Origin: a virus
IMG/VR virus record: IMGVR_UViG_3300027793_000075
Location: 1 to 64,000 of that record
Strand: one strand, 5' to 3'
DNA: 64,000 nt
In this document: one piece after another, positions 1 through 64,000 of the stretch
How positions within the stretch are numbered: the stretch's first letter is position 1
How the letters are laid out: every line of letters begins with the position of its first letter
Program-made: the position numbers and the translations under genes
Notes under the pieces: model-generated
The model's database searches: none
What the model saw: only the letters and a program-made list of their open reading frames with translations
Told to the model about the DNA's origin: nothing

Positions 1-2
1 AA

Positions 3-1049
3 TTGGATGACGATACCAATCCACAATATGATGTTGAAGCACTTGATCCGGCTCAAAAAGATCGTTTTGAAATTCATGTAGACGTTCCATATAAGCCAGA
101 TATTACCTATTTCAAGAACAAATATGGCGATGACATTGGCAAGACTGCCGTAAGTTGGTGGAATGATCTAAATGACAAAGAAAAAGATGAAGTTAGTCCA
201 CGTCGGTTGGATTATGCCATCGGTCTTTATGTTAAAAATGGCGATCTGCGTGATGTATTGAACAAGAAGATCAATGTCAGCAAATTGGTTGGTGAATTGA
301 AGAACGGCAATTTCCGCGAACAAATGGAGACGATTTACAAAAATCGTGACCTAGAAAAAGCCAGTGCCTTCATCAAAGACGAAAATAGCTACAACAACAC
401 TATCAAATATATCTTACAGGATAAAAACAAATTGGATTTCTTCTTCAAATATGTACCAGAAGAAAAGCAAAGTAATTTGGTAGCTACTGATGACGTTGCC
501 ATGAAATATGCGTTCAATAACATGGACAAATACAATGTTATTGTGCAACGTGCAAGTATTGCCAACACCAAAATTGAAAAAGCACTTGCAAAATGGATGA
601 AAAACAAGCCAATGGATGTAACGAATTTTGAAAATTTCTCGTTCTCCAGCACCAAATTAAAATTTGTAAAACCACCTAGAGCAATGGGAACTTCATCGTA
701 CAAGAGCTATACAGATATGATAAATAGCGAAATGACTGAATCCACTAGAGGAACTGCATATCGTAAAAATGCGTTTAAAACAATTGCATGGGCATTGTAT
801 AATGACAAAGGCTATGGTAATCCAACTCCTACCAATCCATTAACTGAAAAAGAATCTAAATTGACATTGGATAGCTTGAACAGTCTAATTGATAGCATCT
901 ATCAATTTGAAAATTTCAAAGAATTGCCACAAGTTTATGGTCTGGTATGCGGTGAATATTTAAAACGTTTCGGTAAAAAACAAACTTATAACAAATTGAG
1001 TCGCAAAGTACAAGAATTCTTGAACCTACATGGTAATTTGTATATCTAA
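3..1049 (+). CDS. MoxR-type AAA+ ATPase, C-terminal part (cut by window edge)
   Basis: The reading frame is open from the left edge, so the N-terminal part with the Walker motifs lies outside the window. The visible start contains LDPAQKDRF followed by a V-x-Y-x-P segment, the sensor-1/arginine-finger region typical of MoxR-type AAA+ proteins, then SPRRLDYAIGLY, which fits the sensor-2 helix. About 250 further residues are rich in Lys and Asn and not recognised. The gene ends 3 bases before a metallopeptidase-like/VWA gene; MoxR ATPases are commonly encoded beside VWA proteins and act with them as chaperone-like remodelling pairs, so a joint role is likely. Confidence 0.75.
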   Translation: MDDDTNPQYDVEALDPAQKDRFEIHVDVPYKPDITYFKNKYGDDIGKTAVSWWNDLNDKEKDEVSPRRLDYAIGLYVKNGDLRDVLNKKINVSKLVGELKNGNFREQMETIYKNRDLEKASAFIKDENSYNNTIKYILQDKNKLDFFFKYVPEEKQSNLVATDDVAMKYAFNNMDKYNVIVQRASIANTKIEKALAKWMKNKPMDVTNFENFSFSSTKLKFVKPPRAMGTSSYKSYTDMINSEMTESTRGTAYRKNAFKTIAWALYNDKGYGNPTPTNPLTEKESKLTLDSLNSLIDSIYQFENFKELPQVYGLVCGEYLKRFGKKQTYNKLSRKVQEFLNLHGNLYI

Positions 1050-1052
1050 ATT

Positions 1053-2357
1053 ATGATTAGCACAGAAAAATTCTTTCAGATTGCACAAGACTTGGAGATT
1101 TATCACGGTATATTTTCAAGAATTTGGCAAATGGGTAAACCCATATCTGATCCATCTATACCCACCGCCGCTGTCCGATTTGATCGGGAAGGTGGGTTTT
1201 TTAGCTTTTGTTTTAATCCAGATTATTTCAAGACACTTGATGATTATAATTTAAAATTTGTCATTTGTCATGAAGCACTGCATGTTATATTAAATCACGG
1301 ATATCGTGGTTATGGATTGGAGCCTCAATTGGCTAATATATCAATGGACGTTGTTATCAACGAGAGCTTGGTAAATAACTTTGGTTTTGACCGTAATCGT
1401 ATAACCAATGCAAAAGATTTGTGTTGGTATGATACAATATTCAAAGATGAAGATGTTGAACAAGAAAAGAGTTTTGAGTATTATTATGATTTATTATATA
1501 ACAAAGTATTAGATTCTGCATCTGGTGGCGACGTGGATAGCGAAGGTAATATGAAATTACCAAGTTCTATGGGTGGAAATCAAAAAACGGTGGATCAACA
1601 TGATGGATTTGGTAGCGAACATCAAGATCAAATTGATGAAAAGTTAGATGATGCTTGCGATAAATTGAGCAGTGATGAACGCAATCAGTTGAAAAATGTA
1701 GTTGAAAAATTGTTGGATGATGACACCCGTCAAGGTTTAAATGCAGGAACTGGTACTGGTGGATTGACTAAAATCATGAGTTTGGAAAAGGTTAAAACCA
1801 AACGCAAGTGGGAAACTGTAATTAAACGTTGGGCACAGCAGTACATGAAGCGAAATGATAAAAATCATGAGCAATGGGCGCGTATAAATAGACGTTTTGT
1901 TACATTGTCGCGTGATATGTTCATTCCTACCGAAATGGAAATTGATAATTTTGAAGAAGAAAAACATCGAATCAAAGTTATATTTTTCTTGGATACATCT
2001 GGTAGTTGTGTTCATTTGGCAGATCGTTTTTGGAAAGCCGCAAAAAGTCTTCCCGAAAGTCGATTTGATATTCATTTGTGTTGCTTTGATACCAGAGTTT
2101 ATGAAACCAGTTTAAAAACCGGCAAATTGTATGGTTTTGGTGGAACATCATTTTATATTCTTGAAAATTATATTCAGCAATACAAAAAAGAAAAAAACAA
2201 AGGCAAATATCCAGACGCAGTATTCGTTATTACAGATGGATATGGCGATCCAGTACAACCAGAAGTTTGTAAAAAGTGGCACTGGTTTTTAAGTGAAAAT
2301 TACAGAGGTTGTATTCCTAAAGAATGTAACATTTACGATTTAAAAGATTATGAATAA
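1053..2357 (+). CDS. Metallopeptidase-like protein with C-terminal VWA-like domain (DUF2201 type)
   Basis: 434 residues. The N-terminal part carries HEALH (residues 73-77), a zinc-metallopeptidase HExxH motif, in the context CHEALHVILNH seen in the putative metallopeptidase domain of DUF2201 proteins. The middle (about 150-240) is acidic and low complexity. The C-terminal domain begins with a hydrophobic strand and DTSGS at about residue 314, a metal-binding MIDAS-like motif of VWA domains. It follows the MoxR-type ATPase gene by 3 bases, the usual partner of such proteins. Whether the HExxH is catalytic cannot be told. No clear ribosome binding site precedes the start. Confidence 0.75.
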   Translation: MISTEKFFQIAQDLEIYHGIFSRIWQMGKPISDPSIPTAAVRFDREGGFFSFCFNPDYFKTLDDYNLKFVICHEALHVILNHGYRGYGLEPQLANISMDVVINESLVNNFGFDRNRITNAKDLCWYDTIFKDEDVEQEKSFEYYYDLLYNKVLDSASGGDVDSEGNMKLPSSMGGNQKTVDQHDGFGSEHQDQIDEKLDDACDKLSSDERNQLKNVVEKLLDDDTRQGLNAGTGTGGLTKIMSLEKVKTKRKWETVIKRWAQQYMKRNDKNHEQWARINRRFVTLSRDMFIPTEMEIDNFEEEKHRIKVIFFLDTSGSCVHLADRFWKAAKSLPESRFDIHLCCFDTRVYETSLKTGKLYGFGGTSFYILENYIQQYKKEKNKGKYPDAVFVITDGYGDPVQPEVCKKWHWFLSENYRGCIPKECNIYDLKDYE

Positions 2358-2358
2358 T

Positions 2359-3174
2359 ATGAAAGCATTTGTAAAAACTAATAACGGAACCTTTCCAAAC
2401 GTCAATTTTTATTTGGCATGGGAAGCATTCAATACAATGGGTTATAATGCCACTTGTTTTGAAGAACATGAAATTGACAATTTAGATATCACTAAACAAA
2501 CACCTGTATTTGCTGGAGTGACTGTATTTAGAAAGATTATAGATAAACTGGGAGTTAACTATGCTCCTTATGACTGTTATCCCGAGGATTTAAAACCGTA
2601 TTATAAGCGTAATATTCGCAGAACAACATTGGGTGAGGTTCGCAAAGAATTCAATGATAATTCAACGCCTGTGTTTGTAAAACCAGTATTACCAAAGGAA
2701 TTTAATGGCCGCGTATTAAATAGTTGTTTGGATTTGATATCGATGGCAAAGAAAAGCGATGATTTGGAAGTTTATGTATCCGATCCGATTGATCTTTTGT
2801 CAGAATACCGTGTGTATGTGCTTGATGGCGACATACTTGGGGTAAAGCATTATTATGGCGATTGGTCATTGGCACCAAAAAAAGAGTTTGTTGAAGAAGT
2901 GGTAAGAAGTTACAAAAATGCACCTGCTGCGTATGGTGTTGACATTGGAGTTACTTCCGAATATGATTGTGTGATAGAATCTAATGATGGGTGTAATTTA
3001 GGTAATTATGGATTGGACTCTATCCATTATGGAGAAATGATTGTGTCGCGTTGGACGGAAATTGTAAATGAAAAACGTTCTACATCCAGAAGTAAGTTTG
3101 AATCTGTCAGTGCGTATGCACAATCAATTCGAAACAATAAATTTGACCTAAATACATTTATCAAAAAAGCATAA
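2359..3174 (+). CDS. ATP-grasp enzyme, R2K type (DUF4343-like)
   Basis: 271 residues from the ATG at 2359; an in-frame ATG at 2350 overlaps the previous stop and is the alternative start. Family features are VFVKPV (about residue 108), a VYVSDPIDLLSEYRVYVLDG segment (about 150) and a C-terminal acidic metal/ATP site with ESNDGCNLGNYGLDS. This order matches the R2K ATP-grasp clade, known from phages and bacteria and thought to ligate an amino acid or amine to a peptide or other carboxylate. The substrate is unknown. It closes a unit with the AAA+ and VWA genes, which may be coincidental. Confidence 0.75.
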   Translation: MKAFVKTNNGTFPNVNFYLAWEAFNTMGYNATCFEEHEIDNLDITKQTPVFAGVTVFRKIIDKLGVNYAPYDCYPEDLKPYYKRNIRRTTLGEVRKEFNDNSTPVFVKPVLPKEFNGRVLNSCLDLISMAKKSDDLEVYVSDPIDLLSEYRVYVLDGDILGVKHYYGDWSLAPKKEFVEEVVRSYKNAPAAYGVDIGVTSEYDCVIESNDGCNLGNYGLDSIHYGEMIVSRWTEIVNEKRSTSRSKFESVSAYAQSIRNNKFDLNTFIKKA

Positions 3175-3176
3175 AT

Positions 3177-3410
3177 ATGAAAATTTACGAAGATCAATTG
3201 ACAAAAGTACATACCGCAACGGTGTGTGATATTACACACACTGAAGCATGTGCTTCTTTGAAGTTAAATTTTGGATATGGTAGTAGACACGATGGCATTG
3301 AATTGCATATGGATTTAAATGATGAAACATCTGAAGAAATTCTGCAATTGTTGATTAGTAAATATGGTGCCGAGAAAATCAATAGTCTAAAACGAGATTA
3401 TTTCGAATAA
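3177..3410 (+). CDS. Small hypothetical protein
   Basis: 77 residues, not recognised. It starts 2 bases after the ATP-grasp gene, in the same run. It begins MKIYEDQLTK and has a helical C-terminal half (SEEILQLLISKYG). No membrane segment or cysteine cluster suggests a role. Spacing and the phage-like ATGAAA start support a real gene. Confidence 0.6.
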   Translation: MKIYEDQLTKVHTATVCDITHTEACASLKLNFGYGSRHDGIELHMDLNDETSEEILQLLISKYGAEKINSLKRDYFE

Positions 3411-3420
3411 TGTATCTATT

Positions 3421-4011
3421 ATGAAATTACAATATCAACTTGATAAAGATAGTGCCGAGTGGTGGATGCAATATGAAATTGCACGTTATGGAAATTGTGC
3501 AGCAGAAAGTATTGGATATTGTTATGCTGATGCATTTGAAATGAGTGTATTAACTGCATTGAATCGCAATATAGTTGTTGACCACGAAACTATACAAAAG
3601 TTTTCCAAGATAACCGTCAACAACGTTTTTCCATTGTTTGACGCATCGCATGAATTTTATATTTTTGTAGTTGCCTATGGCAGTGAAATACTTAAATTTT
3701 TGACTGATTACAAAACAAAATCAAACAAATATTTAATTGATATAATTTCCAAATTTGTAACAACCAACTATTATTACTATTTTTGTTCATTTGGTGATTT
3801 GGTATTATTGTTTCCAGACAATACTGTGGATGACAGTGCCCAATTGGAAAAATGGTGTGATGAAGTTATTGCTGCCAATCCAAAAGCAGTTGCCGATTAT
3901 AAAGGCGGCAAAATGGGAGCATTGAACAGTTTGAAAGGTCAAGTAATGAAACTAAGCAAAGGCAAAGCCAAAATTGATATCGTTGGAGATATTCTATTAA
4001 AGAAAATATGA
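3421..4011 (+). CDS. Hypothetical protein
   Basis: 196 residues, not recognised. It has no signal peptide or membrane segment; the middle is rich in Tyr and Phe (a YYYYF run near residue 118) and the C-terminus is Lys/Gly rich. It ends with an ATGA overlap with the next gene, indicating translational coupling. The alternative is any of the many poorly characterised T4-type accessory proteins. Confidence 0.65.
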   Translation: MKLQYQLDKDSAEWWMQYEIARYGNCAAESIGYCYADAFEMSVLTALNRNIVVDHETIQKFSKITVNNVFPLFDASHEFYIFVVAYGSEILKFLTDYKTKSNKYLIDIISKFVTTNYYYYFCSFGDLVLLFPDNTVDDSAQLEKWCDEVIAANPKAVADYKGGKMGALNSLKGQVMKLSKGKAKIDIVGDILLKKI

Positions 4012-4202
4012 CAGAAAAAGATATAGACAAAATAGCAAGACAAAGTGCCAAAAAATTGAAATTACCATCACGTCGCATGAGAATTTTAAAAGAATGGTGG
4101 GATCCCATATATTGGACTATAGTGTTAATCACTACTTATTGGTATTGTCGTGTAATGTATAAAATTGTTCCAAAAAAATATAAATGCAAATATAAATTTT
4201 AA
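4008..4202 (+). CDS. Small membrane protein
   Basis: 64 residues with a basic N-terminal half, then a hydrophobic stretch IYWTIVLITTYWYCRVM (about residues 36-52) and a Lys-rich tail, so a single-pass inner-membrane protein is likely. It overlaps the preceding gene by ATGA. Function unknown; a host-envelope role is conceivable, but nothing identifies a holin or an exclusion protein. Confidence 0.6.
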   Translation: MTEKDIDKIARQSAKKLKLPSRRMRILKEWWDPIYWTIVLITTYWYCRVMYKIVPKKYKCKYKF

Positions 4203-4264
4203 TACACATATGAAGTTTGTCATAATTAATAATATGCAACTGACTGTATTTAACCCAAATTAAT

Positions 4265-4561
4265 ATGAAGAAAAACACAAATAAAACAGAAAAAAAGAAA
4301 ATGTATTGTCTAAGAATCATGGACGATTATGGTGAATTGTGGCTTGGGCATAACAAAGAACCAATTGCATTCGTTCATTGTAATGATGCAAAATTCAGAA
4401 AAGAATATCAATCATTTATTTTTGATTATCTAAATGTTGATTTGATTTGTGAAAGCATCTATGTAGAAGATGATGATTTACAAGAAAAATTGTGGAATGA
4501 AAGCGGCGATGAAAATGCAATTGCCAAATTATTAAAAGATGAAATTGATAAATTGCCATGA
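4265..4561 (+). CDS. Hypothetical acidic protein
   Basis: 98 residues, not recognised. The chosen ATG gives a Lys-rich N-terminal extension; a second ATG at 4301 (MYCLRIMDDYG) would give a more compact protein and could be the true start. The C-terminal half is strongly acidic. It ends with ATGA overlapping the next gene. Confidence 0.55.
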   Translation: MKKNTNKTEKKKMYCLRIMDDYGELWLGHNKEPIAFVHCNDAKFRKEYQSFIFDYLNVDLICESIYVEDDDLQEKLWNESGDENAIAKLLKDEIDKLP

Positions 4562-4842
4562 AAATTATAAGTAACAATACGCGATATGGTTATACAAAAA
4601 ACACATTGCGTGTTCATGCTAGAGAATTAAACAAGTTTAACGAAGGATATGAAAACAATATCCTTTTATGTGAAGGGTATATTACTGCACTTTTTAAAAA
4701 TAAATTAATCAATAATTGTGAAAAAAAATGGCTACATAAAATTTATGTAGAACATGTTTCTAAGGACGATGGATTGGGGGAAAGATATGGAATTAACAAA
4801 AGCGGAGAAATTGAAGATTACAACGAAGATGAACTAACATGA
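4558..4842 (+). CDS. Hypothetical protein
   Basis: 94 residues, not recognised. It sits in a chain of four genes joined by ATGA overlaps (4265-5638), so it is probably co-translated with its neighbours. There is no membrane segment; the C-terminus is acidic (EIEDYNEDELT). Confidence 0.6.
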   Translation: MKIISNNTRYGYTKNTLRVHARELNKFNEGYENNILLCEGYITALFKNKLINNCEKKWLHKIYVEHVSKDDGLGERYGINKSGEIEDYNEDELT

Positions 4843-5039
4843 ATGATGATGAAATAATTAAAAAAAATAAAGAAATAGCAAGACAGTATGGTTATACTGA
4901 TTTTGATTTTCTTTTGGGTGACATTATAAATTCCAATGGAGATAGAGAATATGAAGGTCGGAAATGGCACATGTCAAAACCCGGAGAAGATAAATGGCAT
5001 ATATTACCAGACTATATATTTTCTAATAAGATATTATGA
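4839..5039 (+). CDS. Small hypothetical protein
   Basis: 66 residues, coupled by ATGA at both ends. A helical acidic N-terminus is followed by an aromatic segment (GRKWHMSKPGEDKWH). Not recognised. Confidence 0.6.
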   Translation: MNDDEIIKKNKEIARQYGYTDFDFLLGDIINSNGDREYEGRKWHMSKPGEDKWHILPDYIFSNKIL

Positions 5040-5638
5040 AAGTAACGGTTGCTCCAATTTATGAAAAACAAAATGATCCAAATGGAGTATATATCAATAC
5101 AACAAGTCGGTCTACTGATGAATGGACTAAGCAATTAAGTCCTTTTTATTTGGGGCCATGTGAATTGTATGAAGGTATAATTGCTAAAAATATGGAAAAT
5201 GCATGGCAATTCAGTAAAGTATATGATTGTCATGTTGATGCCAATGATGATCCAACAATACAATATTTTGAATGGGCCGTAAATGGATGGAATAGTAATT
5301 ATGCTCATAGATATCCAATGGGCAAAGGAGCGAAACCTAAATACAGTTACTGGAATGAACATAAATTATCTTATATTGAAGCTCGAAAACATATTTATGT
5401 TCCATTATACGCAAAGGCAGTTCTTAAAACGGATGCATATAAAAAATTACAAGATATTATAGCATCTGATAAACATTTATATTTGTTGGATTTTGATGCA
5501 TACAAGCACCGTGAACAAAATATGACAATTACTGATGTATTGAATTGCCCTGATAAAAAAATGGGCCATGCATTTGTGTTGTTTATGATGTTAACAGAAG
5601 ATAAAGCACTACACGATTGTAATTTAATATACAAATAA
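5036..5638 (+). CDS. Conserved phage-type protein of unknown function (possibly DUF6939-like)
   Basis: 200 residues. The segments FYLGPCELYEG, ENAWQFSKVY and EARKHIYVPLYA look like a conserved family found in phages and bacteria, which I associate tentatively with DUF6939; no function is established. It is last in the ATGA-coupled chain and is probably cytoplasmic, with no signal or membrane segment. A family search would settle the name. Confidence 0.55.
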   Translation: MKVTVAPIYEKQNDPNGVYINTTSRSTDEWTKQLSPFYLGPCELYEGIIAKNMENAWQFSKVYDCHVDANDDPTIQYFEWAVNGWNSNYAHRYPMGKGAKPKYSYWNEHKLSYIEARKHIYVPLYAKAVLKTDAYKKLQDIIASDKHLYLLDFDAYKHREQNMTITDVLNCPDKKMGHAFVLFMMLTEDKALHDCNLIYK

Positions 5639-5643
5639 TTACC

Positions 5644-5904
5644 ATGAGAAGAAGAACATTTCTAAAGACAATTTTTCCTACAATATTTGTCCCCAAATTA
5701 ATTATACCTGTATGGAAAACAATCAAACCAATTCATTCATTTGATAAATTTATATTTCCACAAATTAATAGAGTATTTCCCACTCTTCTAGTCAATGAAT
5801 TGGTTAGTGTTCAACCAATGTCTATGCCAAGTGCTCAAATATTTTATATGGATTTTGTAACAACTAGCAAACGTGACGATGATCGTTTTTCAACACTTAT
5901 TTAA
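5644..5904 (+). CDS. Short protein resembling a segment of T4-type major capsid protein
   Basis: 86 residues. The N-terminus MRRRTFLKTIF is basic then hydrophobic, somewhat like a twin-arginine or export signal. Residues about 44-68 read FPTLLVNELVSVQPMSMPSA and continue into an aromatic QIFYMDF strand. This is close in pattern to the gp23 capsid segment with VQPM-x-GP followed by a hydrophobic strand. The rest of a capsid protein is absent. It could be a decayed capsid fragment, a small capsid decoy or accessory protein, or a chance match. It ends the first gene run; a terminator follows at 6016. Confidence 0.5.
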   Translation: MRRRTFLKTIFPTIFVPKLIIPVWKTIKPIHSFDKFIFPQINRVFPTLLVNELVSVQPMSMPSAQIFYMDFVTTSKRDDDRFSTLI

Positions 5905-6015
5905 AAAATTTTACATTTTGAAAAATTTAAATCTATTTATAAACTCAACAACGATACTTTATACATCAATTCACTGTCGATAAATGGTGCATTGATTTTC
6001 TCCCTAAAATACAAA

Positions 6016-6058
6016 AAAAGATTTGAAACCGCTAAAAACGGTCTTCAAGTCTTTTTTC
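6016..6058 (+). terminator. Rho-independent terminator
   Basis: The left arm 6018-6031 pairs with 6039-6053, with one G-U pair and one bulged base, a 7-base loop and a run of T at 6052-6057. It closes the 1-5.9 kb transcription unit. Confidence 0.7.
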
Positions 6059-6091
6059 TTTGTGCCGTCAAAAACTTTTCTGAAAAAGGCG

Positions 6092-6120
6092 TTGACATTC
6101 GCACCAACATTGTCTAAAGT
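6092..6120 (+). promoter_or_regulatory. Sigma70-type promoter for the DUF2828 gene
   Basis: TTGACA at 6092-6097, a 17-base spacer and TAAAGT at 6115-6120. Transcription would start near 6127, giving a 5' leader of about 125 bases, unusually long for this window. Confidence 0.65.
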
Positions 6121-6132
6121 ATCTCCACAATT

Positions 6133-6183
6133 GAGATGCATACAGCAACAAACCTCCACGTCTAAAGGAAAAAACTGCATCTC
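6133..6183 (+). promoter_or_regulatory. Stem-loop in the leader of the DUF2828 gene
   Basis: GAGATGCA (6133-6140) is the exact reverse complement of TGCATCTC (6176-6183), enclosing 35 bases. TROVE-type proteins bind small structured RNAs, so this may be a binding or regulatory element; that is inference only. Confidence 0.35.
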
Positions 6184-6251
6184 GCTCAAAAAATAATTTT
6201 GATACTGACAGCAAATAAAGTTTAACAAAAACAACGTATCTAGTAAAACAT

Positions 6252-7760
6252 ATGAATAAGACCAAGAATACTTATAACAAGCCAAACATGACCAATCCTC
6301 TTGTTGCCGGTATGGCTGCCGCAACTAATATTGCATTCACTGCAAATGGTGCAAAGAGCAATGCATCGTCTCTCGACGCTTGCGTTGATTTCTTCGGAAA
6401 GGGTGCCGCAATGCGAGCACAGTCTGAAACCGCAGTAATTGATCTTTTCCGCAAGTCTTTCGCTCAGGATCGACTTGTTGCATTGAAGACTCTTTTCTAT
6501 ACCCGTGACGTTCGTGAAGGTCAGGGTGAACGCAAGACTTTTCGTACCATTATTCGTTGGCTTGCAACCAATTATACCGATATTCTCGTAAAGAATATCA
6601 ACAACATTGCATTTTTCGGTCGTTGGGATGATCTTTACTCCCTTGTTGGTACTCCTGCCGAAAATGCAGCATTTGAAACCATTGCATTCCAGCTTCGCAA
6701 GGATGCAGTTGATGCATCCGAAGGCAAGCCTATTAGCCTTTTGGCTAAGTGGTTGAAGAGCGTTAATACCAGTTCTGCTGAAAGCCGTGCGCTTGGTTAC
6801 AAGACTGCTAAAGCTCTTGGTGTAACTCCAAAGCAGTATCGTCAGGCTATTGCTGCTTTGCGTAAGCATATTGACGTGTTGGAAACCAAGCTGAGTGCTG
6901 GTAAGTTCAACGAAATCGACTACGAAAAGGTTCCTAGCAAGGCTAGTTTGTTGTACCGCAAGGCTTTCAACAAGCGTGATGGTGAACGCTATCGAAGCTA
7001 TTTGAGTGCAGTCGAAAAGGGTGAAGCTAAGATTAATGCGAGTGTTCTTTATCCATATGAAATCATTCGTCCAATTGAACAAGGTCGTGAAAACGATCCT
7101 ACTGCGTTGAAGACGCTTGATTTGCAGTGGAAGAATCAGCCAAATTGGCTCGCTGATAATCCTCATATGGGATTGGTTGTTTGTGATACCTCTGGTAGCA
7201 TGAGTGGTCAGCCTATTTTGGTGAGTGTCAGTCTTGCAATTTATTTTGCAGAACGTAATGTTGGTCCTTTCAAGGATACTTTCATTACTTTCAGTGAGCA
7301 TCCTTCGTTGCAGCGTATCACGGGACAAACCATTGCCGAGAAGGTACGTGGACTCAATCGTAGCGGTTGGTCTATGAATACCAATTTGCAAGCATCCTTT
7401 AATCTTATCTTGAACACCGCAATTCAGAATAAGATTGCTCAAAAGGATATGCCAACTGCTCTTTATATCATCAGTGATATGCAGTTTGATATGGCGTGTG
7501 GTAGCAATACCATGACGAACTTTGAAGTTATCAAGGCTAAGTATCTTGCGGCTGGATACGAAATGCCACGTTTGATCTTCTGGAATGTCAATGCGTCGGG
7601 TGGCGATATGCCTGTTACGGTTAATGACCAAGGTGTATGTTTGGTTAGCGGATGCAGTCCTAGCATCTTGAAGAGTGTATTGTCTGCAAAGACCTTCACT
7701 CCAGCAGATGTTATGTTGGAAACGCTGAACAAGCCTCGTTACGATGTCGTAACTGTCTAA
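6252..7760 (+). CDS. DUF2828 protein (TROVE-like RNA-binding domain plus VWA domain)
   Basis: 502 residues. The N-terminal two thirds carry the family signature VREGQGERKTFRTIIRWLA (about 94-112) and the FFGRWDDLYSLVG segment, helical-repeat features shared by DUF2828 and Ro60/TROVE proteins. The C-terminal domain is a VWA fold with the MIDAS DTSGSMSG at residue 312 onward. Ro-type proteins bind misfolded or small RNAs and help RNA decay or repair; this phage also encodes RNA ligases and a polynucleotide kinase. The gene has its own promoter, long leader and terminator. Lysine is mostly AAG here, unlike AAA-rich neighbours, suggesting high expression or separate origin. Confidence 0.8.
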   Translation: MNKTKNTYNKPNMTNPLVAGMAAATNIAFTANGAKSNASSLDACVDFFGKGAAMRAQSETAVIDLFRKSFAQDRLVALKTLFYTRDVREGQGERKTFRTIIRWLATNYTDILVKNINNIAFFGRWDDLYSLVGTPAENAAFETIAFQLRKDAVDASEGKPISLLAKWLKSVNTSSAESRALGYKTAKALGVTPKQYRQAIAALRKHIDVLETKLSAGKFNEIDYEKVPSKASLLYRKAFNKRDGERYRSYLSAVEKGEAKINASVLYPYEIIRPIEQGRENDPTALKTLDLQWKNQPNWLADNPHMGLVVCDTSGSMSGQPILVSVSLAIYFAERNVGPFKDTFITFSEHPSLQRITGQTIAEKVRGLNRSGWSMNTNLQASFNLILNTAIQNKIAQKDMPTALYIISDMQFDMACGSNTMTNFEVIKAKYLAAGYEMPRLIFWNVNASGGDMPVTVNDQGVCLVSGCSPSILKSVLSAKTFTPADVMLETLNKPRYDVVTV

Positions 7761-7785
7761 TAACGAGTTACATAGTTTAACACAA

Positions 7786-7817
7786 AAACCTCCGATAGAA
7801 ATATCGGAGGTTTTTTA
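7786..7817 (+). terminator. Rho-independent terminator
   Basis: AAACCTCCGATA (7786-7797) pairs perfectly with 7802-7813 across a 4-base loop, followed by T residues. It ends the DUF2828 transcript. Confidence 0.85.
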
Positions 7818-7899
7818 TTGCACAAATTTTTGATAAAAAAATTTCAATTTGGAATATGATAATTATATTTATACTTGTTAAAATTACCAATTAAATTTT

Positions 7900-8193
7900 A
7901 TGGGTGAAGAACTTGCTGAACAATTACAAAAAGAATGGAGAGAACAAGTGTTGCAACGTCTAAATAATTTAGCCGATGGACAAGAACGTTTGAATGAAAA
8001 AATTTCAAGTTTTGAAACTACGTTTGCAAGAGAATCGCGTCTTGAAAAAATTATTAGTGATCAACAATTGATCAATCATAGTTTACAGGAACGAGTTCAT
8101 AAGCTCGAAAATGTATATATGAAAGCAATTGGTGCTGGATTTGTTATTCAAATTGTATTTGGTATCGTAATTGCTTTTTTAACACATAAATAA
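7900..8193 (+). CDS. Small coiled-coil protein with C-terminal membrane anchor
   Basis: 97 residues. The first 70 are charged and heptad-like (LNNLADGQERLNEKISSF; LQERVHKLENVY), consistent with a coiled coil. Residues about 75-95 (AIGAGFVIQIVFGIVIAFLT) form one membrane helix. The layout resembles small tail-anchored phage membrane proteins, some of which are holins or spanin partners, but nothing specific identifies it. The next gene is on the other strand and encodes a lipoprotein; the two could form an envelope pair. Confidence 0.65.
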   Translation: MGEELAEQLQKEWREQVLQRLNNLADGQERLNEKISSFETTFARESRLEKIISDQQLINHSLQERVHKLENVYMKAIGAGFVIQIVFGIVIAFLTHK

Positions 8194-8197
8194 ACAA

Positions 8198-9151
8198 TTA
8201 GGTCCATTTTTGATCTTTTAGTATATCTTTGATACAATCTTTGTCTTTTTGATCCATTACACGATCCAATTCTTCCAATACTTCGCCCAGTGTGCATTGT
8301 TTGTTACCCAATTCACACTTTAATTTGAATGTTTCAATAGTATCCACAACCTTATCCAAGGTTTCTTTATATTTGTTGTGTTCTTCTACATTTACCAATT
8401 TGCTAATTTCTACTGCTTTTGGAGTCAATCCTTTGATTAATTGCAATATACCGCTTCCGATAACGTTAAATACACTAAATACTGCTGCGGCAATAGGATT
8501 GGTTGCACTGGCAATACGTAACAATAAAAAAACTACAACGAATATTAATATTGCTGTAATACTGGTAAATACAAATCTTTTTAATCCCCACCAAACAGCA
8601 TTTAGTCCAAAATTGCCACTCATTTCATTTACAGTGGCTTGAGCGTTGTCGCCTGTTCTTGCAATGTCTTTGGATTTAGCGATTAAATCGCCAATTTGCT
8701 GTTCATATTTGGTTTTGAGTTCAGTATTGGCTGCTTGTAGCTCTTTTACTTCTTCATCTTTATTAGCTAATAATTTCTTGCCCTTTTCCTTTTCCTTTGT
8801 TACTTCACTATTTAACAAATCTACAATTTGTGTTATTTTGTTCATTTCATCCAATTGTGGACTACCTACAATGCTCATTATTCTACCATTCAACAACAAT
8901 GCCGTGGCAACTGGCTGAGTAACATTGGTAACTTGATTCAATGAATAATTAATACCATAACTAAATGTTGCCGCTTGATTTAATTTATCTTGTTCACTTT
9001 TTGCAATATCCGTTTTTGTGGTTTCACTCTTTTGAACCACTTTATCTAATTTATCTTGATTTTTTGTATTTTGCTTGGTATTTGGTGAAAACAAAGCACA
9101 TCCACTCAAAAAAATAACAACACAGAGAAATAAAGCATAGAATTTTTTCAT
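8198..9151 (-). CDS. Lipoprotein with membrane segments
   Basis: 317 residues. The N-terminus MKKFYALFLCVVIFLSGCA is a lipoprotein signal peptide with lipobox LSGC (Cys18). Residues about 110-170 are Lys/Glu-rich and probably coiled coil (EKEKGKKLLANKDEEVKEL). Hydrophobic segments follow at about 193-215 (TAILIFVVVFLLLRIA) and 218-240, then a charged C-terminal domain. It is the only reverse-strand gene in the first 40 kb. A lipid-anchored envelope protein is clear; an exclusion or lysis role is only possible. Confidence 0.7.
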   Translation of the reverse strand: MKKFYALFLCVVIFLSGCALFSPNTKQNTKNQDKLDKVVQKSETTKTDIAKSEQDKLNQAATFSYGINYSLNQVTNVTQPVATALLLNGRIMSIVGSPQLDEMNKITQIVDLLNSEVTKEKEKGKKLLANKDEEVKELQAANTELKTKYEQQIGDLIAKSKDIARTGDNAQATVNEMSGNFGLNAVWWGLKRFVFTSITAILIFVVVFLLLRIASATNPIAAAVFSVFNVIGSGILQLIKGLTPKAVEISKLVNVEEHNKYKETLDKVVDTIETFKLKCELGNKQCTLGEVLEELDRVMDQKDKDCIKDILKDQKWT

Positions 9152-9209
9152 ATAAACCCTTTTTTTATAAATATTAGGTAAAATGTATAAAACTCAAATT
9201 TAAAAAATC

Positions 9210-9237
9210 TTGACGTGGCAAACTGTTCTGATAGCAT
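9210..9237 (+). promoter_or_regulatory. Sigma70-type promoter, nearly leaderless
   Basis: TTGACG (9210-9215), 16-base spacer, TAGCAT (9232-9237). Only 7 bases separate the -10 from the ATG at 9245, so the transcript should start at or one base before the start codon. Confidence 0.6.
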
Positions 9238-9244
9238 AAGCAAC

Positions 9245-9778
9245 ATGAAAAGATTTCTTCAAAATCTACGCAGCAAGATTAAATTCCGGATTTACGATAC
9301 ACAATGGTCAGCGTTGTATTCTAATACATCATATGGTATTTATTTCACTCGGCGAGCCGCTGAAAAAGCATTGGATATTTATCCCAATGACAGTGTTAGA
9401 TTTAGAAAAGATAGCAACGATATCGATGAATTAATTAAAGAACGTAGATCTATCGTTGAGATTGATTTAATTAATATTTTTATTAATACTTTTTTCAAAC
9501 CCACTAAACAATGCAGAATTTATGGAGTTACATTCTTAATAAATTCAACGAATGAAATTGTTTTCAGAAACATTTCGTTTCGCCCTGTTGATATTGCAGA
9601 CGCGGAAAAGATGCCTATTAAAAATCTAATATTAGATTCAATAAATTCCAATTATATTTTTATTGAATTTAATAATTCGATAAAAACTCCATCGGAGGCA
9701 ATGAATTCCGCGTATGAAATCGTTGACCAACTAAAAAAGACAAATGTAATAAAACATACAGCACCACACAATCTCTGA
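9245..9778 (+). CDS. Hypothetical protein
   Basis: 177 residues, not recognised. The start at 9245 is chosen because an upstream in-frame GTG at 9215 lies inside the promoter. There is no signal peptide; the N-terminus is basic (MKRFLQNLRSKIKFR), and the middle alternates hydrophobic strands. The gene stands alone between two promoters. Confidence 0.6.
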   Translation: MKRFLQNLRSKIKFRIYDTQWSALYSNTSYGIYFTRRAAEKALDIYPNDSVRFRKDSNDIDELIKERRSIVEIDLINIFINTFFKPTKQCRIYGVTFLINSTNEIVFRNISFRPVDIADAEKMPIKNLILDSINSNYIFIEFNNSIKTPSEAMNSAYEIVDQLKKTNVIKHTAPHNL

Positions 9779-9790
9779 ATGCAAAATGTC

Positions 9791-9818
9791 TTGACAATCT
9801 ATTGCTCATCAATATGAT
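9791..9818 (+). promoter_or_regulatory. Sigma70-type promoter, nearly leaderless
   Basis: TTGACA (9791-9796), 16-base spacer, TATGAT (9813-9818), then 8 bases to the ATG at 9827. It probably drives the operon from 9827 to 12676. Confidence 0.75.
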
Positions 9819-9826
9819 ACGCATTT

Positions 9827-10051
9827 ATGAAAGATGTAACTGGCAAAGAAATCTCTATCGGAGACAAAATTGTATTTATGTATCGCCGCAATCATGGCAG
9901 TGAATTGCATGTTGGTCAAGTTGTTGGATTTAGTCCAAAGACGGTTCGTGTCGAATATCAAAATATGTGGAACAACGTTTCAATTGATCTAAAACAATCC
10001 TCATACGCCCCACACAATATTGCCATTACCGATAAAGCTGCTCAACTATGA
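9827..10051 (+). CDS. Small beta-rich protein, first of a tandem pair
   Basis: 74 residues. It begins MKDVTGKEISIGDKIVFMYR and continues with a G-x-V-x-G-x-x-x-x-x-V-x-V-E-Y pattern, suggesting a small SH3/KOW-like barrel. The next gene encodes a similar protein, so this looks like a tandem duplication. Function unknown. ATGA overlap with the following gene. Confidence 0.65.
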   Translation: MKDVTGKEISIGDKIVFMYRRNHGSELHVGQVVGFSPKTVRVEYQNMWNNVSIDLKQSSYAPHNIAITDKAAQL

Positions 10052-10290
10052 AAGATTTTACTGACCGAGAAATTAAATTGGGCGATACTGTTCTTTTTTA
10101 TTCAGTTGGATATAAAAGCATGTATCGTGGCCGTGTATATAATATTGGCGAAAAAATGGTATGTGTGGAATATAATCCATACACAAACCATCCATTAAAT
10201 GTTTATAAATACAAAGTATATCCAAATCAATGCTGTGTGTTGGAAAGTGAAGATCCAGTTACACTAACAAAAATTTCAAGAATACTATGA
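10048..10290 (+). CDS. Small beta-rich protein, second of a tandem pair
   Basis: 80 residues. MKDFTDREIKLGDTVLFY and GRVYNIGEKMVCVEYNP align with the preceding protein (MKD-T-x-x-E-I-x-x-G-D; V-x-VEY). Divergence is substantial, so the duplication is old or the family is widespread. Coupled by ATGA on both sides. Confidence 0.65.
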   Translation: MKDFTDREIKLGDTVLFYSVGYKSMYRGRVYNIGEKMVCVEYNPYTNHPLNVYKYKVYPNQCCVLESEDPVTLTKISRIL

Positions 10291-10481
10291 CTATTGATAC
10301 TGAAAAACTAGCTAAACTACTTGCACTAATAGAAAAAACTGCTGCATACAAAGCGGCGATTGACGCCGAAGATTTTAATGCATATGATTATTCAGGGGGC
10401 AATTTTGATGACGCGCATAGTCAAGGAATGCGTGATGGAGAAATTCTCTTCGCCAGAGACTTAATTACGATATTGGAATAA
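10287..10481 (+). CDS. Small hypothetical protein
   Basis: 64 residues, acidic and helical, not recognised. The C-terminal half (GMRDGEILFARDLITILE) looks like a short helical family common in phages. ATGA-coupled to the gene before. Confidence 0.6.
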   Translation: MTIDTEKLAKLLALIEKTAAYKAAIDAEDFNAYDYSGGNFDDAHSQGMRDGEILFARDLITILE

Positions 10482-10484
10482 CAT

Positions 10485-11078
10485 ATGTTACCACTAGTTT
10501 TTTATGAAAGTGAGCAATTTGTAAAATTGCGAACCGAATTGATTGCACGATACAACGAAACGCATCGTTACTATCATAATATTTTTCATATTAACGACAT
10601 GCTTAATATTGCAATGGGTTGCCGCCCATCAAATATTGGCATCGCAAATTTGATTATTTGGTATCATGATGCAATTTACGATCCTCAACGTAAAGACAAC
10701 GAAGAAAAAAGTGCCGAGCTTGCAATTGATCAATTAAAAGATCATCTTTCCAGTGATGATGTAGATACAATTACTAGTGGAATTTTGTTGACCAAGCATC
10801 AGTTCAGTAGCAACATGCTTACAACCGATATGTCCATTATTATTGATTCAGATTTGTATATTCTGAGTCACGATTGGTGTTATACAGCATATGCCCGTGC
10901 TATTCGTAAAGAATATTCATATTTGAATAATGCTGAATATATTGCTGGACGAAAACGATTTTTGGAAAAAATGTTGCGTAAAAATTCTTATTATGGAGTT
11001 TTAAAGACTCGTAATTACATGGCAAAGAAAAACATGCAGATGGAATTGGATTATCTAAATAAAAACGTACTACTATGA
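10485..11078 (+). CDS. HD-superfamily metal-dependent phosphohydrolase
   Basis: 197 residues. HRYYHNIFHINDML (about 27-40), WYHDAIYDP (59-67) with the HD pair at 61-62, NEEKSAELA, TKHQ and an IDSDLYIL segment match the predicted HD hydrolases of COG4339. HD proteins hydrolyse phosphate esters or (cyclic) nucleotides with bound metal; the substrate here is unknown. The gene lies in the operon leading to CoA synthase, and nucleotide or cofactor turnover is a reasonable guess. Confidence 0.8.
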   Translation: MLPLVFYESEQFVKLRTELIARYNETHRYYHNIFHINDMLNIAMGCRPSNIGIANLIIWYHDAIYDPQRKDNEEKSAELAIDQLKDHLSSDDVDTITSGILLTKHQFSSNMLTTDMSIIIDSDLYILSHDWCYTAYARAIRKEYSYLNNAEYIAGRKRFLEKMLRKNSYYGVLKTRNYMAKKNMQMELDYLNKNVLL

Positions 11079-11263
11079 AATTGAATAGAACCAACGTGGC
11101 CCTCGCCGCAAGTGCGGCACTTGTTGCAGCACCAATTATTGTTGCTGAACATGCCCATCGTGGGCTAAATACATCAAATATAACAAATGAACTAAGTATA
11201 TTTTTCATGAAATGTGCATTTGGATTGTTTTTGCTATGTTTTTGCATGGAGAAGGAACAATGA
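11075..11263 (+). CDS. Small membrane or exported protein
   Basis: 62 residues. There is an N-terminal hydrophobic Ala-rich segment (VALAASAALVAAPIIVA) and a second one near the C-terminus (FFMKCAFGLFLLCFCM). It overlaps both neighbours by ATGA, and the Shine-Dalgarno of the CoA synthase gene lies in its last codons. Function unknown. Confidence 0.55.
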   Translation: MKLNRTNVALAASAALVAAPIIVAEHAHRGLNTSNITNELSIFFMKCAFGLFLLCFCMEKEQ

Positions 11264-12381
11264 AAATCTGTATTTATCCCGGCAGTTTTGACCCTGTAAC
11301 ATACGGTCATATTGATATTATTGATCGTGCATGCAATACATTTGATAAAGTTATCGTTGCTATTGGCATCAATCCAAGCAAGAAATATACTTTTAGTGTA
11401 GAAGAGCGTATTAAATTCATCAAGAAATCTGTAAAACGACCATTCAAAGTGGAAGTTATGAGTTTTACAGGATTGCTTGCCGATTTTGCTTATCAGCAAA
11501 ATGTAAAAACCATTATCAAAGGTGTTCGTAGCAATCAAGATTTTGATTATGAAAGATTGTTACATGAAGTGACTGTTACACAACAGGCAGGTATTGATAC
11601 ACATATACTAATTGCCGATCAAAAATTGAGTCATGTAAGTAGCAGTGCCGCAAAAGAATTGTGCAAGCACCAAGGATTGGTTCACGAATATGTTCCTTAT
11701 TGCGTAAAAGCAGCATTGGAACAAGAAATCAACAATCAATTTATTCTTGGAATCACTGGTTCGATTGGAATGGGCAAGAGTTATGTAACTCAACAATTGA
11801 TTGAACATTTTTCCAAACGAATGCACGTTTTGCATGTAGACTTGGATACAATTGCACATGAATTGTATACACGAACTGAGCCAGTTTATATTGATTTCCA
11901 AAACACTGTCAAAGACGCATTTGGATTGACTGTGGGTGATTCAGTAGAAATGCGTAAGAAACTTGGAAATATTGTTTTCAATAATGAAAATGCGTTAGCT
12001 AAACTAAATAATCTTGCACGGCAACCATTACTTACATTGATGCGTCAAAAAATGTATGGTTTTCAAGGATTGATTTTGTTGAATGGCGCATTGTTGGTCG
12101 AAGCCAATTTTCTTCCATTATGCAACAATAATGTTGTAGTGGTAAATACAGGTATTACTGAGCAAATTGAAAATCTAAAAAATAGAGGATTAACAATTCA
12201 ACAAATTCAGCGTCGTATTAATTGTCAATTGACTAATAATGAAAAGATCAACATCATCAATGATGCAATTTTTAATAATCTCTATGGAACACTAATGCCA
12301 TATAGCAATAGCAAAAATAACAAACCTGAAGTATTTGAGTCATTGACTCGACTTGTTTCTGAAGTAATTCACTTACGATAA
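11260..12381 (+). CDS. coaD-coaE: Bifunctional CoA synthase: phosphopantetheine adenylyltransferase fused to dephospho-CoA kinase
   Basis: 373 residues from ATG 11260, preceded by GGAGAAGGA, one of the few good Shine-Dalgarno sites here. Residues 1-155 are CoaD: PGSFDPVTYGH with the T/HxGH nucleotidyltransferase motif, IKGVRSNQDFDYE, and the HVSSSAAKEL signature. Residues about 160-373 are CoaE: P-loop GITGSIGMGKS (164-174), DLDTIAHEL, and a C-terminal Q-x(5)-E-x(5)-DAIFNN region. Together they convert 4'-phosphopantetheine to CoA. CoaD and CoaE are separate in most bacteria; a fusion in this order is the animal COASY arrangement. Both domains keep their signature residues, so activity is likely. 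Confidence 0.9.
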   Translation: MKICIYPGSFDPVTYGHIDIIDRACNTFDKVIVAIGINPSKKYTFSVEERIKFIKKSVKRPFKVEVMSFTGLLADFAYQQNVKTIIKGVRSNQDFDYERLLHEVTVTQQAGIDTHILIADQKLSHVSSSAAKELCKHQGLVHEYVPYCVKAALEQEINNQFILGITGSIGMGKSYVTQQLIEHFSKRMHVLHVDLDTIAHELYTRTEPVYIDFQNTVKDAFGLTVGDSVEMRKKLGNIVFNNENALAKLNNLARQPLLTLMRQKMYGFQGLILLNGALLVEANFLPLCNNNVVVVNTGITEQIENLKNRGLTIQQIQRRINCQLTNNEKINIINDAIFNNLYGTLMPYSNSKNNKPEVFESLTRLVSEVIHLR

Positions 12382-12382
12382 T

Positions 12383-12676
12383 ATGAATGCAATATATGAA
12401 CTAATAGTGCCGCTGGAACAAGTTCCAGACGAATCTAACGTCAGAAAAATTACAGGAGAAAAAACATATACTGTAAAACGAGATATTAAAATTTATACAA
12501 ATCTAGCAGATGCACCAAATAAAGAAATTGAATGCGCTACTGATTGTGTGTTTTTGATAGATGACCGTGCTAATATTTCGATGGAAGACAAAAATAAAAA
12601 AGTCGTCTGGATAGTAGATATTGAAACGTTGCATGCATATCTATCCAAAGTTAGACATGATGATTTTTACACCTAA
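12383..12676 (+). CDS. Hypothetical protein
   Basis: 97 residues, not recognised. Mixed strands and charged segments, no membrane region. It starts one base after the CoA synthase stop and ends just before the next promoter, so it is the last gene of the operon begun at 9827. Confidence 0.6.
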   Translation: MNAIYELIVPLEQVPDESNVRKITGEKTYTVKRDIKIYTNLADAPNKEIECATDCVFLIDDRANISMEDKNKKVVWIVDIETLHAYLSKVRHDDFYT

Positions 12677-12679
12677 GCA

Positions 12680-12707
12680 TTGACAACGTGAACCCACACT
12701 GTATAGT
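12680..12707 (+). promoter_or_regulatory. Sigma70-type promoter for a leaderless mRNA
   Basis: TTGACA (12680-12685), 16-base spacer, TATAGT (12702-12707), then exactly 6 bases (ending TAT) to the ATG at 12714. The expected start of transcription is the A of ATG. Confidence 0.8.
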
Positions 12708-12713
12708 AGGTAT

Positions 12714-13286
12714 ATGAAATATTTTCTTGGATTTGACACAGAAACTGGCGGCATCGGTGATGATAAATCACTGTTGACCGCATATTTTGGATTTTACGAA
12801 CTAGTAAATGGTAAATTCAATAAGTTGGATGAACTTGATTTGAAGATCAAGCCCAATGATAATGTTTATCATCTTACTGCCGAAAGTCTTGATATTAACA
12901 AAATTAACATTATTGAACACAACAAAGTGGCAGTTTTTGAAAAAATTGCTGGACAACAGCTTTATAAAAAGCTACAAGATTGGCAACTGATTGCCAAAGA
13001 CAAACTGATTCCTGTTGGACACAATGTAGGATTTGATATTCGTAAACTTACAACTACATTGATTAGTATGGGTAGTTGGGAGACGTTTGTCAGTTATCGT
13101 GTAATGGACACTTGCACACTTGCTCAATTTTATCGTATTTGTGGAAAGCTGCCCGACAATCTTAGTTGCAGTCTCGGTCATCTTGCTGGATATTATAAAG
13201 TACAAGTTACTGGCAAACATCACGAAGCAAAGTGTGACGTTGAAATGACAATGGGAGTTTTGGAAAATCTAATGAAAAATGCATGA
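12714..13286 (+). CDS. DnaQ-type 3'-5' exonuclease (DEDDh)
   Basis: 190 residues. Motif I is FDTETGG (D8, E10), motif II VGHNVGFDIRKL and motif III HHEAKCDVEMT with the H and D expected in DEDDh exonucleases. It degrades or trims single-stranded DNA or RNA from the 3' end; in T4-like phages such stand-alone exonucleases have unclear roles, possibly RNA processing or proofreading in trans. The promoter predicts a leaderless mRNA. ATGA overlap with the following lipoprotein gene. Confidence 0.8.
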   Translation: MKYFLGFDTETGGIGDDKSLLTAYFGFYELVNGKFNKLDELDLKIKPNDNVYHLTAESLDINKINIIEHNKVAVFEKIAGQQLYKKLQDWQLIAKDKLIPVGHNVGFDIRKLTTTLISMGSWETFVSYRVMDTCTLAQFYRICGKLPDNLSCSLGHLAGYYKVQVTGKHHEAKCDVEMTMGVLENLMKNA

Positions 13287-13507
13287 AAGCCCTAATTATA
13301 TTATCTACATTACTGTTATTGACCGGTTGCGTAAAGTCTGAATATACGCAACTTGCGGATATCGAAGCAGCATTTCCTAATTGTGAAATTAGAAAAATTC
13401 CGAATAATTCAGGCAAAACCGAATGGTTGGTGAAGACGCCTGCAAATAAAATTATTTTTATTTATTTTGACTATAGCAACAATCCCGTTTCAATTCCAAT
13501 GTATTAA
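13283..13507 (+). CDS. Small lipoprotein, first of a tandem pair
   Basis: 74 residues with signal MKALIILSTLLLLTGC and lipobox LTGC. The mature part contains TEWLVKTPANKIIFI, also found in the next protein (PKWLVKTPDNNIIFI). Phage-encoded small lipoproteins often block receptors or exclude related phages; that role is a guess here. Confidence 0.7.
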   Translation: MKALIILSTLLLLTGCVKSEYTQLADIEAAFPNCEIRKIPNNSGKTEWLVKTPANKIIFIYFDYSNNPVSIPMY

Positions 13508-13509
13508 TT

Positions 13510-13773
13510 ATGACTAGAAAAATTATCGCAAGCAGTATTGCTGCTTTTGTATTAACTGGTTGCTCTGATCTTATATCTACACGTTATATGTCTACTCCAG
13601 AATTGGACAGTGAAATTAGAAACAAATATACTAATTGCATTGTAACCAAACTGTCTGTTGTTGGGATTGATAGCGATTCTTATTACCCAAAATGGTTGGT
13701 TAAAACCCCGGATAATAATATCATCTTCATTCAAAGACACAGTGAAGGATTGATTGAGCAGCGAATTTTCTAA
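13510..13773 (+). CDS. Small lipoprotein, second of a tandem pair
   Basis: 87 residues with signal MTRKIIASSIAAFVLTGC and lipobox LTGC. It shares the WLVKTP-x-N-x-IIFI segment and a preceding Cys (NCxxxK) with its upstream neighbour, so the two are paralogues. It starts 2 bases after that gene. Confidence 0.7.
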   Translation: MTRKIIASSIAAFVLTGCSDLISTRYMSTPELDSEIRNKYTNCIVTKLSVVGIDSDSYYPKWLVKTPDNNIIFIQRHSEGLIEQRIF

Positions 13774-13776
13774 TCT

Positions 13777-14034
13777 ATGAGCGAATACAATTGTGGATGC
13801 GGAAATGCAATTCATCCCGAGCGTTATGCGCTTGGATATAAAATTTGTTTGAATTGTGGTGAAAAAGCTGCATCCAAACAAAAGCCATTTGGATATGTCC
13901 ATTATGGACATAAAACTGCTGGTTCAATCGTAATCACTTCCAAAGCTGGATTTGAAAATTACAGCAAAGTATCATATAGAAAAAATAAAGGAAGCAATAT
14001 GGGATATGCTTCTCGTTTAACTACATCGTTTTAA
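13777..14034 (+). CDS. Small zinc-finger protein (TraR/DksA-like finger)
   Basis: 85 residues. Four cysteines in CGCG and CLNCG with an intervening IHPERYALGYKI segment resemble the C4 finger of TraR/DksA-type proteins, which bind RNA polymerase. The long coiled coil of DksA is absent, so a transcription role is uncertain. The C-terminal half is basic and glycine/serine rich. Confidence 0.55.
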   Translation: MSEYNCGCGNAIHPERYALGYKICLNCGEKAASKQKPFGYVHYGHKTAGSIVITSKAGFENYSKVSYRKNKGSNMGYASRLTTSF

Positions 14035-14047
14035 ATATTCAAATAAT

Positions 14048-14236
14048 ATGAATGGTTTAAAACAAAAAATACAATCTTTTTTATGTCAAAAAAATTGGCA
14101 TAAATTTGAATATACAAAGATTCGTCATGGATTTCATAATCAACATTTGACTTCATGTAAGTATTGTGGTCATATTAAAATCAATTATGTAACAATGGCG
14201 AGTGAAAAGGAAATGTGGGATGAGGTTTTTAATTGA
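14048..14236 (+). CDS. Small protein with a half zinc finger
   Basis: 62 residues, basic. C-x2-C in SCKYCGHIK plus upstream Cys and His could bind zinc. Not recognised. It is followed by the promoter of the NAD gene block. Confidence 0.5.
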   Translation: MNGLKQKIQSFLCQKNWHKFEYTKIRHGFHNQHLTSCKYCGHIKINYVTMASEKEMWDEVFN

Positions 14237-14268
14237 TGGTGTCGAACGAATATATTATCAAAAAGTTC

Positions 14269-14296
14269 TTGACGTTTTCGTTTTTTCGTCTATAGT
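14269..14296 (+). promoter_or_regulatory. Sigma70-type promoter of the NAD block
   Basis: TTGACG (14269-14274), 16-base spacer, TATAGT (14291-14296). The leader to ATG 14370 is about 67 bases. Confidence 0.75.
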
Positions 14297-14369
14297 TATA
14301 GGCGTAATGAAGATTGATTAAGATAAATCTCTGTTACAAACAACAAAGTAGAAAGATACAAGATAATCT

Positions 14370-15302
14370 ATGAATGTTAAACAACTCGCGGATGTGGCCG
14401 TTATTGTTGGCCGTTATCAAACGCATACACTTCACTCGGAGCAAATCCGAATGATTGATGAAGTGGTAAAGCGTCACAATCACACAATCATTGTAATCGG
14501 AAACAGTTTGATGCGTGGCACCATTGCTAATCCATTGGATTTTCGTGCCCGTAAAACAATGATTCAGGAAAAGTTTCCAAAAATTGATATTCTCTATATC
14601 AACGATATTCCCAAGGATAATGCTCTTTGGAGCAACAATCTTGACAAGCTAATCAAGGACAATATTCGCGCAAACGAAACGGTTGCCATCTATGGCAGCA
14701 AAGATACATTTATTACCAAGTATAATGGTAAATTTGCTACGTTTGCATTTGAAGCTAGTAGCTTTGTGAGTGCCGACGAGATTCGTCGTCAAGCATCTAC
14801 CAATTATCAGCCAAATGAACAATATCGTGCTGGTATCGTAGCGGCACAAGCCAATAGATTTCCCACTGCATATCAAACTGTTGATATTGCAATCGTGGAT
14901 GATAATGGTCGTTTGTTGATGGGTCGCAAGCCAAATGAAACCAAATGGCGTTTTATTGGAGGATTCAGCGATCCTGCGTCTACTTCACTGGAATCCGATG
15001 CTCGGCGTGAAGCTCAAGAGGAAACCGGTGTTGAAGTTGATGAAATCACTTATTTGGGTTCCATGAAAATCAATGATAGCCGTTATATGTTTGAAGTGGA
15101 TTGTATCAAAACTGCATTTTTCGTAGGAAAATACATTTATGGACGGCCACATGGAAATGATGATATTGCCGAAGTCAAGTGGATTGCTATCAAAGACTTG
15201 AATAAGGATGATATTGGCGAATTTCACCATGTTTTGGTTGACATACTCATGGAGAAATTCGTGAACAACCCGGAATTGTATAAAAAGTACGTAGCAAATT
15301 AA
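14370..15302 (+). CDS. nadM: Bifunctional NMN adenylyltransferase / Nudix hydrolase
   Basis: 310 residues. Residues 1-165 are an NMNAT of the NadM type: VGRYQTHTLH (13-22) replaces the usual GRFQPxHxGH, keeping the two histidines, and SADEIRR (134-140) takes the place of ISSTxIR. Residues about 170-305 are a Nudix domain with REAQEETGV (213-221). The same fusion (NatV) is known in vibriophage KVP40. The NMNAT half makes NAD+ from NMN and ATP; the Nudix half may hydrolyse ADP-ribose or other dinucleotides. It heads a block with a CinA-like fusion and nicotinamide phosphoribosyltransferase. The altered HxGH glycine (to Leu) needs testing. Confidence 0.85.
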   Translation: MNVKQLADVAVIVGRYQTHTLHSEQIRMIDEVVKRHNHTIIVIGNSLMRGTIANPLDFRARKTMIQEKFPKIDILYINDIPKDNALWSNNLDKLIKDNIRANETVAIYGSKDTFITKYNGKFATFAFEASSFVSADEIRRQASTNYQPNEQYRAGIVAAQANRFPTAYQTVDIAIVDDNGRLLMGRKPNETKWRFIGGFSDPASTSLESDARREAQEETGVEVDEITYLGSMKINDSRYMFEVDCIKTAFFVGKYIYGRPHGNDDIAEVKWIAIKDLNKDDIGEFHHVLVDILMEKFVNNPELYKKYVAN

Positions 15303-15319
15303 TTAGACGTTTTAAATTC

Positions 15320-15679
15320 ATGAGTATAATAAACCAAGAAATAATTATTGTTGGTTATAGGGAACTGATTAGGGAATTTGAAAATAAAACCGGGTGGTCA
15401 TCCGCAATTAATGGAGTCTGGAATGCGGATTTCACAAAAACAGTGTTCGATATTGAACTAATTGAAATATTTCAACGAGAACAAGATTGGATTGCTTTTG
15501 TATATCCAGACAGCACTGATATAAGAAAAAAGAACAAAGAGTCTTTACTTAAAGAAGAAAATATCGCAAAATTTAAAAATAATGTTGTTTACAGTCTTTA
15601 TTTAGTAGATATTATTGATTGGATGATATTGAACGGACATTTGCCGGATAAAGGAGAGTTTTTGGTAATGTGTAAATAA
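15320..15679 (+). CDS. Hypothetical protein
   Basis: 119 residues, not recognised. Mixed secondary structure with a Lys/Glu-rich middle and a C-terminal hydrophobic segment (VYSLYLVDIIDWMILNG) that looks buried rather than membrane-spanning. It lies between two NAD-related genes, but its own sequence gives no link to them. Confidence 0.6.
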   Translation: MSIINQEIIIVGYRELIREFENKTGWSSAINGVWNADFTKTVFDIELIEIFQREQDWIAFVYPDSTDIRKKNKESLLKEENIAKFKNNVVYSLYLVDIIDWMILNGHLPDKGEFLVMCK

Positions 15680-15687
15680 AAAAACCA

Positions 15688-15716
15688 TTGACTTTTCTAC
15701 GATCATTGACTACAGT
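15688..15716 (+). promoter_or_regulatory. Sigma70-type promoter
   Basis: TTGACT (15688-15693), 17-base spacer, TACAGT (15711-15716), upstream of the CinA-like/adenylyltransferase gene. Confidence 0.6.
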
Positions 15717-15734
15717 TAGTGCGTAAGATAACTA

Positions 15735-15760
15735 AGATACAGATAAGGTTAAATTACAAA
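15735..15760 (+). promoter_or_regulatory. Leader element shared with the nicotinamide phosphoribosyltransferase gene
   Basis: A 26-base stretch starting AGATACAGAT and ending TTAAATTACAAA directly before the ATG at 15762. It matches 16924-16949 at 24 of 26 positions. Confidence 0.6.
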
Positions 15761-15761
15761 T

Positions 15762-16877
15762 ATGAAAGAAAATTATATTAAAGAATTACAAAATTGTGGC
15801 AAGATGTTTTTTATTGCCGCAACTGGTGGTGGAACAAGTTTTATTGGAGATTTCCTTAAAATTCCCGGTGGCAGCAAGTGTATTGTCGGTGGGTATGTTC
15901 CATACGCTATCGAAGCCACAAATAATTTTATTGGTGGCAAATTAGACAAATATGCAGATGCAAACGCTGCACGTCGTCTTGCAGTGGCAAGCTATGAAAA
16001 TTGTCTAAAAATCAAAAATACAACTACAAACAATTGTGTTGGCGTTGGTATTGCGTGTAGTCTTGTAAAAGACAAAGAACGTGATGGACGCGAACATCAT
16101 ATTAACGTTGCTGTTCATACGTATAATGAAACGTTTGGCATGAGCGTTGTTCTTAAAAACAGCAAACTAAATCGTGCCGAAGAAGAGGAATTTGTCAATG
16201 ATTTGACACTATTTGTGCTCGCCAATAAATATTGCAAGAACATTGATCATGAATGGGAAATTATCCATCAAATGATTTATTTGGATCATGGTGGTGAAGC
16301 AACCACTTTTGGTGAATACAACCGTATGGTTGCATGTGATTTGTACTGCGATGCAATCAATGAAATTGAAAACAATGATACAATTGTTATTTATCCCGGC
16401 AGCTACAATCCATTGCACGATGCACACAAAGAAATTTATCGTTTAGCACACAAAATTACAGGTCTTCCTGTATTTTATGAATTGAGCATTACCAATAGCT
16501 ACAAACCTAGCATGGATTATGTAGATTTGGAAAATCGTTACAAACAGTTTAATAATGTTAATTGGATTAATTCGGTAATCCTAACCAAGGCTCCACGCTT
16601 TGTTGACAAGGTAAATCTGTTTAAAAAATATTTTAATCCAAAGGAAATTATCATTGTTGTGGGTGCTGATACATGGGAACGTGTATATGATGATGCCGCA
16701 CACAAAAATGGAGATATTAAGTTTTTTGAAGACAATAATGTAAATTTCTTGGTTTTTGGCCGCAATACCGAAATTAAAAATCAAGATAGCGTATTGTTCA
16801 TTAAAAATGATTTGGCACTGAATTACAACAATAACATTAGTTCGACTGCCATTAGAAAAGTTCAAGCGAGTGCTTGA
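15762..16877 (+). CDS. CinA-C-like domain fused to a nicotinate/nicotinamide-nucleotide adenylyltransferase-like domain
   Basis: 371 residues. Residues about 14-165 resemble the CinA C-terminal/PncC fold: ATGGGTSFIGD, PGGSKCIVGGYVPYAIEA. PncC deamidates NMN to NaMN. The Ser of GGS and the Tyr of PYA are kept, but the Lys expected a few residues after the Tyr appears to be Thr, so activity is uncertain. Residues about 205-370 are a nucleotidyltransferase: IYPGSYNPLHDAH with an HxxH-type motif, VVGADTWERV, and ISSTAIRKV at the end. It may adenylate NMN or NaMN. It has its own promoter and a leader shared with the next gene. NAD synthetase, needed for a deamidated route, is not in the window. 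Confidence 0.75.
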   Translation: MKENYIKELQNCGKMFFIAATGGGTSFIGDFLKIPGGSKCIVGGYVPYAIEATNNFIGGKLDKYADANAARRLAVASYENCLKIKNTTTNNCVGVGIACSLVKDKERDGREHHINVAVHTYNETFGMSVVLKNSKLNRAEEEEFVNDLTLFVLANKYCKNIDHEWEIIHQMIYLDHGGEATTFGEYNRMVACDLYCDAINEIENNDTIVIYPGSYNPLHDAHKEIYRLAHKITGLPVFYELSITNSYKPSMDYVDLENRYKQFNNVNWINSVILTKAPRFVDKVNLFKKYFNPKEIIIVVGADTWERVYDDAAHKNGDIKFFEDNNVNFLVFGRNTEIKNQDSVLFIKNDLALNYNNNISSTAIRKVQASA

Positions 16878-16901
16878 CTTTTTACCAAGTCAGCCTATGA
16901 T
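16874..16901 (+). promoter_or_regulatory. Sigma70-type promoter; upstream stop codon lies inside the -35
   Basis: TTGACT (16874-16879), 16-base spacer, TATGAT (16896-16901). The TGA stop of the preceding gene (16875-16877) is part of the -35 hexamer. Confidence 0.7.
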
Positions 16902-16923
16902 GGTTGGCGAAGTAAATTAATTG

Positions 16924-16949
16924 AGATACAGATTAGATTAAATTACAAA
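16924..16949 (+). promoter_or_regulatory. Leader element shared with the CinA-like/adenylyltransferase gene
   Basis: Second copy of the 26-base leader (differences from 15735-15760 at the 11th and 14th bases), ending 3 bases before the ATG at 16953. Confidence 0.6.
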
Positions 16950-16952
16950 ACT

Positions 16953-18380
16953 ATGAATACAAACATTACTATTTGCACTACTGAATGGGGTAAGAACATT
17001 TGTCTTACTACCGATAGCTACAAACTCAACCACTGGAATCAATATCCTATTGGCACACAGTACGTTTATGCTTACTTTGAATGCCGCAAGGGTGCAAAAT
17101 TTGCTGATTCTCCTTTTTTCAGCCTTCAGCCTATTATTCTGAATCATCTTGTTGGTGTGGTTGTAACCCGTGAAAAGATTGAAAAGGCTGCTCGCCTTTG
17201 CAAGGCTCATTTCGGAAACGAAACTTATTTTAACCGTGCTGGTTGGGAACACATTCTCAATGTCCACGGCGGAAAACTTCCTATTCGTATTCGTGCCGTT
17301 GAAGAAGGAACGGTTGTTCCGGTCAATAACGTATTGATGACCATTGAAAACACTGATCCACAGTGCTATTGGCTCACCAATTTCCTAGAAACTATTCTAA
17401 CTCACGTTTGGTATGGTACTACCGTTGCTGCTCTTAGCCGTGAAGTTAAGCGAAAGATCAAGAAATTCCTCAAGAAGAATTCTGATGGTGGAATGCTTAA
17501 TTTCTTTCTGCATGACTTTGGTTATCGCGGTGCTTCTTCGTATGAAACTGCCGGAATTGGTGGTGCCGCGCATTTGATCAATTTCCTTGGCACCGATACT
17601 GTCGTCGCTATGGAAACTGCGATGAATTACTATAATGCGAATCTGGATACTCTTGCATTCAGCGTTGCTGCCACTGAACACAGCATTATGACTTCGATGG
17701 GTGCTGCGGGTGAAGATGGTGTTGTTGAACATTTGCTCAACGAATATCCCGATGGCATTCTTTCTTGCGTTGCGGATAGCTACGATATTTACAATTTTGT
17801 TGACAATATTGTAGGAAAGAAGTTCAAGGATCGTATTCTTGCTCGTAATGGTGTATTTGTTGTTCGTCCTGATTCGATTACGCCTACACATCAAACTCCT
17901 GAAGAGGAAATGGTTTGGATTATTGAGTCTTTGTGGAACAATTTCGGTGGCACCGTAAATAGCAAGGGATACAAGGTTATCAATCCAAAGGTTCGTGTTC
18001 TTTGGGGTGACGGTATTGATATTGATGGAATTGAGAAGATTCTGATCGCTGTTGATGCTGCTGGATTTGCGACCGAAAATATTGCTTGTTTCGGTATGGG
18101 TGGTGGACTGTTGCAGAAGGTGAATCGTGACACTCAGCGTTGCGCTTTCAAGTCGTCTGCTCAATGCCGTGATGGCGTTTGGTACGATATTTTCAAGAAT
18201 CCGAAGGATGCCACCAAGGCTTCCAAGAAGGGTAAGCTCAAGTTGACCAAGATTAATGGTGAATTTGTCACGGTCAATGAGAATGAACCCGGCGAGGATT
18301 ATTTGAATGTTGTATTTGAGAATGGTGAGTTGGTCAAGTTTGTTGACTTTGACACCATTCGCAAGAATGCGGCACTCTAA
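16953..18380 (+). CDS. nadV: Nicotinamide phosphoribosyltransferase (NAMPT type)
   Basis: 475 residues, full length for the family. TDSYKLNHWNQYPIG near the N-terminus, YAYFECRKGAKF, FGYRGASSYETAGIGGAAHL (about 190), TEHS with the catalytic His (about 243), RPDS (about 306), GDGIDIDGIE and FGMGGGLLQK are all signatures of NAMPT/NadV. The usual reaction is nicotinamide + PRPP to NMN. A close homologue in phage NARP1 instead joins nicotinamide to ADP-ribose pyrophosphate, and sequence reading cannot separate the two. Lysine is largely AAG, and the gene has its own promoter and conserved leader, suggesting strong expression. Confidence 0.92.
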   Translation: MNTNITICTTEWGKNICLTTDSYKLNHWNQYPIGTQYVYAYFECRKGAKFADSPFFSLQPIILNHLVGVVVTREKIEKAARLCKAHFGNETYFNRAGWEHILNVHGGKLPIRIRAVEEGTVVPVNNVLMTIENTDPQCYWLTNFLETILTHVWYGTTVAALSREVKRKIKKFLKKNSDGGMLNFFLHDFGYRGASSYETAGIGGAAHLINFLGTDTVVAMETAMNYYNANLDTLAFSVAATEHSIMTSMGAAGEDGVVEHLLNEYPDGILSCVADSYDIYNFVDNIVGKKFKDRILARNGVFVVRPDSITPTHQTPEEEMVWIIESLWNNFGGTVNSKGYKVINPKVRVLWGDGIDIDGIEKILIAVDAAGFATENIACFGMGGGLLQKVNRDTQRCAFKSSAQCRDGVWYDIFKNPKDATKASKKGKLKLTKINGEFVTVNENEPGEDYLNVVFENGELVKFVDFDTIRKNAAL

Positions 18381-18396
18381 AAGTTAGTCGAAAGGT

Positions 18397-18424
18397 TTGC
18401 GGTTATCCTTCAAAACCGCAATTT
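18397..18424 (+). terminator. Hairpin after the nicotinamide phosphoribosyltransferase gene
   Basis: TTGCGGTT (18397-18404) pairs with AACCGCAA (18414-18421); only a short T run follows, so termination may be weak. Confidence 0.5.
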
Positions 18425-18443
18425 ACCGTTATAGAAATTGATT

Positions 18444-18719
18444 ATGAAAAACAAATTTAAAACTATTTTTATTCGATTCATACTGAATGTAACTGGATAC
18501 AATATTCCAATTACACTAGCAAATTTTTATCATCCGGGTAGAACAGATACAATCAATTTGATTGATTTTGTATTGAATACATCAGACAATTCACGAATTA
18601 TTCGTGTGGATGCCGATTGTAGCAACGCTAAATGTGTTTGTTGTAAAGACAAAGGTGTGCTAAAGAATGTATATAACCAAATCGGTCATTACAATACGTA
18701 TGACCGTAACAAAAAATAA
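18444..18719 (+). CDS. Hypothetical cysteine-containing protein
   Basis: 91 residues from the ATG at 18444. A basic hydrophobic N-terminus is followed by a C-terminal cluster DCSNAKCVCCKDKG that may bind metal. Not recognised. It ends 4 bases before the RlmN-like gene and could be translated with it. Confidence 0.5.
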   Translation: MKNKFKTIFIRFILNVTGYNIPITLANFYHPGRTDTINLIDFVLNTSDNSRIIRVDADCSNAKCVCCKDKGVLKNVYNQIGHYNTYDRNKK

Positions 18720-18723
18720 TTTT

Positions 18724-19656
18724 ATGTGGAATGATATTAAACGAATTGATTCTAGCGACAAAAATGTTGCTAAATTTGTCTTTAAGAAAGACACTGCTGT
18801 TGCTGAAGCTGTACTTTACAAATATCCTACTTATGAGGATCGTACTGTAATTTGTTGCTCTACCCAAAGTGGTTGTGCAATGGGTTGCCGCTTTTGTGGA
18901 ACAGGTGATTATTTTGTACGCAGTTTGACTGCCGACGAAATTGCACATCAACCTGAATATTTGTTGCAGGAAACCAACATTGATCCGGCAACTATTAAAA
19001 AGCTGCAAATCATGTTCATGTCAATGGGCGAGCCAATGAACAACTTTAATGAGTTGTCCGTTGCTCTGCACAGTCTATATGCAAAATATCCAAATGCACG
19101 TTTGCTTATTAGTACAAGTGCCCCACGTCAATTCAATAAGTTTTCTGAACTTGAAAAATTGAGTGTGGAAATTCCTACTATTGGATTGCAATTTAGTGTT
19201 CATGAAAGCACAGATGAAGAGCGTAAAAAGCTAATTCCTGCGGCAACAATGACACTGCAAGAAATTGCAAATACAGGAAATTCTTGGCACAAGGCAACCG
19301 GTCGCAAGCCCTTCTTCAATTATTGCTTGCACGATAAAAACAATAGTCAAGCGGATGTAAACAGACTATTGGCTAAGTTTGATCCTGCTATTTGGGAAGC
19401 TACTCTTAGTGTTATTTGTGAACGTGATGAACATGTTGCTGCTGCAAATGAACGTCAACGTGAATTGGCTAGTGATTTTGCTGGACTTATGTTGCAAAAA
19501 GGATACAATGTTAGAGTATTTAACCCTGCCGGTCAAGATGACATTGGTGGTGGTTGTGGGCAACTATGGTTTGTTCAAGATTGGATGCGTAATAATCCTA
19601 CTCTAGCTAAACCTTCTGCCGGTAATGGATTACCAAAAGTACATACACCGAATTGA
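18724..19656 (+). CDS. RlmN/Cfr-like radical SAM RNA methyltransferase lacking the N-terminal domain
   Basis: 310 residues from ATG 18724, placed 4 bases after the upstream stop. The CxxxCxxC cluster is GCAMGCRFC (Cys 51, 55, 58), followed by MSMGEPMNNF (GEP motif) and a C-terminal DIGGGCGQLW, which carries the methyl-transfer cysteine of RlmN. RlmN methylates C2 of A2503 in 23S rRNA and A37 in some tRNAs. Bacterial RlmN has about 75 more residues before the cluster (an RNA-binding accessory domain), so target choice may differ. It sits between NAD genes and NADAR without its own promoter. Confidence 0.85.
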   Translation: MWNDIKRIDSSDKNVAKFVFKKDTAVAEAVLYKYPTYEDRTVICCSTQSGCAMGCRFCGTGDYFVRSLTADEIAHQPEYLLQETNIDPATIKKLQIMFMSMGEPMNNFNELSVALHSLYAKYPNARLLISTSAPRQFNKFSELEKLSVEIPTIGLQFSVHESTDEERKKLIPAATMTLQEIANTGNSWHKATGRKPFFNYCLHDKNNSQADVNRLLAKFDPAIWEATLSVICERDEHVAAANERQRELASDFAGLMLQKGYNVRVFNPAGQDDIGGGCGQLWFVQDWMRNNPTLAKPSAGNGLPKVHTPN

Positions 19657-19660
19657 GATT

Positions 19661-19963
19661 ATGAAAGCAAGCGAAGCTCGTCTTTTGACTCAAAAATCAT
19701 ATTCAGCCGGGACAAATACATATATACAAAATGTATATAAAGTCATTGAAGAAGCTGCAAAAAAAGGTAGATCGCAAGTGGCGATTAGATCGCCAGAAGA
19801 AATAATTATTACTTTTGTGATTAATCAACTTAAAAAAGACGGCTATGCTGTTTCTCGAAATCACGGATATGATCAACGTGATGATGAATCATGGGATAAT
19901 TTGGATATTTCATGGGAACATGAAAAGGAATCATCTTGGGACACTGATCCAATGGGAGGATAA
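19661..19963 (+). CDS. Small conserved phage protein, paralogue of the 30325 gene
   Basis: 100 residues. MKASEARLL, IQNVYKVIEEAAKKG and INQLKKDGYAV match the layout of the protein at 30325 (MNAKEAQML, INEIYKKIRAAAENG, IPVLEKQGYKV), and both end with an ISW motif near an acidic tail. The family is common in large phages, function unknown. Confidence 0.65.
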   Translation: MKASEARLLTQKSYSAGTNTYIQNVYKVIEEAAKKGRSQVAIRSPEEIIITFVINQLKKDGYAVSRNHGYDQRDDESWDNLDISWEHEKESSWDTDPMGG

Positions 19964-19969
19964 AAATAT

Positions 19970-20131
19970 ATGAAAAATGAAGAAACTGTAACTATAAGTA
20001 AAAAAGAATATGAATCTTTACTTGAAGATTCTGAAATGTTGCTGGCATTACAAAATGCCGGTGTTGATAATTGGGATGGATATGATTATGCACTGGAACT
20101 TTTGAAAGAGAAAGAGGAAGAGGAAGAGTAA
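19970..20131 (+). CDS. Small acidic conserved phage protein
   Basis: 53 residues. VTISKKEYESLLEDSEMLLAL followed by AGVDNWDGYDYALELL is a layout I recognise from many short phage and bacterial proteins (a GVDNWxGYD signature). It ends in a Glu run. It lies 6 bases after the previous gene and 4 before the NADAR gene. Function unknown. Confidence 0.65.
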   Translation: MKNEETVTISKKEYESLLEDSEMLLALQNAGVDNWDGYDYALELLKEKEEEEE

Positions 20132-20135
20132 AATT

Positions 20136-20660
20136 ATGATTATTATAGAAGATGCAGAAGCATATGATGGTAAGAAAAATTTAGAAACTGATACTCATTT
20201 CTATTTTTGGACAAATTGGTTGAGTAATTGGAAGGTTTGTAAAATTATCGATCCAATTACAAATCTAGAATTCACTAGTACCGAACAAATTTATATGTGG
20301 TATAAAGCTCATTTTTTTAATGATGCTGAAACCCGCAAACAACTGGAAGCAAAGTTGACTCCTAAACAAGCAAAGGATTTGGGTCGAGTTGTAAAGAATT
20401 ATCAAGATGATTTGTGGGAATGTGTTCGGTTTGATTATATGGTATATTCAAACTATCTGAAATATACACAAAATCCCGATCTAAAAGAAAAATTATTGGC
20501 AACCGGCGAAAAAGTGCTTGTGGAAGCAAGTCCATATGACAAAGTTTGGGGAGTTGGACTATTGGCAAATAACCCACTTATTTTAGATGATAAAAACTGG
20601 ACAGGTCGCAACTTGCTTGGTAAAAGTATCATGAAAGTACGCACCATGATTAAAAAGTAA
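20136..20660 (+). CDS. NADAR-domain protein (YbiA-like)
   Basis: 174 residues, nearly all one NADAR domain. Key segments are FWTNWLSNWK, FTSTEQIYMWYKAHFF (Glu50, Lys57) and SPYDKVWGVG with a C-terminal WTGRNLLGK helix. NADAR proteins cleave N-glycosidic bonds in NAD-linked metabolites, and some remove ADP-ribose from guanine in DNA, countering DarT-type toxins. Among NAD-rebuilding genes and with a macro domain 7 kb downstream, an anti-defence role is likely. It is in a tight run from 18444 to 22003. Confidence 0.88.
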   Translation: MIIIEDAEAYDGKKNLETDTHFYFWTNWLSNWKVCKIIDPITNLEFTSTEQIYMWYKAHFFNDAETRKQLEAKLTPKQAKDLGRVVKNYQDDLWECVRFDYMVYSNYLKYTQNPDLKEKLLATGEKVLVEASPYDKVWGVGLLANNPLILDDKNWTGRNLLGKSIMKVRTMIKK

Positions 20661-20663
20661 AAT

Positions 20664-21005
20664 ATGATTATTAAACACATTGATGGAACAGAAGTTGATA
20701 CTGACAAATTGCCAGATATCGACGCGCAAATTTTTGAAAAAATTGAAGAGTTGCGAGTTTTGTGTGAAACTTCCAATAGAATTTGTTTGTTGTTGGTTGA
20801 TACCAAAGGACAAAGTAAACTAACTACGTTTTGGAATCTAAAAAGTGGGCCTATCGTCAATGATGCTACGGTACAAAAATCATTTGCTAAATTAGCTCAT
20901 GCAGCACATTCATATTTTATGGGATGTAGCCAAGGAAATCTTGGAGTATTTCCTACTAGTGCAATCGATCCTAATAAATTGAATATTAATAATAACGATG
21001 AATGA
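20664..21005 (+). CDS. Hypothetical protein
   Basis: 113 residues, not recognised. MIIKHIDGTEVD at the start, a hydrophobic strand ICLLLVDTKG in the middle and an AKLAHAAHSYFMGCS helix. It overlaps the Pth2 gene by 8 bases. Confidence 0.6.
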   Translation: MIIKHIDGTEVDTDKLPDIDAQIFEKIEELRVLCETSNRICLLLVDTKGQSKLTTFWNLKSGPIVNDATVQKSFAKLAHAAHSYFMGCSQGNLGVFPTSAIDPNKLNINNNDE

Positions 21006-21369
21006 TACTATAAAACAAGTTATTGTGATGCGTAATGATTTGGGCATGCGTAAAGGCAAAATGATTGCACAAGGTAGTCACGCAAGTATTAGTTTTTTGA
21101 CCAGAAAACTTCAATCTGGTCGAAAAATGACTGATGTTGAACAGCAATGGGTAAATGATAGATTTACTAAAATTTGCGTTCGTGTAGATAGCGAACAAGA
21201 ATTAATCGATATTCATAACAAAGCATTTTTAAATGGCGTTGAAAGTCATTTAATCACTGATGCAGGATTAACTGAATTCAATGGAGTGCCTACAAAAACT
21301 TGTCTGGCACTTGGTCCAGACTATGCTAGTAAAATTGATGCTATTACAGGACATTTGAAACTATTGTGA
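20998..21369 (+). CDS. pth2: Peptidyl-tRNA hydrolase 2 family protein
   Basis: 123 residues, the usual size of Pth2. KQVIVMRNDLGMRKGKMIAQ followed by GSHAS is the family signature, with the catalytic region around RKGKMIAQGSH; the C-terminal part has AGLTEFNGVPTKTCLALGP. Pth2 releases peptides from peptidyl-tRNA. It is typical of archaea and eukaryotes and sporadic in bacteria and phages. A second, more divergent Pth2-like protein is encoded at 25843. Confidence 0.88.
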   Translation: MNDTIKQVIVMRNDLGMRKGKMIAQGSHASISFLTRKLQSGRKMTDVEQQWVNDRFTKICVRVDSEQELIDIHNKAFLNGVESHLITDAGLTEFNGVPTKTCLALGPDYASKIDAITGHLKLL

Positions 21370-21584
21370 ATGTAATATATACAATTATTAATCAATACGG
21401 TCATTTAGTAATTAATTATACAGACTATCATGATGTAATTGTATATATACGAAGAAATTCAATCGACAATGCTCTAATTTACGAATCGAAATTAAATTCA
21501 ATAAACAATATTGATATATCACATAATGTATATCAACATGCTTATAATGATTTTAAACATTTTAATGATAGAAACTATGATTAG
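21366..21584 (+). CDS. Small hypothetical protein
   Basis: 72 residues, not recognised, rich in Tyr, Ile and Asn. It is coupled to Pth2 by ATGA and overlaps the next start by 8 bases. Confidence 0.5.
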   Translation: MNVIYTIINQYGHLVINYTDYHDVIVYIRRNSIDNALIYESKLNSINNIDISHNVYQHAYNDFKHFNDRNYD

Positions 21585-21774
21585 TGTTGTAATTGTCAAT
21601 TTTCACAGCGACGATGTTGCGCTGTTAAAAAACATGAAATACAATTTAGAAAAAGCTGGCTTTTCTCTAACGGAGAGCTATACTAGTGGTGTTGTAAGTG
21701 AAAAACAGAGAGATGCAGGTATTCTCGTTGACACAATAGCACTGGTATATAATAAAACACATGAAATCAAATGA
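21577..21774 (+). CDS. Small hypothetical protein
   Basis: 65 residues beginning MISVVIVNFHSDDVALL. The start is set at 21577 because upstream in-frame ATGs lie deep in the previous gene. A strand-helix pattern, then DAGILVDTIALVY. Not recognised. Confidence 0.5.
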   Translation: MISVVIVNFHSDDVALLKNMKYNLEKAGFSLTESYTSGVVSEKQRDAGILVDTIALVYNKTHEIK

Positions 21775-22003
21775 ATTTGTCAATCTAACCGAAGAACAAT
21801 ATAAAAGATTGTTGATTGATGCAATTTGTAAATATCAGCCGGCCAATTCTCAGTCGGAGTGTGTTGAATTGGAAAAACGTGGACTTGCAAAATTTAATGG
21901 CAATCAATGGAATGAAAGCTGGGCATGGAAATCCGATGCGTTACGTAAAATGCCAATTATTGAGCTAGAAACTATCTACAAACAATATCTCACCAATCTT
22001 TAA
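21761..22003 (+). CDS. Small hypothetical protein
   Basis: 80 residues, helical, with NLTEEQYKRLLIDAICKY at the start. Not recognised. It ends the run of overlapping genes before the PRPP synthetase homologue. Confidence 0.55.
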   Translation: MKSNEFVNLTEEQYKRLLIDAICKYQPANSQSECVELEKRGLAKFNGNQWNESWAWKSDALRKMPIIELETIYKQYLTNL

Positions 22004-22028
22004 ATACTAATAGAAAATAAGCTACAAC

Positions 22029-22994
22029 ATGAAAAACCTTAAACTTTTTAGTGGCACCAGCAATGTTCCTCTTGCAGAAAAGATTGCAGAGAATCTTTTT
22101 ACCAAGCTAGGTGATATTTATCATCATCGGTTTCCTAGCGGCGAAACTTATTGTCAGTTCAAGGAAAACATTCGTGGAAGTGATGTTTTTCTTATTCAGG
22201 GAATCACCAATCCTGCAAATGAGAATTTGATGGAATTGCTTGTTATGGCTGATGCTGCTCGACGTGCAAGTGCCGAGCGTATTACTGCCGTAATTCCTTA
22301 TTTTGGATATGCCCGTCAAGATCGCAAAGACAAGTCGCGTGTACCAATTAGTGCCAAGTTGGTTCTTGATATTATTGAAACTGCCGGTATTGATCGTGTG
22401 GTAACTATGGATTTGCACAGTCCTCAAGTTGGCGGATTTACCAATTTGCCATTTGATCATTTGACTTTTGAACCTGTACTTGTCAATTATATTCGCAGCA
22501 AGTATCACAGTCTTGCTCTGCGCGACAGTGTTGTTTTGATGGCACCTGACGTTGGTGCTGTTAAGCGAATTGAAAAGTATGCTAGTATTCTAAAGAGTGA
22601 TTTTGGATTTATTAGCAAAAAGCGTATTGGCGACGACAAGGTTGAATTGCAGAGTATTGTTGGTGATGTCAAAGACAAGCATGTAATTATTATTGATGAT
22701 TTGACTGAAAGTTGCGGCACTCTCATTCAAGCTGCCGATGCGTGTAAAAACAATGGTGCCAATCATGTAACTACCGTTGTCACACACGGTTGCATTACTG
22801 AAACAGGTGTAAATCGATTGGAAAATGCACTTGTAAACAAGAATATTGATGAATTTGTATATAGCAATACCGCAAATATTGCCAAGCATACAAAGTTGGC
22901 GGATCGTCTTGTTGAATTGGATGTTAGCATGGTATTTGCCAAGGCAATCAACAACATTCACAACAATGAAAGCGTAAGTGAATTGTTTATTTGA
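22029..22994 (+). CDS. prs: Ribose-phosphate pyrophosphokinase homologue (PRPP synthetase-like)
   Basis: 321 residues, normal length. RFPSGETYCQF, the IPYFGYARQDRK segment with SRVPISAK (about 95-118) and VTMDLHSPQV are standard. The PRPP-binding loop reads DDLTESCGTL (about 224) where cellular enzymes have DDMIDTAGTL, and the flexible loop KKRIGDD differs from the usual KRR. The usual reaction is ribose-5-phosphate + ATP to PRPP, the substrate for NMN synthesis. In NARP1 a Prs homologue (Adps) pyrophosphorylates ADP-ribose; the altered loops fit changed specificity but do not prove it. Lysine is mostly AAG, as in the nicotinamide phosphoribosyltransferase gene. Confidence 0.88.
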   Translation: MKNLKLFSGTSNVPLAEKIAENLFTKLGDIYHHRFPSGETYCQFKENIRGSDVFLIQGITNPANENLMELLVMADAARRASAERITAVIPYFGYARQDRKDKSRVPISAKLVLDIIETAGIDRVVTMDLHSPQVGGFTNLPFDHLTFEPVLVNYIRSKYHSLALRDSVVLMAPDVGAVKRIEKYASILKSDFGFISKKRIGDDKVELQSIVGDVKDKHVIIIDDLTESCGTLIQAADACKNNGANHVTTVVTHGCITETGVNRLENALVNKNIDEFVYSNTANIAKHTKLADRLVELDVSMVFAKAINNIHNNESVSELFI

Positions 22995-22997
22995 TAC

Positions 22998-23201
22998 ATG
23001 TCCAAAACAAATCAATATAATACACTAATTTCTGCATGGCTTAGAGAAATGCATATGATTGGTTCTGTATTGTATGATTTGGAGTTGGATAGAACAATGA
23101 ATAAAAAAGCAAAAGCAGCATTAACTAAAGTATATAAAAATAGAATAAAACGTTGTAAGTATAATATTACTAGATCTAAAAACCTAAAAAAGAAAGCATA
23201 A
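22998..23201 (+). CDS. Small basic hypothetical protein
   Basis: 67 residues, strongly basic C-terminus (KNRIKRCKYNITRSKNLKKKA). The start MSKTNQYNTLISAWLRE resembles that of the protein at 26979 (MSKHQQYKTEINMLLRA), so the two may be distant paralogues. Possible nucleic-acid contact; not recognised. Confidence 0.55.
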   Translation: MSKTNQYNTLISAWLREMHMIGSVLYDLELDRTMNKKAKAALTKVYKNRIKRCKYNITRSKNLKKKA

Positions 23202-23205
23202 TTAT

Positions 23206-23631
23206 ATGGTTGAATTCGTTGATAGTATTCCTGAGAATGAGAGTGTTGGAGTGTGTGTAATTTTGATTGACAAGTGGACAAATAAGATTTATTTGGCCGA
23301 AAGAAAGGGTAGTTATGAAACTCATAAGTTTTGTTGCCCCGGTGGAATGGTTGAATCAAATGAAGATTATATCAGTGCTTTGATTCGTGAAGTAAAGGAA
23401 GAAACTGGTCTTCAACTCAAGTTTCCCAATATTCAATTTGTAGCTACTGCAAAGCATCAGGGTGCTAAAAGCAATTATACGATGTGGTTCAAGTATTATC
23501 TTGACAGTCGAGATATTCCTAGTAATTTGGAACCTGAAAAGCATGGACCTTGGATGCTTTATAGTCGTCACGAAGCATTGAAGTTGCCGTTGATGCTTAG
23601 TACCCGCGAAACGTTTGGTAATTATCTATAA
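23206..23631 (+). CDS. Nudix hydrolase
   Basis: 141 residues. The Nudix box is complete: GGMVESNEDY followed by SALIREVKEETGL (about 46-68), matching G-x5-E-x7-REUxEExGU. It hydrolyses nucleoside diphosphates linked to another group; the substrate cannot be read. Candidates are ADP-ribose, NADH, CoA or capped RNA ends, given the surrounding cofactor genes. It is the second Nudix domain in the window. Confidence 0.88.
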   Translation: MVEFVDSIPENESVGVCVILIDKWTNKIYLAERKGSYETHKFCCPGGMVESNEDYISALIREVKEETGLQLKFPNIQFVATAKHQGAKSNYTMWFKYYLDSRDIPSNLEPEKHGPWMLYSRHEALKLPLMLSTRETFGNYL

Positions 23632-23637
23632 TCAATT

Positions 23638-24630
23638 ATGATTGGAAGTATTCCTACAAAACTAAAGTTATTTGTTTGCAATCCGCGAAAAATAACATTA
23701 AATTATGATGATTTGGAAATTGCTATCGGCAAGCCAATCATGGCAAATGAAACATTTGTAAGTGATGCAGACAATGCAAAAACTTGCGGCACCGGAGAAG
23801 AATGGGCAAAGAAAAACGGCATTTGGAATGGCAACACACAAAAATATGATTTGTTTGGCTATAATGTAGAAGAAGTTGAAAATAAACCAATTACAGATGT
23901 TATTGTAACAAGTTTGGAGCATCGTGGAAATGGTGGACGTGCTTACAAGGTGATCGTCAATGGAAAATATTATGTAGATTTGCGAGAAGACATTCTACTT
24001 GATACCATTTTGAATGCTGGTATTGAAATTGGTGGCAAACTCAAAGGAGAATATATTTGGGCGAGAATTGGCAGTGCGATGAAGCTAATTCGCACCAACA
24101 GTGCATTGCATGAAGAAATGCTTAAAAGCACTGAAATGAACAGTTTGAACAAAATTAAAAATCTACAAGTTGGTAAAATTTACGAAAGCAAGACTCAGCG
24201 ACTCATTTATCTTGGAAAAGTAAATTCTACTGAAGTAGACTTTGTTGAAAAACAAAGTGGAAATTTATATTACAATCGTACCAATAACTTGATCGATGGT
24301 AAATTAGTTACAAAACCTGTTTCTGGAATGCTTTTTTATGAAATTGCATCTTATCAAAAAGATATTAATGCCATGGAAATCAATGCATATCGATTCAGTA
24401 TTAAAAAGTCCCACACACTTCGTGTAGATACAGGTATCGATGCAAAAATTCCTGTCAATTGGCTTGATGATTTGAAGAAAAAAATCTACGATGACGCCAT
24501 TGAGACTGCGAATAGATTTCAAGATGTTAAAAATAGCAAATTTCACGAAGTTTACTATATGACATATTATAGTGCGATTGCCAATATCGAAACAATGCAT
24601 CCTGCATTTGACCGTGCTTTGAAATTGTAA
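23638..24630 (+). CDS. Hypothetical protein
   Basis: 330 residues, not recognised. The N-terminus has LFVCNPRKITLNYDDLE, then a GTGEEWAKKNGIW segment; the rest is mixed strand and helix with no membrane region or cysteine cluster. It lies 6 bases after the Nudix gene and before a promoter-terminator element, so it ends a transcription unit. Confidence 0.6.
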   Translation: MIGSIPTKLKLFVCNPRKITLNYDDLEIAIGKPIMANETFVSDADNAKTCGTGEEWAKKNGIWNGNTQKYDLFGYNVEEVENKPITDVIVTSLEHRGNGGRAYKVIVNGKYYVDLREDILLDTILNAGIEIGGKLKGEYIWARIGSAMKLIRTNSALHEEMLKSTEMNSLNKIKNLQVGKIYESKTQRLIYLGKVNSTEVDFVEKQSGNLYYNRTNNLIDGKLVTKPVSGMLFYEIASYQKDINAMEINAYRFSIKKSHTLRVDTGIDAKIPVNWLDDLKKKIYDDAIETANRFQDVKNSKFHEVYYMTYYSAIANIETMHPAFDRALKL

Positions 24631-24652
24631 ATAAATCAAAGTGTAGAAGTTC

Positions 24653-24680
24653 TTGACTTTAAAAAAAACTAAGCTAGACT
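24653..24680 (+). promoter_or_regulatory. Sigma70-type promoter overlapping a terminator arm
   Basis: TTGACT (24653-24658), 16-base spacer, TAGACT (24675-24680). The -10 is part of the left arm of the hairpin at 24676-24703. Confidence 0.7.
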
Positions 24681-24709
24681 GTCATCATAAACGGTGACAG
24701 TCTTTTTTT
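24676..24709 (+). terminator. Terminator nested with a promoter, ending at a start codon
   Basis: AGACTGTCA (24676-24684) pairs with TGACAGTCT (24695-24703), then T residues to 24709; the ATG of the next gene is at 24710. RNA starting at this promoter (near 24687) would lack the left arm and escape termination. Confidence 0.7.
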
Positions 24710-25408
24710 ATGAAACCCCAGAAAATATTCATAATCCGGCACGGCCAAAGTGAAGGCAATGTAGATAAAACGATTTATCACAAAAAGCCTGATTATGCCT
24801 TGAATCTAACCAATATTGGTATTCAACAAGCCCAATGGGCAGGAACCGAACTAAAACACATTATCGGTAACGAAACACTAGGTGTATATTACAGTCCTTT
24901 TTTTCGCACCATACAGACGCTCAATAACATTTCTAAAACGCTCAATGATGATGGAATCAATAGAATTGCGTTTGCCCGTGAAGAGCCGCGCATTCGTGAA
25001 CAAGAATGGCATGGAAGAATTCCCATTGATTATGACGCAAATTATAGTGATTTGCTAGAAGCAGAACGCGATCAACACGGTACGTTTTTTTATCGATTTG
25101 ATGGCGGTGAAAGTTGTGCCGATGTATATGATCGTGTAAGTGATTTTCTCAATACGCTTCACAGAGACTTTGAAAAAAATACTTATCCGAACAATATTTT
25201 GTTGGTTGCTCATGGTATGAGTATGCGAGTATTTATGATGCGTTGGTTTCATAAAACTGTTTCTGAATTTGAAACTTGGGCAAATCCACATAATTGTGAA
25301 ATCTATACAATGCGACTCAACTCAAATGACAATTATGATTTTGATTTTACAACGATCCGAACCGATCCTGTAATTCATCCTTATCAATGTAAACTTGAAT
25401 TAACTTAA
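24710..25408 (+). CDS. Histidine phosphatase (phosphoglycerate mutase-like)
   Basis: 232 residues. RHGQSEGN at residues 10-17 holds the phosphorylated His, and the second half has LLVAHGMSMR with the other His; PRIREQEWHG is also typical. Members dephosphorylate sugars, nucleotides or proteins; the substrate is unknown. It starts directly after a terminator T run and is followed one base later by a HAD-like gene, so the two phosphatases probably share a transcript. Confidence 0.85.
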   Translation: MKPQKIFIIRHGQSEGNVDKTIYHKKPDYALNLTNIGIQQAQWAGTELKHIIGNETLGVYYSPFFRTIQTLNNISKTLNDDGINRIAFAREEPRIREQEWHGRIPIDYDANYSDLLEAERDQHGTFFYRFDGGESCADVYDRVSDFLNTLHRDFEKNTYPNNILLVAHGMSMRVFMMRWFHKTVSEFETWANPHNCEIYTMRLNSNDNYDFDFTTIRTDPVIHPYQCKLELT

Positions 25409-25409
25409 T

Positions 25410-25835
25410 ATGAATATTGCACAATTGATGATTCGCAATGCCCTGAAGCAAAAGGCTGAAAAGAATTGGGATAAATTGTATTGGGCAATTGATTTGCATG
25501 ATACAATTATTACAGGAACTTATAATCGTTTCAATCATGGCGCCACTATTTATCCATATGCCAAAGAAGTATTAGACTTTCTTCACAGTCATCCAGAACA
25601 TCAGACCATACTATGGTCTAGCAGTCACGATGATGCATTATTTGATATTATCAAGCGATTCGATCTGCGATTTAATTATATCAATAAAAATCACGAAGTT
25701 CCAAGCAACGAATTGTGCGATTTTGACAAAAAATTGTACTTCAATATTCTTATTGATGACAAGGCCGGATTTGATGGAAATGTGGGGTGGGGGGACATCA
25801 AAAACGAACTAATTTATCAGGGAATTTGGAAATAA
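25410..25835 (+). CDS. HAD-like phosphatase
   Basis: 141 residues. Motif I is IDLHDTI (Asp28, Asp31; D-x-x-D-T with the middle Asp in the expected place), motif II TILWSSS and motif IV-like ILIDDKAGFD. It is short and lacks a large cap domain, as in small phage HAD phosphatases that act on nucleotides or RNA ends. It follows the histidine phosphatase gene by one base. Confidence 0.75.
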   Translation: MNIAQLMIRNALKQKAEKNWDKLYWAIDLHDTIITGTYNRFNHGATIYPYAKEVLDFLHSHPEHQTILWSSSHDDALFDIIKRFDLRFNYINKNHEVPSNELCDFDKKLYFNILIDDKAGFDGNVGWGDIKNELIYQGIWK

Positions 25836-25842
25836 TAAACTT

Positions 25843-26280
25843 ATGAAAGAAAATTATATCTTATATATACTTATTCGTAATGATATGCCATCTTTAAATG
25901 CAGGTAAGGCGATGGCACAAGCAAGTCATGCCAGCAATGCATTTATCAAAAAATACGGAACCACCAAACCAGCAAAAGATTGGGCCGGTGAGACTTCTCA
26001 AGGTTTCGGCACCGTAATAGTGTTGAGCGCAAATAAAAAGCAATTGGATGCTGCAATTCACAACAGCGAAGTGGCAGACATTGTAATCGATCCAACATAT
26101 CCATATATTGTTAACAATGAAATAGCGGAGCTTATTGATCCGGCTACGCATACGGTGTCTCCTATTGTTAAAAATGATGGTAGCGTTGTATTGCATCGTA
26201 AAGAGACCACTTGTGGTTATGTTTTTGGAACCAAAGAACAGTGTAAATCTGTAATTGGTAATTTACCACTACATCCCTAG
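25843..26280 (+). CDS. Pth2-like protein, divergent
   Basis: 145 residues. ILIRNDMPSLNAGKAMAQASHAS resembles the Pth2 signature (RND-x5-GKxxAQxxHAS) and the protein at 20998, but the C-terminal half differs and contains TTCGYVFGTKEQC. It may be a second peptidyl-tRNA hydrolase or a relative with another RNA substrate. The key Lys, Gln and His positions appear kept. Confidence 0.7.
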   Translation: MKENYILYILIRNDMPSLNAGKAMAQASHASNAFIKKYGTTKPAKDWAGETSQGFGTVIVLSANKKQLDAAIHNSEVADIVIDPTYPYIVNNEIAELIDPATHTVSPIVKNDGSVVLHRKETTCGYVFGTKEQCKSVIGNLPLHP

Positions 26281-26304
26281 GTCAAAATAAAATAAACAAC
26301 GAAC

Positions 26305-26331
26305 TTGACATGTACTGTATAAAAATATATG
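26305..26331 (+). promoter_or_regulatory. Possible promoter
   Basis: TTGACA (26305-26310) with TATATG at 26326-26331 (15-base spacer) or TATGTA at 26328-26333 (17). The -35 is perfect; the -10 is ambiguous. Confidence 0.4.
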
Positions 26332-26350
26332 TACATCACATAACACTTAA

Positions 26351-27001
26351 ATGAAACTACTTAAATTCAATAATCCTAATATTAATCATTGGGTTTGTTC
26401 AGATTTACATTTGAATCATAATAAAGAGTTTCTATATGTAAAGCGTGGATTCAATAATATTGAAGAACACAATGAAACTGTATTAAATAATATAAATACT
26501 TTGGTTAAACCAGATGATATATTATTTAGTCTCGGTGATTTTTGTTTGACAACTCCAGAGGATAAATTTGAAGAATTGATTAGTAGAATCAATTGTAAAA
26601 ACATTTATTTAATTTGGGGCAATCATCCAAATCCAATTAAAAAGATTTATTACAGAGAAATAGAAAAACAGTATGGACCTGATATTGATGTGTATCCATA
26701 CAGATACAAAAATATTGTATTTGTTGGATATCATCTTGAATGTATCATACAGGGTAAATATGTTGTTCTCAATCATTTTCCTATTGAAGTGTGGGAAAAT
26801 ATGAAAGAAGGATCATATATGCTTTGTGGTCATAGTCATTATAGTTTAGAACGTACTCGTAAAGAAAGTACAGATGGTTTAACTCTTGATTGTGGTTGGG
26901 AGGGTCACAATAGTATTTATAATTTCAATGAAATTGTAACTATTATGAAGAATAAACAGATTCGAACTGTAGATCATCATGTCAAAGCATCAGCAGTATA
27001 A
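26351..27001 (+). CDS. Calcineurin-like metallophosphoesterase
   Basis: 216 residues. All motifs are present in order: SDLHLNH (Asp18, His20), LGDF, WGNHPNP, LNHFP and CGHSHYS. This layout is common in phage phosphoesterases acting on phosphomonoesters or cyclic phosphates. The window has another such enzyme at 41247 near the RNA repair genes. The C-terminus overlaps the next gene. Confidence 0.85.
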   Translation: MKLLKFNNPNINHWVCSDLHLNHNKEFLYVKRGFNNIEEHNETVLNNINTLVKPDDILFSLGDFCLTTPEDKFEELISRINCKNIYLIWGNHPNPIKKIYYREIEKQYGPDIDVYPYRYKNIVFVGYHLECIIQGKYVVLNHFPIEVWENMKEGSYMLCGHSHYSLERTRKESTDGLTLDCGWEGHNSIYNFNEIVTIMKNKQIRTVDHHVKASAV

Positions 27002-27215
27002 AACTGAAATTAACATGTTATTGAGAGCATTGGATAAAACCGATGCTCTCATTACTGATATCACAGTATTTAGTGATTTGTTGCCCTCGAAAAAAATAGA
27101 TCAAAAAATAAAAGACAACCTAAAGAAAATCGAAACCAAGTATAAATTACAGATTTTATTTGGTGACAAACTAAGTGATGTAGCAGAAAAGATGTATAAT
27201 TATTTACCATTTTAA
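26979..27215 (+). CDS. Small hypothetical protein
   Basis: 78 residues, helical and charged, starting MSKHQQYKTEINMLLRA, similar to the start of the protein at 22998. It overlaps the phosphoesterase gene by 23 bases. Not recognised. Confidence 0.55.
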   Translation: MSKHQQYKTEINMLLRALDKTDALITDITVFSDLLPSKKIDQKIKDNLKKIETKYKLQILFGDKLSDVAEKMYNYLPF

Positions 27216-27223
27216 ATATAAAT

Positions 27224-27757
27224 ATGAAACCAACTCTAATGATTAGTTTTTTTGGTGGTCCCGGCTGTGGAAAAAGCATCATGGCTGCTGATGTATTTGC
27301 AAAATTAAAGTGGCAAGGACATACTGCCGAACTGGCATTTGAATACGCTAAAACCAAAGTGTGGGAAAAATCTATTAATGTATTAAACAATCAAGTGTAT
27401 GTATTTGGCAAACAGCATCATATAACCAACCGATTGCTTGGTCAAGTAGAGTTTATTGTCACAGATAGTCCGTTTTTAATTAGCTGTGTTTATGACAGTA
27501 ACAATGATAGCAATTTACAGTCACTTGTTGTCACTGAATATAAAAAGATCAATACATATAATTTCTTTTTGATGCGAGATTCTGATAAATTTGAGGCCGG
27601 GGGGCGTCTGCAAAATTTGGAAGAATCAATCAAAATTGACAATCGTATTATTGATGTATTGAACAAACACAATATTGAATTTGAATCTATAAAAAGCTGC
27701 CCTGAGAATGTTTCTGTTATCGTAGAAAAGATTCTAAAAAAAGTTGCAAGCATTTAA
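27224..27757 (+). CDS. P-loop kinase/ATPase (AAA_28, NadR/Ttd14-like)
   Basis: 177 residues. The P-loop is FFGGPGCGKS near the N-terminus, then LAFEYAKTKVWEKS, QVYVFGKQ and VEFIVTDSPFLI. This pattern fits the AAA_28 family, which includes the nicotinamide riboside kinase part of NadR and many phage proteins. A nucleoside or NR kinase would suit the NAD theme, but specificity cannot be read. It is followed 21 bases later by the macro-domain gene. Confidence 0.7.
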   Translation: MKPTLMISFFGGPGCGKSIMAADVFAKLKWQGHTAELAFEYAKTKVWEKSINVLNNQVYVFGKQHHITNRLLGQVEFIVTDSPFLISCVYDSNNDSNLQSLVVTEYKKINTYNFFLMRDSDKFEAGGRLQNLEESIKIDNRIIDVLNKHNIEFESIKSCPENVSVIVEKILKKVASI

Positions 27758-27778
27758 ATTTTAACCTATAGTAAAAAC

Positions 27779-28258
27779 ATGATTGAAATAATTGATAAAA
27801 ACATTTTTGAACATAATGCTCAATGCATTATCCATCAAGCAAATTGTCATTGCCGCATGGCAAGTGGAGTTGCAGCACAAATACGTCGCTTCTATCCAGA
27901 AGCTGTGGCGGCAGACAATGCAACAACAGTTGGCGATGCTAATAAGTTAGGTACGTTTACTAGTGCAACTGGTAAAGACGGCAAGATTATATACAACTTG
28001 TATGGACAATACAATTTTGGTAATCAAATTCGGCAAACACATTACGAAGGTTTTTACAGAGCAATGGATGCGATACATAAAGATGTTGTAGCCAGAAACC
28101 TAACTACTGCAAGTGTGCCATATAATATTGGTTGCGGTCTGGCAGGCGGTAGTTGGAAGATTGTATCTGCAATTATCGATGAAATTTGGCATAATAGTGC
28201 TGTAGAATTGACAATATGCAGATATGCTCCTGAAAATGCGCGTGATAGAGGATATTAA
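27779..28258 (+). CDS. Macro-domain protein (ADP-ribose binding or hydrolysing)
   Basis: 159 residues, a single macro domain. CIIHQANCHCRMASGVAAQI (about 16-35) is the ADP-ribose-binding loop with the Asn-x-x-x-x-M-x-x-G pattern, and VPYNIGCGLAGGSWKIV (about 118-134) is the second loop. The pattern is closest to ALC1/Poa1p-like macro domains that act on ADP-ribose-1''-phosphate or remove ADP-ribose from proteins. Together with NADAR it suggests reversal of ADP-ribosylation during infection. Confidence 0.88.
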   Translation: MIEIIDKNIFEHNAQCIIHQANCHCRMASGVAAQIRRFYPEAVAADNATTVGDANKLGTFTSATGKDGKIIYNLYGQYNFGNQIRQTHYEGFYRAMDAIHKDVVARNLTTASVPYNIGCGLAGGSWKIVSAIIDEIWHNSAVELTICRYAPENARDRGY

Positions 28259-28263
28259 ATCGC

Positions 28264-28620
28264 GTGCAAGAAGGTATAGACTACACAATTGAAAATGGTA
28301 AATATGTATTTACCAGTAAGTTTTTATTAAAAAGAGGCTATTGTTGTCATTTTGGATGTCGCAATTGCCCATACACAAAAAAATATATGGAAAAAATATT
28401 ATACATGAAAGGCGATTTGCCACATAGAACAGTTATTCAACATGATGATTTAAAATATGATGGAAAGAATTTAATTATTCCCGGATATTGGGCGAGTTCA
28501 ATTGCTGAATATATAAAAAATGTAAATGAAAATAAGATTGCTGAAGACGACAAGGAAGACTTGGAAACCTTCAAGAGTTTTATTTTTGATGTCGAATATA
28601 GTAAGAACGAAGGAAATTAA
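28264..28620 (+). CDS. DUF5522-like cysteine-motif protein
   Basis: 118 residues from a GTG start 5 bases after the macro gene. EGIDYTIENGKYVFTSKFLL then KRGYCCHFGCRNCPY matches the short bacterial DUF5522 family, whose Cys cluster (CC-x3-C-x2-C) probably binds metal. About 80 further residues follow that the bacterial proteins lack, as far as I recall. Function unknown. Confidence 0.65.
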   Translation: MQEGIDYTIENGKYVFTSKFLLKRGYCCHFGCRNCPYTKKYMEKILYMKGDLPHRTVIQHDDLKYDGKNLIIPGYWASSIAEYIKNVNENKIAEDDKEDLETFKSFIFDVEYSKNEGN

Positions 28621-28622
28621 TT

Positions 28623-28841
28623 ATGAATAATAGTAATTACGCCGCCGACCAAATTCTGGAATATTTGTTGAAAAACGGTTGGGTATCAACCAATTGTTAT
28701 TCTTCACAGCGTGTGAAAGCAGATATTGAGCAGATCATAATTAATGCAGCATTATCAAATGTTAAAGTGTCCAACAATTTAGATGTTACTACATTTGATA
28801 GTGCCACTACTTATACGATTCCTGTATATAAATTTGACTGA
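28623..28841 (+). CDS. Small hypothetical protein
   Basis: 72 residues, 2 bases after the previous gene. A helical N-terminal half (AADQILEYLLKNGWV) and a strand-rich end. Not recognised. Confidence 0.55.
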   Translation: MNNSNYAADQILEYLLKNGWVSTNCYSSQRVKADIEQIIINAALSNVKVSNNLDVTTFDSATTYTIPVYKFD

Positions 28842-28849
28842 CAATCCTA

Positions 28850-28878
28850 TTGACTTTTTATAATGTCCGTGTTAGATT
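28850..28878 (+). promoter_or_regulatory. Sigma70-type promoter for a leaderless mRNA
   Basis: TTGACT (28850-28855), 17-base spacer, TAGATT (28873-28878), 6 bases ending TGT, then the ATG at 28885. Confidence 0.65.
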
Positions 28879-28884
28879 GGGTGT

Positions 28885-29064
28885 ATGAAAATTCAAATAG
28901 TAAAAGACAATGAACCGGTTTGCGAAAAAAATTCAATTTCATTGAAGATAAATCAAATCGTTGAAGGTAAACTGATCACAAGAGGTCGGTTTACCTCTAC
29001 TTTTGAGATTGACAATCAACTTGTATGTATTCGTAATTGGAATTGGAAATTAATCACGGTATAA
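28885..29064 (+). CDS. Small hypothetical protein with leaderless start
   Basis: 59 residues beginning MKIQIVKDNEPVCEKNSISL; it alternates strands and ends RNWNWKLITV, a small beta-sheet protein by appearance. Not recognised. The precise promoter-to-ATG spacing supports it as a real gene. Confidence 0.6.
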   Translation: MKIQIVKDNEPVCEKNSISLKINQIVEGKLITRGRFTSTFEIDNQLVCIRNWNWKLITV

Positions 29065-29075
29065 TAAATAAGTTT

Positions 29076-29279
29076 ATGCACACTAACGAAGAATTAGACA
29101 AACTTGCAGAAGAAGTATACGATTGGTGTTGCGCTCGACGCGAAGATAATTTGGATAAAAAGGGCAATCCCGGCGATCCACGCAAAGTAAGTTCTCCGTA
29201 TCCACTTGCTATGGATAATGTAAAAGCATTTTACAGAAATGTAGTAAAATGGCATTTGGAAAAACAAAATAATCCATAA
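29076..29279 (+). CDS. Small hypothetical protein
   Basis: 67 residues from ATG 29076; an upstream TTG would run into the preceding gene. NEELDKLAEEVYDWCCARRED is helical, followed by a GNPGDPRK loop and another helix. Not recognised. Confidence 0.55.
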   Translation: MHTNEELDKLAEEVYDWCCARREDNLDKKGNPGDPRKVSSPYPLAMDNVKAFYRNVVKWHLEKQNNP

Positions 29280-29283
29280 CAGT

Positions 29284-29988
29284 ATGAAAAAAATAATTAA
29301 TACAATTGCGGTCACTGGAGCCGACGATTCAACGTCAATACAAGACATGGTTAAATTGCAACAAAAATATCCATTTATTGAATTTGCAATTTTAATTAAA
29401 TCTCCTACCGTATCGCGCTCCAGTTTTAGTAGATTTCCTTGCATTGAATGGCTAAATAAACTAGCCGAACAAAGTCATTTATTGAATCTATCAATGCATT
29501 TATGTTCGCGGCCTGTAAAAGATATTTTGGACCATGGGGTTTTACCAGATCATATTGCCAATATTAAATACAAGCGCATTCAAATTAATACTCATGCAGA
29601 ACCACATTCTTATTCAAGAATGAGTTTATATAAATGTTTTGAAGAAAATGCAAATACTACTTTTATATTTCAATTAGATGGTGTAAATGAACATATGTTC
29701 ACGGATTCCATTGACGCGGGATATAAAAATATAGCTGGATTATATGATTTGAGTCATGGTGCAGGTATTCTGCCTGACAAATGGATTGAAACTCCAAAAA
29801 ATGGTATTTTATATGGTTATGCAGGCGGGTTGTCTCCAGAAAATGTTGCTTCCCAATTGTCTAAAATTGAAAAATTGACAGATAATACATGGATTGATGC
29901 AGAAACTTATCTTCGAACAGATAGCAAATTTGACCTAAATAAAGTTGTTGCATTTGTTGAAGCATCAAAACCGTGGAATATATTATGA
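29284..29988 (+). CDS. TIM-barrel protein resembling phosphoribosylanthranilate isomerase
   Basis: 234 residues. Strand-loop features are TIAVTGADDST, FAILIKSP, LSMHLCSRP, FIFQLDGV, LYDLSHGAG and YGYAGGLSPENV followed by WIDAETYLRTD. The AGGL-x-P-x-N phosphate-binding loop and the D-x-S-x-G-x-G segment resemble TrpF, which isomerises phosphoribosylanthranilate. The usual TrpF catalytic N-terminal KxCG is absent (VTGAD instead), so another phosphoribosyl or phosphosugar substrate is likely. Confidence 0.55.
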   Translation: MKKIINTIAVTGADDSTSIQDMVKLQQKYPFIEFAILIKSPTVSRSSFSRFPCIEWLNKLAEQSHLLNLSMHLCSRPVKDILDHGVLPDHIANIKYKRIQINTHAEPHSYSRMSLYKCFEENANTTFIFQLDGVNEHMFTDSIDAGYKNIAGLYDLSHGAGILPDKWIETPKNGILYGYAGGLSPENVASQLSKIEKLTDNTWIDAETYLRTDSKFDLNKVVAFVEASKPWNIL

Positions 29989-30185
29989 ATGAAGAATTAG
30001 ACTTAGCTTACATGTCAATTGAAACACTAAAAAATAGAATCAATGTTCTTGAAGAAGAATTACGCATTGTGAAAATTGAGAGAGACCGGCTTAATGATCA
30101 ATATCACAAAAATGCACTATCAGATTATCATTATCATGATAATGATGAAACAATCAGATATGGATTTAACGGGCCGGGGTATTAG
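29985..30185 (+). CDS. Small coiled-coil protein
   Basis: 66 residues from the ATG that overlaps the preceding stop as ATGA. MSIETLKNRINVLEEELR then KIERDRL is a heptad-type coiled coil; the tail is His/Tyr/Asp rich. Function unknown. Confidence 0.55.
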   Translation: MNEELDLAYMSIETLKNRINVLEEELRIVKIERDRLNDQYHKNALSDYHYHDNDETIRYGFNGPGY

Positions 30186-30203
30186 ACACATGTACCTATC
30201 ATT

Positions 30204-30323
30204 ATGAAAAATAATAAAAAAACAAAAAAATGCAATATTTGCAACGGAAATAAATATTACGTCACTTATGACGGATATTACAATCCATGTGGACGATGCA
30301 ATCCTAACGGTAAAATTCATTAA
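30204..30323 (+). CDS. Tiny zinc-ribbon protein
   Basis: 39 residues: a Lys/Asn-rich start, then CNIC and CGRC separated by 15 residues, a C4 zinc-binding layout similar to a half DnaJ finger. The stop is one base before the next ATG. Such mini-fingers are common in phages; role unknown. Confidence 0.55.
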   Translation: MKNNKKTKKCNICNGNKYYVTYDGYYNPCGRCNPNGKIH

Positions 30324-30324
30324 T

Positions 30325-30591
30325 ATGAATGCTAAAGAAGCACAAATGCTTGCGGATGTTGTGTATAATAAACGACATCAATCGGAAATTAATGAAATAT
30401 ATAAAAAAATTCGCGCAGCCGCTGAAAATGGAGATTATATATTAATTTTAAAATATGATCACATTGTACATTATCGGATCATTCCAGTTTTAGAAAAACA
30501 GGGATATAAAGTAAAACATGATACCCGAACACATTGCTGTTCTGAAGGAAGATGGAGAATAGAAGAATTAGTTATTTCTTGGAATGAATAA
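30325..30591 (+). CDS. Small conserved phage protein, paralogue of the 19661 gene
   Basis: 88 residues from the ATG one base after the previous stop. MNAKEAQMLADVV, IYKKIRAAAENGDY, IIPVLEKQGYKV and the C-terminal ISW match the 19661 protein. The presence of two copies 10 kb apart suggests duplication of a useful small protein; function unknown. Confidence 0.65.
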   Translation: MNAKEAQMLADVVYNKRHQSEINEIYKKIRAAAENGDYILILKYDHIVHYRIIPVLEKQGYKVKHDTRTHCCSEGRWRIEELVISWNE

Positions 30592-30612
30592 TATAATAAC
30601 ATCCGTATAAGT

Positions 30613-30903
30613 ATGCACGATTTATCCAACAATATGTTGCTCATGATTGAGCCACAATCTCGTATCAAAGAACCTGCTGTAAATGATGCATATACAGCAA
30701 AAATGGAAATGCTCATGAAAAAAGCAAAACATGGTTCACCATGCAAAGGATTTCATCAGTGTGCGTGTGGTGAATGTAGCACAAATTACGATTTGAAAAT
30801 TGGAAAATACACTACAAATTCACTTGCCGCTCATTATTTACGCTATCATCGTAGCGAAGTTCCTGCTTCCGAAATCGAAAAGTTAAGAAAATTATTTCTA
30901 TAA
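30613..30903 (+). CDS. Small zinc-finger-like conserved phage protein
   Basis: 96 residues. GFHQCACGECSTNYD and TTNSLAAHYLRYHRSEVP, with Cys and His placed for metal binding, fit a phage protein family I recognise but cannot name. The N-terminal third is helical. Function unknown. Confidence 0.6.
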   Translation: MHDLSNNMLLMIEPQSRIKEPAVNDAYTAKMEMLMKKAKHGSPCKGFHQCACGECSTNYDLKIGKYTTNSLAAHYLRYHRSEVPASEIEKLRKLFL

Positions 30904-30909
30904 AAAGAG

Positions 30910-30937
30910 TTGACTTTGTGAAGTAACATGCTATCAT
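30910..30937 (+). promoter_or_regulatory. Sigma70-type promoter for a leaderless mRNA
   Basis: TTGACT (30910-30915), 16-base spacer, TATCAT (30932-30937), 6 bases ending TGT, then the ATG at 30944. Confidence 0.75.
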
Positions 30938-30943
30938 AAATGT

Positions 30944-31723
30944 ATGAAACTTAAATTCATAGGCGTCGGCGGTGCGTTTGCGCCAATTTCAATCGGCAAT
31001 TCAAATATACTTCTTTCCCATAACGGAAAGAATATGCTAATTGATTGTGGAGTGACTGCACCATTTATTCTTCGTGATGAATGGAACATTCAACATTCGG
31101 ATATTGATAGTATTTGGGTGAGTCATCTCCATTCCGATCATATTGGTGGATTGGAGCATTATGCATTTTTGCGTTATTTTTCTCCGGTTCGTGACCAGCA
31201 AGGAAATGTAATCAAACCGAAACTTTACACGATTCGACATCTAATGCAAGAATTGTGGGATAATTCTCTCAAAGGCGGATTGGAGTCTGTTGAAGGTAAA
31301 ATTACCACACTCACTGATTTTTTTGATTGCAAACCAATTGAGCCAAACGATAATTTTGTGTGGCAAGGCTATAATTTTCAGCCGGTCCAGACAATTCATG
31401 TAATGGCTGGATATATTTTTAGATACAGTTATGGGTTGTTGATAACAAATCCAGAAACAAAGAAGAAAACGTTTATAACCACGGATACACAATTTAGTCC
31501 GTATCAACTTCATAAGTTTTATGAAATGTCTGATATCATTTTCCATGACACAGAGACTCTTCCATTTAAATCTCATGTTCATGCTCATTATGAAGATTTG
31601 AAAACGCTGGATGCACCAACACGGGCCAAGATTTGGATGTACCATTATGCAAAGCCAATCGAATCATGGGAAGCAGATGGATTCGCAGGATTTGTAAAAA
31701 AGGGTCAAGAATTTGACATATAA
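30944..31723 (+). CDS. Metallo-beta-lactamase-fold hydrolase
   Basis: 259 residues. HLHSDHIGG (61-69) is the zinc motif; LIDCG, TTDTQF, a second Asp, and HAHYEDL later in the sequence complete the site. The shape is that of RNase Z/cyclic-nucleotide phosphodiesterase-type MBL proteins rather than beta-lactamases. Phage MBL enzymes include Apyc1, which destroys cyclic nucleotide signals of Pycsar defence; that assignment is possible but not shown. Its promoter predicts a leaderless early transcript. Confidence 0.8.
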   Translation: MKLKFIGVGGAFAPISIGNSNILLSHNGKNMLIDCGVTAPFILRDEWNIQHSDIDSIWVSHLHSDHIGGLEHYAFLRYFSPVRDQQGNVIKPKLYTIRHLMQELWDNSLKGGLESVEGKITTLTDFFDCKPIEPNDNFVWQGYNFQPVQTIHVMAGYIFRYSYGLLITNPETKKKTFITTDTQFSPYQLHKFYEMSDIIFHDTETLPFKSHVHAHYEDLKTLDAPTRAKIWMYHYAKPIESWEADGFAGFVKKGQEFDI

Positions 31724-31759
31724 TACTTTTAGAGAATAAAAGTGGATTACAACAATCGC

Positions 31760-31787
31760 TCGATTTTTTATAAAACTACATTATACT
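31760..31787 (+). promoter_or_regulatory. Promoter for a leaderless mRNA, weak -35
   Basis: TCGATT (31760-31765), 16-base spacer, TATACT (31782-31787), 6 bases ending TAT, ATG at 31794. Confidence 0.5.
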
Positions 31788-31793
31788 AAATAT

Positions 31794-32096
31794 ATGAAGA
31801 TTGACTATTACATAATTGGGCACACGGGAGCAATCCACAAACACTATATTGATACCGAAAGCGAGAATTATTTTTCTCACACAGATCATGAAGTAACTAT
31901 CATATATAAAGAATTAGATGAAGATTATTACTTCATTACAGAGAAAGTAACATATCCTCGTATTTTTGAAACTGCACAATTGGAGCGAATCGCCACATAT
32001 AAAGAACGAATTGAAAGTCTTCAGAAAGATTTAGCAGTATTTGAAAACAGTAAGGATTATGATCACTACTGGGAGTTGGTAGAAAAAAATCGCTGA
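31794..32096 (+). CDS. Small hypothetical protein
   Basis: 100 residues, beginning MKIDYYIIGHTGAIHKHYI, with a charged coiled-coil-like C-terminal half (RIATYKERIESLQKDLAVFE). Not recognised. Its stop codon is embedded in a TGACTTTCTATAAAA motif that recurs after the next two genes. Confidence 0.55.
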   Translation: MKIDYYIIGHTGAIHKHYIDTESENYFSHTDHEVTIIYKELDEDYYFITEKVTYPRIFETAQLERIATYKERIESLQKDLAVFENSKDYDHYWELVEKNR

Positions 32097-32110
32097 CTTT
32101 CTATAAAACC

Positions 32111-32302
32111 ATGAAATGGACGAAGAAACTTCCCAATAAACGGGGATATTATTGGTATAAAGATGAAACAATGGAAGAACCTGTTGTTTTATATGTAAAA
32201 GAACATAATGGTGGTTGGTTTGCTCAAGATGAAGAATATTGTTTTGTTGTCGAAAAAGACCGATCAAATTGGTGCTACATATCAGAACCAGCCACCCATT
32301 GA
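32111..32302 (+). CDS. Small hypothetical protein
   Basis: 63 residues: KKLPNKRGYYWYKDETMEEP and GGWFAQDEEYCFVVEKD. The WxKxLPxxxGYYW opening is common in small bacterial and phage proteins of unknown role. It ends in the repeated TTGACTTTCTGTAAAA motif. Confidence 0.6.
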   Translation: MKWTKKLPNKRGYYWYKDETMEEPVVLYVKEHNGGWFAQDEEYCFVVEKDRSNWCYISEPATH

Positions 32303-32323
32303 CTTTCTGTAAAATAAAAATAT

Positions 32324-32548
32324 ATGAAGATATATTTTGAATCCGAAAACGATAAAATAAAATTTAATAATTGGTTACGAGAAATTCAGCATTGTGCATC
32401 GTATATTGATGTTGCATTGCATGATCCTGTTCTTTTTGAAGGTCAAGAAGAAACCATACGGAGCAATGCCAGAACTTTAGGATGTCGAATATATGATGTT
32501 GCCGAATCAATGTATGAAGTAATTCCCCAAGACAAACTTTCTCGTTGA
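32324..32548 (+). CDS. Small hypothetical protein
   Basis: 74 residues, helical, with a MKIYFESENDKIKFNNWLRE opening. Not recognised. Its TGA stop lies inside the -35 of the next promoter. Confidence 0.55.
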   Translation: MKIYFESENDKIKFNNWLREIQHCASYIDVALHDPVLFEGQEETIRSNARTLGCRIYDVAESMYEVIPQDKLSR

Positions 32549-32572
32549 CTTTCTATAAAAACCTGATATCTT
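32545..32572 (+). promoter_or_regulatory. Sigma70-type promoter now separated from its gene
   Basis: TTGACT (32545-32550), 16-base spacer, TATCTT (32567-32572), 6 bases ending TGT, then an ATG at 32579 that opens only 9 codons. The layout is that of the leaderless promoters, but the intact RNA ligase gene starts 628 bases further on. Confidence 0.65.
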
Positions 32573-32578
32573 GATTGT

Positions 32579-32608
32579 ATGAAGATTGACCTATCAAAAT
32601 TAGTTTAA
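32579..32608 (+). pseudogene. Remnant of a leaderless gene start, probably the old 5' end of the RNA ligase gene
   Basis: The ATG is followed by codons for MKIDLSKLV and a stop. The RNA ligase at 33207 begins MKIDLNN; the first 14 bases of the two starts agree at 12 positions. The HNH endonuclease gene lies between them. Insertion at the start of the ligase gene explains this best. Confidence 0.5.
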
Positions 32609-32653
32609 TGTTTGATGATTCCACTTGCTACTTATTTAAAAGGAAGCAATTGG

Positions 32654-33226
32654 ATGAAAAATATAATAAATCAAAAGTTTGGTAAATTATTAGTTTTAGA
32701 ATTTCATAGTAAATCATTAGCAAAAAGACCACAAAATAAATGGAAATGTATATGTGATTGTGGAAAGGTAAAAATAGTACAAGAGAATCATTTAGTTCGG
32801 GGCACTACGAAATCATGTGGATGTTTGCATAAAAGAACTGGAAAAGATTCTCCATTCTTCAAAGGCTATGAAGACATTTCATTAGATTTTTTTAATCACA
32901 TAAAAGCAGCATGTGAAAAACCACAAAAATATAGAAAATCCCGTGAGTTTAAATTAACGATAGAGTATTTGTGGAATTTATATATAAAACAAAATAAAAA
33001 ATGTGCAATATCTGGTGTAGAAATCTTGTTTACTGAACGAGAAGGAAGTAGAGGACGAAGATGTTCAGCATCTCTTGATAGAATTGATTCATCAATCGGA
33101 TATGTTGAAGGTAATGTTCAATGGGTACATAAAATCGTCAACATAATGAAAAATAAAACAGATATGAAAGAATTCATATCTTGGTGTAATAAAATTACAA
33201 AACATAATGAAAATAGACCTCAATAA
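32654..33226 (+). CDS. HNH homing-type endonuclease
   Basis: 190 residues from ATG 32654, which has an AAAGGAAG Shine-Dalgarno. The N-terminal zinc finger WKCICDCGK then TTKSCGCLHK is a DNA-binding module of phage endonucleases; the C-terminal part CAISGVEI, ASLDRIDSSIGYVEGNVQWVHK is the HNH nuclease region. Such free-standing nucleases spread by cutting intron-less or insert-less alleles. It overlaps the RNA ligase start by 20 bases and separates that gene from a promoter, so it looks like a recent insertion. Confidence 0.8.
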   Translation: MKNIINQKFGKLLVLEFHSKSLAKRPQNKWKCICDCGKVKIVQENHLVRGTTKSCGCLHKRTGKDSPFFKGYEDISLDFFNHIKAACEKPQKYRKSREFKLTIEYLWNLYIKQNKKCAISGVEILFTEREGSRGRRCSASLDRIDSSIGYVEGNVQWVHKIVNIMKNKTDMKEFISWCNKITKHNENRPQ

Positions 33227-34307
33227 TATTGACACTGAAAATTTCATGTCGCATGACCATTTCATCAATGGAGAAGTTGTCACGCTAATTCAGCCAAAAA
33301 ACATAGGAGTTAAATGGCGGCAGGATAATAAGCATTTGCGTTCTTCCGTATGGAACTATGAAGGTGAGCTTATCAGCGCAGGATTTCCTAAATTCACTAA
33401 TTTTGGTGAAAATCCCGAACATTTTCCTGTTCCACAGTCATTGAAGAATTGCACTGTTGTTGAAAAATTGGATGGTTCATTGCTTATTGTCAGCAAGTAT
33501 AAGGGTCAACTTATTCTACGTACCCGTGGAACTGTTGACGCATTTACGATGGACAATGGACATGAACTCGAAATTTTCAAGACCATATTTTCTAAATATG
33601 AAAAGTTATGGAATAGTCACGATGATACTTGGGATTTTAGTCTATTATTTGAATGGGTGTCGCCAATAAATAAAATCGTACTTTCATACGGTGATTCTCC
33701 AGATTGGTATTTGGTCGGGATTGTTAATCACGATAATTATAGACTTGAGTCGCAAGATTTTTTGGATGAATTCGCCAAAGTAATCAATGTAAAGCGTCCG
33801 GCAACCTATACTTTTTCTGATGTCAATGATCTATTAGAGAATGTTGAACAGTGGAAAGGTAAGGAAGGTGTAGTTATTTACAGCCAAGACGGTCAAATGC
33901 TTCATAAAGTGAAGGGTGCATGGTATTTGGCACTTCATCATATGAAATCTGAACTTTCTTCAACAGAGAAAGTTATGGACGTATGGTTAGAACAAAAAAT
34001 GCCGGATTATAATAGCTTCTATAATTATATATCCACCACTTTTGATTTTGAGTTGGCAGAGCAAATTCGTGGAACAATTAGCAATCTTTGTGATGGACGC
34101 AAGGAAGTCGATAAGATTATTGATCATATGCGCGGCTTCATAAATAGCAAAGTTCGTCACCTTACCTCACGTAAGGAACAGGCATTGACTATTTTGAATT
34201 CGTATGGCGAAACCAATCGAAGCGGTTATCTATTCAAGATTTTGGATAACAAACCTCTTGAAAAAGATGATTATAAGAAACTGATGTTTCAAGTTTTAAA
34301 GAAGTAA
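33207..34307 (+). CDS. RNA ligase (T4 Rnl1-like)
   Basis: 366 residues. Nucleotidyltransferase motif I is EKLDGS with the adenylated Lys at 87; LILRTRG is motif Ia/III-like, SLLFEWV fits motif IIIa, KEGVVIY motif IV and HKVKGAWYL motif V. The C-terminal domain is helical. It joins 5'-phosphate and 3'-OH RNA ends, as T4 Rnl1 does when repairing anticodon-cleaved tRNA. The start was probably moved by the HNH insertion just upstream. A terminator follows the gene. Confidence 0.85.
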   Translation: MKIDLNNIDTENFMSHDHFINGEVVTLIQPKNIGVKWRQDNKHLRSSVWNYEGELISAGFPKFTNFGENPEHFPVPQSLKNCTVVEKLDGSLLIVSKYKGQLILRTRGTVDAFTMDNGHELEIFKTIFSKYEKLWNSHDDTWDFSLLFEWVSPINKIVLSYGDSPDWYLVGIVNHDNYRLESQDFLDEFAKVINVKRPATYTFSDVNDLLENVEQWKGKEGVVIYSQDGQMLHKVKGAWYLALHHMKSELSSTEKVMDVWLEQKMPDYNSFYNYISTTFDFELAEQIRGTISNLCDGRKEVDKIIDHMRGFINSKVRHLTSRKEQALTILNSYGETNRSGYLFKILDNKPLEKDDYKKLMFQVLKK

Positions 34308-34311
34308 ATAT

Positions 34312-34347
34312 AAACTCACCAAATATAATAATTTGGTGAGTTTTTTA
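34312..34347 (+). terminator. Rho-independent terminator
   Basis: AAACTCACCAAAT (34312-34324) pairs with 34331-34343 across a 6-base loop, with T residues after it. Confidence 0.85.
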
Positions 34348-34366
34348 TTTGTTATATATTTTTGTT

Positions 34367-34633
34367 ATGATAACTAAACACACGCTAATCAAAGGCACTC
34401 CTGAAGAAATTCAACAATATATTGTTTCTCAAATAGAATATAAGCACAATGATAGTTTTGATATAAAGGATCAACTTAATAAAATTGGACTAGAAAAACA
34501 AGGTATGATTTTTTATCTTGAAAAAGTATCTGATATAATTAAACTCGTTTCTATATATGTTCACACTGTTGATGCGGTTGCGAGAGAGAAGGCACAACAA
34601 AAAATGATTGAATCATATAATAAATTATCATAA
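34367..34633 (+). CDS. Small hypothetical protein
   Basis: 88 residues from ATG 34367 (upstream in-frame codons lie in the terminator T run). HTLIKGTPEEIQQYIVSQIE is helical, as is the C-terminus. Not recognised. It has a terminator on each side. Confidence 0.55.
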   Translation: MITKHTLIKGTPEEIQQYIVSQIEYKHNDSFDIKDQLNKIGLEKQGMIFYLEKVSDIIKLVSIYVHTVDAVAREKAQQKMIESYNKLS

Positions 34634-34655
34634 TGGTAATGCCCATTATTTTTTA
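34630..34655 (+). terminator. Rho-independent terminator
   Basis: ATAATGG (34630-34636) pairs with CCATTAT (34643-34649), loop of 6, then a T run. Confidence 0.65.
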
Positions 34656-34666
34656 TACAAAACAAG

Positions 34667-34694
34667 TTGACTTCTGATGCACATAGAGTAAGAT
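34667..34694 (+). promoter_or_regulatory. Sigma70-type promoter for rIIA
   Basis: TTGACT (34667-34672), 16-base spacer, TAAGAT (34689-34694). The leader is about 28 bases to ATG 34729. Confidence 0.7.
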
Positions 34695-34728
34695 ACGAAC
34701 TCGATCCAAAATAATTGTATAAAAATTC

Positions 34729-36999
34729 ATGAAAGTTGAAGAAAATAATAGATTTGTAACCACTGTCGGTAATTTTGAGACAGTTGAATTTGCAGTTCAA
34801 CGTCACAATATGCGTCATCTAATGAGCATTTTGCGTGATCAGCTTTATAGTGATAAAAAGCTGGCACCAATTCGTGAATATAGTTGTAATGCATATGACG
34901 CAAACGTTGAAAATGGTAAAAAGGATGTACCGATTAAAGTAACATTGCCAACCACTCTGTTTCCAGAATGGAAGGTACGTGACTATGGCAAGGGTGTTTC
35001 CTACGAAGATATGAAGAATATCTTTTGTAGTTATGGTGAAAGTACCAAACGCAACAGCAACGAATTCATCGGCCAATTGGGAATTGGTAGCAAGAGTGGA
35101 TTTGCGTATGGTGATAATTTTCTTGTTACATCTTATATGGACGGCAAGAAGATCACTTATAATTGTGTATTGGACAAGAGCGGCGTAGGCGCATTGCTTC
35201 ATTTGACCACTGAAGATTCAAATGAGCCTTCTGGACTGGAAATTACTATTCCTGTAAAGAATCAAGATTTGGTTGATTTTAAGCTCAAGTCTTTGAATTT
35301 CTTCAAATATTGGAACGTATATCCTGACGTTGTTGGTATTTCTTCTGAAGAAATCAAGCAATACAAGCATATTGACGAACCAATGCTCAATGGTGCTGGT
35401 TGGGAATTGTATACTGCCACCAATAATAATCCTGCCGCCGCGTTTGTTGTCATGGGAAATATCAGTTATCCTATGACTTGGGACTTGGTATATGATTATA
35501 ATTCACGATACAACGATGCCAAATTTGTTCCATTCTATAACTTCCTAAAATCCAGTCGAGTTGTATTGCGAATGGATATTGGTTCGATTGAAATGGCACC
35601 TAGCCGCGAAGCGTTGCAATATACTGAAAAGACAATTGCATCTATTCGTGCCAAGGTTGATCTTATTATCAAATCGATGCGTGATAGCATTCAGCAAAAG
35701 ATTGCCACTGCCAATAATCTTTGGGAGGCAAAGTATATCTACGGAAAGATTTTTGGTCATATTTATGATGAATCCGGTGCTTCATATACCAATCAAGCAT
35801 ATCGTCAACTTGAAAATTCCTTTAACAAGTCACTGACTTGGAACAATATTATTATTTCCAGCAATAAATTCGAAAGTTTGCATGTATATGACGCTGATCT
35901 AGGAAAAGTTACGAACCATCGTGTTGTAAATCCAGTATTTAGTTATTTTCAAATTTCTCAAAAAGGAATTATGAAACATTCGCAAAATGCATACACTGCG
36001 AATAATTTGCAATGCAATCCAAAATATAAGATTGTAATCAATGATATTGTAAATAAAAAGACAATCAATAAAAGTGCAATTCGATATTATTTGGACAACA
36101 ATAAAGATGTAAAGATTCTGTACTATCTGAATTTCAATACAGAGATTGCCAAGAGTACATGGTTTAAGGATCTACAATTTGAAACTGTGCCGCTCACACT
36201 AATGAGCGACCTCGTAAATGAATATGTAAAGAACAAACCAAAGGTTGTACGATCAAAGGTTCCAAAGGAATTGACCAAGATTGGATATGTAAATATTCCT
36301 ACGTTTTATCGATCCGGTAATTTTACGCAATATGAAACTATTGATTTGAATGCCGTAAATGGAGTATATGTATATTCTGAAGATCGTGTTGTAGACATCA
36401 ATGGCAGAAAGATCAATCTAGTTTATTTCCTTGAAGATTTGAAGAATCTTAACAATATCTTTAATATGGGACTTGATAAGGTATATTTGATGGGTCCACG
36501 AATTAAGGATGGAAAGAAGTTCAATAGTCAAAATTGGACAAATATCGAAACGATTATCAATAAATCTGCAAATGCAAATAATTCAATTGCAAATTATATT
36601 GAGCATACGGCCTATAATAACAGTATTAACTCTACTCGCGGTAATTCAAATACAAAATATTTGATTCTTAGCAAGAGTATGATGCAAAGTATTGCTCCAA
36701 ATATTAAAAATCCAAATGGAACATTTAATAAGATTTTTGCATCTTATCCTGATATTGACTTTAAGCAAGATGGTCGTGGCATTCGATCTATGCAAAACAT
36801 AGGTTTGTTTGATCAAAATCAATATAATACACAGTCCAAAAACACGCAAACCAAATACACAAATATGTGGACTGATTTGTATAATAGCTATCGCATGCTT
36901 AAATATATCGATATTGATTTTTCAGAACCAGAAGGCAAATTGAAAAATCCGATGGCAAGTGAGATTGCCGATTACATCAATATGGTAGATAGCATATAA
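34729..36999 (+). CDS. rIIA: rIIA-like protein with GHKL ATPase domain
   Basis: 756 residues, close to T4 RIIA. The N-terminal GHKL-type ATPase has REYSCNAYDANVE (N box), KVRDYGKGVSYEDM (G1) and GQLGIGSKSGFAYGD (G2). The long C-terminal part is less conserved. In T4, rIIA and rIIB protect infection against the RexAB exclusion system of lambda and affect lysis timing and membranes; the molecular activity is not settled. It is followed by rIIB with its own promoter. Confidence 0.9.
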   Translation: MKVEENNRFVTTVGNFETVEFAVQRHNMRHLMSILRDQLYSDKKLAPIREYSCNAYDANVENGKKDVPIKVTLPTTLFPEWKVRDYGKGVSYEDMKNIFCSYGESTKRNSNEFIGQLGIGSKSGFAYGDNFLVTSYMDGKKITYNCVLDKSGVGALLHLTTEDSNEPSGLEITIPVKNQDLVDFKLKSLNFFKYWNVYPDVVGISSEEIKQYKHIDEPMLNGAGWELYTATNNNPAAAFVVMGNISYPMTWDLVYDYNSRYNDAKFVPFYNFLKSSRVVLRMDIGSIEMAPSREALQYTEKTIASIRAKVDLIIKSMRDSIQQKIATANNLWEAKYIYGKIFGHIYDESGASYTNQAYRQLENSFNKSLTWNNIIISSNKFESLHVYDADLGKVTNHRVVNPVFSYFQISQKGIMKHSQNAYTANNLQCNPKYKIVINDIVNKKTINKSAIRYYLDNNKDVKILYYLNFNTEIAKSTWFKDLQFETVPLTLMSDLVNEYVKNKPKVVRSKVPKELTKIGYVNIPTFYRSGNFTQYETIDLNAVNGVYVYSEDRVVDINGRKINLVYFLEDLKNLNNIFNMGLDKVYLMGPRIKDGKKFNSQNWTNIETIINKSANANNSIANYIEHTAYNNSINSTRGNSNTKYLILSKSMMQSIAPNIKNPNGTFNKIFASYPDIDFKQDGRGIRSMQNIGLFDQNQYNTQSKNTQTKYTNMWTDLYNSYRMLKYIDIDFSEPEGKLKNPMASEIADYINMVDSI

Positions 37000-37005
37000 A
37001 AAACA

Positions 37006-37024
37006 GGGGAGGGGTGCCCTCCCC
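37006..37024 (+). terminator. Strong GC hairpin between rIIA and rIIB
   Basis: GGGGAGGG (37006-37013) pairs with CCCTCCCC (37017-37024) across a 3-base loop. A-tracts follow on the plus strand, so classical termination is clearer for the minus strand; it may instead pause transcription or protect the rIIA mRNA end. Confidence 0.55.
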
Positions 37025-37034
37025 AAAAAAATAC

Positions 37035-37062
37035 TTGACTTTTTTACCACAATCTATATAGT
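37035..37062 (+). promoter_or_regulatory. Sigma70-type promoter for rIIB
   Basis: TTGACT (37035-37040), 16-base spacer, TATAGT (37057-37062); ATG at 37089. Confidence 0.8.
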
Positions 37063-37088
37063 AGCTGTGTAGTAAATAATAAATAAAT

Positions 37089-38258
37089 ATGATCGCATAT
37101 ACATTGACAAATAATAGTATTACGGTGGTCCTTAATAATAAGGTATACACCGTTTCCAGCGGACAACCTCAATGGGAATCTGTATTGGACGCAATTCGTA
37201 ACAATGATGAAAAGAAGCTGCATGATGTATTGAGTGTAGCCAACACAATTGTTAGTTTCACCGAAGGAAATGTAACTGTAAAGGATAATCAGGTCTTTTA
37301 TCGAAACGTTCCTTTGGATAATTATGTAGTGGAAAAGGTATTGGATTTCGCCAAGAATAAGTTGCCATTGCAGCCTATTCTACGTTTCATCAATAATTTG
37401 ATGAAGAATCCAAGTCGTCGTGCCGTTCAAGAACTTTATAAGTTCTTGGAACACAAGAACATGCCCATTACTCCAGATGGTAATTTCTTGGCATATAAGG
37501 GTGTTCAGTCTGACTATTATAGCAAGACTGCCGGAAGTATTATCGTAATCAAGGGAACCGTTAAAGACGGCAAGATTTACAACGGTATTGGTGAAGTAAT
37601 CGAAGTTGAACGTAATGGTGTTTGCGATGACAAGAATCTCGGCTGTAGCTCTGGTTTGCATGCTGGTAGCGTAGCGTATGCAACCGAATTTGGTCGTGGA
37701 GGTCGAGTTGTTATTGTGGAAATCAATCCTGCTGATGTTGTTAGCGTTCCAGATGATTGTAATTGCCAAAAGCTACGTGCTTGTACCTATAAGGTTGTGG
37801 GTGAATATGAAGTTCCACTAGATCACAACTATAATAATAGTTATTCCAATGAAGATTGGAATGATGATGACGACACCTTTGAAGAAGATTGTGGTGATGA
37901 TGGCGACGAATCATTTGATGAATTTGATGAATCTGATGAATGCGGTTGCACGATTTGTCAGCAAGCAAAATCGGATAATGATGAAGAGCTAAGTGAATTA
38001 GTTGGCGGTATTCCAACTCCTGCGCCTGAAAAGGAAACAAAGCCTGATTTGGAAGCTGAAATCAAGCGATTGATTGAAAGTGCCAATGCAGACATTAAGA
38101 GCAAGTTGAACGAAACTGCCGAACGTCTACGTGCATTTTCTGAACAAATCAGTACGCCGCAAACCAAGCCAGTACCAACTGCTGAACAGTTGCAAAAGAC
38201 TGCCAAGACCGCACTTGAACAACTTCGTGATGCACTTGATAAGTTGAAGAAGCAATAA
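37089..38258 (+). CDS. rIIB: rIIB-like protein
   Basis: 389 residues. The N-terminal part (ITVVLNNKVYTV to about 100) and the following ITPDGNFLAYKGVQSDYY and CSSGLHAGSVAYATEF segments match T4-type rIIB. Residues about 245-285 are an acidic Asp/Glu run and the C-terminal 60 residues are a Lys/Glu helix; both extend beyond the conserved region. It is expected to act with rIIA at the membrane. Codon use favours AAG, as in rIIA. A terminator follows. Confidence 0.88.
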   Translation: MIAYTLTNNSITVVLNNKVYTVSSGQPQWESVLDAIRNNDEKKLHDVLSVANTIVSFTEGNVTVKDNQVFYRNVPLDNYVVEKVLDFAKNKLPLQPILRFINNLMKNPSRRAVQELYKFLEHKNMPITPDGNFLAYKGVQSDYYSKTAGSIIVIKGTVKDGKIYNGIGEVIEVERNGVCDDKNLGCSSGLHAGSVAYATEFGRGGRVVIVEINPADVVSVPDDCNCQKLRACTYKVVGEYEVPLDHNYNNSYSNEDWNDDDDTFEEDCGDDGDESFDEFDESDECGCTICQQAKSDNDEELSELVGGIPTPAPEKETKPDLEAEIKRLIESANADIKSKLNETAERLRAFSEQISTPQTKPVPTAEQLQKTAKTALEQLRDALDKLKKQ

Positions 38259-38276
38259 CTTCAACACATCTATAAA

Positions 38277-38307
38277 AAAGCAGGTGAGCAATCACCTGCT
38301 TTTTTTA
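38277..38307 (+). terminator. Rho-independent terminator after rIIB
   Basis: AAAGCAGGTGA (38277-38287) pairs perfectly with 38292-38302 across GCAA, then T residues. The next promoter starts 3 bases later. Confidence 0.9.
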
Positions 38308-38309
38308 TA

Positions 38310-38338
38310 TTGACATGCTGCTTCATATAGATTATTGT
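38310..38338 (+). promoter_or_regulatory. Sigma70-type promoter
   Basis: TTGACA (38310-38315), 17-base spacer, TATTGT (38333-38338), 9 bases to the ATG at 38348; an alternative -10 is TATACT at 38338-38343. Confidence 0.6.
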
Positions 38339-38347
38339 ATACTCTTT

Positions 38348-39364
38348 ATGAAAGTAGCAACTATTGAACGAATTGCAGAAGTTAACAAGCATCCAAATGC
38401 AGATGCGTTGGAACTTGCCAAAATTAATGGCTGGCAGGTGTGTGTAAAGAAAAATGAATTTAAAGTAGATGATCTATGTATTTATATTACGGTAGATAGT
38501 GTATTGGAAGATTGCCATCAATATGAATTTTTGCGAAGCAAGCATTTTCGTATCAAGACAATCAAGTTACGTGGCGCATTGAGTCAAGGCATTGCTTTTC
38601 CTATTAGTTTATTGAAGAGCTTTGGACATGACATTGTTCCCTTGGACGATCCAATTGAAGGTACGGATGTTGCTGATTTGGTAAAAGCTAAACATTATGA
38701 AAAACCTGTTCCAGCAAATCTTGCAGGACAAGTTAAAGGTTATCGTCCTTCTTATATCAAGAAAACTGATGAAGACAATATTAAAAGTAATCCCGGCATC
38801 ATTAAAGAATTATTTGATCAGCCTTATGTTATCACTGTCAAAGTGGATGGCAGTAGTGGCACGTTTTATGTAAAAGACAATGTATTTGGTGTTTGTAGTC
38901 GTAATTTAGAATTAAAGTACGAGCAAAACAATGCATTTTGGAAGATTGCAATCAAATATGATTTGGAAAACAAGATAAAGCAGTATTTTCCAAATAAAAA
39001 TATTGCATTGCAAGGCGAAGTGTATGGACCCGGAATACAAGACAATCTATTGGGTGTTAGTGAAGTAAGTTTTGCGGCATTTAATTTGTTTGATATTGAC
39101 AATCAAGTATATCTTGGTCATTTTGATTTGTTAAATTTTACAAATATAACAAACATACCAATGGTTCAGGTATTGGAAATTGGAAACACTTTCAATTATA
39201 CATTGGATCAATTACAGACAAAAGCAAATGAATTGGTTTACGCCAATGGCAATTTGGCCGAAGGTATTGTAATACGTACTGTAACAGAAACATACAGCGA
39301 AACATTAAGAGGCAGATTGAGTGGCAAAGTAGTTAGTGAACCGTTTGAATTAAAATACGCATAA
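38348..39364 (+). CDS. RNA ligase (Rnl5/DraRnl-like)
   Basis: 338 residues from ATG 38348. Residues 1-150 are an OB-like domain (NGWQVCVKKNEFKVDDLCIYI; SQGIAFPI) as found at the N-terminus of Deinococcus-type RNA ligase. The nucleotidyltransferase domain has motif I VKVDGSSG with Lys165, ALQGEVYGPG as motif III-like, AEGIVIRT as motif IV and FELKYA at the C-terminus as motif V. DraRnl seals nicks with a 3'-OH at RNA. It opens a block with a cREC protein and a polynucleotide kinase, a plausible RNA repair operon. Confidence 0.88.
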   Translation: MKVATIERIAEVNKHPNADALELAKINGWQVCVKKNEFKVDDLCIYITVDSVLEDCHQYEFLRSKHFRIKTIKLRGALSQGIAFPISLLKSFGHDIVPLDDPIEGTDVADLVKAKHYEKPVPANLAGQVKGYRPSYIKKTDEDNIKSNPGIIKELFDQPYVITVKVDGSSGTFYVKDNVFGVCSRNLELKYEQNNAFWKIAIKYDLENKIKQYFPNKNIALQGEVYGPGIQDNLLGVSEVSFAAFNLFDIDNQVYLGHFDLLNFTNITNIPMVQVLEIGNTFNYTLDQLQTKANELVYANGNLAEGIVIRTVTETYSETLRGRLSGKVVSEPFELKYA

Positions 39365-39368
39365 AAAT

Positions 39369-39929
39369 ATGAATAATGTAGAATATCTGATAAAAATTCA
39401 TGATGTTTCTACCGATAACTCTATAGAAAATATTGTTAACGACTATCTTAATAGTGGTTATACAATAAAGAAAATAGAGCCATGTGATACAACAAAATAT
39501 ACATTTTATTTGGAGAGACATATGAGTTATAATTTATTTTTGGATGATGAAAGAATGCCGCACAATGTTACTTGGGTAAAATTGCCTGAAAATGTTGAGT
39601 GGACGATTGTGCGAAGTTATAAACAATTTGTTGACGCAATTACACAAAGAGGATTGCCTAAAAATATTAGTTTTGATCATGATTTGGCCGATGAACATTA
39701 TGTTCAATCAGTTGCATCAAATCAAAATCATACATCTAATTTTAATTATGGTACAATCACTGAAAAGACGGGGTATGATTGTGCAAAATGGCTGGTGGAA
39801 TATTGTAGAGAAAAAGATCTTGAAATTCCACCGTACACAGTGCATAGTATGAGTATTGTTGGTAAGAAAAATATAATTGGTTATTTGGAGAATTATAAAT
39901 TATGGAGACACAACCTAAAATCATTGTAA
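39369..39929 (+). CDS. Two-domain protein with cREC (cyclic-phosphate processing receiver-like) domain
   Basis: 186 residues. Residues 1-50 form a small strand-helix domain (VNDYLNSGYTIKKIE). Residues 52-186 match the cREC receiver-like domain: LFLDDERMP, WTIVRSYKQF, ISFDHDLADEHY, KTGYDCAKWLVEYC and PYTVHSMSIVGKKNI. cREC domains are predicted to process cyclic phosphates at RNA ends and are found with RNA ligases. That fits its place between the ligase and kinase genes. An ATG at 39522 would give only the cREC part. Confidence 0.78.
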   Translation: MNNVEYLIKIHDVSTDNSIENIVNDYLNSGYTIKKIEPCDTTKYTFYLERHMSYNLFLDDERMPHNVTWVKLPENVEWTIVRSYKQFVDAITQRGLPKNISFDHDLADEHYVQSVASNQNHTSNFNYGTITEKTGYDCAKWLVEYCREKDLEIPPYTVHSMSIVGKKNIIGYLENYKLWRHNLKSL

Positions 39930-40369
39930 TGATTGGTGCGCCGGGAAGCGGCAAAACTACATTTGCAAAAAAAATGTGGCAGGAAAATCCATCATTCAAG
40001 TATTTGAGTAGCGATGCTCTTCGTGCCGAATTGGGTAGTGGTGAAGAAGATCAAAGTGTAACACCAATTGTGTTTTCTACATTGAAGCGGCGTCTCGACC
40101 ATTGTTTGCGTCGTAACGAAAGTGTTATTGTTGACGCTACTAGCATGAACGCCAAAGATCGCAAAGATTATGTCAATGCGGCAAAACAGTTTAATGCTAG
40201 AGTTGTTGCATACGCTTTTGTGTGTGACAAAAAAACACTGATTGAACGCAATCAAAAACGTGGGGCAGGGGGAGGTAGAAATGTTCCAGAATTTGTTATT
40301 GACAAAATGCTGGCAAAGTATCAGCCACCTTCCACCCAAGAAGGATTCGACGAAATACATTTTGTATAA
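39902..40369 (+). CDS. Polynucleotide 5'-kinase-like P-loop protein
   Basis: 155 residues. The P-loop is IGAPGSGKTTFA near residue 10, followed by SSDALRAELG, VIVDATSMNAKDRK and RNQKRGAGGGRNVPE with the lid arginines. This is the kinase half of T4 Pnk, without its C-terminal phosphatase. It would phosphorylate 5'-OH RNA ends for ligation. It overlaps the cREC gene by 28 bases and is adjoined by an M23 peptidase gene. Confidence 0.85.
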   Translation: METQPKIIVMIGAPGSGKTTFAKKMWQENPSFKYLSSDALRAELGSGEEDQSVTPIVFSTLKRRLDHCLRRNESVIVDATSMNAKDRKDYVNAAKQFNARVVAYAFVCDKKTLIERNQKRGAGGGRNVPEFVIDKMLAKYQPPSTQEGFDEIHFV

Positions 40370-40962
40370 TGAAATATCTTACACCAAATTCTTTTTTTAG
40401 ATGGCCACCACACAGTTTTGTTAATATTAATTTAAACCAATTCTACTTGACTAGACGCAATTTTATTCCGTCTGTAAAAGATCCCCAATATTTGGATCGT
40501 GAATTGAAAAAATTAAATATTGCAACTTATGGTGGTTATGGAGAAAATAGAAAAGATATTTGGAAAGGCACCTATTTAGATAATACACAAAATTATTATC
40601 ATTTGGGATGTGATATAAATGTTAAAAAAGGAACAGAAATTATTGCACCATGCGACTTAAATGTAATTGATGTATTTAAAGATTTAGATACAAAAATAGG
40701 ATGGGGAGGTAGAATTATTCTACGTAAAAAAGATGGGCCATTTATAATTTTGGCTCATCTTGATCCTCACACAATAACTGATCAAAAGTACATAAAAATG
40801 GGTAATCCAGTAGGAAAAATTGGAACATGGCCAACCAATGGAAATACATTTGAACACTTGCATTTACAGTTGCGTTATACCGACGACTTTGATATCATGG
40901 ACGGGTATGGAACTGAAGAAGAGTTAATGAACAATCCGTGTCCGTTTACAACCAAAATATAA
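40369..40962 (+). CDS. M23 (LytM-type) peptidase
   Basis: 197 residues. HLGCDINVKKGTEIIAPCDL has the first metal ligands (H-x3-D), then IILAHLDPH and FEHLHLQLRY with the H-x-H pair. M23 enzymes cut peptide crosslinks in peptidoglycan. No signal peptide is seen, so it may work as a lysin released by a holin, or in the virion. It shares one base with the kinase stop. Confidence 0.8.
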   Translation: MKYLTPNSFFRWPPHSFVNINLNQFYLTRRNFIPSVKDPQYLDRELKKLNIATYGGYGENRKDIWKGTYLDNTQNYYHLGCDINVKKGTEIIAPCDLNVIDVFKDLDTKIGWGGRIILRKKDGPFIILAHLDPHTITDQKYIKMGNPVGKIGTWPTNGNTFEHLHLQLRYTDDFDIMDGYGTEEELMNNPCPFTTKI

Positions 40963-40966
40963 ATTT

Positions 40967-41245
40967 ATGAATGGTAAAGGCGACAGTCCTCGAAATTGTT
41001 TCAGCAAGCAATTTAAATCAAACTATGACAATATCAATTGGAGAAGACCAAAGACAATCGATGAAGTTTGTGGTGCTCCAAAAGGTTCTTTTAAACGTTC
41101 TTTAAAAGAAGAATCCGAAGAACTAAAAAAACAAGAAAAAATCAGACAAAAGAGAATACGAAAAGCAAACGCAGATAAAGCGGTTACAGAACCAGAATGT
41201 GAACATTGTGGTTTGATTTATTGTGATTGTGAAAATAAATATTAA
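40967..41245 (+). CDS. Small conserved phage protein (NGKGDSPR family)
   Basis: 92 residues. MNGKGDSPRN-x-FSKQFKSNYDNINW is a widespread phage N-terminal signature of unknown function. The C-terminus has a Lys/Arg-rich helix and CEHCGLIYCDC, a possible zinc knot. Confidence 0.65.
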   Translation: MNGKGDSPRNCFSKQFKSNYDNINWRRPKTIDEVCGAPKGSFKRSLKEESEELKKQEKIRQKRIRKANADKAVTEPECEHCGLIYCDCENKY

Positions 41246-41246
41246 T

Positions 41247-41981
41247 ATGAAAACATTGATTATTCCAGATCTACACAATTGCATCGAAAAAGCTGACAAA
41301 ATTATCAAACACGAATCTGCTGATCAGATTGTGTTTCTCGGCGATTATTTTGATGATTTTGGTGACGATTATCGAATTGCACTTGAAACTGCAAATTGGC
41401 TTGCTGCATCACTTGAACAACCTAATAGAATCCATTTGATGGGAAATCATGATATTAGTTATGCAATGCCGGGTCGGAGCTACAAATGCAGTGGTTATGA
41501 AACTGGCAAAGATTATGCAATTAATTCTGTATTAAAAGAATCTGATTGGCGTAAGCTGAAAACGCACACATGGGTTGGAAATTATTTTTGCAGCCATGCA
41601 GGTGTGCATGAAGCTCTGTATGTAAAATACGGGGCAGATAAACCGTTCAATGTATGGATTGATGAAATTTGTACCGAAGCAATGGAAAATGCATACGCAG
41701 GAAAACCCGCTGCACCTATTTTACGTGCAGGTATGAGTCGCGGTGGTGGCGAGGTATACGGTGGTATTATGTGGTGTGATAGTGATGAATTTGTTGGTAT
41801 TAAAGGTATTAATCAAATTTTCGGTCACACTCCAAGTCGAAAGCCCTATTGGAAAGATTTTGGCTCGCCAATATCTAAAGAATATAGCAGAAACTTGGCA
41901 TTGGATAATTACGGCCATAGCAATTACTATGCAATTCATGAAAATGACGCTGTAACTGTCAAATGGGTGGGTGATATGTAG
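41247..41981 (+). CDS. Metallophosphoesterase (serine/threonine or polynucleotide phosphatase-like)
   Basis: 244 residues from ATG 41247, one base after the previous stop. IIPDLHNC, FLGDYFDDFGDD, LMGNHDISY, YFCSHAGVHE and FGHTPSRKP are the calcineurin-like motifs in order. In clusters with polynucleotide kinase such enzymes can remove 2',3'-cyclic or 3' phosphates, so it may be the phosphatase of the RNA repair set; protein phosphatase is the alternative. A terminator follows. Confidence 0.85.
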   Translation: MKTLIIPDLHNCIEKADKIIKHESADQIVFLGDYFDDFGDDYRIALETANWLAASLEQPNRIHLMGNHDISYAMPGRSYKCSGYETGKDYAINSVLKESDWRKLKTHTWVGNYFCSHAGVHEALYVKYGADKPFNVWIDEICTEAMENAYAGKPAAPILRAGMSRGGGEVYGGIMWCDSDEFVGIKGINQIFGHTPSRKPYWKDFGSPISKEYSRNLALDNYGHSNYYAIHENDAVTVKWVGDM

Positions 41982-42004
41982 TATATATACAAATATACAA
42001 ATAT

Positions 42005-42039
42005 ATGGACTGTGACTTTACGGTTACAGTCCATTTTTA
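42005..42039 (+). terminator. Rho-independent terminator
   Basis: ATGGACTGTGAC (42005-42016) pairs with 42023-42034 with one mismatch, loop of 6, T run after. Confidence 0.85.
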
Positions 42040-42041
42040 TT

Positions 42042-42069
42042 TTGACAAGGTACTATTGTTTAATATATT
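42042..42069 (+). promoter_or_regulatory. Sigma70-type promoter
   Basis: TTGACA (42042-42047), 16-base spacer, TATATT (42064-42069), 9 bases to ATG 42079. Confidence 0.7.
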
Positions 42070-42078
42070 ATTAATCCT

Positions 42079-42303
42079 ATGACCATAAATTGCATTTTTT
42101 GTGATACCACAGCAGTTACTCGGAATAATTATATATTTATGCGCTGCATGTGTGATGACGATTTTCGGGCAGCGTTAATTGATGACATTAAATATGGATT
42201 TCATTCAGATCGTGTATATTTATTAGAGACATCAACCAAAGGAGATAAAGTCTATGATCAAACGAATGAATGCAAAACAACGTTTCACAATAATTGCAGA
42301 TGA
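42079..42303 (+). CDS. Small cysteine-containing protein
   Basis: 74 residues, with CIFC at the start and further Cys at MRCMC, possibly zinc-binding. It overlaps the ClpP-like gene by 50 bases, which is long for this genome, so its C-terminus may be less constrained. Not recognised. Confidence 0.5.
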   Translation: MTINCIFCDTTAVTRNNYIFMRCMCDDDFRAALIDDIKYGFHSDRVYLLETSTKGDKVYDQTNECKTTFHNNCR

Positions 42304-42886
42304 TGGATCGGGCGATGGTACTGGAATAGCGGGTAAAGAAAGTAAAGATTTATCTCTCAATTTAAATAGTAATCAAGTTTATTTTTATGATGATGTCACA
42401 AAACAAAGTATATTTGATTTAAATAGAAATTTAGATTGTGTAGCTAAAAATCTATTAATGGTAACTTTATCTTATAATTTAGTAGAAGCACCTCCAATTG
42501 AATTGTATATTAGTAGTGATGGTGGTGAAGTATTCAGTGCATTTAGTGCGGTTGATAGAATTAAAAATAGCAGAGTCCCTGTGCATAGTTATGTTGAAGG
42601 TGTTGCCGCCAGCGCGGCAACATTATTGAGTGTAGTGGCTCATAAACGTTTTATCAGAAAAAACAGCTTCATGTTGATTCATCAGGTGAGCGGTGGGTTG
42701 TGGGGAAACTTTGCTCAGTTCAAAGATGAAATATATAATCTTGAACTGTTGATGAAATTTATAAAAGATATTTATTTGAGTCATACTAAATTTACAGAAG
42801 AAGAACTTGACAAATTGCTCAATCATGATATATATTTAAATGCTGAACAATGCCTTGAAAAAGGACTTGTTGATGAAATCATATGA
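42254..42886 (+). CDS. ClpP-like serine protease
   Basis: 210 residues. ISSDGGEVFSAFS (oxyanion region), GVAASAATLLS with nucleophile Ser120, LIHQVSGG with His143, and a late DIYLNAEQCLEKGLVDEI with the Asp give the ClpP triad. An ATG at 42266 (MNAKQRF) is an alternative start. No ClpX/ClpA partner is seen here. It may serve with a host unfoldase or in its own right, for example in prohead processing, though a gp21-like protease is present. Confidence 0.82.
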   Translation: MIKRMNAKQRFTIIADDGSGDGTGIAGKESKDLSLNLNSNQVYFYDDVTKQSIFDLNRNLDCVAKNLLMVTLSYNLVEAPPIELYISSDGGEVFSAFSAVDRIKNSRVPVHSYVEGVAASAATLLSVVAHKRFIRKNSFMLIHQVSGGLWGNFAQFKDEIYNLELLMKFIKDIYLSHTKFTEEELDKLLNHDIYLNAEQCLEKGLVDEII

Positions 42887-43192
42887 ATGAGTGGGTATTT
42901 ATACATAATAAGCAATGAAAACTTTCCCGGTTGGATCAAAGTAGGAGTTACAAAAGACCTCAAAAATCGATTGCATACTTATCAAACGGCTAGTCCGTTT
43001 CGTAATTACATTTTGGAATATAGTTTGTTTCATCCCGAATATTTGCAAGCCGAAAAGAAAATCAAGGAGACCATGAAACACTTTGCAAAAAGTGTAAAAA
43101 ATGAATGGTATGAAGTTGATTTGCATATGGCCAAAAGTCGCTTGGATGAGCAGCTTGAAGAATATCAGCGAAAAAACTTGACTCCTACGTAG
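42887..43192 (+). CDS. GIY-YIG/T5orf172-type nuclease domain protein
   Basis: 101 residues. GYLYIISNENFPGWIKVGVT, then KNRLHTYQTASPF and EKKIKETMKHF followed by EWYEVD match the T5orf172 branch of GIY-YIG nucleases. It is a stand-alone domain with no clear DNA-binding part, so it may be a small nuclease or a homing remnant. It follows the ClpP gene without a gap. Confidence 0.78.
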   Translation: MSGYLYIISNENFPGWIKVGVTKDLKNRLHTYQTASPFRNYILEYSLFHPEYLQAEKKIKETMKHFAKSVKNEWYEVDLHMAKSRLDEQLEEYQRKNLTPT

Positions 43193-43206
43193 TTTTTATA
43201 TATCGT
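43178..43206 (+). promoter_or_regulatory. Possible promoter for the HNH gene
   Basis: TTGACT (43178-43183), 17-base spacer, TATCGT (43201-43206), followed by GGAGA and ATG 43216. Confidence 0.5.
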
Positions 43207-43215
43207 GGAGACGTT

Positions 43216-43860
43216 ATGAGTGAAATAGCAAACAAACCAATTACGTTGCAGTTGAACAGTGCTTGGAAGCCAATCGGTTACAAGAGTGTCAAAGATGCAA
43301 TTATTAGCCTAACTGGTAGCGAAACAAAACCAGAACCATCAGCATTAGCAATCGACATCGAATATGCTCTTAAAGATGATGGAACTCCTGATTTTGCTAA
43401 TGTTATCAATATGCGTCCTGTATCATGGAGCGAGTGGATTACTCTACCTATTCGTGATTGGGATCTGACTATCAGTGGCGCAAATAAGAAATATCGTGTA
43501 CCAACTGTTATTGTTGCTGTCAATTATGACAAAATGCCTCGTAAAGAATTTGACGGCAAGCCAAGTAACGATAGTATTTTCCAGCGTGATAATAATACTT
43601 GTCAAGTTACCGGGCAGCAATTGCCAAAAGAAATGTTGAATGTTGATCACGTTATTCCTCGTAGTCGTGGAGGTAGCGACGAATGGGATAATCTTGTTAC
43701 TATCAGAAAAGATATTAACAGTAAAAAAGGTAACAAACTAAATAGTGAAATTGGTTTGAAGTTGATTCGTCAGCCTACAAAACCAAAGCCTATTGACGTT
43801 ATGTATCTGATTCGTGAAGCGCGACACAAAGATTGGGAACATTTTTTGGTAAAAAAGTAG
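43216..43860 (+). CDS. HNH endonuclease (RRXRR/McrA-like)
   Basis: 214 residues with a GGAG ribosome binding site. CQVTGQQL, NVDHVIPRSRGGSDEWDNLVTI and NSKKGNK form a clear HNH site. The N-terminal half resembles the family in which a protein domain precedes the HNH (WKPIGYKSVKDAI, VNMRPV). It could be a homing enzyme or a host/foe DNA nuclease. A terminator follows. Confidence 0.85.
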   Translation: MSEIANKPITLQLNSAWKPIGYKSVKDAIISLTGSETKPEPSALAIDIEYALKDDGTPDFANVINMRPVSWSEWITLPIRDWDLTISGANKKYRVPTVIVAVNYDKMPRKEFDGKPSNDSIFQRDNNTCQVTGQQLPKEMLNVDHVIPRSRGGSDEWDNLVTIRKDINSKKGNKLNSEIGLKLIRQPTKPKPIDVMYLIREARHKDWEHFLVKK

Positions 43861-43886
43861 GAATGTGAAGAAAATTCATAACATTA

Positions 43887-43926
43887 AACTCTGAACGAAA
43901 TATTTATCGTTCAGAGTTTTTTTTAT
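43887..43926 (+). terminator. Rho-independent terminator
   Basis: AACTCTGAACGA (43887-43898) pairs perfectly with 43907-43918 across an 8-base loop, then eight T. Confidence 0.9.
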
Positions 43927-43928
43927 TT

Positions 43929-44093
43929 ATGAATGCAATCACTATCAAAATTCAAGAAGAAGAAATGGAACTAACCACGGAAATGATCCAATTTTACAAA
44001 GATCAAACCCGAAAAAAACGAGTAACAAAAAAGGGAATTGAAAAATTTTTCAATTCCCTTCTTGATAAGTTTTATACTAATTTGCTTTTTTAA
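43929..44093 (+). CDS. Possible small protein next to a convergent gene end
   Basis: 54 residues (MNAITIKIQEEEMELTTEM, then a Lys-rich helix ending DKFYTNLLF). It begins 2 bases after a terminator T run, has no visible promoter, and its 3' half contains the palindrome that ends the opposite-strand gene. Composition looks protein-like, but it may not be expressed. Confidence 0.35.
   Translation: MNAITIKIQEEEMELTTEMIQFYKDQTRKKRVTKKGIEKFFNSLLDKFYTNLLF
44031..44060 (-). terminator. Perfect 30-base palindrome, terminator of the VWA gene
   Basis: AAGGGAATTGAAAAA (44031-44045) is the exact reverse complement of 44046-44060. Reading the minus strand, it lies 30 bases after the VWA stop and is followed by six T. 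Confidence 0.75.
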
Positions 44094-44785
44094 GGAGTAA
44101 CAACCGTTTTGACAGTTGTCACTGTTTTTGTCACAGTTGCACCAGCATCTTTTTGTGCATCAAGATCCTTTTGATTGTAAGCAAATGTTGTATTTGCAAA
44201 ACTACGAAGAGCAGTTGTATTGGCACTTAACGATGCAAACATATTCGCACTACCTTTGCTATTTGCAGCATACGTCAAACTAGCATCGGCAGCAATACCA
44301 AGATTTGCGCTTACACTCCAAGCATCTTGATTTGCTCCAATATAAGTAAATTGCCAATTATAAACCTTGTTTTGATGTTCAACTGACTTCTTTACTTGAT
44401 CCCAAGTATAAGTGTGGCTACTATTTTCTTCACCATCTGTAATAATAACAACCAATACCTTTTCTGGTCGTTCTGATTCTTGCAACTTTGCCAAGTGATT
44501 TCCTACATTTTTAATTGTAGTTCCAACTGCATCCAACAAAGCGGTGCCGCCTCTTGGCACAAATGTCTTGTTGTCCAAATCCTTTACAAAGTCAATTGGA
44601 GTATTTTCATACACAGCTTCATAAAGTGTATCAAACTGATAAAAACTTACGTCGCATGTACCATGCTTTAATGCCTTTTGGTCAGAAATAAACTTGTTAT
44701 AACCACCAATAACATCATTGGCAATACTACCCATACTTCCACTTCTGTCTACCACGAATACAATTTTTGTATAATCTTTTTTCAT
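44090..44785 (-). CDS. VWA-domain protein
   Basis: 231 residues, essentially a single VWA domain. The MIDAS is DRSGSMGS (Asp13), with GGTALLDAV and VVIITDGEENSS in the expected places. The C-terminus is Thr/Val rich (TVTKTVTTVKTVV). Similar proteins occur in large phages and in tellurium-resistance-type loci; the role here is unknown. It has the best promoter in the window on this strand. It is the third VWA protein of the window. Confidence 0.85.
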   Translation of the reverse strand: MKKDYTKIVFVVDRSGSMGSIANDVIGGYNKFISDQKALKHGTCDVSFYQFDTLYEAVYENTPIDFVKDLDNKTFVPRGGTALLDAVGTTIKNVGNHLAKLQESERPEKVLVVIITDGEENSSHTYTWDQVKKSVEHQNKVYNWQFTYIGANQDAWSVSANLGIAADASLTYAANSKGSANMFASLSANTTALRSFANTTFAYNQKDLDAQKDAGATVTKTVTTVKTVVTP

Positions 44786-44832
44786 ATATGTTTTTCTAAT
44801 AATTATTATGTAGATCGATGTCTACCTCATGC

Positions 44833-44860
44833 ATTATATAGAGACCACCGTAGTTGTCAA
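44833..44860 (-). promoter_or_regulatory. Near-consensus sigma70 promoter of the VWA gene
   Basis: On the minus strand, TTGACA (44860-44855), 16-base spacer, TATAAT (44838-44833). It is the only promoter here with both hexamers at consensus. Confidence 0.85.
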
Positions 44861-44864
44861 CTTT

Positions 44865-45167
44865 TTATAACATAAACACAAATGACGCTGGTTTAACAAC
44901 CTTCGGAATAATTGATAAACCAGATGTATTTGCTACATTCAAATTTTCTTTTTGTTTTTCTTTTTCGGTTTTTAATTTTTCAATCATTAATGTTCCATGT
45001 CTAACAACAATAGTATATGTATCTTTGCCGTCTGTAACATGCAATTGATTAGTTGTAATAATATTTGGTGTTTGTTCTTTAATTGTTTTAGTTTCTGTTG
45101 CATCTGCGGTTAGTGCGCCCAATCCACACAATGCCAAACAGCTTTTTAAGAAGTTGTTTCGATTCAT
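44865..45167 (-). CDS. Small exported protein
   Basis: 100 residues. MNRNNFLKSCLALCGLGALTADA is a signal peptide; a Cys at position 14 could make it a lipoprotein, though the lipobox is imperfect. The mature part is short, with a Lys/Glu-rich stretch. It lies 3 bases after the IscU gene. Confidence 0.6.
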   Translation of the reverse strand: MNRNNFLKSCLALCGLGALTADATETKTIKEQTPNIITTNQLHVTDGKDTYTIVVRHGTLMIEKLKTEKEKQKENLNVANTSGLSIIPKVVKPASFVFML

Positions 45168-45170
45168 AAC

Positions 45171-45572
45171 TTATTTTATACCTTTTCTTTTTTTATAATC
45201 TTCAAGTGCTGCATTTAATGCTTCGCTTGCCAATACACTACAATGTATTTTTACCGGAGGCAAACCACCCAATGCATCTACTATTTGTTGATTATTAAAA
45301 TTTTGTTCCACATCATTTATGGTGCGTCCTTTGATGAGTTCTGTGGCCATGCTACTAGCAGCAATAGCACTGCCACAACCAAAAGTCTTAAATCTTGCGT
45401 CGATGATTTTTCCAGTAGTTTCATCTATTTTAAGACTAATTTTCATGATATCACCACATGCTGCGGCACCAACTTCGCCAATAGCATCTGCATTTTTGAT
45501 ATCACCCATGTTGCGTGGATTCATAAAATGATCCATCACAGTTGAATTGTATAATGTATAAGATTCATTCAT
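45171..45572 (-). CDS. iscU: IscU/NifU-type iron-sulfur cluster scaffold
   Basis: 133 residues from the ATG at 45572, which has GGAG 8 bases upstream; an upstream in-frame ATG at 45596 is less likely. The three cluster ligands and helper Asp are all present: AACGD (Cys39, Asp41), FGCGSA (Cys66), VKIHCS (His110, Cys111), together with DARFKTFGCGSAIAASS and LPPVKIHC. Length and residues match bacterial IscU almost throughout. It would build or transfer Fe-S clusters, perhaps for the RlmN-like enzyme. Scaffold genes in phages are rare. Confidence 0.9.
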   Translation of the reverse strand: MNESYTLYNSTVMDHFMNPRNMGDIKNADAIGEVGAAACGDIMKISLKIDETTGKIIDARFKTFGCGSAIAASSMATELIKGRTINDVEQNFNNQQIVDALGGLPPVKIHCSVLASEALNAALEDYKKRKGIK

Positions 45573-45762
45573 ATTTTTTATCTCCAATCGAACCATGCAC
45601 TGTTAATTTATATATAGGATTTGCACATCCTAACCCAACATAACTTCCCCATTTATTGCATCCACAATGTTTACCATGTGGGCCTGTATTAGTAATTTTG
45701 TGTTTAAGATACCAATATAATTTATATAACGCCGACTTTTCTTTAATTATTAACGTATTCAT
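45565..45762 (-). CDS. Small cysteine-containing protein
   Basis: 65 residues with KHCGCNKWG and GLGCANP, possibly metal-binding, and a basic aromatic N-terminus. It overlaps both the IscU start (8 bases) and the dehydratase stop (1 base). Not recognised; a helper for cluster assembly is only a guess from position. Confidence 0.5.
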   Translation of the reverse strand: MNTLIIKEKSALYKLYWYLKHKITNTGPHGKHCGCNKWGSYVGLGCANPIYKLTVHGSIGDKKYE

Positions 45763-46898
45763 TATAATCCCATTAATTTTAGGTCATTTAACACCATTTT
45801 TTCTACCAATTGTGGAAATGTTGTTTTTGGTTGCCATTGCAATTCATTTCTTATCAAATTACTATTACCAAGTAAAAGATCAACTTCGGCGGGTCGATAG
45901 AATTTTGGATTAATTTTTACCAGTACACTATTGATTGGATCATATTTCATAGCATCAGCCACACTAATGCTATATTCTTCACCAAGTCCATTTCCATGCC
46001 ATCCGCCGTTTATACCTGCTGCTGTAAATGCCATTTCAATAAATTCTTTGATTGTATGTGTTTCGTTGCTAGAAACCACATATTCTTGAATTTGCATATG
46101 ACTATCAAAATCAATTCTGTATTTTTCTTGATTTAACATTCTCCAAATTGCATCAACAAAATCTTCAGCATCACTCCAATCTCGTTTTGCATATACATTG
46201 CCCAATTCAATACTATTAAACGGGTTGCCTTCTATCAATGCTTTTTTGATACGTGCCACTCCTTTTGTAATTTTACGAGTTACAAATTCTTCGCCACGAC
46301 GAGTTCCTTCATGATTAAATAATAATCCTTGTATTGCATACAGTTTGTAGCTTTCACGATATACTTTTACCAATTGACGTGCCGCAGCTTTGCTTGCTCC
46401 ATATGGACTACGTGGTTTTGATGGATGTTTTTCATCTTGGGGTGCGTATTCAACATTACCATATTCTTCTGATGAACCTGCATTGTAAAATCGACATGTA
46501 GGTTTGTGTTGACGAATAGCTTCTAAAATATGAATAACACCGGTTGTATTGCATTCCCATGTTTGGGCAGGAAAATCCCAACTGCTACCAACAAATGTTT
46601 GTGCGGCAAGATTAATAAAATAGTCTGGCTTCAATTCTTTTACAATAGCATTGATTGCATGTGCGTCACTAAGATCAAAATTAACCAATGCAAATCTATT
46701 TTTACTCCAATCAACATCTTTTAAATTGGCATGATTAGGTACGCTCAATCTACGTACTCCTCCAAAAATCATATAATCGGTATTTTTCAATAAATAATCG
46801 ACCATATGACTACCATCTTGGCCTGTTACTCCAGTGATAAAAACTACTTTGCGGTTGTCGATAAGAGATGCTGCGTCAGAAATATTTAATATATTCAT
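45762..46898 (-). CDS. gmd: GDP-mannose 4,6-dehydratase
   Basis: 378 residues from ATG 46898; an upstream ATG at 46925 is possible. The Rossmann motif is TGVTGQDGSHM, with GGVRR, NLAAQTFVG, NAGSSEEYG, and the catalytic YGASK. FNHEGTRRGEEFVTRKI and DWSDAEDFVDA are typical of the GMD family. It makes GDP-4-keto-6-deoxymannose, the precursor of GDP-fucose or GDP-rhamnose type sugars, with tightly bound NADP. Phages use it to alter surface sugars or modify their own components. No further sugar gene is in the window. Confidence 0.9.
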   Translation of the reverse strand: MNILNISDAASLIDNRKVVFITGVTGQDGSHMVDYLLKNTDYMIFGGVRRLSVPNHANLKDVDWSKNRFALVNFDLSDAHAINAIVKELKPDYFINLAAQTFVGSSWDFPAQTWECNTTGVIHILEAIRQHKPTCRFYNAGSSEEYGNVEYAPQDEKHPSKPRSPYGASKAAARQLVKVYRESYKLYAIQGLLFNHEGTRRGEEFVTRKITKGVARIKKALIEGNPFNSIELGNVYAKRDWSDAEDFVDAIWRMLNQEKYRIDFDSHMQIQEYVVSSNETHTIKEFIEMAFTAAGINGGWHGNGLGEEYSISVADAMKYDPINSVLVKINPKFYRPAEVDLLLGNSNLIRNELQWQPKTTFPQLVEKMVLNDLKLMGL

Positions 46899-46968
46899 AT
46901 TTTTTATAATTACTGCTGGTATCATATAAAAATTCAGATGTTAGGTTTAGTATATATGTATAAGTCGT

Positions 46969-47352
46969 ATGAATCAAGATATTTTAATTCAATTATTAAC
47001 CGACAAGATTTTTTATAATCAAATTATAAAAGAGTTTCCGGGGTTATATTCACCGTGTTTAATTATAAAACAAAATAGCTCAACTGAAGGAGTTGCCAAA
47101 TCAATTGAAAAATTATTAACTTTTTATAAAACAAATGAAAAATTTAAATTATTAATTGATTCATTAAATAACAATAAAGTGGACGAGTCTTCGATTATTA
47201 ACGGCAGCGATGTTGTTGGTATGGTAATAATATTGGATAAAAAAGAAGAGAGTTTTAAAAAACTGATGCAAACTGCTAAAAAAGAAAAATGGCAATATAA
47301 AGGAATTGCAATTGTGGATCAATTTGATAGTATTCGCTTATACTTTTATTAA
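46969..47352 (+). CDS. Hypothetical protein
   Basis: 127 residues, not recognised. Helical with short strands; KKEESFKKLMQTAKKEKWQY near the C-terminus. It is transcribed away from the dehydratase gene and converges on the next gene, overlapping it by 4 bases. Confidence 0.6.
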   Translation: MNQDILIQLLTDKIFYNQIIKEFPGLYSPCLIIKQNSSTEGVAKSIEKLLTFYKTNEKFKLLIDSLNNNKVDESSIINGSDVVGMVIILDKKEESFKKLMQTAKKEKWQYKGIAIVDQFDSIRLYFY

Positions 47353-47825
47353 AACGAATCATCAGAATCATCATCATCTTCTTCAATGTTTTCGTCAATC
47401 GTTCCATATTTGTTGTTAAAATTTTTAAAATCTTGATCATTTAATCCGAGCGAGCTTAACATTGTCAAAATAATATAACAAATTTCATCTTTTGACAATT
47501 TGTGATCCATCAATTTTTTTGCAATTATATTGGCAATATAATTTAATTTCATCAATTTCTTTTCATCTGCCAATTCTTTTCTCGCCGACTGCTTAATATC
47601 TTTTTCCGGTAATATTAAACCCGGAATCAAATCCTGATTCATTGAATACTTAGTAGTTTTTAACACTTCTTTCTGCAACAATTCATTGAATTCTTCTTTG
47701 GTTTTACATTTCTTTTTAATTTTGTCGCTTATTTGTTTGATGTCTTTTTTAGACACTTTGCGAGCAATACTAAATGATGTTAAAATTCCATGCTTGGCGA
47801 TCAAATGATTAAATCCAGTACTCAT
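47349..47825 (-). CDS. Hypothetical helical protein with acidic tail
   Basis: 158 residues, almost all helical, with a Lys-rich first half (SKKDIKQISDKIKKKCKTKEEF) and an acidic C-terminus (EEDDDDSDDSF). Not recognised; acidic tails of this kind occur in proteins that bind nucleic-acid enzymes or single-strand-binding proteins. Confidence 0.6.
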   Translation of the reverse strand: MSTGFNHLIAKHGILTSFSIARKVSKKDIKQISDKIKKKCKTKEEFNELLQKEVLKTTKYSMNQDLIPGLILPEKDIKQSARKELADEKKLMKLNYIANIIAKKLMDHKLSKDEICYIILTMLSSLGLNDQDFKNFNNKYGTIDENIEEDDDDSDDSF

Positions 47826-47850
47826 AATTATAAATATCTATATAAAAAAT

Positions 47851-48633
47851 TTAAAACCGTGCTTTAATTGGAAATTTTGCACCTTGCAAAATATCGGGGT
47901 CCATATTGAAATGAACAGTTCCTCGTTTTATATATCCTCTACCAGATACAAACGTACAATTATAACATAGTACTTTTAAATTTTCTAATTTATGATTGTG
48001 ACGATCACCGTCTTCAAAGTTTAATAATAATGGTATTTTTCCATCTGTAATACGGCGTTCGCTAAAACCACATTGTTCACATTCGCTTTTTTTAATACCT
48101 GCTCGCACCAATTTATCTTTTAATCGATGAATCGGAAAGTTTGGAAATTGATTATTAAGAATTTTGTTGATCGGATATTTTCCTTTATAAGGATTTACAG
48201 GAGCAACGTCTGGTCGTTTTTGCGTCTGATCACGAACTTTAAAGATGTTATACATCTTGCAATATTTTTTATATGTAGGATAACTAACACCTAATCTTTT
48301 TGCCGCTTGTCTAGCACTATTTGTATGTTTTTGAACTTCTAGGATTTCTGATTCTAGTAACGGTTTTGCTGCTTTTCCAATTAATTTACGTGGTTGAAAT
48401 ATAATATCTTCAGCTTGTTTTTCTAAAAATGGAATCTTTATGTCTTGTTGTTTTAACGCATCGACTTCAGCAACAATTTCTTTTTGAATTTCTGATGCAA
48501 TATCAGAACCAACAGTTGTAAGTTCTTTTATATCTTTGACATCGCGTTTTAATTGTTCCATTTCTTTGATTTTGTTTTCCATTTCTTGCAAACGGAACAA
48601 CAACGCTGTCACATCAATATTTGACTCATTCAT
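47851..48633 (-). CDS. Coiled-coil/HTH protein with HNH-like zinc region
   Basis: 260 residues. A coiled coil covers about 10-60 (LQEMENKIKEMEQLKRDV). Residues about 107-135 (ARQAAKRLGVSYPTYKKYCK) fit a Fis-type helix-turn-helix. The C-terminal part has CEQCGFSE and, after LNFEDGDRHNHKLENLKVLC, the end YNCTF, an HNH-like pattern in which the last His is Thr. It may bind DNA as a regulator or be a degenerate homing protein. Confidence 0.65.
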   Translation of the reverse strand: MNESNIDVTALLFRLQEMENKIKEMEQLKRDVKDIKELTTVGSDIASEIQKEIVAEVDALKQQDIKIPFLEKQAEDIIFQPRKLIGKAAKPLLESEILEVQKHTNSARQAAKRLGVSYPTYKKYCKMYNIFKVRDQTQKRPDVAPVNPYKGKYPINKILNNQFPNFPIHRLKDKLVRAGIKKSECEQCGFSERRITDGKIPLLLNFEDGDRHNHKLENLKVLCYNCTFVSGRGYIKRGTVHFNMDPDILQGAKFPIKARF

Positions 48634-48943
48634 AATTGCTTTTTATAGGCTCTACTGCCCAATCTATATTTGTTTGTTTATAAAGATTTTTACGTAAAAA
48701 TTCTGCTTGTTTATGTAACCCGGCATTTATTAATATTTTGTAACTATTATAGGTTATTAGTTTTTTCTCTGAATTGTTGCCGCTCCAACAAATCATAACC
48801 GCAGCCAATCTTAGTTGTTTTTCTTTTGCCATTTGTTCAATAATTTGTGTGCATGCTTCTGCATATATATCATCAAATAAATTGGCGTCGATTTTAACCG
48901 TTTTTTTCCAATCGCCACTAGTTACTGTTACTTGTTTCATCAT
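48626..48943 (-). CDS. Hypothetical protein
   Basis: 105 residues from the ATG at 48943, chosen for its GGAG 9 bases upstream; an ATG at 48961 is the alternative. It has a strand-rich start (KQVTVTSGDWKKTVKI) and helices with LRLAAVMICWSG. It overlaps the helicase end and the next gene start. Not recognised. Confidence 0.55.
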   Translation of the reverse strand: MMKQVTVTSGDWKKTVKIDANLFDDIYAEACTQIIEQMAKEKQLRLAAVMICWSGNNSEKKLITYNSYKILINAGLHKQAEFLRKNLYKQTNIDWAVEPIKSNYE

Positions 48944-50528
48944 ATTTAAGATCTCCATCATTTAACAAATCCATGTTTTCTAATTTTTCATTTACACTTT
49001 CACAAACTCTTTCTTCAACAGTTTTTGCCACGAAAACAATTTTTTGAACACTTTTGCTTTTGGCACTATCACGCCACACTCTACCTGTGGATTGACGCAT
49101 TTGAACGGCTGAATAAGATGGTGAAATTAGTGACAATCTAGGATATTTACCTGTCACATCATGTAAAGAAAGTCCGGCTCCACCAGCAGCAATATTGACT
49201 AATATTACTCTTTCTTTATCATTTTGAAAATTATCAATATTTTGCTGGCGAACTTTTTCATATTTAAGTTCACCATTTACAATACATTGGGTATTTAAAC
49301 GTTCTGCAAGTGCATGAATAGTTTCTGTAAAATTACAAAATACAACTACACTCATTCCATTTTCCAGACCTTCTTCTATCATTTCAAGGAACAGTGGTAC
49401 TTTTACTAATTCAATTTCTTGTCGTGCTCGTAATATAGCAGTCAATTCATTCGTATTACGCTCTTTTTTTATTTTCTTGCGTAATTTTTTAAGCTCACTT
49501 TCCATTTCAGAATAAATCTTATTGATTTTTTTCTGAGCTTCTTCTTCCATGTCATAACACGCTGCAATTATTTGACTTTCTGGAAAATTTGGAATTGTGT
49601 CGCGACTCAATCGAACACCTCTATTAACAAATATATCTTTGTTTAACTTGACTAAATGTTCTTTGCCACCAGTGAATTCCAAACCAAAACGTCCTTTGGT
49701 AACACCGTGTTCATACAGCCACGCATAATACTGTGGATTGTTGTTGAATAGCTTTAACGCAGATCCAACAGTTTTTAACTCCAATGGATTTGTAGCATTT
49801 GTAGCACTGCAAAACAACATCTTGTATCCTTGATTCAATGCTGCAATGCATGTCTCACTGTTTTTTGTCTTGGCACCTTTTAATTTCTGACTTTCATCCC
49901 AAATAATTAAGGTGTTCTTAGGTATCTTCCAAACAAATTCTTTTCTGCGCGTTTCGCGTCTTTTTACATAACTTGCAAATGGACTATCTTTTCTTCCAGT
50001 TCGTAGCATTTCATAGTTTATAATACCTACTAATTTGTCTTTCATTTTGAAATGATTAACAATAACACGCTTCCAAGATTCCATTACTGCTTTTGGGCAA
50101 ACAATCAATATTTGCATGTTTAGTTCTCTTGCAACGCCACATGCAGTATATGTTTTACCAACACCAACATCACTACCATCAATACCCGCACCCCATTTTT
50201 TAATAGCCGCACATAATTTCTCCGCAGCAGTTACTTGCCAAGGACGCAATCCAGTCGAATTGTTTAATGGCAATACTTCCAAAGATTCTTCTTGTTTTGC
50301 TCCAACATCAACCGGTGCATCAAACAATACTTTTCTGGCTTTTGATTCGATTAATATCCATTCACCATCTTTTTTTGCGACACTATATCCCTGTGCCTTT
50401 AAAGAAAGACTGTGCTTCTTCCAATAATCGAAAAAACTAAATCTAAGTTCTTGAGGAATTAACCAATCACGCTGCCAGATACTATCAGTTTTGTATGGCT
50501 TTCCCCAGTTAACATCTAACTGATCCAT
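48918..50528 (-). CDS. SNF2-type superfamily 2 helicase/ATPase
   Basis: 536 residues. Walker A is DVGVGKTYTA (about 120-129), motif II IIWDESQKLKG (DESQ in place of DEAH), motif III FCSATNATN, and motifs V-VI NIAAGGAGLSL and QMRQSTGRVWR. The domain order and the motif VI are those of SNF2-family translocases such as those in T4-like genomes. It probably remodels DNA or moves on it in replication, repair or transcription. The gene leads a reverse-strand run down to 47349. Confidence 0.85.
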   Translation of the reverse strand: MDQLDVNWGKPYKTDSIWQRDWLIPQELRFSFFDYWKKHSLSLKAQGYSVAKKDGEWILIESKARKVLFDAPVDVGAKQEESLEVLPLNNSTGLRPWQVTAAEKLCAAIKKWGAGIDGSDVGVGKTYTACGVARELNMQILIVCPKAVMESWKRVIVNHFKMKDKLVGIINYEMLRTGRKDSPFASYVKRRETRRKEFVWKIPKNTLIIWDESQKLKGAKTKNSETCIAALNQGYKMLFCSATNATNPLELKTVGSALKLFNNNPQYYAWLYEHGVTKGRFGLEFTGGKEHLVKLNKDIFVNRGVRLSRDTIPNFPESQIIAACYDMEEEAQKKINKIYSEMESELKKLRKKIKKERNTNELTAILRARQEIELVKVPLFLEMIEEGLENGMSVVVFCNFTETIHALAERLNTQCIVNGELKYEKVRQQNIDNFQNDKERVILVNIAAGGAGLSLHDVTGKYPRLSLISPSYSAVQMRQSTGRVWRDSAKSKSVQKIVFVAKTVEERVCESVNEKLENMDLLNDGDLKYDETSNSN

Positions 50529-50539
50529 AACAAAAAATA

Positions 50540-50839
50540 TTAATCTCCCATTTCGGTACGATAGTTTGAATATTGGGCTACTTCATAAATATTACATTTA
50601 ACATGACGCAGTTGCTTTACAACTCCAATATCAAAATATTTTGCCAGTGATTCTACAAATGTTTTACCATTCGAATCATCTGGACCATGGCCCAAATCAA
50701 TAAGATTCTGCATATAGGTACGACGATTCTGTTTAAATTTTCGTTGTACAGTGCCCTCTAAATGTTTAACTACCTCGTTGAGTGTATTATAATACACAGG
50801 AGTTTTACCTAATGTTGTATCAACTATATAAAATTTCAT
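50540..50839 (-). CDS. Hypothetical protein
   Basis: 99 residues, not recognised. A compact alpha/beta start (MKFYIVDTTLGKTPVYYN) and a Lys/Arg-rich middle helix (QRKFKQNRRTYMQNLIDLG). It is upstream of the helicase by 11 bases on the same strand. Confidence 0.55.
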   Translation of the reverse strand: MKFYIVDTTLGKTPVYYNTLNEVVKHLEGTVQRKFKQNRRTYMQNLIDLGHGPDDSNGKTFVESLAKYFDIGVVKQLRHVKCNIYEVAQYSNYRTEMGD

Positions 50840-50906
50840 AACTTACTAATAAGTATGGTGTTGTCTACCATATAGCGTATATTTTAACATATAATAAATC
50901 AGTTAC

Positions 50907-50970
50907 AATTTATTTTATTGTTTAAATTGATTTACATGCCATAAATATTATATAAACAATAAAATAAATT
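50907..50970. repeat. 18-bp perfect inverted repeat at a divergent gene boundary
   Basis: The arm 50907-50924 (AATTTATTTTATTGTTTA) is the exact reverse complement of 50953-50970, separated by 28 bases. It lies between the reverse-strand helicase block and the plus-strand virion genes. Confidence 0.7.
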
Positions 50971-50989
50971 ATATTTATTATCAACCTTT

Positions 50990-51388
50990 ATGGCACTAAT
51001 AAGCAGCTATTCAATAAGATTTGATCAAAGAAACGGCGCGAATACAGCGTACACCGAAAGTTTTGTATCTGGTTCAAATCTTATTTTAACTACAAATTCA
51101 ACCGGCATTGTAACAGGATCATATATTGTTCCGTCTAGTAGTCTTTCTATAACTGCGAGTTATACTGAAACAGCAAGTTATGCAAATCAAATATTTGTAG
51201 CAAAACAATCATTTTCTTCTAGTACAACGTGGAGTTTTTATCATAATTTAAATACAACATCTCCATTCATTCAAATATATAATCAAAACAACGATCAAAT
51301 GATTCCTGCTAAAATCCAAGCAATTAATAATTCTACAAGTTCAATACAATTTAGTTTTTCAGCAAGTGGAATCGCAATAGCTCGCTAA
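50990..51388 (+). CDS. Small virion or tail-fibre-like protein
   Basis: 132 residues, rich in Ser, Thr and Asn (SLSITASYTETASYANQ). The C-terminal half, WSFYHNLNTTSPFIQIYNQN to IQFSFSASGIAIAR, resembles a domain at the ends of phage fibre and head-decoration proteins (W-x-x-x-HNL... S-G-x-A). Its place just before the tail sheath supports a structural role. Confidence 0.65.
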   Translation: MALISSYSIRFDQRNGANTAYTESFVSGSNLILTTNSTGIVTGSYIVPSSSLSITASYTETASYANQIFVAKQSFSSSTTWSFYHNLNTTSPFIQIYNQNNDQMIPAKIQAINNSTSSIQFSFSASGIAIAR

Positions 51389-51410
51389 AATAAAGATTTT
51401 ATAAAAAAAC

Positions 51411-51418
51411 TATAAATA
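51411..51418 (+). promoter_or_regulatory. Possible T4-type late promoter element
   Basis: TATAAATA, the T4 late consensus, 80 bases before the tail sheath ATG. A CATAAATA at 50940-50947 precedes the 50990 gene. In such an AT-rich region a chance match is possible, and no late sigma gene is in view. Confidence 0.35.
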
Positions 51419-51497
51419 TTATAATCTTGAATTTTTGACGTATATTTATATTTAGTTTTATATAACAAAAAAACTGATTTGAAAGGAAATTTAATAT

Positions 51498-54400
51498 ATG
51501 CCAATTACTGAAGGTGGAAAATTTAGCCCAGAAGATAGAATCGTTAGTCCCGGTGTGTTTACCCGCGAAAACGATTTGAGCGGCATTGCTCAAGGAGTAG
51601 CAGATATTGGCGCAGCAATTGTTGCTCCATTTCCGCAAGGACCGGGCTTTGCCCCAACATTAGTTACCAGTACTGCTGACTTAGAAGCAAAATTTGGTGT
51701 AGCTGATGGTGTTTATTACGGCCCATATACAGCAAAAGAATATTTGAAAGAAAAGGGATTCGTAACAGTTGTTCGTGTGGGTGCATTAACTGGATATAAC
51801 CAAAATAACCCATTCGTCATTTGGGCAGAACCGGGTTCATGGGCACGCAGTGGCAGTGCAGGTGCATTTAATAGTGCTAGTTCATATGTTTTGTATGACA
51901 ATAATGATTTAGCCGCTACATTTGACTATACTGCATCAAGCACAAGCGGATCGTTGACATTTTTAAGTGGAGCATCATTTATTGGTAAATTCCAAGCCTC
52001 ACAAGGAGATGCAGTAAGTGGAAGCACCTCCAATTTTAGTAGCGGAAGTAAATTGTACTACAATCAACAGTTTGCATTTGCGTTTTCAACAAATACTACT
52101 GCATCATCATTGCGTGTTACAAGTAGTCTTCAAGGAAGCGGTGCATCTGGAACTGTTAAATTATTACAAGCACTAACCGAAACCGCAGGAGCAAATGGTA
52201 GTGTTAGTGGTTCATTTCCTGTTAGTGGTATTACCGTTGTAAATACTGATAACGGTATTGTTACTGATGGCAGCGCAATTAAATTGATTAGTGGTTCATT
52301 TACATCGTCGGTTGTTTCAGGTGGATGTGGTGTTCAATTAGTTGTTAACGGTATTATAAGTGGTTCATTTGGTCAATTGACCGGACAATTTAGTGCATCA
52401 AATGGTAGTTATGGCGATCCATGCAGTCCAGTTTCACAAAGCGGTCGCTTACCACAAATTTTAGCAGTGTTATCTGATACACAACACGCAACATTGGATT
52501 CAACGCTTAGTGCCGCAGGATTTAGTGGTAGCGTATTGACTTCTAGCGTTGCTTCATCTGGTACATATAGTGGCAGCGTTGATCAAGCTGCATTAAATTT
52601 TCAATTGCAATTAAAGAGTGATGGTAGTACTGTTGGTTTCTATGATTTCTCATTGGATCCAGCAAGTAACAAATATATTACCAATGTCTTCGGCACAGAT
52701 CCAACTGCTGGAAATCCAGCAAAACAAGTTGCAGGAACCAAAATTGAAGCTGCTTACTTATATAAATTCTTCGGTAGTAGCGTACAACGTGTTGCTGCAA
52801 ATCTGTTAACAGAAGGTTGGCAAATCCGTGGTGCAGTGTTTCCAAGTGCTAGTTTCACAACCGGCAATCCATTGACATTCACCGATTCATATTCATTGAA
52901 CTTGAATGCTGGTGATAGCAGCTTTGGATTGACCCATGCATATACTCCTTGGGTAAAGAGTCAAGGTATTGCTCCATGGAGTGCAGATGGTAGCACCGCA
53001 AATGCAACTAAATTTGAATTGTTTAAAGTTCATACATTAGCGGACGGTACTTACACCAATCAAAAATACAAGATTGAAATCAGTAATGTCAAATTGGCTG
53101 GTACAGTTGCTGGTAGTGATTGGGGTAGTTTCACATTGGCAGTACGTGACTTTAGCGACACGGAAAAGAAACCTAAATATTTGGAAATCTTCCAAAATTT
53201 GAGTTTGGATCCAGATAGCGCAAACTTCATTGCACGTCGTATTGGTGATCGCTACAATTATATTACCTATGCAGGTAAGATTATTGAATTTGGTACTTAT
53301 AACAACTTGAGTAAATACATTCGTATTGAAATGAGTGAAATTGCTTATCCAGTAAGTGCAGTTCCTTATGGTTTCCAAGCATATACAACACCAATTGGCA
53401 GCACAGCAACTGGTTATGTTCCAATTGTTAAATACAGCAAAGCAAGTATCTACGGTCAAGCACCGGGCAAATATGCGTCCGGCACAGTCTTTGGTGATAA
53501 TCCACTAGGTGCTGATGATGAATTGACCGCACTGTATCCAACAGCAAGTACTGGTGTAACTGTGGCCGAAGACACATTGCAATATTTTGCTCCAATTCCA
53601 GCGATGGGTGCAAATGATAGCAATGGTAAGAATATCGACTTCGACTTGGGCGATGTATTGGGTAGCGGTAGTGCTGCTTATATTGCAACAACTGGTAGTT
53701 TGTTACCAGCCGCAACAAGTGGTAGTATTCCATCTGTATATGATGCTGCTAATGAAGCAAATTATGTTAAGATGCGTAAATTCGTACTAGGTTTCCAAGG
53801 CGGATTTGATGGTCAAAGCCCAGCAATTCCAATCAATGTTGGTAGTGATATCACAGCAGGTAATACTCAAGGTTTGAATTGTACTAACATTAATAGTGGC
53901 GGTAGTATTGCTTACAAACAAGTTGTAGGTGCTCTTGGTAATGCAGATGAATTTGATATTAACTTGATTGCTACACCGGGTATCTTCCATAGCCAACATA
54001 GTTATGTTGCCCAATTGGTAATTGATATGTGCGAAGCTCGCGGAGATTGTTTCTACATCATGGATAACATTATCTTCCCTAAGAGCAATCAAACAGTTGG
54101 TATGATTGATGCTGCTGTAAATGACGTATCAACAATTGATAGCAATTATGTTGGTACATATTATCCTTGGATCAAGATTCTTGATACCAATATGAACAAG
54201 ATCATCAGTGTTCCACCAAGTGTTATTATGCCAGCAATTTATGCTGCAAATGATAATTCAAGTGCCGAATGGTTTGCTCCAGCAGGTTTGAATCGTGGTG
54301 GTATCGCACAAGCTGTTCAAGTTCTTGATAGATTAACACATGCTGAACGCGATGTGTTGTATGAAGGTCGTGTTAACCCAATCGCAGCATTTCCGGGTCA

Positions 54401-54773
54401 AGGAATTTGTGTATGGGGCCAAAAGACACTTCAAATCAAACCAAGCGCATTGGATCGTATCAACGTTCGTCGATTGTTGATTGCATTGAAGAAATTTATT
54501 GCAAGTTCAAGCAAGTTCTTGGTATTCGAACAAAATGTTGCCGCAACAAGAAATCGTTTCTTGAGTATTGTCAATCCATATTTGGAAAGCGTACAACAAC
54601 GTAGTGGTTTGTATGCATTCCAAGTAAAAATGGATGCTGAAAACAATACACCAGACTTGATAGATAGAAATGTTCTTTACGGTCAAATCTACTTGCAACC
54701 AGCAAAGACTGCTGAATTCATTATTCTTGATTTCAACATCTTGCCAACAGGTGCTCAATTTCCCGGCGCATAA
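51498..54773 (+). CDS. Tail sheath protein (gp18-like), oversized
   Basis: 1091 residues, against about 660 for T4 gp18. The start (FSPEDRIVSPGVFTREND, about 8-25) and C-terminal part are clear sheath: INVRRLLIALKKFIA, NTPDLIDRNVLYGQIYLQPAKTAEFI. Between roughly residues 120 and 430 is a Ser/Gly/Thr-rich region with repeated SGSF and SGS units, probably a surface beta domain exposed on the tail. A GAAAGGAA ribosome binding site precedes the ATG, and a strong terminator follows. The sheath contracts to drive the tube through the envelope. Confidence 0.92.
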   Translation: MPITEGGKFSPEDRIVSPGVFTRENDLSGIAQGVADIGAAIVAPFPQGPGFAPTLVTSTADLEAKFGVADGVYYGPYTAKEYLKEKGFVTVVRVGALTGYNQNNPFVIWAEPGSWARSGSAGAFNSASSYVLYDNNDLAATFDYTASSTSGSLTFLSGASFIGKFQASQGDAVSGSTSNFSSGSKLYYNQQFAFAFSTNTTASSLRVTSSLQGSGASGTVKLLQALTETAGANGSVSGSFPVSGITVVNTDNGIVTDGSAIKLISGSFTSSVVSGGCGVQLVVNGIISGSFGQLTGQFSASNGSYGDPCSPVSQSGRLPQILAVLSDTQHATLDSTLSAAGFSGSVLTSSVASSGTYSGSVDQAALNFQLQLKSDGSTVGFYDFSLDPASNKYITNVFGTDPTAGNPAKQVAGTKIEAAYLYKFFGSSVQRVAANLLTEGWQIRGAVFPSASFTTGNPLTFTDSYSLNLNAGDSSFGLTHAYTPWVKSQGIAPWSADGSTANATKFELFKVHTLADGTYTNQKYKIEISNVKLAGTVAGSDWGSFTLAVRDFSDTEKKPKYLEIFQNLSLDPDSANFIARRIGDRYNYITYAGKIIEFGTYNNLSKYIRIEMSEIAYPVSAVPYGFQAYTTPIGSTATGYVPIVKYSKASIYGQAPGKYASGTVFGDNPLGADDELTALYPTASTGVTVAEDTLQYFAPIPAMGANDSNGKNIDFDLGDVLGSGSAAYIATTGSLLPAATSGSIPSVYDAANEANYVKMRKFVLGFQGGFDGQSPAIPINVGSDITAGNTQGLNCTNINSGGSIAYKQVVGALGNADEFDINLIATPGIFHSQHSYVAQLVIDMCEARGDCFYIMDNIIFPKSNQTVGMIDAAVNDVSTIDSNYVGTYYPWIKILDTNMNKIISVPPSVIMPAIYAANDNSSAEWFAPAGLNRGGIAQAVQVLDRLTHAERDVLYEGRVNPIAAFPGQGICVWGQKTLQIKPSALDRINVRRLLIALKKFIASSSKFLVFEQNVAATRNRFLSIVNPYLESVQQRSGLYAFQVKMDAENNTPDLIDRNVLYGQIYLQPAKTAEFIILDFNILPTGAQFPGA

Positions 54774-54791
54774 TTAGTTCCTAAAAATCAG

Positions 54792-54823
54792 ACCCTGCTA
54801 GAGAAATCTAGCAGGGTTTTTTA
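54792..54823 (+). terminator. Rho-independent terminator after the sheath gene
   Basis: ACCCTGCTAGA (54792-54802) pairs perfectly with 54807-54817 across GAAA, then T residues. Confidence 0.95.
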
Positions 54824-54847
54824 TTGGAACACTATATATTTATATAT

Positions 54848-55612
54848 ATGATTTATTTGTCCGACCTACTAAATGAAACAAAACTACCATCAAGTGAGAT
54901 TGATATGGACGTTTATGCGCGTAAGTATTTAAAAACAATAGATTATTTAAAAACTAAGAAAAAAACATTGTTACTCACAACTAGTAATAGATGGATACAA
55001 CACAAAGATGATGTACCAAAAAGTACTCAATTGGCAATAAAAATAAAAGAAACTCTTGGAAGTGATAAAATAATTCATCTTGATATTCCAAAATTAAATA
55101 TTTTACCATGTGAAGGTAATGTTAGTAGCAACAAGCAATTTGGTGGATATCATTGTGGTACAAAAGACTCGGCATTAAAAGATAAAGAAAAAAATCCTAC
55201 GGGAAATCATCGTTGTTGGTGTAGTTATAACAACAAAAATGATGAATTATGGAAAGTTAGTAAAGAACTTTTTGAATGTGATGCTGTTGTATTTTTTACA
55301 AGCATTAGATGGGGACAAGCCAATAGCTTTTACCAAAAATTAATTGAAAGATTAAATTGGCTTGAAAGCCGACATGCTACATTGGGAGAAAGCAATATTG
55401 TTAAAAATATTGACGCTGGATTTATTGCAGTTGGTCAAAATTGGAACGGTCCAAGTGTTGTGAAAACTCAAAAACAAGTTTTTGAGTTTTTTGGATTCAA
55501 TACTCCAAATGATTTGTTTTGGAACTGGCAATATACAAATGACCCGTGGGATGAATCAAAGCGTTCATATAATACTGCACCGAGTGTGTTTAACGAAACA
55601 TTTAAAATATAA
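54848..55612 (+). CDS. Flavodoxin-like NAD(P)H-dependent oxidoreductase
   Basis: 254 residues from ATG 54848; codons further upstream are in the terminator. LLTTSNRW fits a first beta-strand with phosphate loop, VVFFTSIRWGQANSFYQKLIERLNW is the flavin-binding region typical of NADPH-dependent FMN reductases, and AVGQNWNGPS follows. A flavoprotein among virion genes is unexpected; it could be a virion enzyme or a passenger gene. The substrate is unknown. Confidence 0.68.
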   Translation: MIYLSDLLNETKLPSSEIDMDVYARKYLKTIDYLKTKKKTLLLTTSNRWIQHKDDVPKSTQLAIKIKETLGSDKIIHLDIPKLNILPCEGNVSSNKQFGGYHCGTKDSALKDKEKNPTGNHRCWCSYNNKNDELWKVSKELFECDAVVFFTSIRWGQANSFYQKLIERLNWLESRHATLGESNIVKNIDAGFIAVGQNWNGPSVVKTQKQVFEFFGFNTPNDLFWNWQYTNDPWDESKRSYNTAPSVFNETFKI

Positions 55613-55662
55613 AAAACTTATATAGATATTATGTTATATGTAATAAAGGCTGTTATAAATTT

Positions 55663-56352
55663 ATGAAAAAAGCATCAGGAAAAAGTAATTTAAGCATTGT
55701 ACGCGATTATCTTGACGGAACTAGACCATTCATTCAAGTAGGATATGATGAAAATGTGGCATTGCAAAGTCGAAAAGAAGGAGAAGAATGGGAAGATAGT
55801 AATGGTGTTAAATGGGTAAAGAAGAATGGATATAAGAAACGTGTAAGCAAAAAAGCACAGTATGTTTTTGAACAACGCTGCACGGTTTGTAACGCAGATA
55901 TGAAATGGGGAAATTATCTTGATCAGAAAATATATCCGAAGACTCAACGATGCTATGAATGCAATATTGAATTTGAAGCAATCTTAAAAAGTCGTGGAAT
56001 TTACAATGACTATGAAAAATTTAAAGTAATTAACAATGAATTATCAATGATGAAAGATTTCAAATCAAAGATTGTTGATAGCATAAATTACCTTGAAAAT
56101 TATACACCACAAACAAAAGATCCTCAATTTTTCAATGAAGATGGTAGCAATGAAATTTGGGTAGATGACACAGATAGACGCGAACTTGTATTGAAAGATT
56201 TGAAAGAAGATCTTGATAAAGTCAATAGTGGAATCGCATTAGCAGAAAGCGAATTAGTTAAATTAAATTATAACGTTGCGCTTGATCCAAATATTAATAA
56301 ATTAACATTGAAAAAGATACAGGAAAAAGAGGAGAAATTGCAAAATGGCTGA
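55663..56352 (+). CDS. Zinc-finger/coiled-coil protein in the small-terminase position
   Basis: 229 residues. The first part has CTVCNADMKWG and CYECNIEFE, a C4 zinc finger; the second part is helical (ELVLKDLKEDLDKVNSGIALAESEL). It overlaps the large terminase by 8 bases, as the small terminase does in T4-like phages, but no gp16 signature is seen. It may be the packaging partner or a DNA-binding recruiter. Confidence 0.55.
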   Translation: MKKASGKSNLSIVRDYLDGTRPFIQVGYDENVALQSRKEGEEWEDSNGVKWVKKNGYKKRVSKKAQYVFEQRCTVCNADMKWGNYLDQKIYPKTQRCYECNIEFEAILKSRGIYNDYEKFKVINNELSMMKDFKSKIVDSINYLENYTPQTKDPQFFNEDGSNEIWVDDTDRRELVLKDLKEDLDKVNSGIALAESELVKLNYNVALDPNINKLTLKKIQEKEEKLQNG

Positions 56353-57940
56353 AAAATCATTAAAAGAAATAATCAAAGAAGAGTATAAAAAATGTTTGGT
56401 TGATCCGATATATTTCATGAAGAAATATGTAAAGATTCAACATCCAATTCGTGGCACAATTAATTTTGATTTGTATCCTTTTCAAGAAGAAACATTAAGT
56501 GGATTGGTAGAAAATGATTTTAATATCATTTTAAAAAGTCGTCAAATGGGTATTAGCACATTGGTTGCCGCATATAGTTTGTGGCTGATGGTATTTCATA
56601 CAGATAAAAATATTCGCTGTATTAGTATTACACAAGAAACAAGTAAAGAAATTGTTACCCGTGTTCGATTTGCCAATGATAATTTACCCGTTTGGTTAAA
56701 AGTGCCCGTTGTTGAAAACAATCGTCTTTCTCTAGTATTAAAAAATGGTAGTACAATCAAGGCAGAAAGTAGTGCAGGTACAGCAGGACGTTCGGCGGCA
56801 TTGTCATTACTAATTATTGACGAAGCTGCATTTATTGATAATATCGAAGAAATTTGGTTGTCTGCTCAATACACATTGAGTACAGGTGGTCGTGCAATTG
56901 TTTTGAGTACACCAAACGGAGTTGGTAATTTCTTTCATAATACATGGGTTGACGCTGAAGCAAAGAAAAACAATTTTCATACAATTAAGTTGCCGTGGCA
57001 TTTACATCCGGAGCGTGATCAAAAATGGCGCGACCAACAAACAGCTTTGAGTGGTGTAAAAGGATCTGCACAAGAATGTGATTGTGATTTTAGTACTACC
57101 GGTAACACTGTAATTGATATTCCTACATTAGATTTTTACAAAAATGAAAAGGTTAAAGATCCGATAGAAATGCGGGGTATTGATAAAAGTTATTGGATTT
57201 GGGAATATCCAGATTATAGTCGTAGTTATATTGTTTGTGCCGACGTTGCGCGTGGAGATGGTGCAGATTATAGCGCATTTCATGTAATTGATATTGAAAG
57301 TTTCACGCAAGTTGCCGAATATCAAGGTCAAATTAATACTAAAGATTACGGTAATATGTTGGTTAGCGTTGCGACCGAATATAACAATGCATTATTAGTT
57401 GTTGAAAATGCAAATATCGGATGGGCAGTATTACAGCAAATTATTGACCGTGGCTATCCTAATACATTTTATAGCAGTGCCGATCTTCAATATGTAGATA
57501 TTGAACGTCAGATATCAAACAAGTTTAATGCTATGGAAAAGAAGATGGTGCCGGGATTTACGACAACAATGAAGACTCGTCCGTTGATTGTATCTCGTTT
57601 GGAAATGTATTTTAGAGAACGTAGCATTGAAGTTCGTTCAGCAAGATTGGTAAATGAATTGAGAACATTTATTTGGAATGGTAACAAACCAGAAGCGTTG
57701 CCAAAATATCACGACGATCTGGTTATGTCATTTAGTATTGGTATGTGGGTGCGTGATACTGCATTAAAATTACGTCAACAGGGTGTTGATATTACTAAGA
57801 GTTTGATAAACAACATCAACAAGCTTGGAAATGCAGATCCAATTTATAAAACTGGTAATTTAACTGCTCAACAAGCATGGGAAATGAATATCGGAAAAAC
57901 TGGTAATGATAAAAAAGAGTCTTTAAATTGGTTATTATAA
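56345..57940 (+). CDS. Terminase large subunit (gp17-like)
   Basis: 531 residues. Walker A is LKSRQMGIST (63-72), a phage-type variant with SRQxG, and Walker B LLIIDEAAF (about 155-163). The nuclease domain has CADVARGDGADYS (about 298), VVENANIG and YHDDLVMSFSIG with the acidic residues of the RNase H-like site. It packages the genome through the portal, cutting DNA at headful. It stands directly before the portal gene. Confidence 0.95.
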   Translation: MAEKSLKEIIKEEYKKCLVDPIYFMKKYVKIQHPIRGTINFDLYPFQEETLSGLVENDFNIILKSRQMGISTLVAAYSLWLMVFHTDKNIRCISITQETSKEIVTRVRFANDNLPVWLKVPVVENNRLSLVLKNGSTIKAESSAGTAGRSAALSLLIIDEAAFIDNIEEIWLSAQYTLSTGGRAIVLSTPNGVGNFFHNTWVDAEAKKNNFHTIKLPWHLHPERDQKWRDQQTALSGVKGSAQECDCDFSTTGNTVIDIPTLDFYKNEKVKDPIEMRGIDKSYWIWEYPDYSRSYIVCADVARGDGADYSAFHVIDIESFTQVAEYQGQINTKDYGNMLVSVATEYNNALLVVENANIGWAVLQQIIDRGYPNTFYSSADLQYVDIERQISNKFNAMEKKMVPGFTTTMKTRPLIVSRLEMYFRERSIEVRSARLVNELRTFIWNGNKPEALPKYHDDLVMSFSIGMWVRDTALKLRQQGVDITKSLINNINKLGNADPIYKTGNLTAQQAWEMNIGKTGNDKKESLNWLL

Positions 57941-57955
57941 GATATATATACAAAT

Positions 57956-59827
57956 ATGCCTACAGATGAATTCAAAGAGTTGAAACAACGTTCGTTGTTT
58001 TCAAAATTAAGAAGATTATTTAGCACCGACGTAATTGTTCGTAATATTGGTGGTAAAAAACTGAAAGTAGTAGACACCGACGAATTAGCATACGCGACAG
58101 ATCGTAATACCTTACGTGATCGTTTCAATCGTATTCGCACAAGTGCTTATAATCAATATAGCCGTGATTTCACATTGAGTTATCAAGCGGCTCGTATTGA
58201 ATTGTTTCGTGATTACGACACAATGGATATGGACCCTATTATCAGTAGTGCATTAGATATTTATGCAGATGAGTGTTTAACGCAAAACGAATTGGGCGAT
58301 ATGCTAACAATTCGTAGCACCAATGATAACGTCAAACAAATTCTTCATAATTTGTTTTATGACATTTTAAATATTGAATTTAATTTGTGGAGTTGGACTC
58401 GTAATTTGGTCAAATATGGTGATTTTTACTTGAAAATGTATGTAAGTCCAGAATTTGGCGTTTACATGGTTGAACCAATTAGTAGCTACAACGTTACCCG
58501 TGTAGAAAATAGCGATTTAAATAATAAAAATTATATTAAATTTCAAGTAAATTTACCAGAAGGTGGAAAAATTGAAGAATTAGAAAATTATCAGGTTGCA
58601 CATTTTCGTTTGTTGAGCGATAGCAATTTCTTACCTTACGGAAAAGGTATTATTGAAGGTGCGCGTCGTGTTTGGAAACAAGTTAGTTTGATGGAAGATG
58701 CAATGTTGATTCATCGTATTATGCGAGCACCTGAAAAGCGTATTTACAAGGTTGACATTGGTAATATTCCACCAAACGAAGTTGATCAATATATGGAAAA
58801 ATTGATCAATAAAACAAAAAAAGTTCCTTATATTGATGAAAAAACAGGTGACTACAATCTTCGTTTCAATTTGTGGAACATGGTTGAAGATATTTATTTG
58901 CCTGTTCGTGGCAGTGATAGTGGAACCAGCATTGAGCCATTGAGTGGCATGGAATTTACAGGTATTGATGATATTGAATATCTTCGCAACAAAATGATGG
59001 CTGCATTAAAGATTCCAAAGGCATTTTTGGGATATGAAGAAGATTTGAGCGGCAAAGCTACATTAGCAGCAGAAGACGTTCGTTTTGCACGTACCGTTCA
59101 ACGTGTTCAAAAATTTATTGTTAGTGAATTAACAAAAATTGCAATTGTTCATTTGTATTCACAAGGTTATCGCGATGCAGAATTGGTTGATTTTAGTTTG
59201 GAATTAACAAATCCATCGACTATTTTTGAAAAAGAAAAGGTTAGTGTCTGGCAAGAAAAAACCAGTTTGGCAAAAGAAATGATTGATGCCAAAATTTATA
59301 GTCGTAAATGGATTCATACTACTGTCTTCAATACCAGTGAAGATGATATTGACACTATTAACAATGATATTGTTGAAGATGCAAAACAAGCATATCGTTT
59401 GAAGAAGATTGAAGAAGAAGGTATTGATCCAGCAAAACCATATAATAAAATTAATGCTGGTGAAGAAGGAGACGCTGGCGCAACCCCTGAACTCGGCGCA
59501 GCAGAACCAGAAGCAGCACCAGCAGAAACACCAGCACCACCAACAGGTGCAGGAGAAGCTCCATTAAAAGAACGAGATCAAACAGGTCGTAAAAAAGCAT
59601 CAAATTATCCATTTGGAGAAGATCCATTGGGTAGTAAAGAAAACACTCGCCGTTCAAATAAAACAACAACAAAACATCCTATTTCACATGCATACAAAAA
59701 TAATAGTCCTTTGAGTTTTGAAGGATTGGATATGCATCTTCGTGGAGATGGTACAAAATCAATTTTAAATGAAAATATAGATTCAAAAAAGAAATCATTT
59801 TTGGATGAATCTAATATAATTGACTAA
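57956..59827 (+). CDS. Portal protein (gp20-like)
   Basis: 623 residues. YDTMDMDPIISSALDIYADECL, NLVKYGDFYLKMYV, GKGIIEGARRVWKQVSLMEDAMLIHRI and GSDSGTSIEPLSG are T4 gp20 family features. The C-terminal 120 residues are an Ala/Pro/Glu-rich linker (about 502-545) and a charged tail not seen in T4. The protein forms the dodecameric gate at one head vertex. It follows the terminase by 15 bases. Confidence 0.93.
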   Translation: MPTDEFKELKQRSLFSKLRRLFSTDVIVRNIGGKKLKVVDTDELAYATDRNTLRDRFNRIRTSAYNQYSRDFTLSYQAARIELFRDYDTMDMDPIISSALDIYADECLTQNELGDMLTIRSTNDNVKQILHNLFYDILNIEFNLWSWTRNLVKYGDFYLKMYVSPEFGVYMVEPISSYNVTRVENSDLNNKNYIKFQVNLPEGGKIEELENYQVAHFRLLSDSNFLPYGKGIIEGARRVWKQVSLMEDAMLIHRIMRAPEKRIYKVDIGNIPPNEVDQYMEKLINKTKKVPYIDEKTGDYNLRFNLWNMVEDIYLPVRGSDSGTSIEPLSGMEFTGIDDIEYLRNKMMAALKIPKAFLGYEEDLSGKATLAAEDVRFARTVQRVQKFIVSELTKIAIVHLYSQGYRDAELVDFSLELTNPSTIFEKEKVSVWQEKTSLAKEMIDAKIYSRKWIHTTVFNTSEDDIDTINNDIVEDAKQAYRLKKIEEEGIDPAKPYNKINAGEEGDAGATPELGAAEPEAAPAETPAPPTGAGEAPLKERDQTGRKKASNYPFGEDPLGSKENTRRSNKTTTKHPISHAYKNNSPLSFEGLDMHLRGDGTKSILNENIDSKKKSFLDESNIID

Positions 59828-59904
59828 AGTTAGATAAATATCGTATTTAAATCAATTTTACACATTTTTCTCTATATTTATAAAATAACGGAATAGACAT
59901 TATT

Positions 59905-60771
59905 ATGTATAAAGCAAAACATTCTAAGTTTAGAAACACTGGGTTGCTATTTGAGTTACTTACTCGACAAGTAACTGCGGATATTTTAGCTGGAAAAGAC
60001 GAATCACCGGCTAAAAATTTACTGTTTAAATATTTTTCGCCAAATACAGAACTTGGACGCGAATGGCAATTGTATAATTTCTTAGTAAATGAACGTGCCA
60101 AAGACGAAACTCTAGCAGAAAAATATATCTCAATCACTTTAAAGCAAAGAGAAAAACTTGATAACAAAAAACTCACTGAACAAAAATATAATTTAATCAA
60201 AGAAATTAATGATGTCTATTCCGCAGAAACATTATTAAAATCAAGTTTAAAAAATTATAAACTTTTTGCTTCAGTTTATAAATTATTTGAAGATCACATT
60301 AATAATAAAATTAAGTTTGATATTCAAGAAGTAATTCAAGCTAGAAATTTTATTAGTGAAAATCTATGCGGTATCAAAAAGAAATCTCCAGAAGCAGAAG
60401 AAGAAGTAATTAAAATCTACAAGCAACAAAGCGAAGATATTCGTATGTTGTCTTACAAAATCATGGTCGATAGCTTGAATGAAAAATATCAAGGACTTGA
60501 TCAAAATCAAAAACGATTACTTAGAGAATTTATTAACAATATTACTAATACAAATTCATTGAATGTATTGATTAATGAAGAAGTAGAAACTGTAAAGAAA
60601 GAATTGACTGAATTGAGTTCACAAGTTGATTCAGATGTTATCAGAATTAAAATTACAGAAACTGTAAAACAATTGGATAAAGTAAAACCATCAAAGAGTG
60701 TCAAAGACAATCAAGTTATGGTTTTGTTGCTTTCATATGAACTCATCAAAGAAATAAAATCACAAATTTAA
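59905..60771 (+). CDS. Helical protein between portal and protease (head-assembly position)
   Basis: 288 residues, mainly helical with Lys/Glu-rich segments. FRNTGLLFELLTRQVTADIL at the start looks like a conserved phage motif. In T4 this place holds small core and chaperone genes (67, 68), but I see no clear homology. A head-assembly or scaffold role is inferred from position. Confidence 0.6.
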   Translation: MYKAKHSKFRNTGLLFELLTRQVTADILAGKDESPAKNLLFKYFSPNTELGREWQLYNFLVNERAKDETLAEKYISITLKQREKLDNKKLTEQKYNLIKEINDVYSAETLLKSSLKNYKLFASVYKLFEDHINNKIKFDIQEVIQARNFISENLCGIKKKSPEAEEEVIKIYKQQSEDIRMLSYKIMVDSLNEKYQGLDQNQKRLLREFINNITNTNSLNVLINEEVETVKKELTELSSQVDSDVIRIKITETVKQLDKVKPSKSVKDNQVMVLLLSYELIKEIKSQI

Positions 60772-60777
60772 TAATAT

Positions 60778-61275
60778 ATGAATAAAGACAACGTAATGAA
60801 AAAAGGCAAAATTATTGTTGGAGGCACTTTGCGTGAAAAATTAAAAGCAAAGTTAAAAGAAATCATTCGTAAAAAAATGACAGAAATTTCAACAAGCGGT
60901 GCTGCTGGTGGTAGTGCTGCGGATGGTAGTGCCGGTCCAGTAAAAACGCCATATGCATTTGGTAAAGTAAAAGATCCTACAACTGGTTTGGATGGATACA
61001 AGCAAGTTGGAAAACCCGAAACAGGTACAATTACTGAAAAAGAAGGTAAGAAAAAAGAACCCGAAACTAAAGAATCTCCTAAGAAGAGTGAACCAAAGCC
61101 ATATGAGCCAATTGTAAAGCCAAAAACTCCTGAAGAAAAAGCTGCCGATGAACTTTCTGCTTCAAACGAAAGACGTAAAAAAGAAGTAGAATTGGTTGCG
61201 AAAATTGTATCAGGATGGGCCGATACTCGCAAAAAAGCTTCAAAAGCTTCAAAAGCTTCAAAAAAATCTGATTAA
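60778..61275 (+). CDS. Low-complexity Lys/Glu-rich protein (possible head core component)
   Basis: 165 residues. A basic N-terminus (LREKLKAKLKEIIRKKMTE), a Gly/Ala-rich spacer, a Pro/Lys/Glu region (about 80-125) and three KAS repeats at the end (KASKASKASKK), coded by a tandem repeat of 9-base units near 61240. Scaffold core proteins of T4-like phages are similarly charged; the link is by position. Confidence 0.55.
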   Translation: MNKDNVMKKGKIIVGGTLREKLKAKLKEIIRKKMTEISTSGAAGGSAADGSAGPVKTPYAFGKVKDPTTGLDGYKQVGKPETGTITEKEGKKKEPETKESPKKSEPKPYEPIVKPKTPEEKAADELSASNERRKKEVELVAKIVSGWADTRKKASKASKASKKSD

Positions 61276-61286
61276 TAAAGATTATT

Positions 61287-61766
61287 ATGTCGATTAGTTT
61301 AAAAAGACTAATAGAATTGGATAGTGAGCCGCAAGTCAAACAAAATGCGGCTTATACTCCTATTGTTGCTCAACAACCAACTCCACAAGGTCAGGAGTTT
61401 AATGTTGGATTAGATTTTACTAATTTTGAACGAACGATAGCAGCATTTACTGAAAATGCAAAAAATGCATTTCAACAAAAACTTATGAGTTTGGTTGGAA
61501 ATAAAAAAGTATTTTTGCGTGGTAGTAAAGGCTATGGTCAGCCAATTAAAGATTATACTGTCAATGTAAAAAGCGTTAGCATTGATTTTTATTATGAACG
61601 TTATGTTGTTGTTTTCAAAGATGAAAATGACAAAGAATACTTTTTAGAGCCGGGATACAAGATTAAAATCTTGGGTCAGGCACAAATTGTTCCAAAAACA
61701 CCAAAGAAAAAAAAGAAGGAACAACCTCCGGTTGTGCCAGTTCAACCAAATATTAATCCTAGATAA
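61287..61766 (+). CDS. Hypothetical protein of the head gene block
   Basis: 159 residues. It starts MSISLKRLIELDSE, has a mixed central domain (FYYERYVVVFKDENDKEYFLEP) and a Lys/Pro-rich tail. Not recognised. The stop is one base before the protease ATG. Confidence 0.55.
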   Translation: MSISLKRLIELDSEPQVKQNAAYTPIVAQQPTPQGQEFNVGLDFTNFERTIAAFTENAKNAFQQKLMSLVGNKKVFLRGSKGYGQPIKDYTVNVKSVSIDFYYERYVVVFKDENDKEYFLEPGYKIKILGQAQIVPKTPKKKKKEQPPVVPVQPNINPR

Positions 61767-61767
61767 T

Positions 61768-62385
61768 ATGAATAAAGAATTACTTGTTGACTGCATTTCG
61801 TTTGCAGTAAGCCGAGATGTCATAAATGAAATGACAAATAGTGGCGGACCTTTTGTAGTAAAAGGTGTATTGCAACGTGCTAATGCAAAAAATCAAAATG
61901 GTAGAATTTATCCAAAAGCAATTTTGGAACGTGAAGCAGTAAAATATACTGAAAACTTCATCAAACAACGTCGTGCATTAGGTGAATTAGATCATCCTGA
62001 AACTAGTGTTGTTAATTTGCAAAATGTTAGTCATAACGTATTGGAAGTTCACTGGGAAGGTGATGATTTGGTCGGTAGTGTTGAAATTTTAACAACGCCA
62101 AGCGGCAACATTTTGCGTGAGTTATTTAAAAGCTCAATCAATGTTGGCATTAGTAGTCGTGGCGTAGGTAGTGTAAAACGAAAAATGGCAGAAAGTGCAG
62201 ATGAAGTTCAAGAAGATTTTGAATTAATTGCATTTGATTTCGTTAGCAACCCAAGCACACAAGGAGCATTTTTACATCCGTCTGGACAAATTCAAGAAGG
62301 TGTAAATACAATTAAAAATCCAGTCACAAACAAATGGGATAATGTAAATAATATTATTCGAGAAATCTTAGGAGAAATTAAATAA
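61768..62385 (+). CDS. Prohead protease (gp21-like)
   Basis: 205 residues from ATG 61768, one base after the previous stop. NGRIYPKAILERE, GELDHPE with the catalytic His (about 73) and GISSRGVGSV with the catalytic Ser (about 127) are the gp21 family signature; FDFVSNPSTQGAFLHP is the usual later segment. It degrades the scaffold core and trims capsid proteins during head maturation. Confidence 0.93.
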   Translation: MNKELLVDCISFAVSRDVINEMTNSGGPFVVKGVLQRANAKNQNGRIYPKAILEREAVKYTENFIKQRRALGELDHPETSVVNLQNVSHNVLEVHWEGDDLVGSVEILTTPSGNILRELFKSSINVGISSRGVGSVKRKMAESADEVQEDFELIAFDFVSNPSTQGAFLHPSGQIQEGVNTIKNPVTNKWDNVNNIIREILGEIK

Positions 62386-62388
62386 TAT

Positions 62389-63069
62389 ATGAATAATAAA
62401 ACACAAAATGAAGGATTTTTTGACCGTCTTAAAGCAAATTGGACTGGGGCAAAAACTGCCGCAACAAATATAGGAACAGGCGTAGCATCGGTTGCGGCTG
62501 GAGTACCATTGAAATTAACCAATGTTCAAGATGCCAGAATTAAACAATTATTTAGTCAGGTTCAAGCAAGAATCAAACCATATGCAAACAAATTGGGAAA
62601 TACAAATGTTGCGACCAAACTGAATGCTGAAATTGAAGTAAAAAAGAATCTTCTAGGATTCATCAATGATTTCATGAAAATGACGGGTGAAAAAAAACCA
62701 AATAATGTGATTGCCACATTGCAACAACCACAATATGCTGAAATTGCAAATTATATCAAAAAATTAGGGCTTTCTGTTCCTGTTTCAAAGAAACCTGTGA
62801 CACCATCCGCATCCACAACTACCCCTACCCCAGCACCTGCTTCATCTACACCGCCAACTGGAGGTACACCCGCCGATGGTACATTCGATGTTTCTAAAAA
62901 TTATAAATTTGATGCTAGTAAAAATCTATGGGTTAATATTTCAACCGGAGTTGCGTTGAACAAATCAGCTTCAGACGCAAAGACAGTTGCATACTGGAAT
63001 GCAGTTAAAAAAGGAACCATCATTCCAGAAAATAAAACTAAAATTGTATATAAAGAGTTTTTTGTATAA
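62389..63069 (+). CDS. Head-block protein with Pro/Thr-rich linker
   Basis: 226 residues. A helical N-terminal domain (QLFSQVQARIKPYANKL; KKNLLGFINDFMKM), a Pro/Thr/Ala/Ser linker (about 135-165), and a small C-terminal domain (NYKFDASKNLWVNISTG). It lies directly after the protease, where T4 has scaffold gene 22, but homology is not visible. Confidence 0.55.
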   Translation: MNNKTQNEGFFDRLKANWTGAKTAATNIGTGVASVAAGVPLKLTNVQDARIKQLFSQVQARIKPYANKLGNTNVATKLNAEIEVKKNLLGFINDFMKMTGEKKPNNVIATLQQPQYAEIANYIKKLGLSVPVSKKPVTPSASTTTPTPAPASSTPPTGGTPADGTFDVSKNYKFDASKNLWVNISTGVALNKSASDAKTVAYWNAVKKGTIIPENKTKIVYKEFFV

Positions 63070-63088
63070 TTGCTAATATTTATTACAT

Positions 63089-63574
63089 ATGATCACGTTA
63101 AAAAAAATTATTGAAGGAGTTGAACAAGAATCTTCTGTAGATACTAATGAATTGAGTGGTATGATGGGACAGTCACCTACTACATGGGATACGCCAAAAG
63201 CATATGCTCCTGCCGGTGCGCCAGTTCGAACAAATGAAGCATTACCTTCAAAGAAATTAACCGCTGAAGAAAAGCGTAAATTGCTTGGTATGATTGGTCA
63301 ATTTAACGAATATCGCCGTGCTATGAAGATGGCGGATGAATTGAAACACGTTGCTGAAAACATTGTTTACATTGCAGAAATGACCGAAAAATACGGTTTG
63401 AATGAAACAAGTGAGTGGTTTGAAGGAGTAACATTGGAACGTGATATGAAAGAAATTAAACGTTATGCAAGTGAATTGCATAAGATTGCTAATAAAGTTC
63501 ATCCACAGGTTCAACAAGCCGAAGCAATATACGAAGAAATTGGACTAAAGTTAGAAAGATACTTTAATCTATAA
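63089..63574 (+). CDS. Helical head-block protein (scaffold-like position)
   Basis: 161 residues, mostly helical: KKLTAEEKRKLLGMIGQFNE, then ADELKHVAENIVYIAEMTEK and a C-terminal amphipathic helix. Not recognised; scaffold or core function is suggested by place and helical content. A terminator closes the block. Confidence 0.55.
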   Translation: MITLKKIIEGVEQESSVDTNELSGMMGQSPTTWDTPKAYAPAGAPVRTNEALPSKKLTAEEKRKLLGMIGQFNEYRRAMKMADELKHVAENIVYIAEMTEKYGLNETSEWFEGVTLERDMKEIKRYASELHKIANKVHPQVQQAEAIYEEIGLKLERYFNL

Positions 63575-63576
63575 AT

Positions 63577-63609
63577 CAAAAACCCCACTTAATAGTGGGG
63601 TTTTTTATT
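63577..63609. terminator. Bidirectional terminator
   Basis: AAACCCCACT (63580-63589) pairs with AGTGGGGTTT (63594-63603). T runs follow in both directions, so it ends both the head block and the convergent gene at 63608. Confidence 0.85.
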
Positions 63610-63991
63610 ATACTTCTAATTTTCCAAACTCATCTATTCTATCCATCATGTTATCGAATGATTTAAAATAATGTTTTCTATCATTAACTTTTAATTCATA
63701 TCCAAGCTTTTTATGCTTGGCAATGCTGTATCTATTCATATCCATATCACCGGGAATAGTTAATCCCATATGACTATCACCTTCGATTTGAAAGCCCATA
63801 CCTTCAAGCATATCCAAATGTTTCATTTCCCACGAATTTGGATTATCGAAGTCATCTAACTTGTAATAATTTTCATTTTGTAGTTCGGATGTATGATAAT
63901 CTTTTCTAATATTCATTGGTTGTTTGTAGCTATTATGATTGCTGCCAACACTATGACGTTTTGAACTAATTGTAAATTGTTTTGATTGCAT
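63608..63991 (-). CDS. Hypothetical protein
   Basis: 127 residues, not recognised. A Ser/Lys/Asn-rich N-terminus is followed by NPNSWEMKHLDMLEGMGFQI and GYELKVNDRKHYFKSFDNMMD. The start is 9 bases from the window edge; its promoter would lie outside. No signal peptide. Confidence 0.6.
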   Translation of the reverse strand: MQSKQFTISSKRHSVGSNHNSYKQPMNIRKDYHTSELQNENYYKLDDFDNPNSWEMKHLDMLEGMGFQIEGDSHMGLTIPGDMDMNRYSIAKHKKLGYELKVNDRKHYFKSFDNMMDRIDEFGKLEV

Positions 63992-64000
63992 ATGTTATTT

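Follow-up and report, generated by a model that had tools for sequence, protein, structure and literature searches.

The DNA analysed here (the window) comprises positions 1 to 64,000 of an 85,566-bp contig, IMG/VR record IMGVR_UViG_3300027793_000075 (G000). The contig is regarded as viral because it is an IMG/VR record and the window encodes a terminase, a portal protein, a tail sheath, RIIA and RIIB; the terminase shares ∼54% identity with its counterparts in Microcystis phage Mel-JY01 and Flavobacterium phage immuto. On the plus strand, a gene for an HD-superfamily hydrolase of 197 aa (positions 10485–11078; phrog_19425 ‘phosphohydrolase’, 1.1e-22) is followed by a small hydrophobic ORF of 62 aa (11075–11263, described from the sequence) and by a gene of 373 aa (11260–12381) that joins CoaD and CoaE homologues in a single open frame. 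The small ORF, which has no PHROG match, overlaps both neighbours by 4 bases (ATGA at each junction). It is absent from locus L002, the closest relative, where the HD and CoaD-CoaE genes overlap directly.

Translation of 11260–12381 (plus strand) is free of stops over all 373 residues. A longer ORF starting at 11212 is unlikely to be the true one, because the ribosome-binding-like stretch GGAGAAGGAAC precedes the ATG at 11260 and the relatives begin at this same position. Nearly no linker, only a few residues, separates the CoaD half (residues 1–157) from the CoaE half (160–340). We modelled the whole chain with AlphaFold using an alignment of 14 sequences drawn from the window and the fetched loci, and obtained a pLDDT of 90.3 and a pTM of 0.86. 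The sequence-only reading had described a phage CoaD and CoaE in one 373-residue frame; the intact frame, scores above both NCBIfam equivalog cut-offs and the pLDDT of 90 bear this out.

Compared with L002, dN is low relative to dS in both the CoaD half (dN 0.059, dS 0.383, dN/dS ∼0.15) and the CoaE half (dN 0.069, dS 0.537, dN/dS ∼0.13), so that both are constrained. Purifying selection on the two halves is comparable to that on the adjoining HD gene (dN 0.079, dS 0.525); the corresponding values for the nicotinamide phosphoribosyltransferase (NAMPT) gene of the window are 0.036 and 0.433. The C-terminal tail (residues 341–373, positions 12280–12378, plus strand) is variable, with 55% identity to L002 and a dN/dS of ∼0.31.

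The CoaD and CoaE halves of the fused protein

The CoaD (phosphopantetheine adenylyltransferase, PPAT) domain occupies positions 11260–11730 (plus strand). Residues 3–156 score 160.4 bits against the CoaD equivalog TIGR01510 (cut-off 103.3), Pfam PF01467 matches the N-terminal half (1.9e-20), and the best solved fold for the domain is E. coli PPAT 6b7a (TM 0.90 on the target, 39% identity). TYGH (14–17), K41, R90 and SSSAAKE (127–133) are all present, and T14, G16, H17, K41, R90, S127, S128 and K132 are invariant in an alignment of the first seven fusions. The T-x-G-H motif, the Lys, the Arg and the SSSxxK motif presumably have the active-site roles of their counterparts in E. coli PPAT. Judged by these residues, CoaD activity of the protein is very likely. 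CoaD is a hexamer, so that in the fusion six kinase domains would be expected to surround it.

The CoaE (dephospho-CoA kinase) homologue is encoded at 11737–12279 (plus strand). Residues 162–343 reach 89.4 bits against the CoaE equivalog TIGR00152 (cut-off 65.55), PF01121 is found in the C-terminal half (2e-21; 76.9 versus a cut-off of 27), and the alignment with solved dephospho-CoA kinases spans most of the length of this half. K173 and D196 do not vary across the 21 CoaE sequences compared; they correspond to Lys14 and Asp32 of Mtb CoaE, which are the P-loop lysine and the catalytic aspartate of that enzyme (PMC3019153). In the column table of 21 sequences, the position of the Mtb lid arginine, Arg140, is taken by Asn305 in the window. 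Arg140 is reported to be strictly conserved and essential; in the Mtb enzyme, its exchange to Ala abolishes activity and exchange to Lys leaves little of it (PMC3019153). The motifs of both enzymes had been called complete on first reading; this holds for the CoaD active site, the P-loop Lys and the catalytic Asp, and is too strong for the CoaE lid because of Asn305. For the same reason we term this half a CoaE homologue, whose kinase activity is likely but unproven and could be reduced or altered by the loss.

Asn or Val replaces the lid arginine in five of the 11 fusions (window, L002, L020, L022 and L061); the other six (L021, L023, L024, L058, L060 and L158) have kept it. An arginine at position 318 is present in all five fusions that lack the lid arginine and in one of the six that retain it. 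Arg318 could thus compensate for the loss, and relatedness alone could give the same pattern. The substitution could also mean that in the clade of this phage only the CoaD half is catalytic, dephospho-CoA being the product and the kinase half having a structural or regulatory part. The phage might then use CoaD alone, since PPAT by itself can attach phosphopantetheine to pppA-RNA and so give CoA-linked RNA (PMC10761072). We consider such a loss of the kinase unlikely, as the CoaE half is constrained as strongly as the CoaD half, neither K173 nor D196 varies, R319 is shared by all fusions and the lid arginine persists in the six fusions named above; the possible compensation by Arg318 in all five that have lost it points the same way.

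The order of a HIGH-type nucleotidyltransferase and a P-loop kinase is also the general architecture of NadR. Among the top BFVD fold matches is one annotated as NadR-like, and NAD genes lie nearby in the window; BFVD also contains a phage protein named dephospho-CoA kinase. The model scores largely rule out a NadR identity, with 25.9 bits for TIGR01526 against a cut-off of 341, whereas the cut-offs of the CoaD and the CoaE equivalog are exceeded, and we regard an NAD enzyme of this kind as highly improbable. In exceeding the curated cut-offs and in aligning with solved structures, each half resembles bacterial CoaD (TIGR01510) or CoaE (TIGR00152). The window differs from the bacterial enzymes in that both are fused in one phage protein and the CoaE lid arginine is missing in its clade.

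In animal COASY, PPAT and DPCK also share a single chain, arranged as in the fusion described here. The parallel with COASY that had been drawn from the sequence is correct for this order and for the kinase half, which aligns with the COASY structure 2f6r. It does not extend to the PPAT half, which is a bacterial-type CoaD unmatched to COASY. Because only the kinase half matches COASY, the parallel is best described as convergence, and on these matches the phage fusion is independent of the animal one.

Occurrence and origin of the fusion

CoaD and fusion profile scans, followed by classification with domain HMMs, yielded the same domain pair in nine IMG/VR contigs besides the window (L002, L020, L021, L022, L023, L024, L058, L060 and L061). 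A fusion of 85% identity is found on contig 3300032237_001169. The 1.17-Mb megaplasmid pPL1 of Pseudomonas silesiensis also carries the fusion (L158, NZ_CP143488.1 197401–198474; 38.5% identity over 354 residues by tblastn), and an HD gene lies ∼450 kb from it on the same megaplasmid. A frameshift or an assembly error joining two genes had been named as what would overturn the first interpretation. That the source is a metagenome contig is all that favours such an error; since nine independent contigs and a complete megaplasmid share the fusion, we exclude it as an explanation and give it a negligible probability.

All sampled fusions fall into one group of the CoaD tree (SH-aLRT 91), in which L002 stands in for the window, whose sequence had been removed as a duplicate. 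This fits a single fusion event; support for the group is less firm in the CoaE tree (72/87). Separate but adjacent CoaD and CoaE genes were found in L003, L045, L051, L082, L085 and L093, and in reverse order in L077. In the 735-kb phage LR756501 (L003) the two genes overlap (CoaD 3953–4402, CoaE 4399–5016). The label for adjacent genes requires six changes on the CoaD tree, so this adjacency either originated several times or has frequently disappeared.

Many phage CoaD contigs have neither CoaE nor HD on the recovered contig. When the fusion profile was run against 399 Bacillota genomes, the best matches listed covered CoaD alone and included no fusion. A CoaE-profile scan of viral contigs gave nothing beyond an already known relative. 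CoaE matches in Acinetobacter, Enterococcus and Listeria records of the ‘phages’ collection look like host-chromosome contamination and served only as bacterial references.

The upstream HD hydrolase and its association with CoaD

The protein encoded upstream of the fusion has the H...HD...D metal ligands and the all-helical fold of the HD superfamily: H31, H35, H61-D62 and D123 are invariant in a 10-row alignment, and the model, with a pLDDT of 91.9, is helical throughout. The nearest solved structures in a Foldseek search are HD proteins (prob 1.00, though with weak E-values of ∼0.02 and above), of the YpgQ, cyclic-nucleotide phosphodiesterase and yedJ types and not AcpH. We take its HD type to be COG4339, on which no paper was found in the open-licence PMC literature. 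Membership in the AcpH family was ruled out, as PF04336 gave no match at E values up to 10 and hhalign of the two families returned a probability of 0.4%. The HD family is essentially absent from 300 Bacillota genomes, with one weak match.

In L037/L038, L009/L083 and L143, CoaD continues at its C-terminus into a domain of this HD family; in L054 and a further eleven loci the HD domain precedes a CoaD-like domain, joined to its N-terminus. HD, CoaD and CoaE occur together in three further loci (L117, L143 and L150); in L117 and L143 CoaE comes immediately after an HD/CoaD fusion. HD lies downstream of CoaD in L024 and L143. On the 375-kb contig of L150, positions 3878–5417 show an apparent HD-CoaD-CoaE triple arrangement in which the HD part is split across two frames.

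An HD-anchored scan gave 57 phage HD loci, with CoaD fused or adjacent in 21. Four further HD contigs have a convincing CoaD elsewhere on the contig, and many phage HD contigs have none. Neither a convincing CoaD (0/14) nor the fused family was found in 14 NAMPT-bearing control contigs, several of which are short fragments. Fisher's test for the HD-CoaD association against these controls (p 0.001; 0.003 without the seed contigs) is indicative only, with a small control that includes short fragments and an HD query built from CoaD neighbours. On the CoaD tree the label for CoaD followed by HD needs three changes and that for the opposite order two; these several changes make more than one origin of the association probable. 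In L126 and L130 a CoaE-profile match on the opposite strand adjoins the HD gene upstream, with no CoaD nearby.

Taken together, the arrangements suggest that HD, CoaD and CoaE form a recurrent phage module for making or recycling CoA during infection. Viral coaD and coaE as such are already known. In snow viromes they are abundant viral metabolic genes alongside NAMPT and nadM (PMC11097641), and neither a fusion nor an HD partner is mentioned in the portion of that paper drawn on here. No report of a phage CoaD-CoaE fusion or of an HD-CoaD association was found in open-licence PMC papers.

Genomic context and proposed function

Genes of cofactor or counter-defence type near the fusion encode NAMPT, an NMNAT-Nudix type protein, PRPP synthetase, a NADAR protein and an Apyc1-like protein. 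Two of them are NAD cofactor genes on the plus strand: that for the NMNAT-Nudix type protein (14370–15302; PF00293 1.6e-13), which bifunctional NMNAT/Nudix models match below cut-off, and that for NAMPT (16953–18380; phrog_448 2.1e-157), which is found on six of the 10 fusion-bearing virus contigs. This neighbourhood is compatible with cofactor provision during infection; it does not demonstrate that any host defence depletes CoA. Phage NAD salvage by NAMPT and NMNAT-Nudix (PMC7824862) likewise represents viral cofactor provision with an adenylyltransferase fused to a partner. It differs in the cofactor, which is NAD there and CoA in the case of the window fusion.

Further genes of the window were recorded. 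The gene for the NADAR-domain protein (20136–20660; PF08719 2.8e-42), which is of the ADP-ribose processing type, lies a few kilobases from those for NAD salvage. A protein of 371 aa (15762–16877) has a NadD/HIGH-type nucleotidyltransferase domain in its C-terminal half only (210–366), its first ∼205 residues being without a Pfam match. The Apyc1-like anti-Pycsar protein (30944–31723; PF23023 97.6 bits, cut-off 50) belongs to a known type of phage counter-defence. An RlmN/Cfr-like radical SAM protein (18667–19656) stays far below the cut-offs (TIGR00048 104 bits, cut-off 290), and a phage protein with a C-terminal GatB/YqeY domain (PF02637 1.6e-16) is encoded at 3421–4011.

In our judgement the fused protein is probably a bifunctional CoA synthase, made by a T4-like phage, that forms a module with the upstream HD hydrolase; the latter would act in the same pathway. 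The fusion, the two folds, the conserved residues, the purifying selection and the recurrent linkage of HD, CoaD and CoaE are observed; what the two enzymes do, which substrate the HD protein acts on and how the phage gains are inferred as follows. The CoaD half would transfer AMP from ATP to 4′-phosphopantetheine, yielding dephospho-CoA, and the fused CoaE half would phosphorylate the 3′-hydroxyl of dephospho-CoA to give CoA, so that the phage could finish or recycle CoA during infection. Completion of CoA from phosphopantetheine, as proposed from the sequence at the outset, is still the simplest reading of a CoaD-CoaE fusion; its last step would depend on a kinase half that carries Asn305.

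The HD enzyme might free 4′-phosphopantetheine from a carrier in a reaction like that of AcpH, a step we put forward tentatively. E. coli AcpH is an HD-family ACP phosphodiesterase that releases 4′-phosphopantetheine, the substrate of CoaD, from holo-ACP (PMC8557913). Because AcpH belongs to the HD family, the HD link offers a concrete candidate for the earlier idea that CoA or ACP-derived phosphopantetheine is attacked. The phage HD family, although likewise of the metallohydrolase superfamily, has no sequence similarity to AcpH and lies nearer to the yedJ and cyclic-nucleotide phosphodiesterase types, so that supply of the CoaD substrate is only one option, and regulation or breakdown of a product is no less likely. 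The HD partner could be a regulatory or cleaning hydrolase that degrades the product, a damaged cofactor or a signalling nucleotide, as is thought for the Nudix domain fused to NMNAT. Besides the nearest structures, the NMNAT-Nudix, NADAR and Apyc1-like genes of the window favour this role, which we hold to be quite possible, if short of probable. The order HD-CoaD-CoaE in the window, L150 and L117 is that expected for supply, an argument that is weak either way given the downstream HD in L024 and L143. A regulatory HD enzyme would oppose the supply role alone and is compatible with the CoA synthase reading.

No match to an ACP or phosphopantetheinyl transferase family was found in the genome of the window. 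Two fusion-bearing contigs have acyl-carrier-protein-like ORFs (G003:C1:50505-50645 and G007:C1:64557-64685; PF00550 25.7 and 30.7 bits), and a phosphopantetheinyl transferase was not found in either. A bolder proposal, to which we give rather little credence, is that the HD protein represents a new phosphopantetheinyl hydrolase family that would remove 4′-phosphopantetheine from host ACP and halt host lipid synthesis while CoaD-CoaE turns the freed group into CoA, possibly also countering a CoA-depleting host defence.

NAD salvage genes are known from phages, which are also known to counteract defences that deplete NAD. Returning to the CoA synthase reading, a comparable module for CoA would bring a second central molecule into the contest over cofactors. 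The linkage of HD and CoaD places the phosphohydrolase family phrog_19425 in a pathway context and, as CoaD has been fused repeatedly to one particular HD family, the substrate of the HD enzyme and the role of CoA in infection can be tested directly.

Follow-up and report, generated by a model that had tools for sequence, protein, structure and literature searches.

The window analysed here is a 64,000-base stretch of viral DNA, bases 1-64000 of a record that totals 85,566 bases. The record encodes a tail sheath, terminase, portal, rIIA/rIIB and two RNA ligases, and we assign it to a contractile-tailed phage. Megablast of the region under study gave zero matches. A preliminary description had reported four genes between positions 14370 and 22994, encoding an NMNAT-Nudix protein, a CinA-like/adenylyltransferase fusion, a nicotinamide phosphoribosyltransferase and a PRPP synthetase homologue, and all four were recovered at those positions as open frames on the plus strand with Pfam or NCBIfam matches. 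An NADAR gene inside the interval had been overlooked, as had a second Nudix gene, a Macro domain and a CoaD-CoaE fusion nearby. The genes and domains are:

11212-12381: CoaD-CoaE fusion, nearby but outside 14370-22994
14370-15302, plus strand: NMNAT-like domain with Nudix hydrolase (NadM-Nudix type), 310 aa
15762-16877, plus strand: CinA-like/adenylyltransferase fusion, 371 aa; candidate functional NMNAT
16953-18380, plus strand: nicotinamide phosphoribosyltransferase (Nampt/NadV), 475 aa
20136-20660, plus strand: NADAR-domain protein (PF08719, 2.8e-42), possible ADP-ribosyl N-glycosidase
22029-22994, plus strand: class I PRPP synthetase (Prs), 321 aa
23206-23631, plus strand: second, stand-alone Nudix hydrolase beside prs (PF00293, 4.6e-13), putative member of the set
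27779-28258: Macro domain, nearby but outside 14370-22994

That the genes of the set arose by chance or are decaying was ruled out by their family scores together with their conservation in near relatives, where dN/dS was 0.02-0.19 over the segments compared.

Two phage pathways reportedly restore NAD+ after its depletion by defence systems: NARP1, through a Prs-like Adps and a Nampt-like Namat, and NARP2, through Nampt and an NMNAT. The preliminary description had suggested that this phage carries the parts for NARP2 and perhaps also for NARP1. The Nampt of the window matched PF18127 (1e-33) and PRK09198 (9e-161, above cut-off) as well as 32 Nampt structures, and it keeps the catalytic His; judged by its sequence only, it is predicted to carry out the step from nicotinamide and PRPP to NMN. 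The signature of Namat is a pair of adenine-stacking aromatic residues (PMC12774641), and it can be seen that the window protein has Gly and Lys at these two positions, as in Nampt. They lie in the following stretch:

18099-18131, plus strand: GGGLLQKVNRD, Nampt-type, where Namat has its selectivity-clamp helix (motif comparison, PMC12774641)

Likewise, Prs matched TIGR01251 (3e-100, above cut-off) and shows the class I Prs motifs DLHSPQ, KKR and DDLTESCGT together with the C-terminal SVSELF typical of that class. As references for NARP1 we used eight pairs of neighbouring Prs-like and Nampt-like genes taken from phage records, presumed to be Adps and Namat, their NARP1 status being deduced from the Namat motif as published (PMC12774641), which reads GS[YF] in seven of the eight and GAY in the Listeria one. 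The Adps-type references mostly carry VDPHSD and DDICDGGxTF, both absent from the window Prs, and an SVSELF-like class I tail was seen in 0/8. In the phylogeny that had been proposed as a check, run with FastTree on 63 Nampt/Namat and 26 Prs/Adps sequences, the Namat and the Adps references each formed one clade with support of 1.0, and the window Nampt and Prs fell outside both. Because of these motifs and trees, membership of NARP1 is not supported for either enzyme, and the suggestion of two routes did not hold; what the sequences point to is therefore one route, nicotinamide salvage through NMN. Prs was present in 10/21 related records, and for this reason we regard it as a repeated partner of the set.

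The NMNAT-Nudix protein had been taken as the NMNAT of the pathway. We found that its Nudix part is recognised by PF00293 (1.6e-13), and that the NCBIfam bifunctional NMNAT/Nudix models match it at 1.7e-13, far under their cut-offs. Two sites in the protein are relevant:

14433-14444, plus strand: HSEQ, a degenerate HxxH, residues 22-25 of the NMNAT-like domain (alignment of viral homologues)
14958-15032, plus strand: intact Nudix box, GGF...RREAQEETG (domain match and alignment)

The RExxEE catalytic box is present (REAQEE), with the first Glu of the GX5E part off its usual place. An IMG/VR scan gave 66 loci related to this protein, including those of its closest relatives, L002 and L003. These two phages have HAEQ at the HxGH site, so that the intact HxGH expected of a bifunctional NadM-Nudix enzyme was found in none of the three, and the SxTxxR site reads SADEIR in the window protein and SADELR and GADELR in L002 and L003. 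The last His of the motif is kept in 60/60 other viral homologues spanning the site, several of them near-copies. The nearest homologues with HxxH (53-58% identical) have HDAH or HEAH along with SGTEVR, and they occur with Nampt, often with Prs, and without the fusion. In a cyanobacterial NMNAT, the enzyme with both motif histidines mutated (H16A/H19A) was used as a control (PMC13036487). An upstream His (THTLH) might compensate for the HxxQ in the phage proteins. With dN/dS of 0.10-0.16, the NMNAT-like domain continues to evolve under purifying selection and is thus probably no mere relic. With the motif broken, the fusion is the better candidate for the NMNAT step, and since the NadM-type domain has lost its catalytic motif the NMNAT-Nudix protein would now be chiefly a Nudix hydrolase.

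The fusion has three features that bear on its possible function:

15762-16241, plus strand: CinA/PncC-like half, residues 1-160, without a conserved deamidase Ser or Lys
16416-16427, plus strand: intact HxxH (HDAH), residues 219-222, in the nucleotidyltransferase half
16836-16856, plus strand: ISSTAIR motif, residues 359-365

The HxxH reads HEGH in L002 and L003. Pfam detects the adenylyltransferase half (PF01467, 7.6e-9); the CinA match of the first half lies under the cut-off (0.025), although its CinA-like nature later gained support from profile and fold. The first half of a family profile matched Thermus CinA (4e-4), and the second half matched human NMNAT1 (1e-5, two weak stretches summed) and a NadD (9e-4). 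An AlphaFold model built with 58 sequences reached pLDDT 88 and pTM 0.86 (a three-sequence model, pLDDT 50, was discarded), and its Foldseek matches were CinA and NadD structures, with 12-17% identity between the second half and NadD. E. coli PncC gave zero matches to the family profile, and the kinship with CinA therefore rests on the Thermus CinA match and the fold. Single-sequence searches with the fusion gave no PHROG and no INPHARED match; EsaG, its top PDB match, was rejected as spurious. The catalytic Ser and Lys of the PncC/CinA deamidase have been described (PMC3855486). Neither the Ser, in AESCTGG, nor YxNxxK was found in the fusion family: just ahead of the Gly run the 58 members have, depending on the register, an invariant Thr or residues other than Ser, and the Lys at Tyr+5 is missing in 58/58, with the Tyr and the Gly, Ser and Arg positions kept. 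Since the family does not conserve these two catalytic residues, deamidation by the CinA-like half is unlikely.

Members of the family, the window protein among them, are about 350-410 aa long and combine TGGG-x10-PG[AG]S-x7-VPY, HxxH and SSxxxR in a single chain. The same motif pattern was found in at least 118 bacterial genome stretches, and 77 of the 102 complete proteins taken from the listed matches were two-domain fusions, those of L002 and L003 included; most of the other proteins taken were the CinA-like domain alone. The fusion family is thus a bacterial and widespread one that joins a CinA/PncC-like fold to a NadD/NMNAT fold. In viruses it is very rare: one motif-pattern and two peptide-pattern scans of IMG/VR gave only L002, L003 and a third phage, G003 (L211), and as such scans need short exact matches they may overlook distant members. 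The huge phage LR745208 has a diverged fusion, and Nampt was looked for there and not detected. The four Nampt-associated phage fusions group together as a single clade (100/100) within the bacterial members. No published function for the CinA-like/NMNAT fusion family was found in the open-licence PubMed Central literature.

All three phages with an HxxQ NMNAT-Nudix, namely the window phage, L002 and L003, also have the fusion. G003, whose fusion is 38% identical in alignment and 35% by BLASTP, has the gene order fusion-Nudix-Nudix-Nampt, and the NMNAT-Nudix profile picks up just one protein there, a Nudix protein of 144 aa without an NMNAT domain. When 17 fusion-less relatives were searched with the family profile, a full-length fusion was found in none of their records. 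With the Pfam nucleotidyltransferase model, the four fusion-bearing records yielded only the fusion, plus CoaD in two of them; the same model does find the NMNAT-Nudix protein, weakly (17-24 bits), in 6/6 fusion-less records tested. On the grounds of the motif loss in NMNAT-Nudix, the intact motifs of the fusion, the G003 locus and the Pfam model results, we conclude that the fusion has probably displaced the NadM-type enzyme as NMNAT. The association amounts to at most two events, since the HxxQ phages are one lineage and the fusions one clade, and the G003 Nudix protein may have lacked an NMNAT domain from the start. The four fusion-bearing records, which may be incomplete, yielded no NAD synthetase, and for this reason NMN is favoured over NaMN as the substrate of the fusion; the fusion could prefer NaMN, with a host NadE finishing the job.

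Some NadM-Nudix proteins are known to split ADP-ribose into AMP and ribose-5-phosphate. The explanation that we favour, and which we consider reasonably probable from the sequences, is a NARP2-like nicotinamide salvage that has its own PRPP supply and in which the last enzyme has been replaced. Prs, as a canonical member of its family, would convert ribose-5-phosphate and ATP to PRPP; Nampt, likewise canonical, would use this with nicotinamide to form NMN; and the fusion, of bacterial origin, would make NAD+ from NMN and ATP. The Nudix part of the NMNAT-Nudix protein may split ADP-ribose as some NadM-Nudix proteins do, in which case both products of an NADase could return to NAD+ without Adps or Namat. 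The NADAR protein may release ADP-ribose from adducts (PMC11543638). We therefore put forward, as a tentative extension that we hold with little confidence, a loop in which NADAR and Nudix provide ribose-5-phosphate, Prs and Nampt provide NMN, and the fusion closes the loop in place of NadM and independently of Adps/Namat. The NADAR gene is kept in L002 and L003 (75% identical) and the stand-alone Nudix gene at 23206-23631 in L003 (70% identical). Neighbourhoods of the NADAR/Macro/Nudix type have been tied to NAD+-ADPr conflicts (PMC9503650), and since NADAR, Macro and Nudix genes accompany the set, its use against an NAD+-depleting defence is plausible.

A potential alternative is that the phage simply raises its cofactor and nucleotide pools through Prs, CoaD-CoaE and Nampt, for replication, unconnected with defence or with the recycling of ADP-ribose. 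PRPP feeds nucleotide synthesis generally, Prs may serve nucleotide synthesis alone, and further metabolic genes are found close by, the CoaD-CoaE fusion among them; however, the NADAR gene, the Macro gene and the two Nudix genes of this neighbourhood point to ADP-ribose handling (PMC9503650), and we regard this general metabolic supply as possible but doubtful. Less probable still, in our judgement, is an ordinary NARP2 in which the NMNAT-Nudix protein continues to work as NMNAT and the fusion acts on NaMN or another mononucleotide. The purifying selection on the NMNAT-like domain would fit this, as would the occurrence of the fusion without Nampt in LR745208 and the Foldseek placement of its second half near NadD, an NaMN enzyme. 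Against this, both nucleotidyltransferase motifs of the NMNAT-Nudix protein are changed, including a final His that is otherwise invariant among the viral homologues; in G003 an NMNAT domain is missing from the Nudix protein, and the Pfam model picks out no nucleotidyltransferase besides the fusion; and these phages encode no detected NAD synthetase for an NaMN route.

The coexistence of NARP1 and NARP2, with Prs acting as Adps on ADP-ribose and Nampt as Namat on ADPR-PP, would be in line with the location of the Prs-like and Nampt-like genes no more than 6 kb apart, such genes being adjacent pairs in the presumed NARP1 phages. The two proteins nevertheless lie outside the strongly supported Adps and Namat clades, the clamp residues are replaced, the Adps motifs are missing and Prs has the C-terminus of its class I relatives, so this explanation is highly improbable. 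NARP1 shares with the window phage a Prs homologue and a Nampt homologue and possibly the same inputs, ADP-ribose and nicotinamide; the window enzymes are canonical, and any reuse of ADP-ribose would go via ribose-5-phosphate and PRPP.

The closest known system to the salvage that we favour is phage NadV plus NadM (NARP2; the KVP40 NadV/NatV type), which has the same Nampt, the same course from nicotinamide through NMN to NAD+ and an adjoining NMNAT-Nudix gene. The preliminary suggestion of NARP2-type parts, Nampt and an NMNAT, is supported by the sequences, with the fusion as the NMNAT candidate. The window phage differs in that the NadM motif has been lost, the fusion is there instead, and a canonical Prs and NADAR have been added. 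In PMC9503650, NadM and NadR are the only phage NMNATs named. The fusion itself resembles the PncC/CinA NMN deamidase (PF02464) in the CinA fold of its first half and in the Gly, Ser, Tyr and Arg positions, but it is joined to an adenylyltransferase in place of a COG1058 domain and does not conserve the catalytic residues. With NadD/NMNAT, the HxGH adenylyltransferases, its second half shares the fold, HxxH and ISSTxIR, whereas it is remote from them in sequence and joined to the CinA-like half. The known part of the locus is Nampt-based salvage, and the new part is a probable enzyme swap together with an apparently uncharacterised bacterial family. If this is correct, the presence of a NadM-Nudix gene would be no proof of NMNAT activity, reuse of ADP-ribose would be possible without NARP1, and a widespread bacterial family would gain a testable function, that of an NMNAT with a CinA-like partner domain. 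A CinA-like/nucleotidyltransferase protein reportedly also occurs in plants and forms no part of the argument made here.

In L003, one of the two nearest relatives of the window, a Nampt gene (2283-3650) occupies the position matching that of the window gene, yet it encodes a different Nampt, with 45% identity to the window protein. The clamp sequence of this enzyme, GSYLVRKLNRD, is odd in that it has one Namat-like aromatic residue along with one Nampt-like lysine. Likewise, the Nampt of the related locus L154 has been replaced relative to that of its sister L153, the two being 46% and 79% identical, respectively, to the window Nampt. The Prs (16931-17908) of L002, the other nearest relative, is chimeric in appearance: DNA identity to the window Prs gene is about 52-70% in the first 300 bases and 85-97% beyond, and the ATP-site stretch reads FYYGRSDR in place of FGYARQDR.

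The NMNAT-Nudix protein of L140 (3942-4880; huge phage LR756502) is the mirror case of that of the window, since its NMNAT motifs (HDAH and SGTEVR) are intact and its Nudix box is degraded (RKFMDE). A relative that lacks the fusion, G007 (the L156 record), encodes Nampt, NMNAT-Nudix and Prs and also an NAD synthetase (147746-148390; PF02540, 1.8e-50).

The window additionally encodes the following proteins:

6252-7760, large protein, PHROG 850 (RNA-binding protein), 2.7e-143
11212-12381, CoaD and CoaE fused in a single phage protein, kept in L002 (85% identical)
18667-19656, RlmN/Cfr-like radical SAM protein, TIGR00048, 8e-30, below cut-off
20998-21369 and 25843-26280, two PTH2-type peptidyl-tRNA hydrolases in the same phage
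27779-28258, Macro-domain protein, PF01661, 2.5e-5

CoaD and CoaE catalyse the final two steps of coenzyme A synthesis. The radical SAM gene sits between the Nampt and NADAR genes. Judged by eye, one Macro-like and one NADAR-like gene seem to lie upstream of the fusion in L211, a more distant phage.
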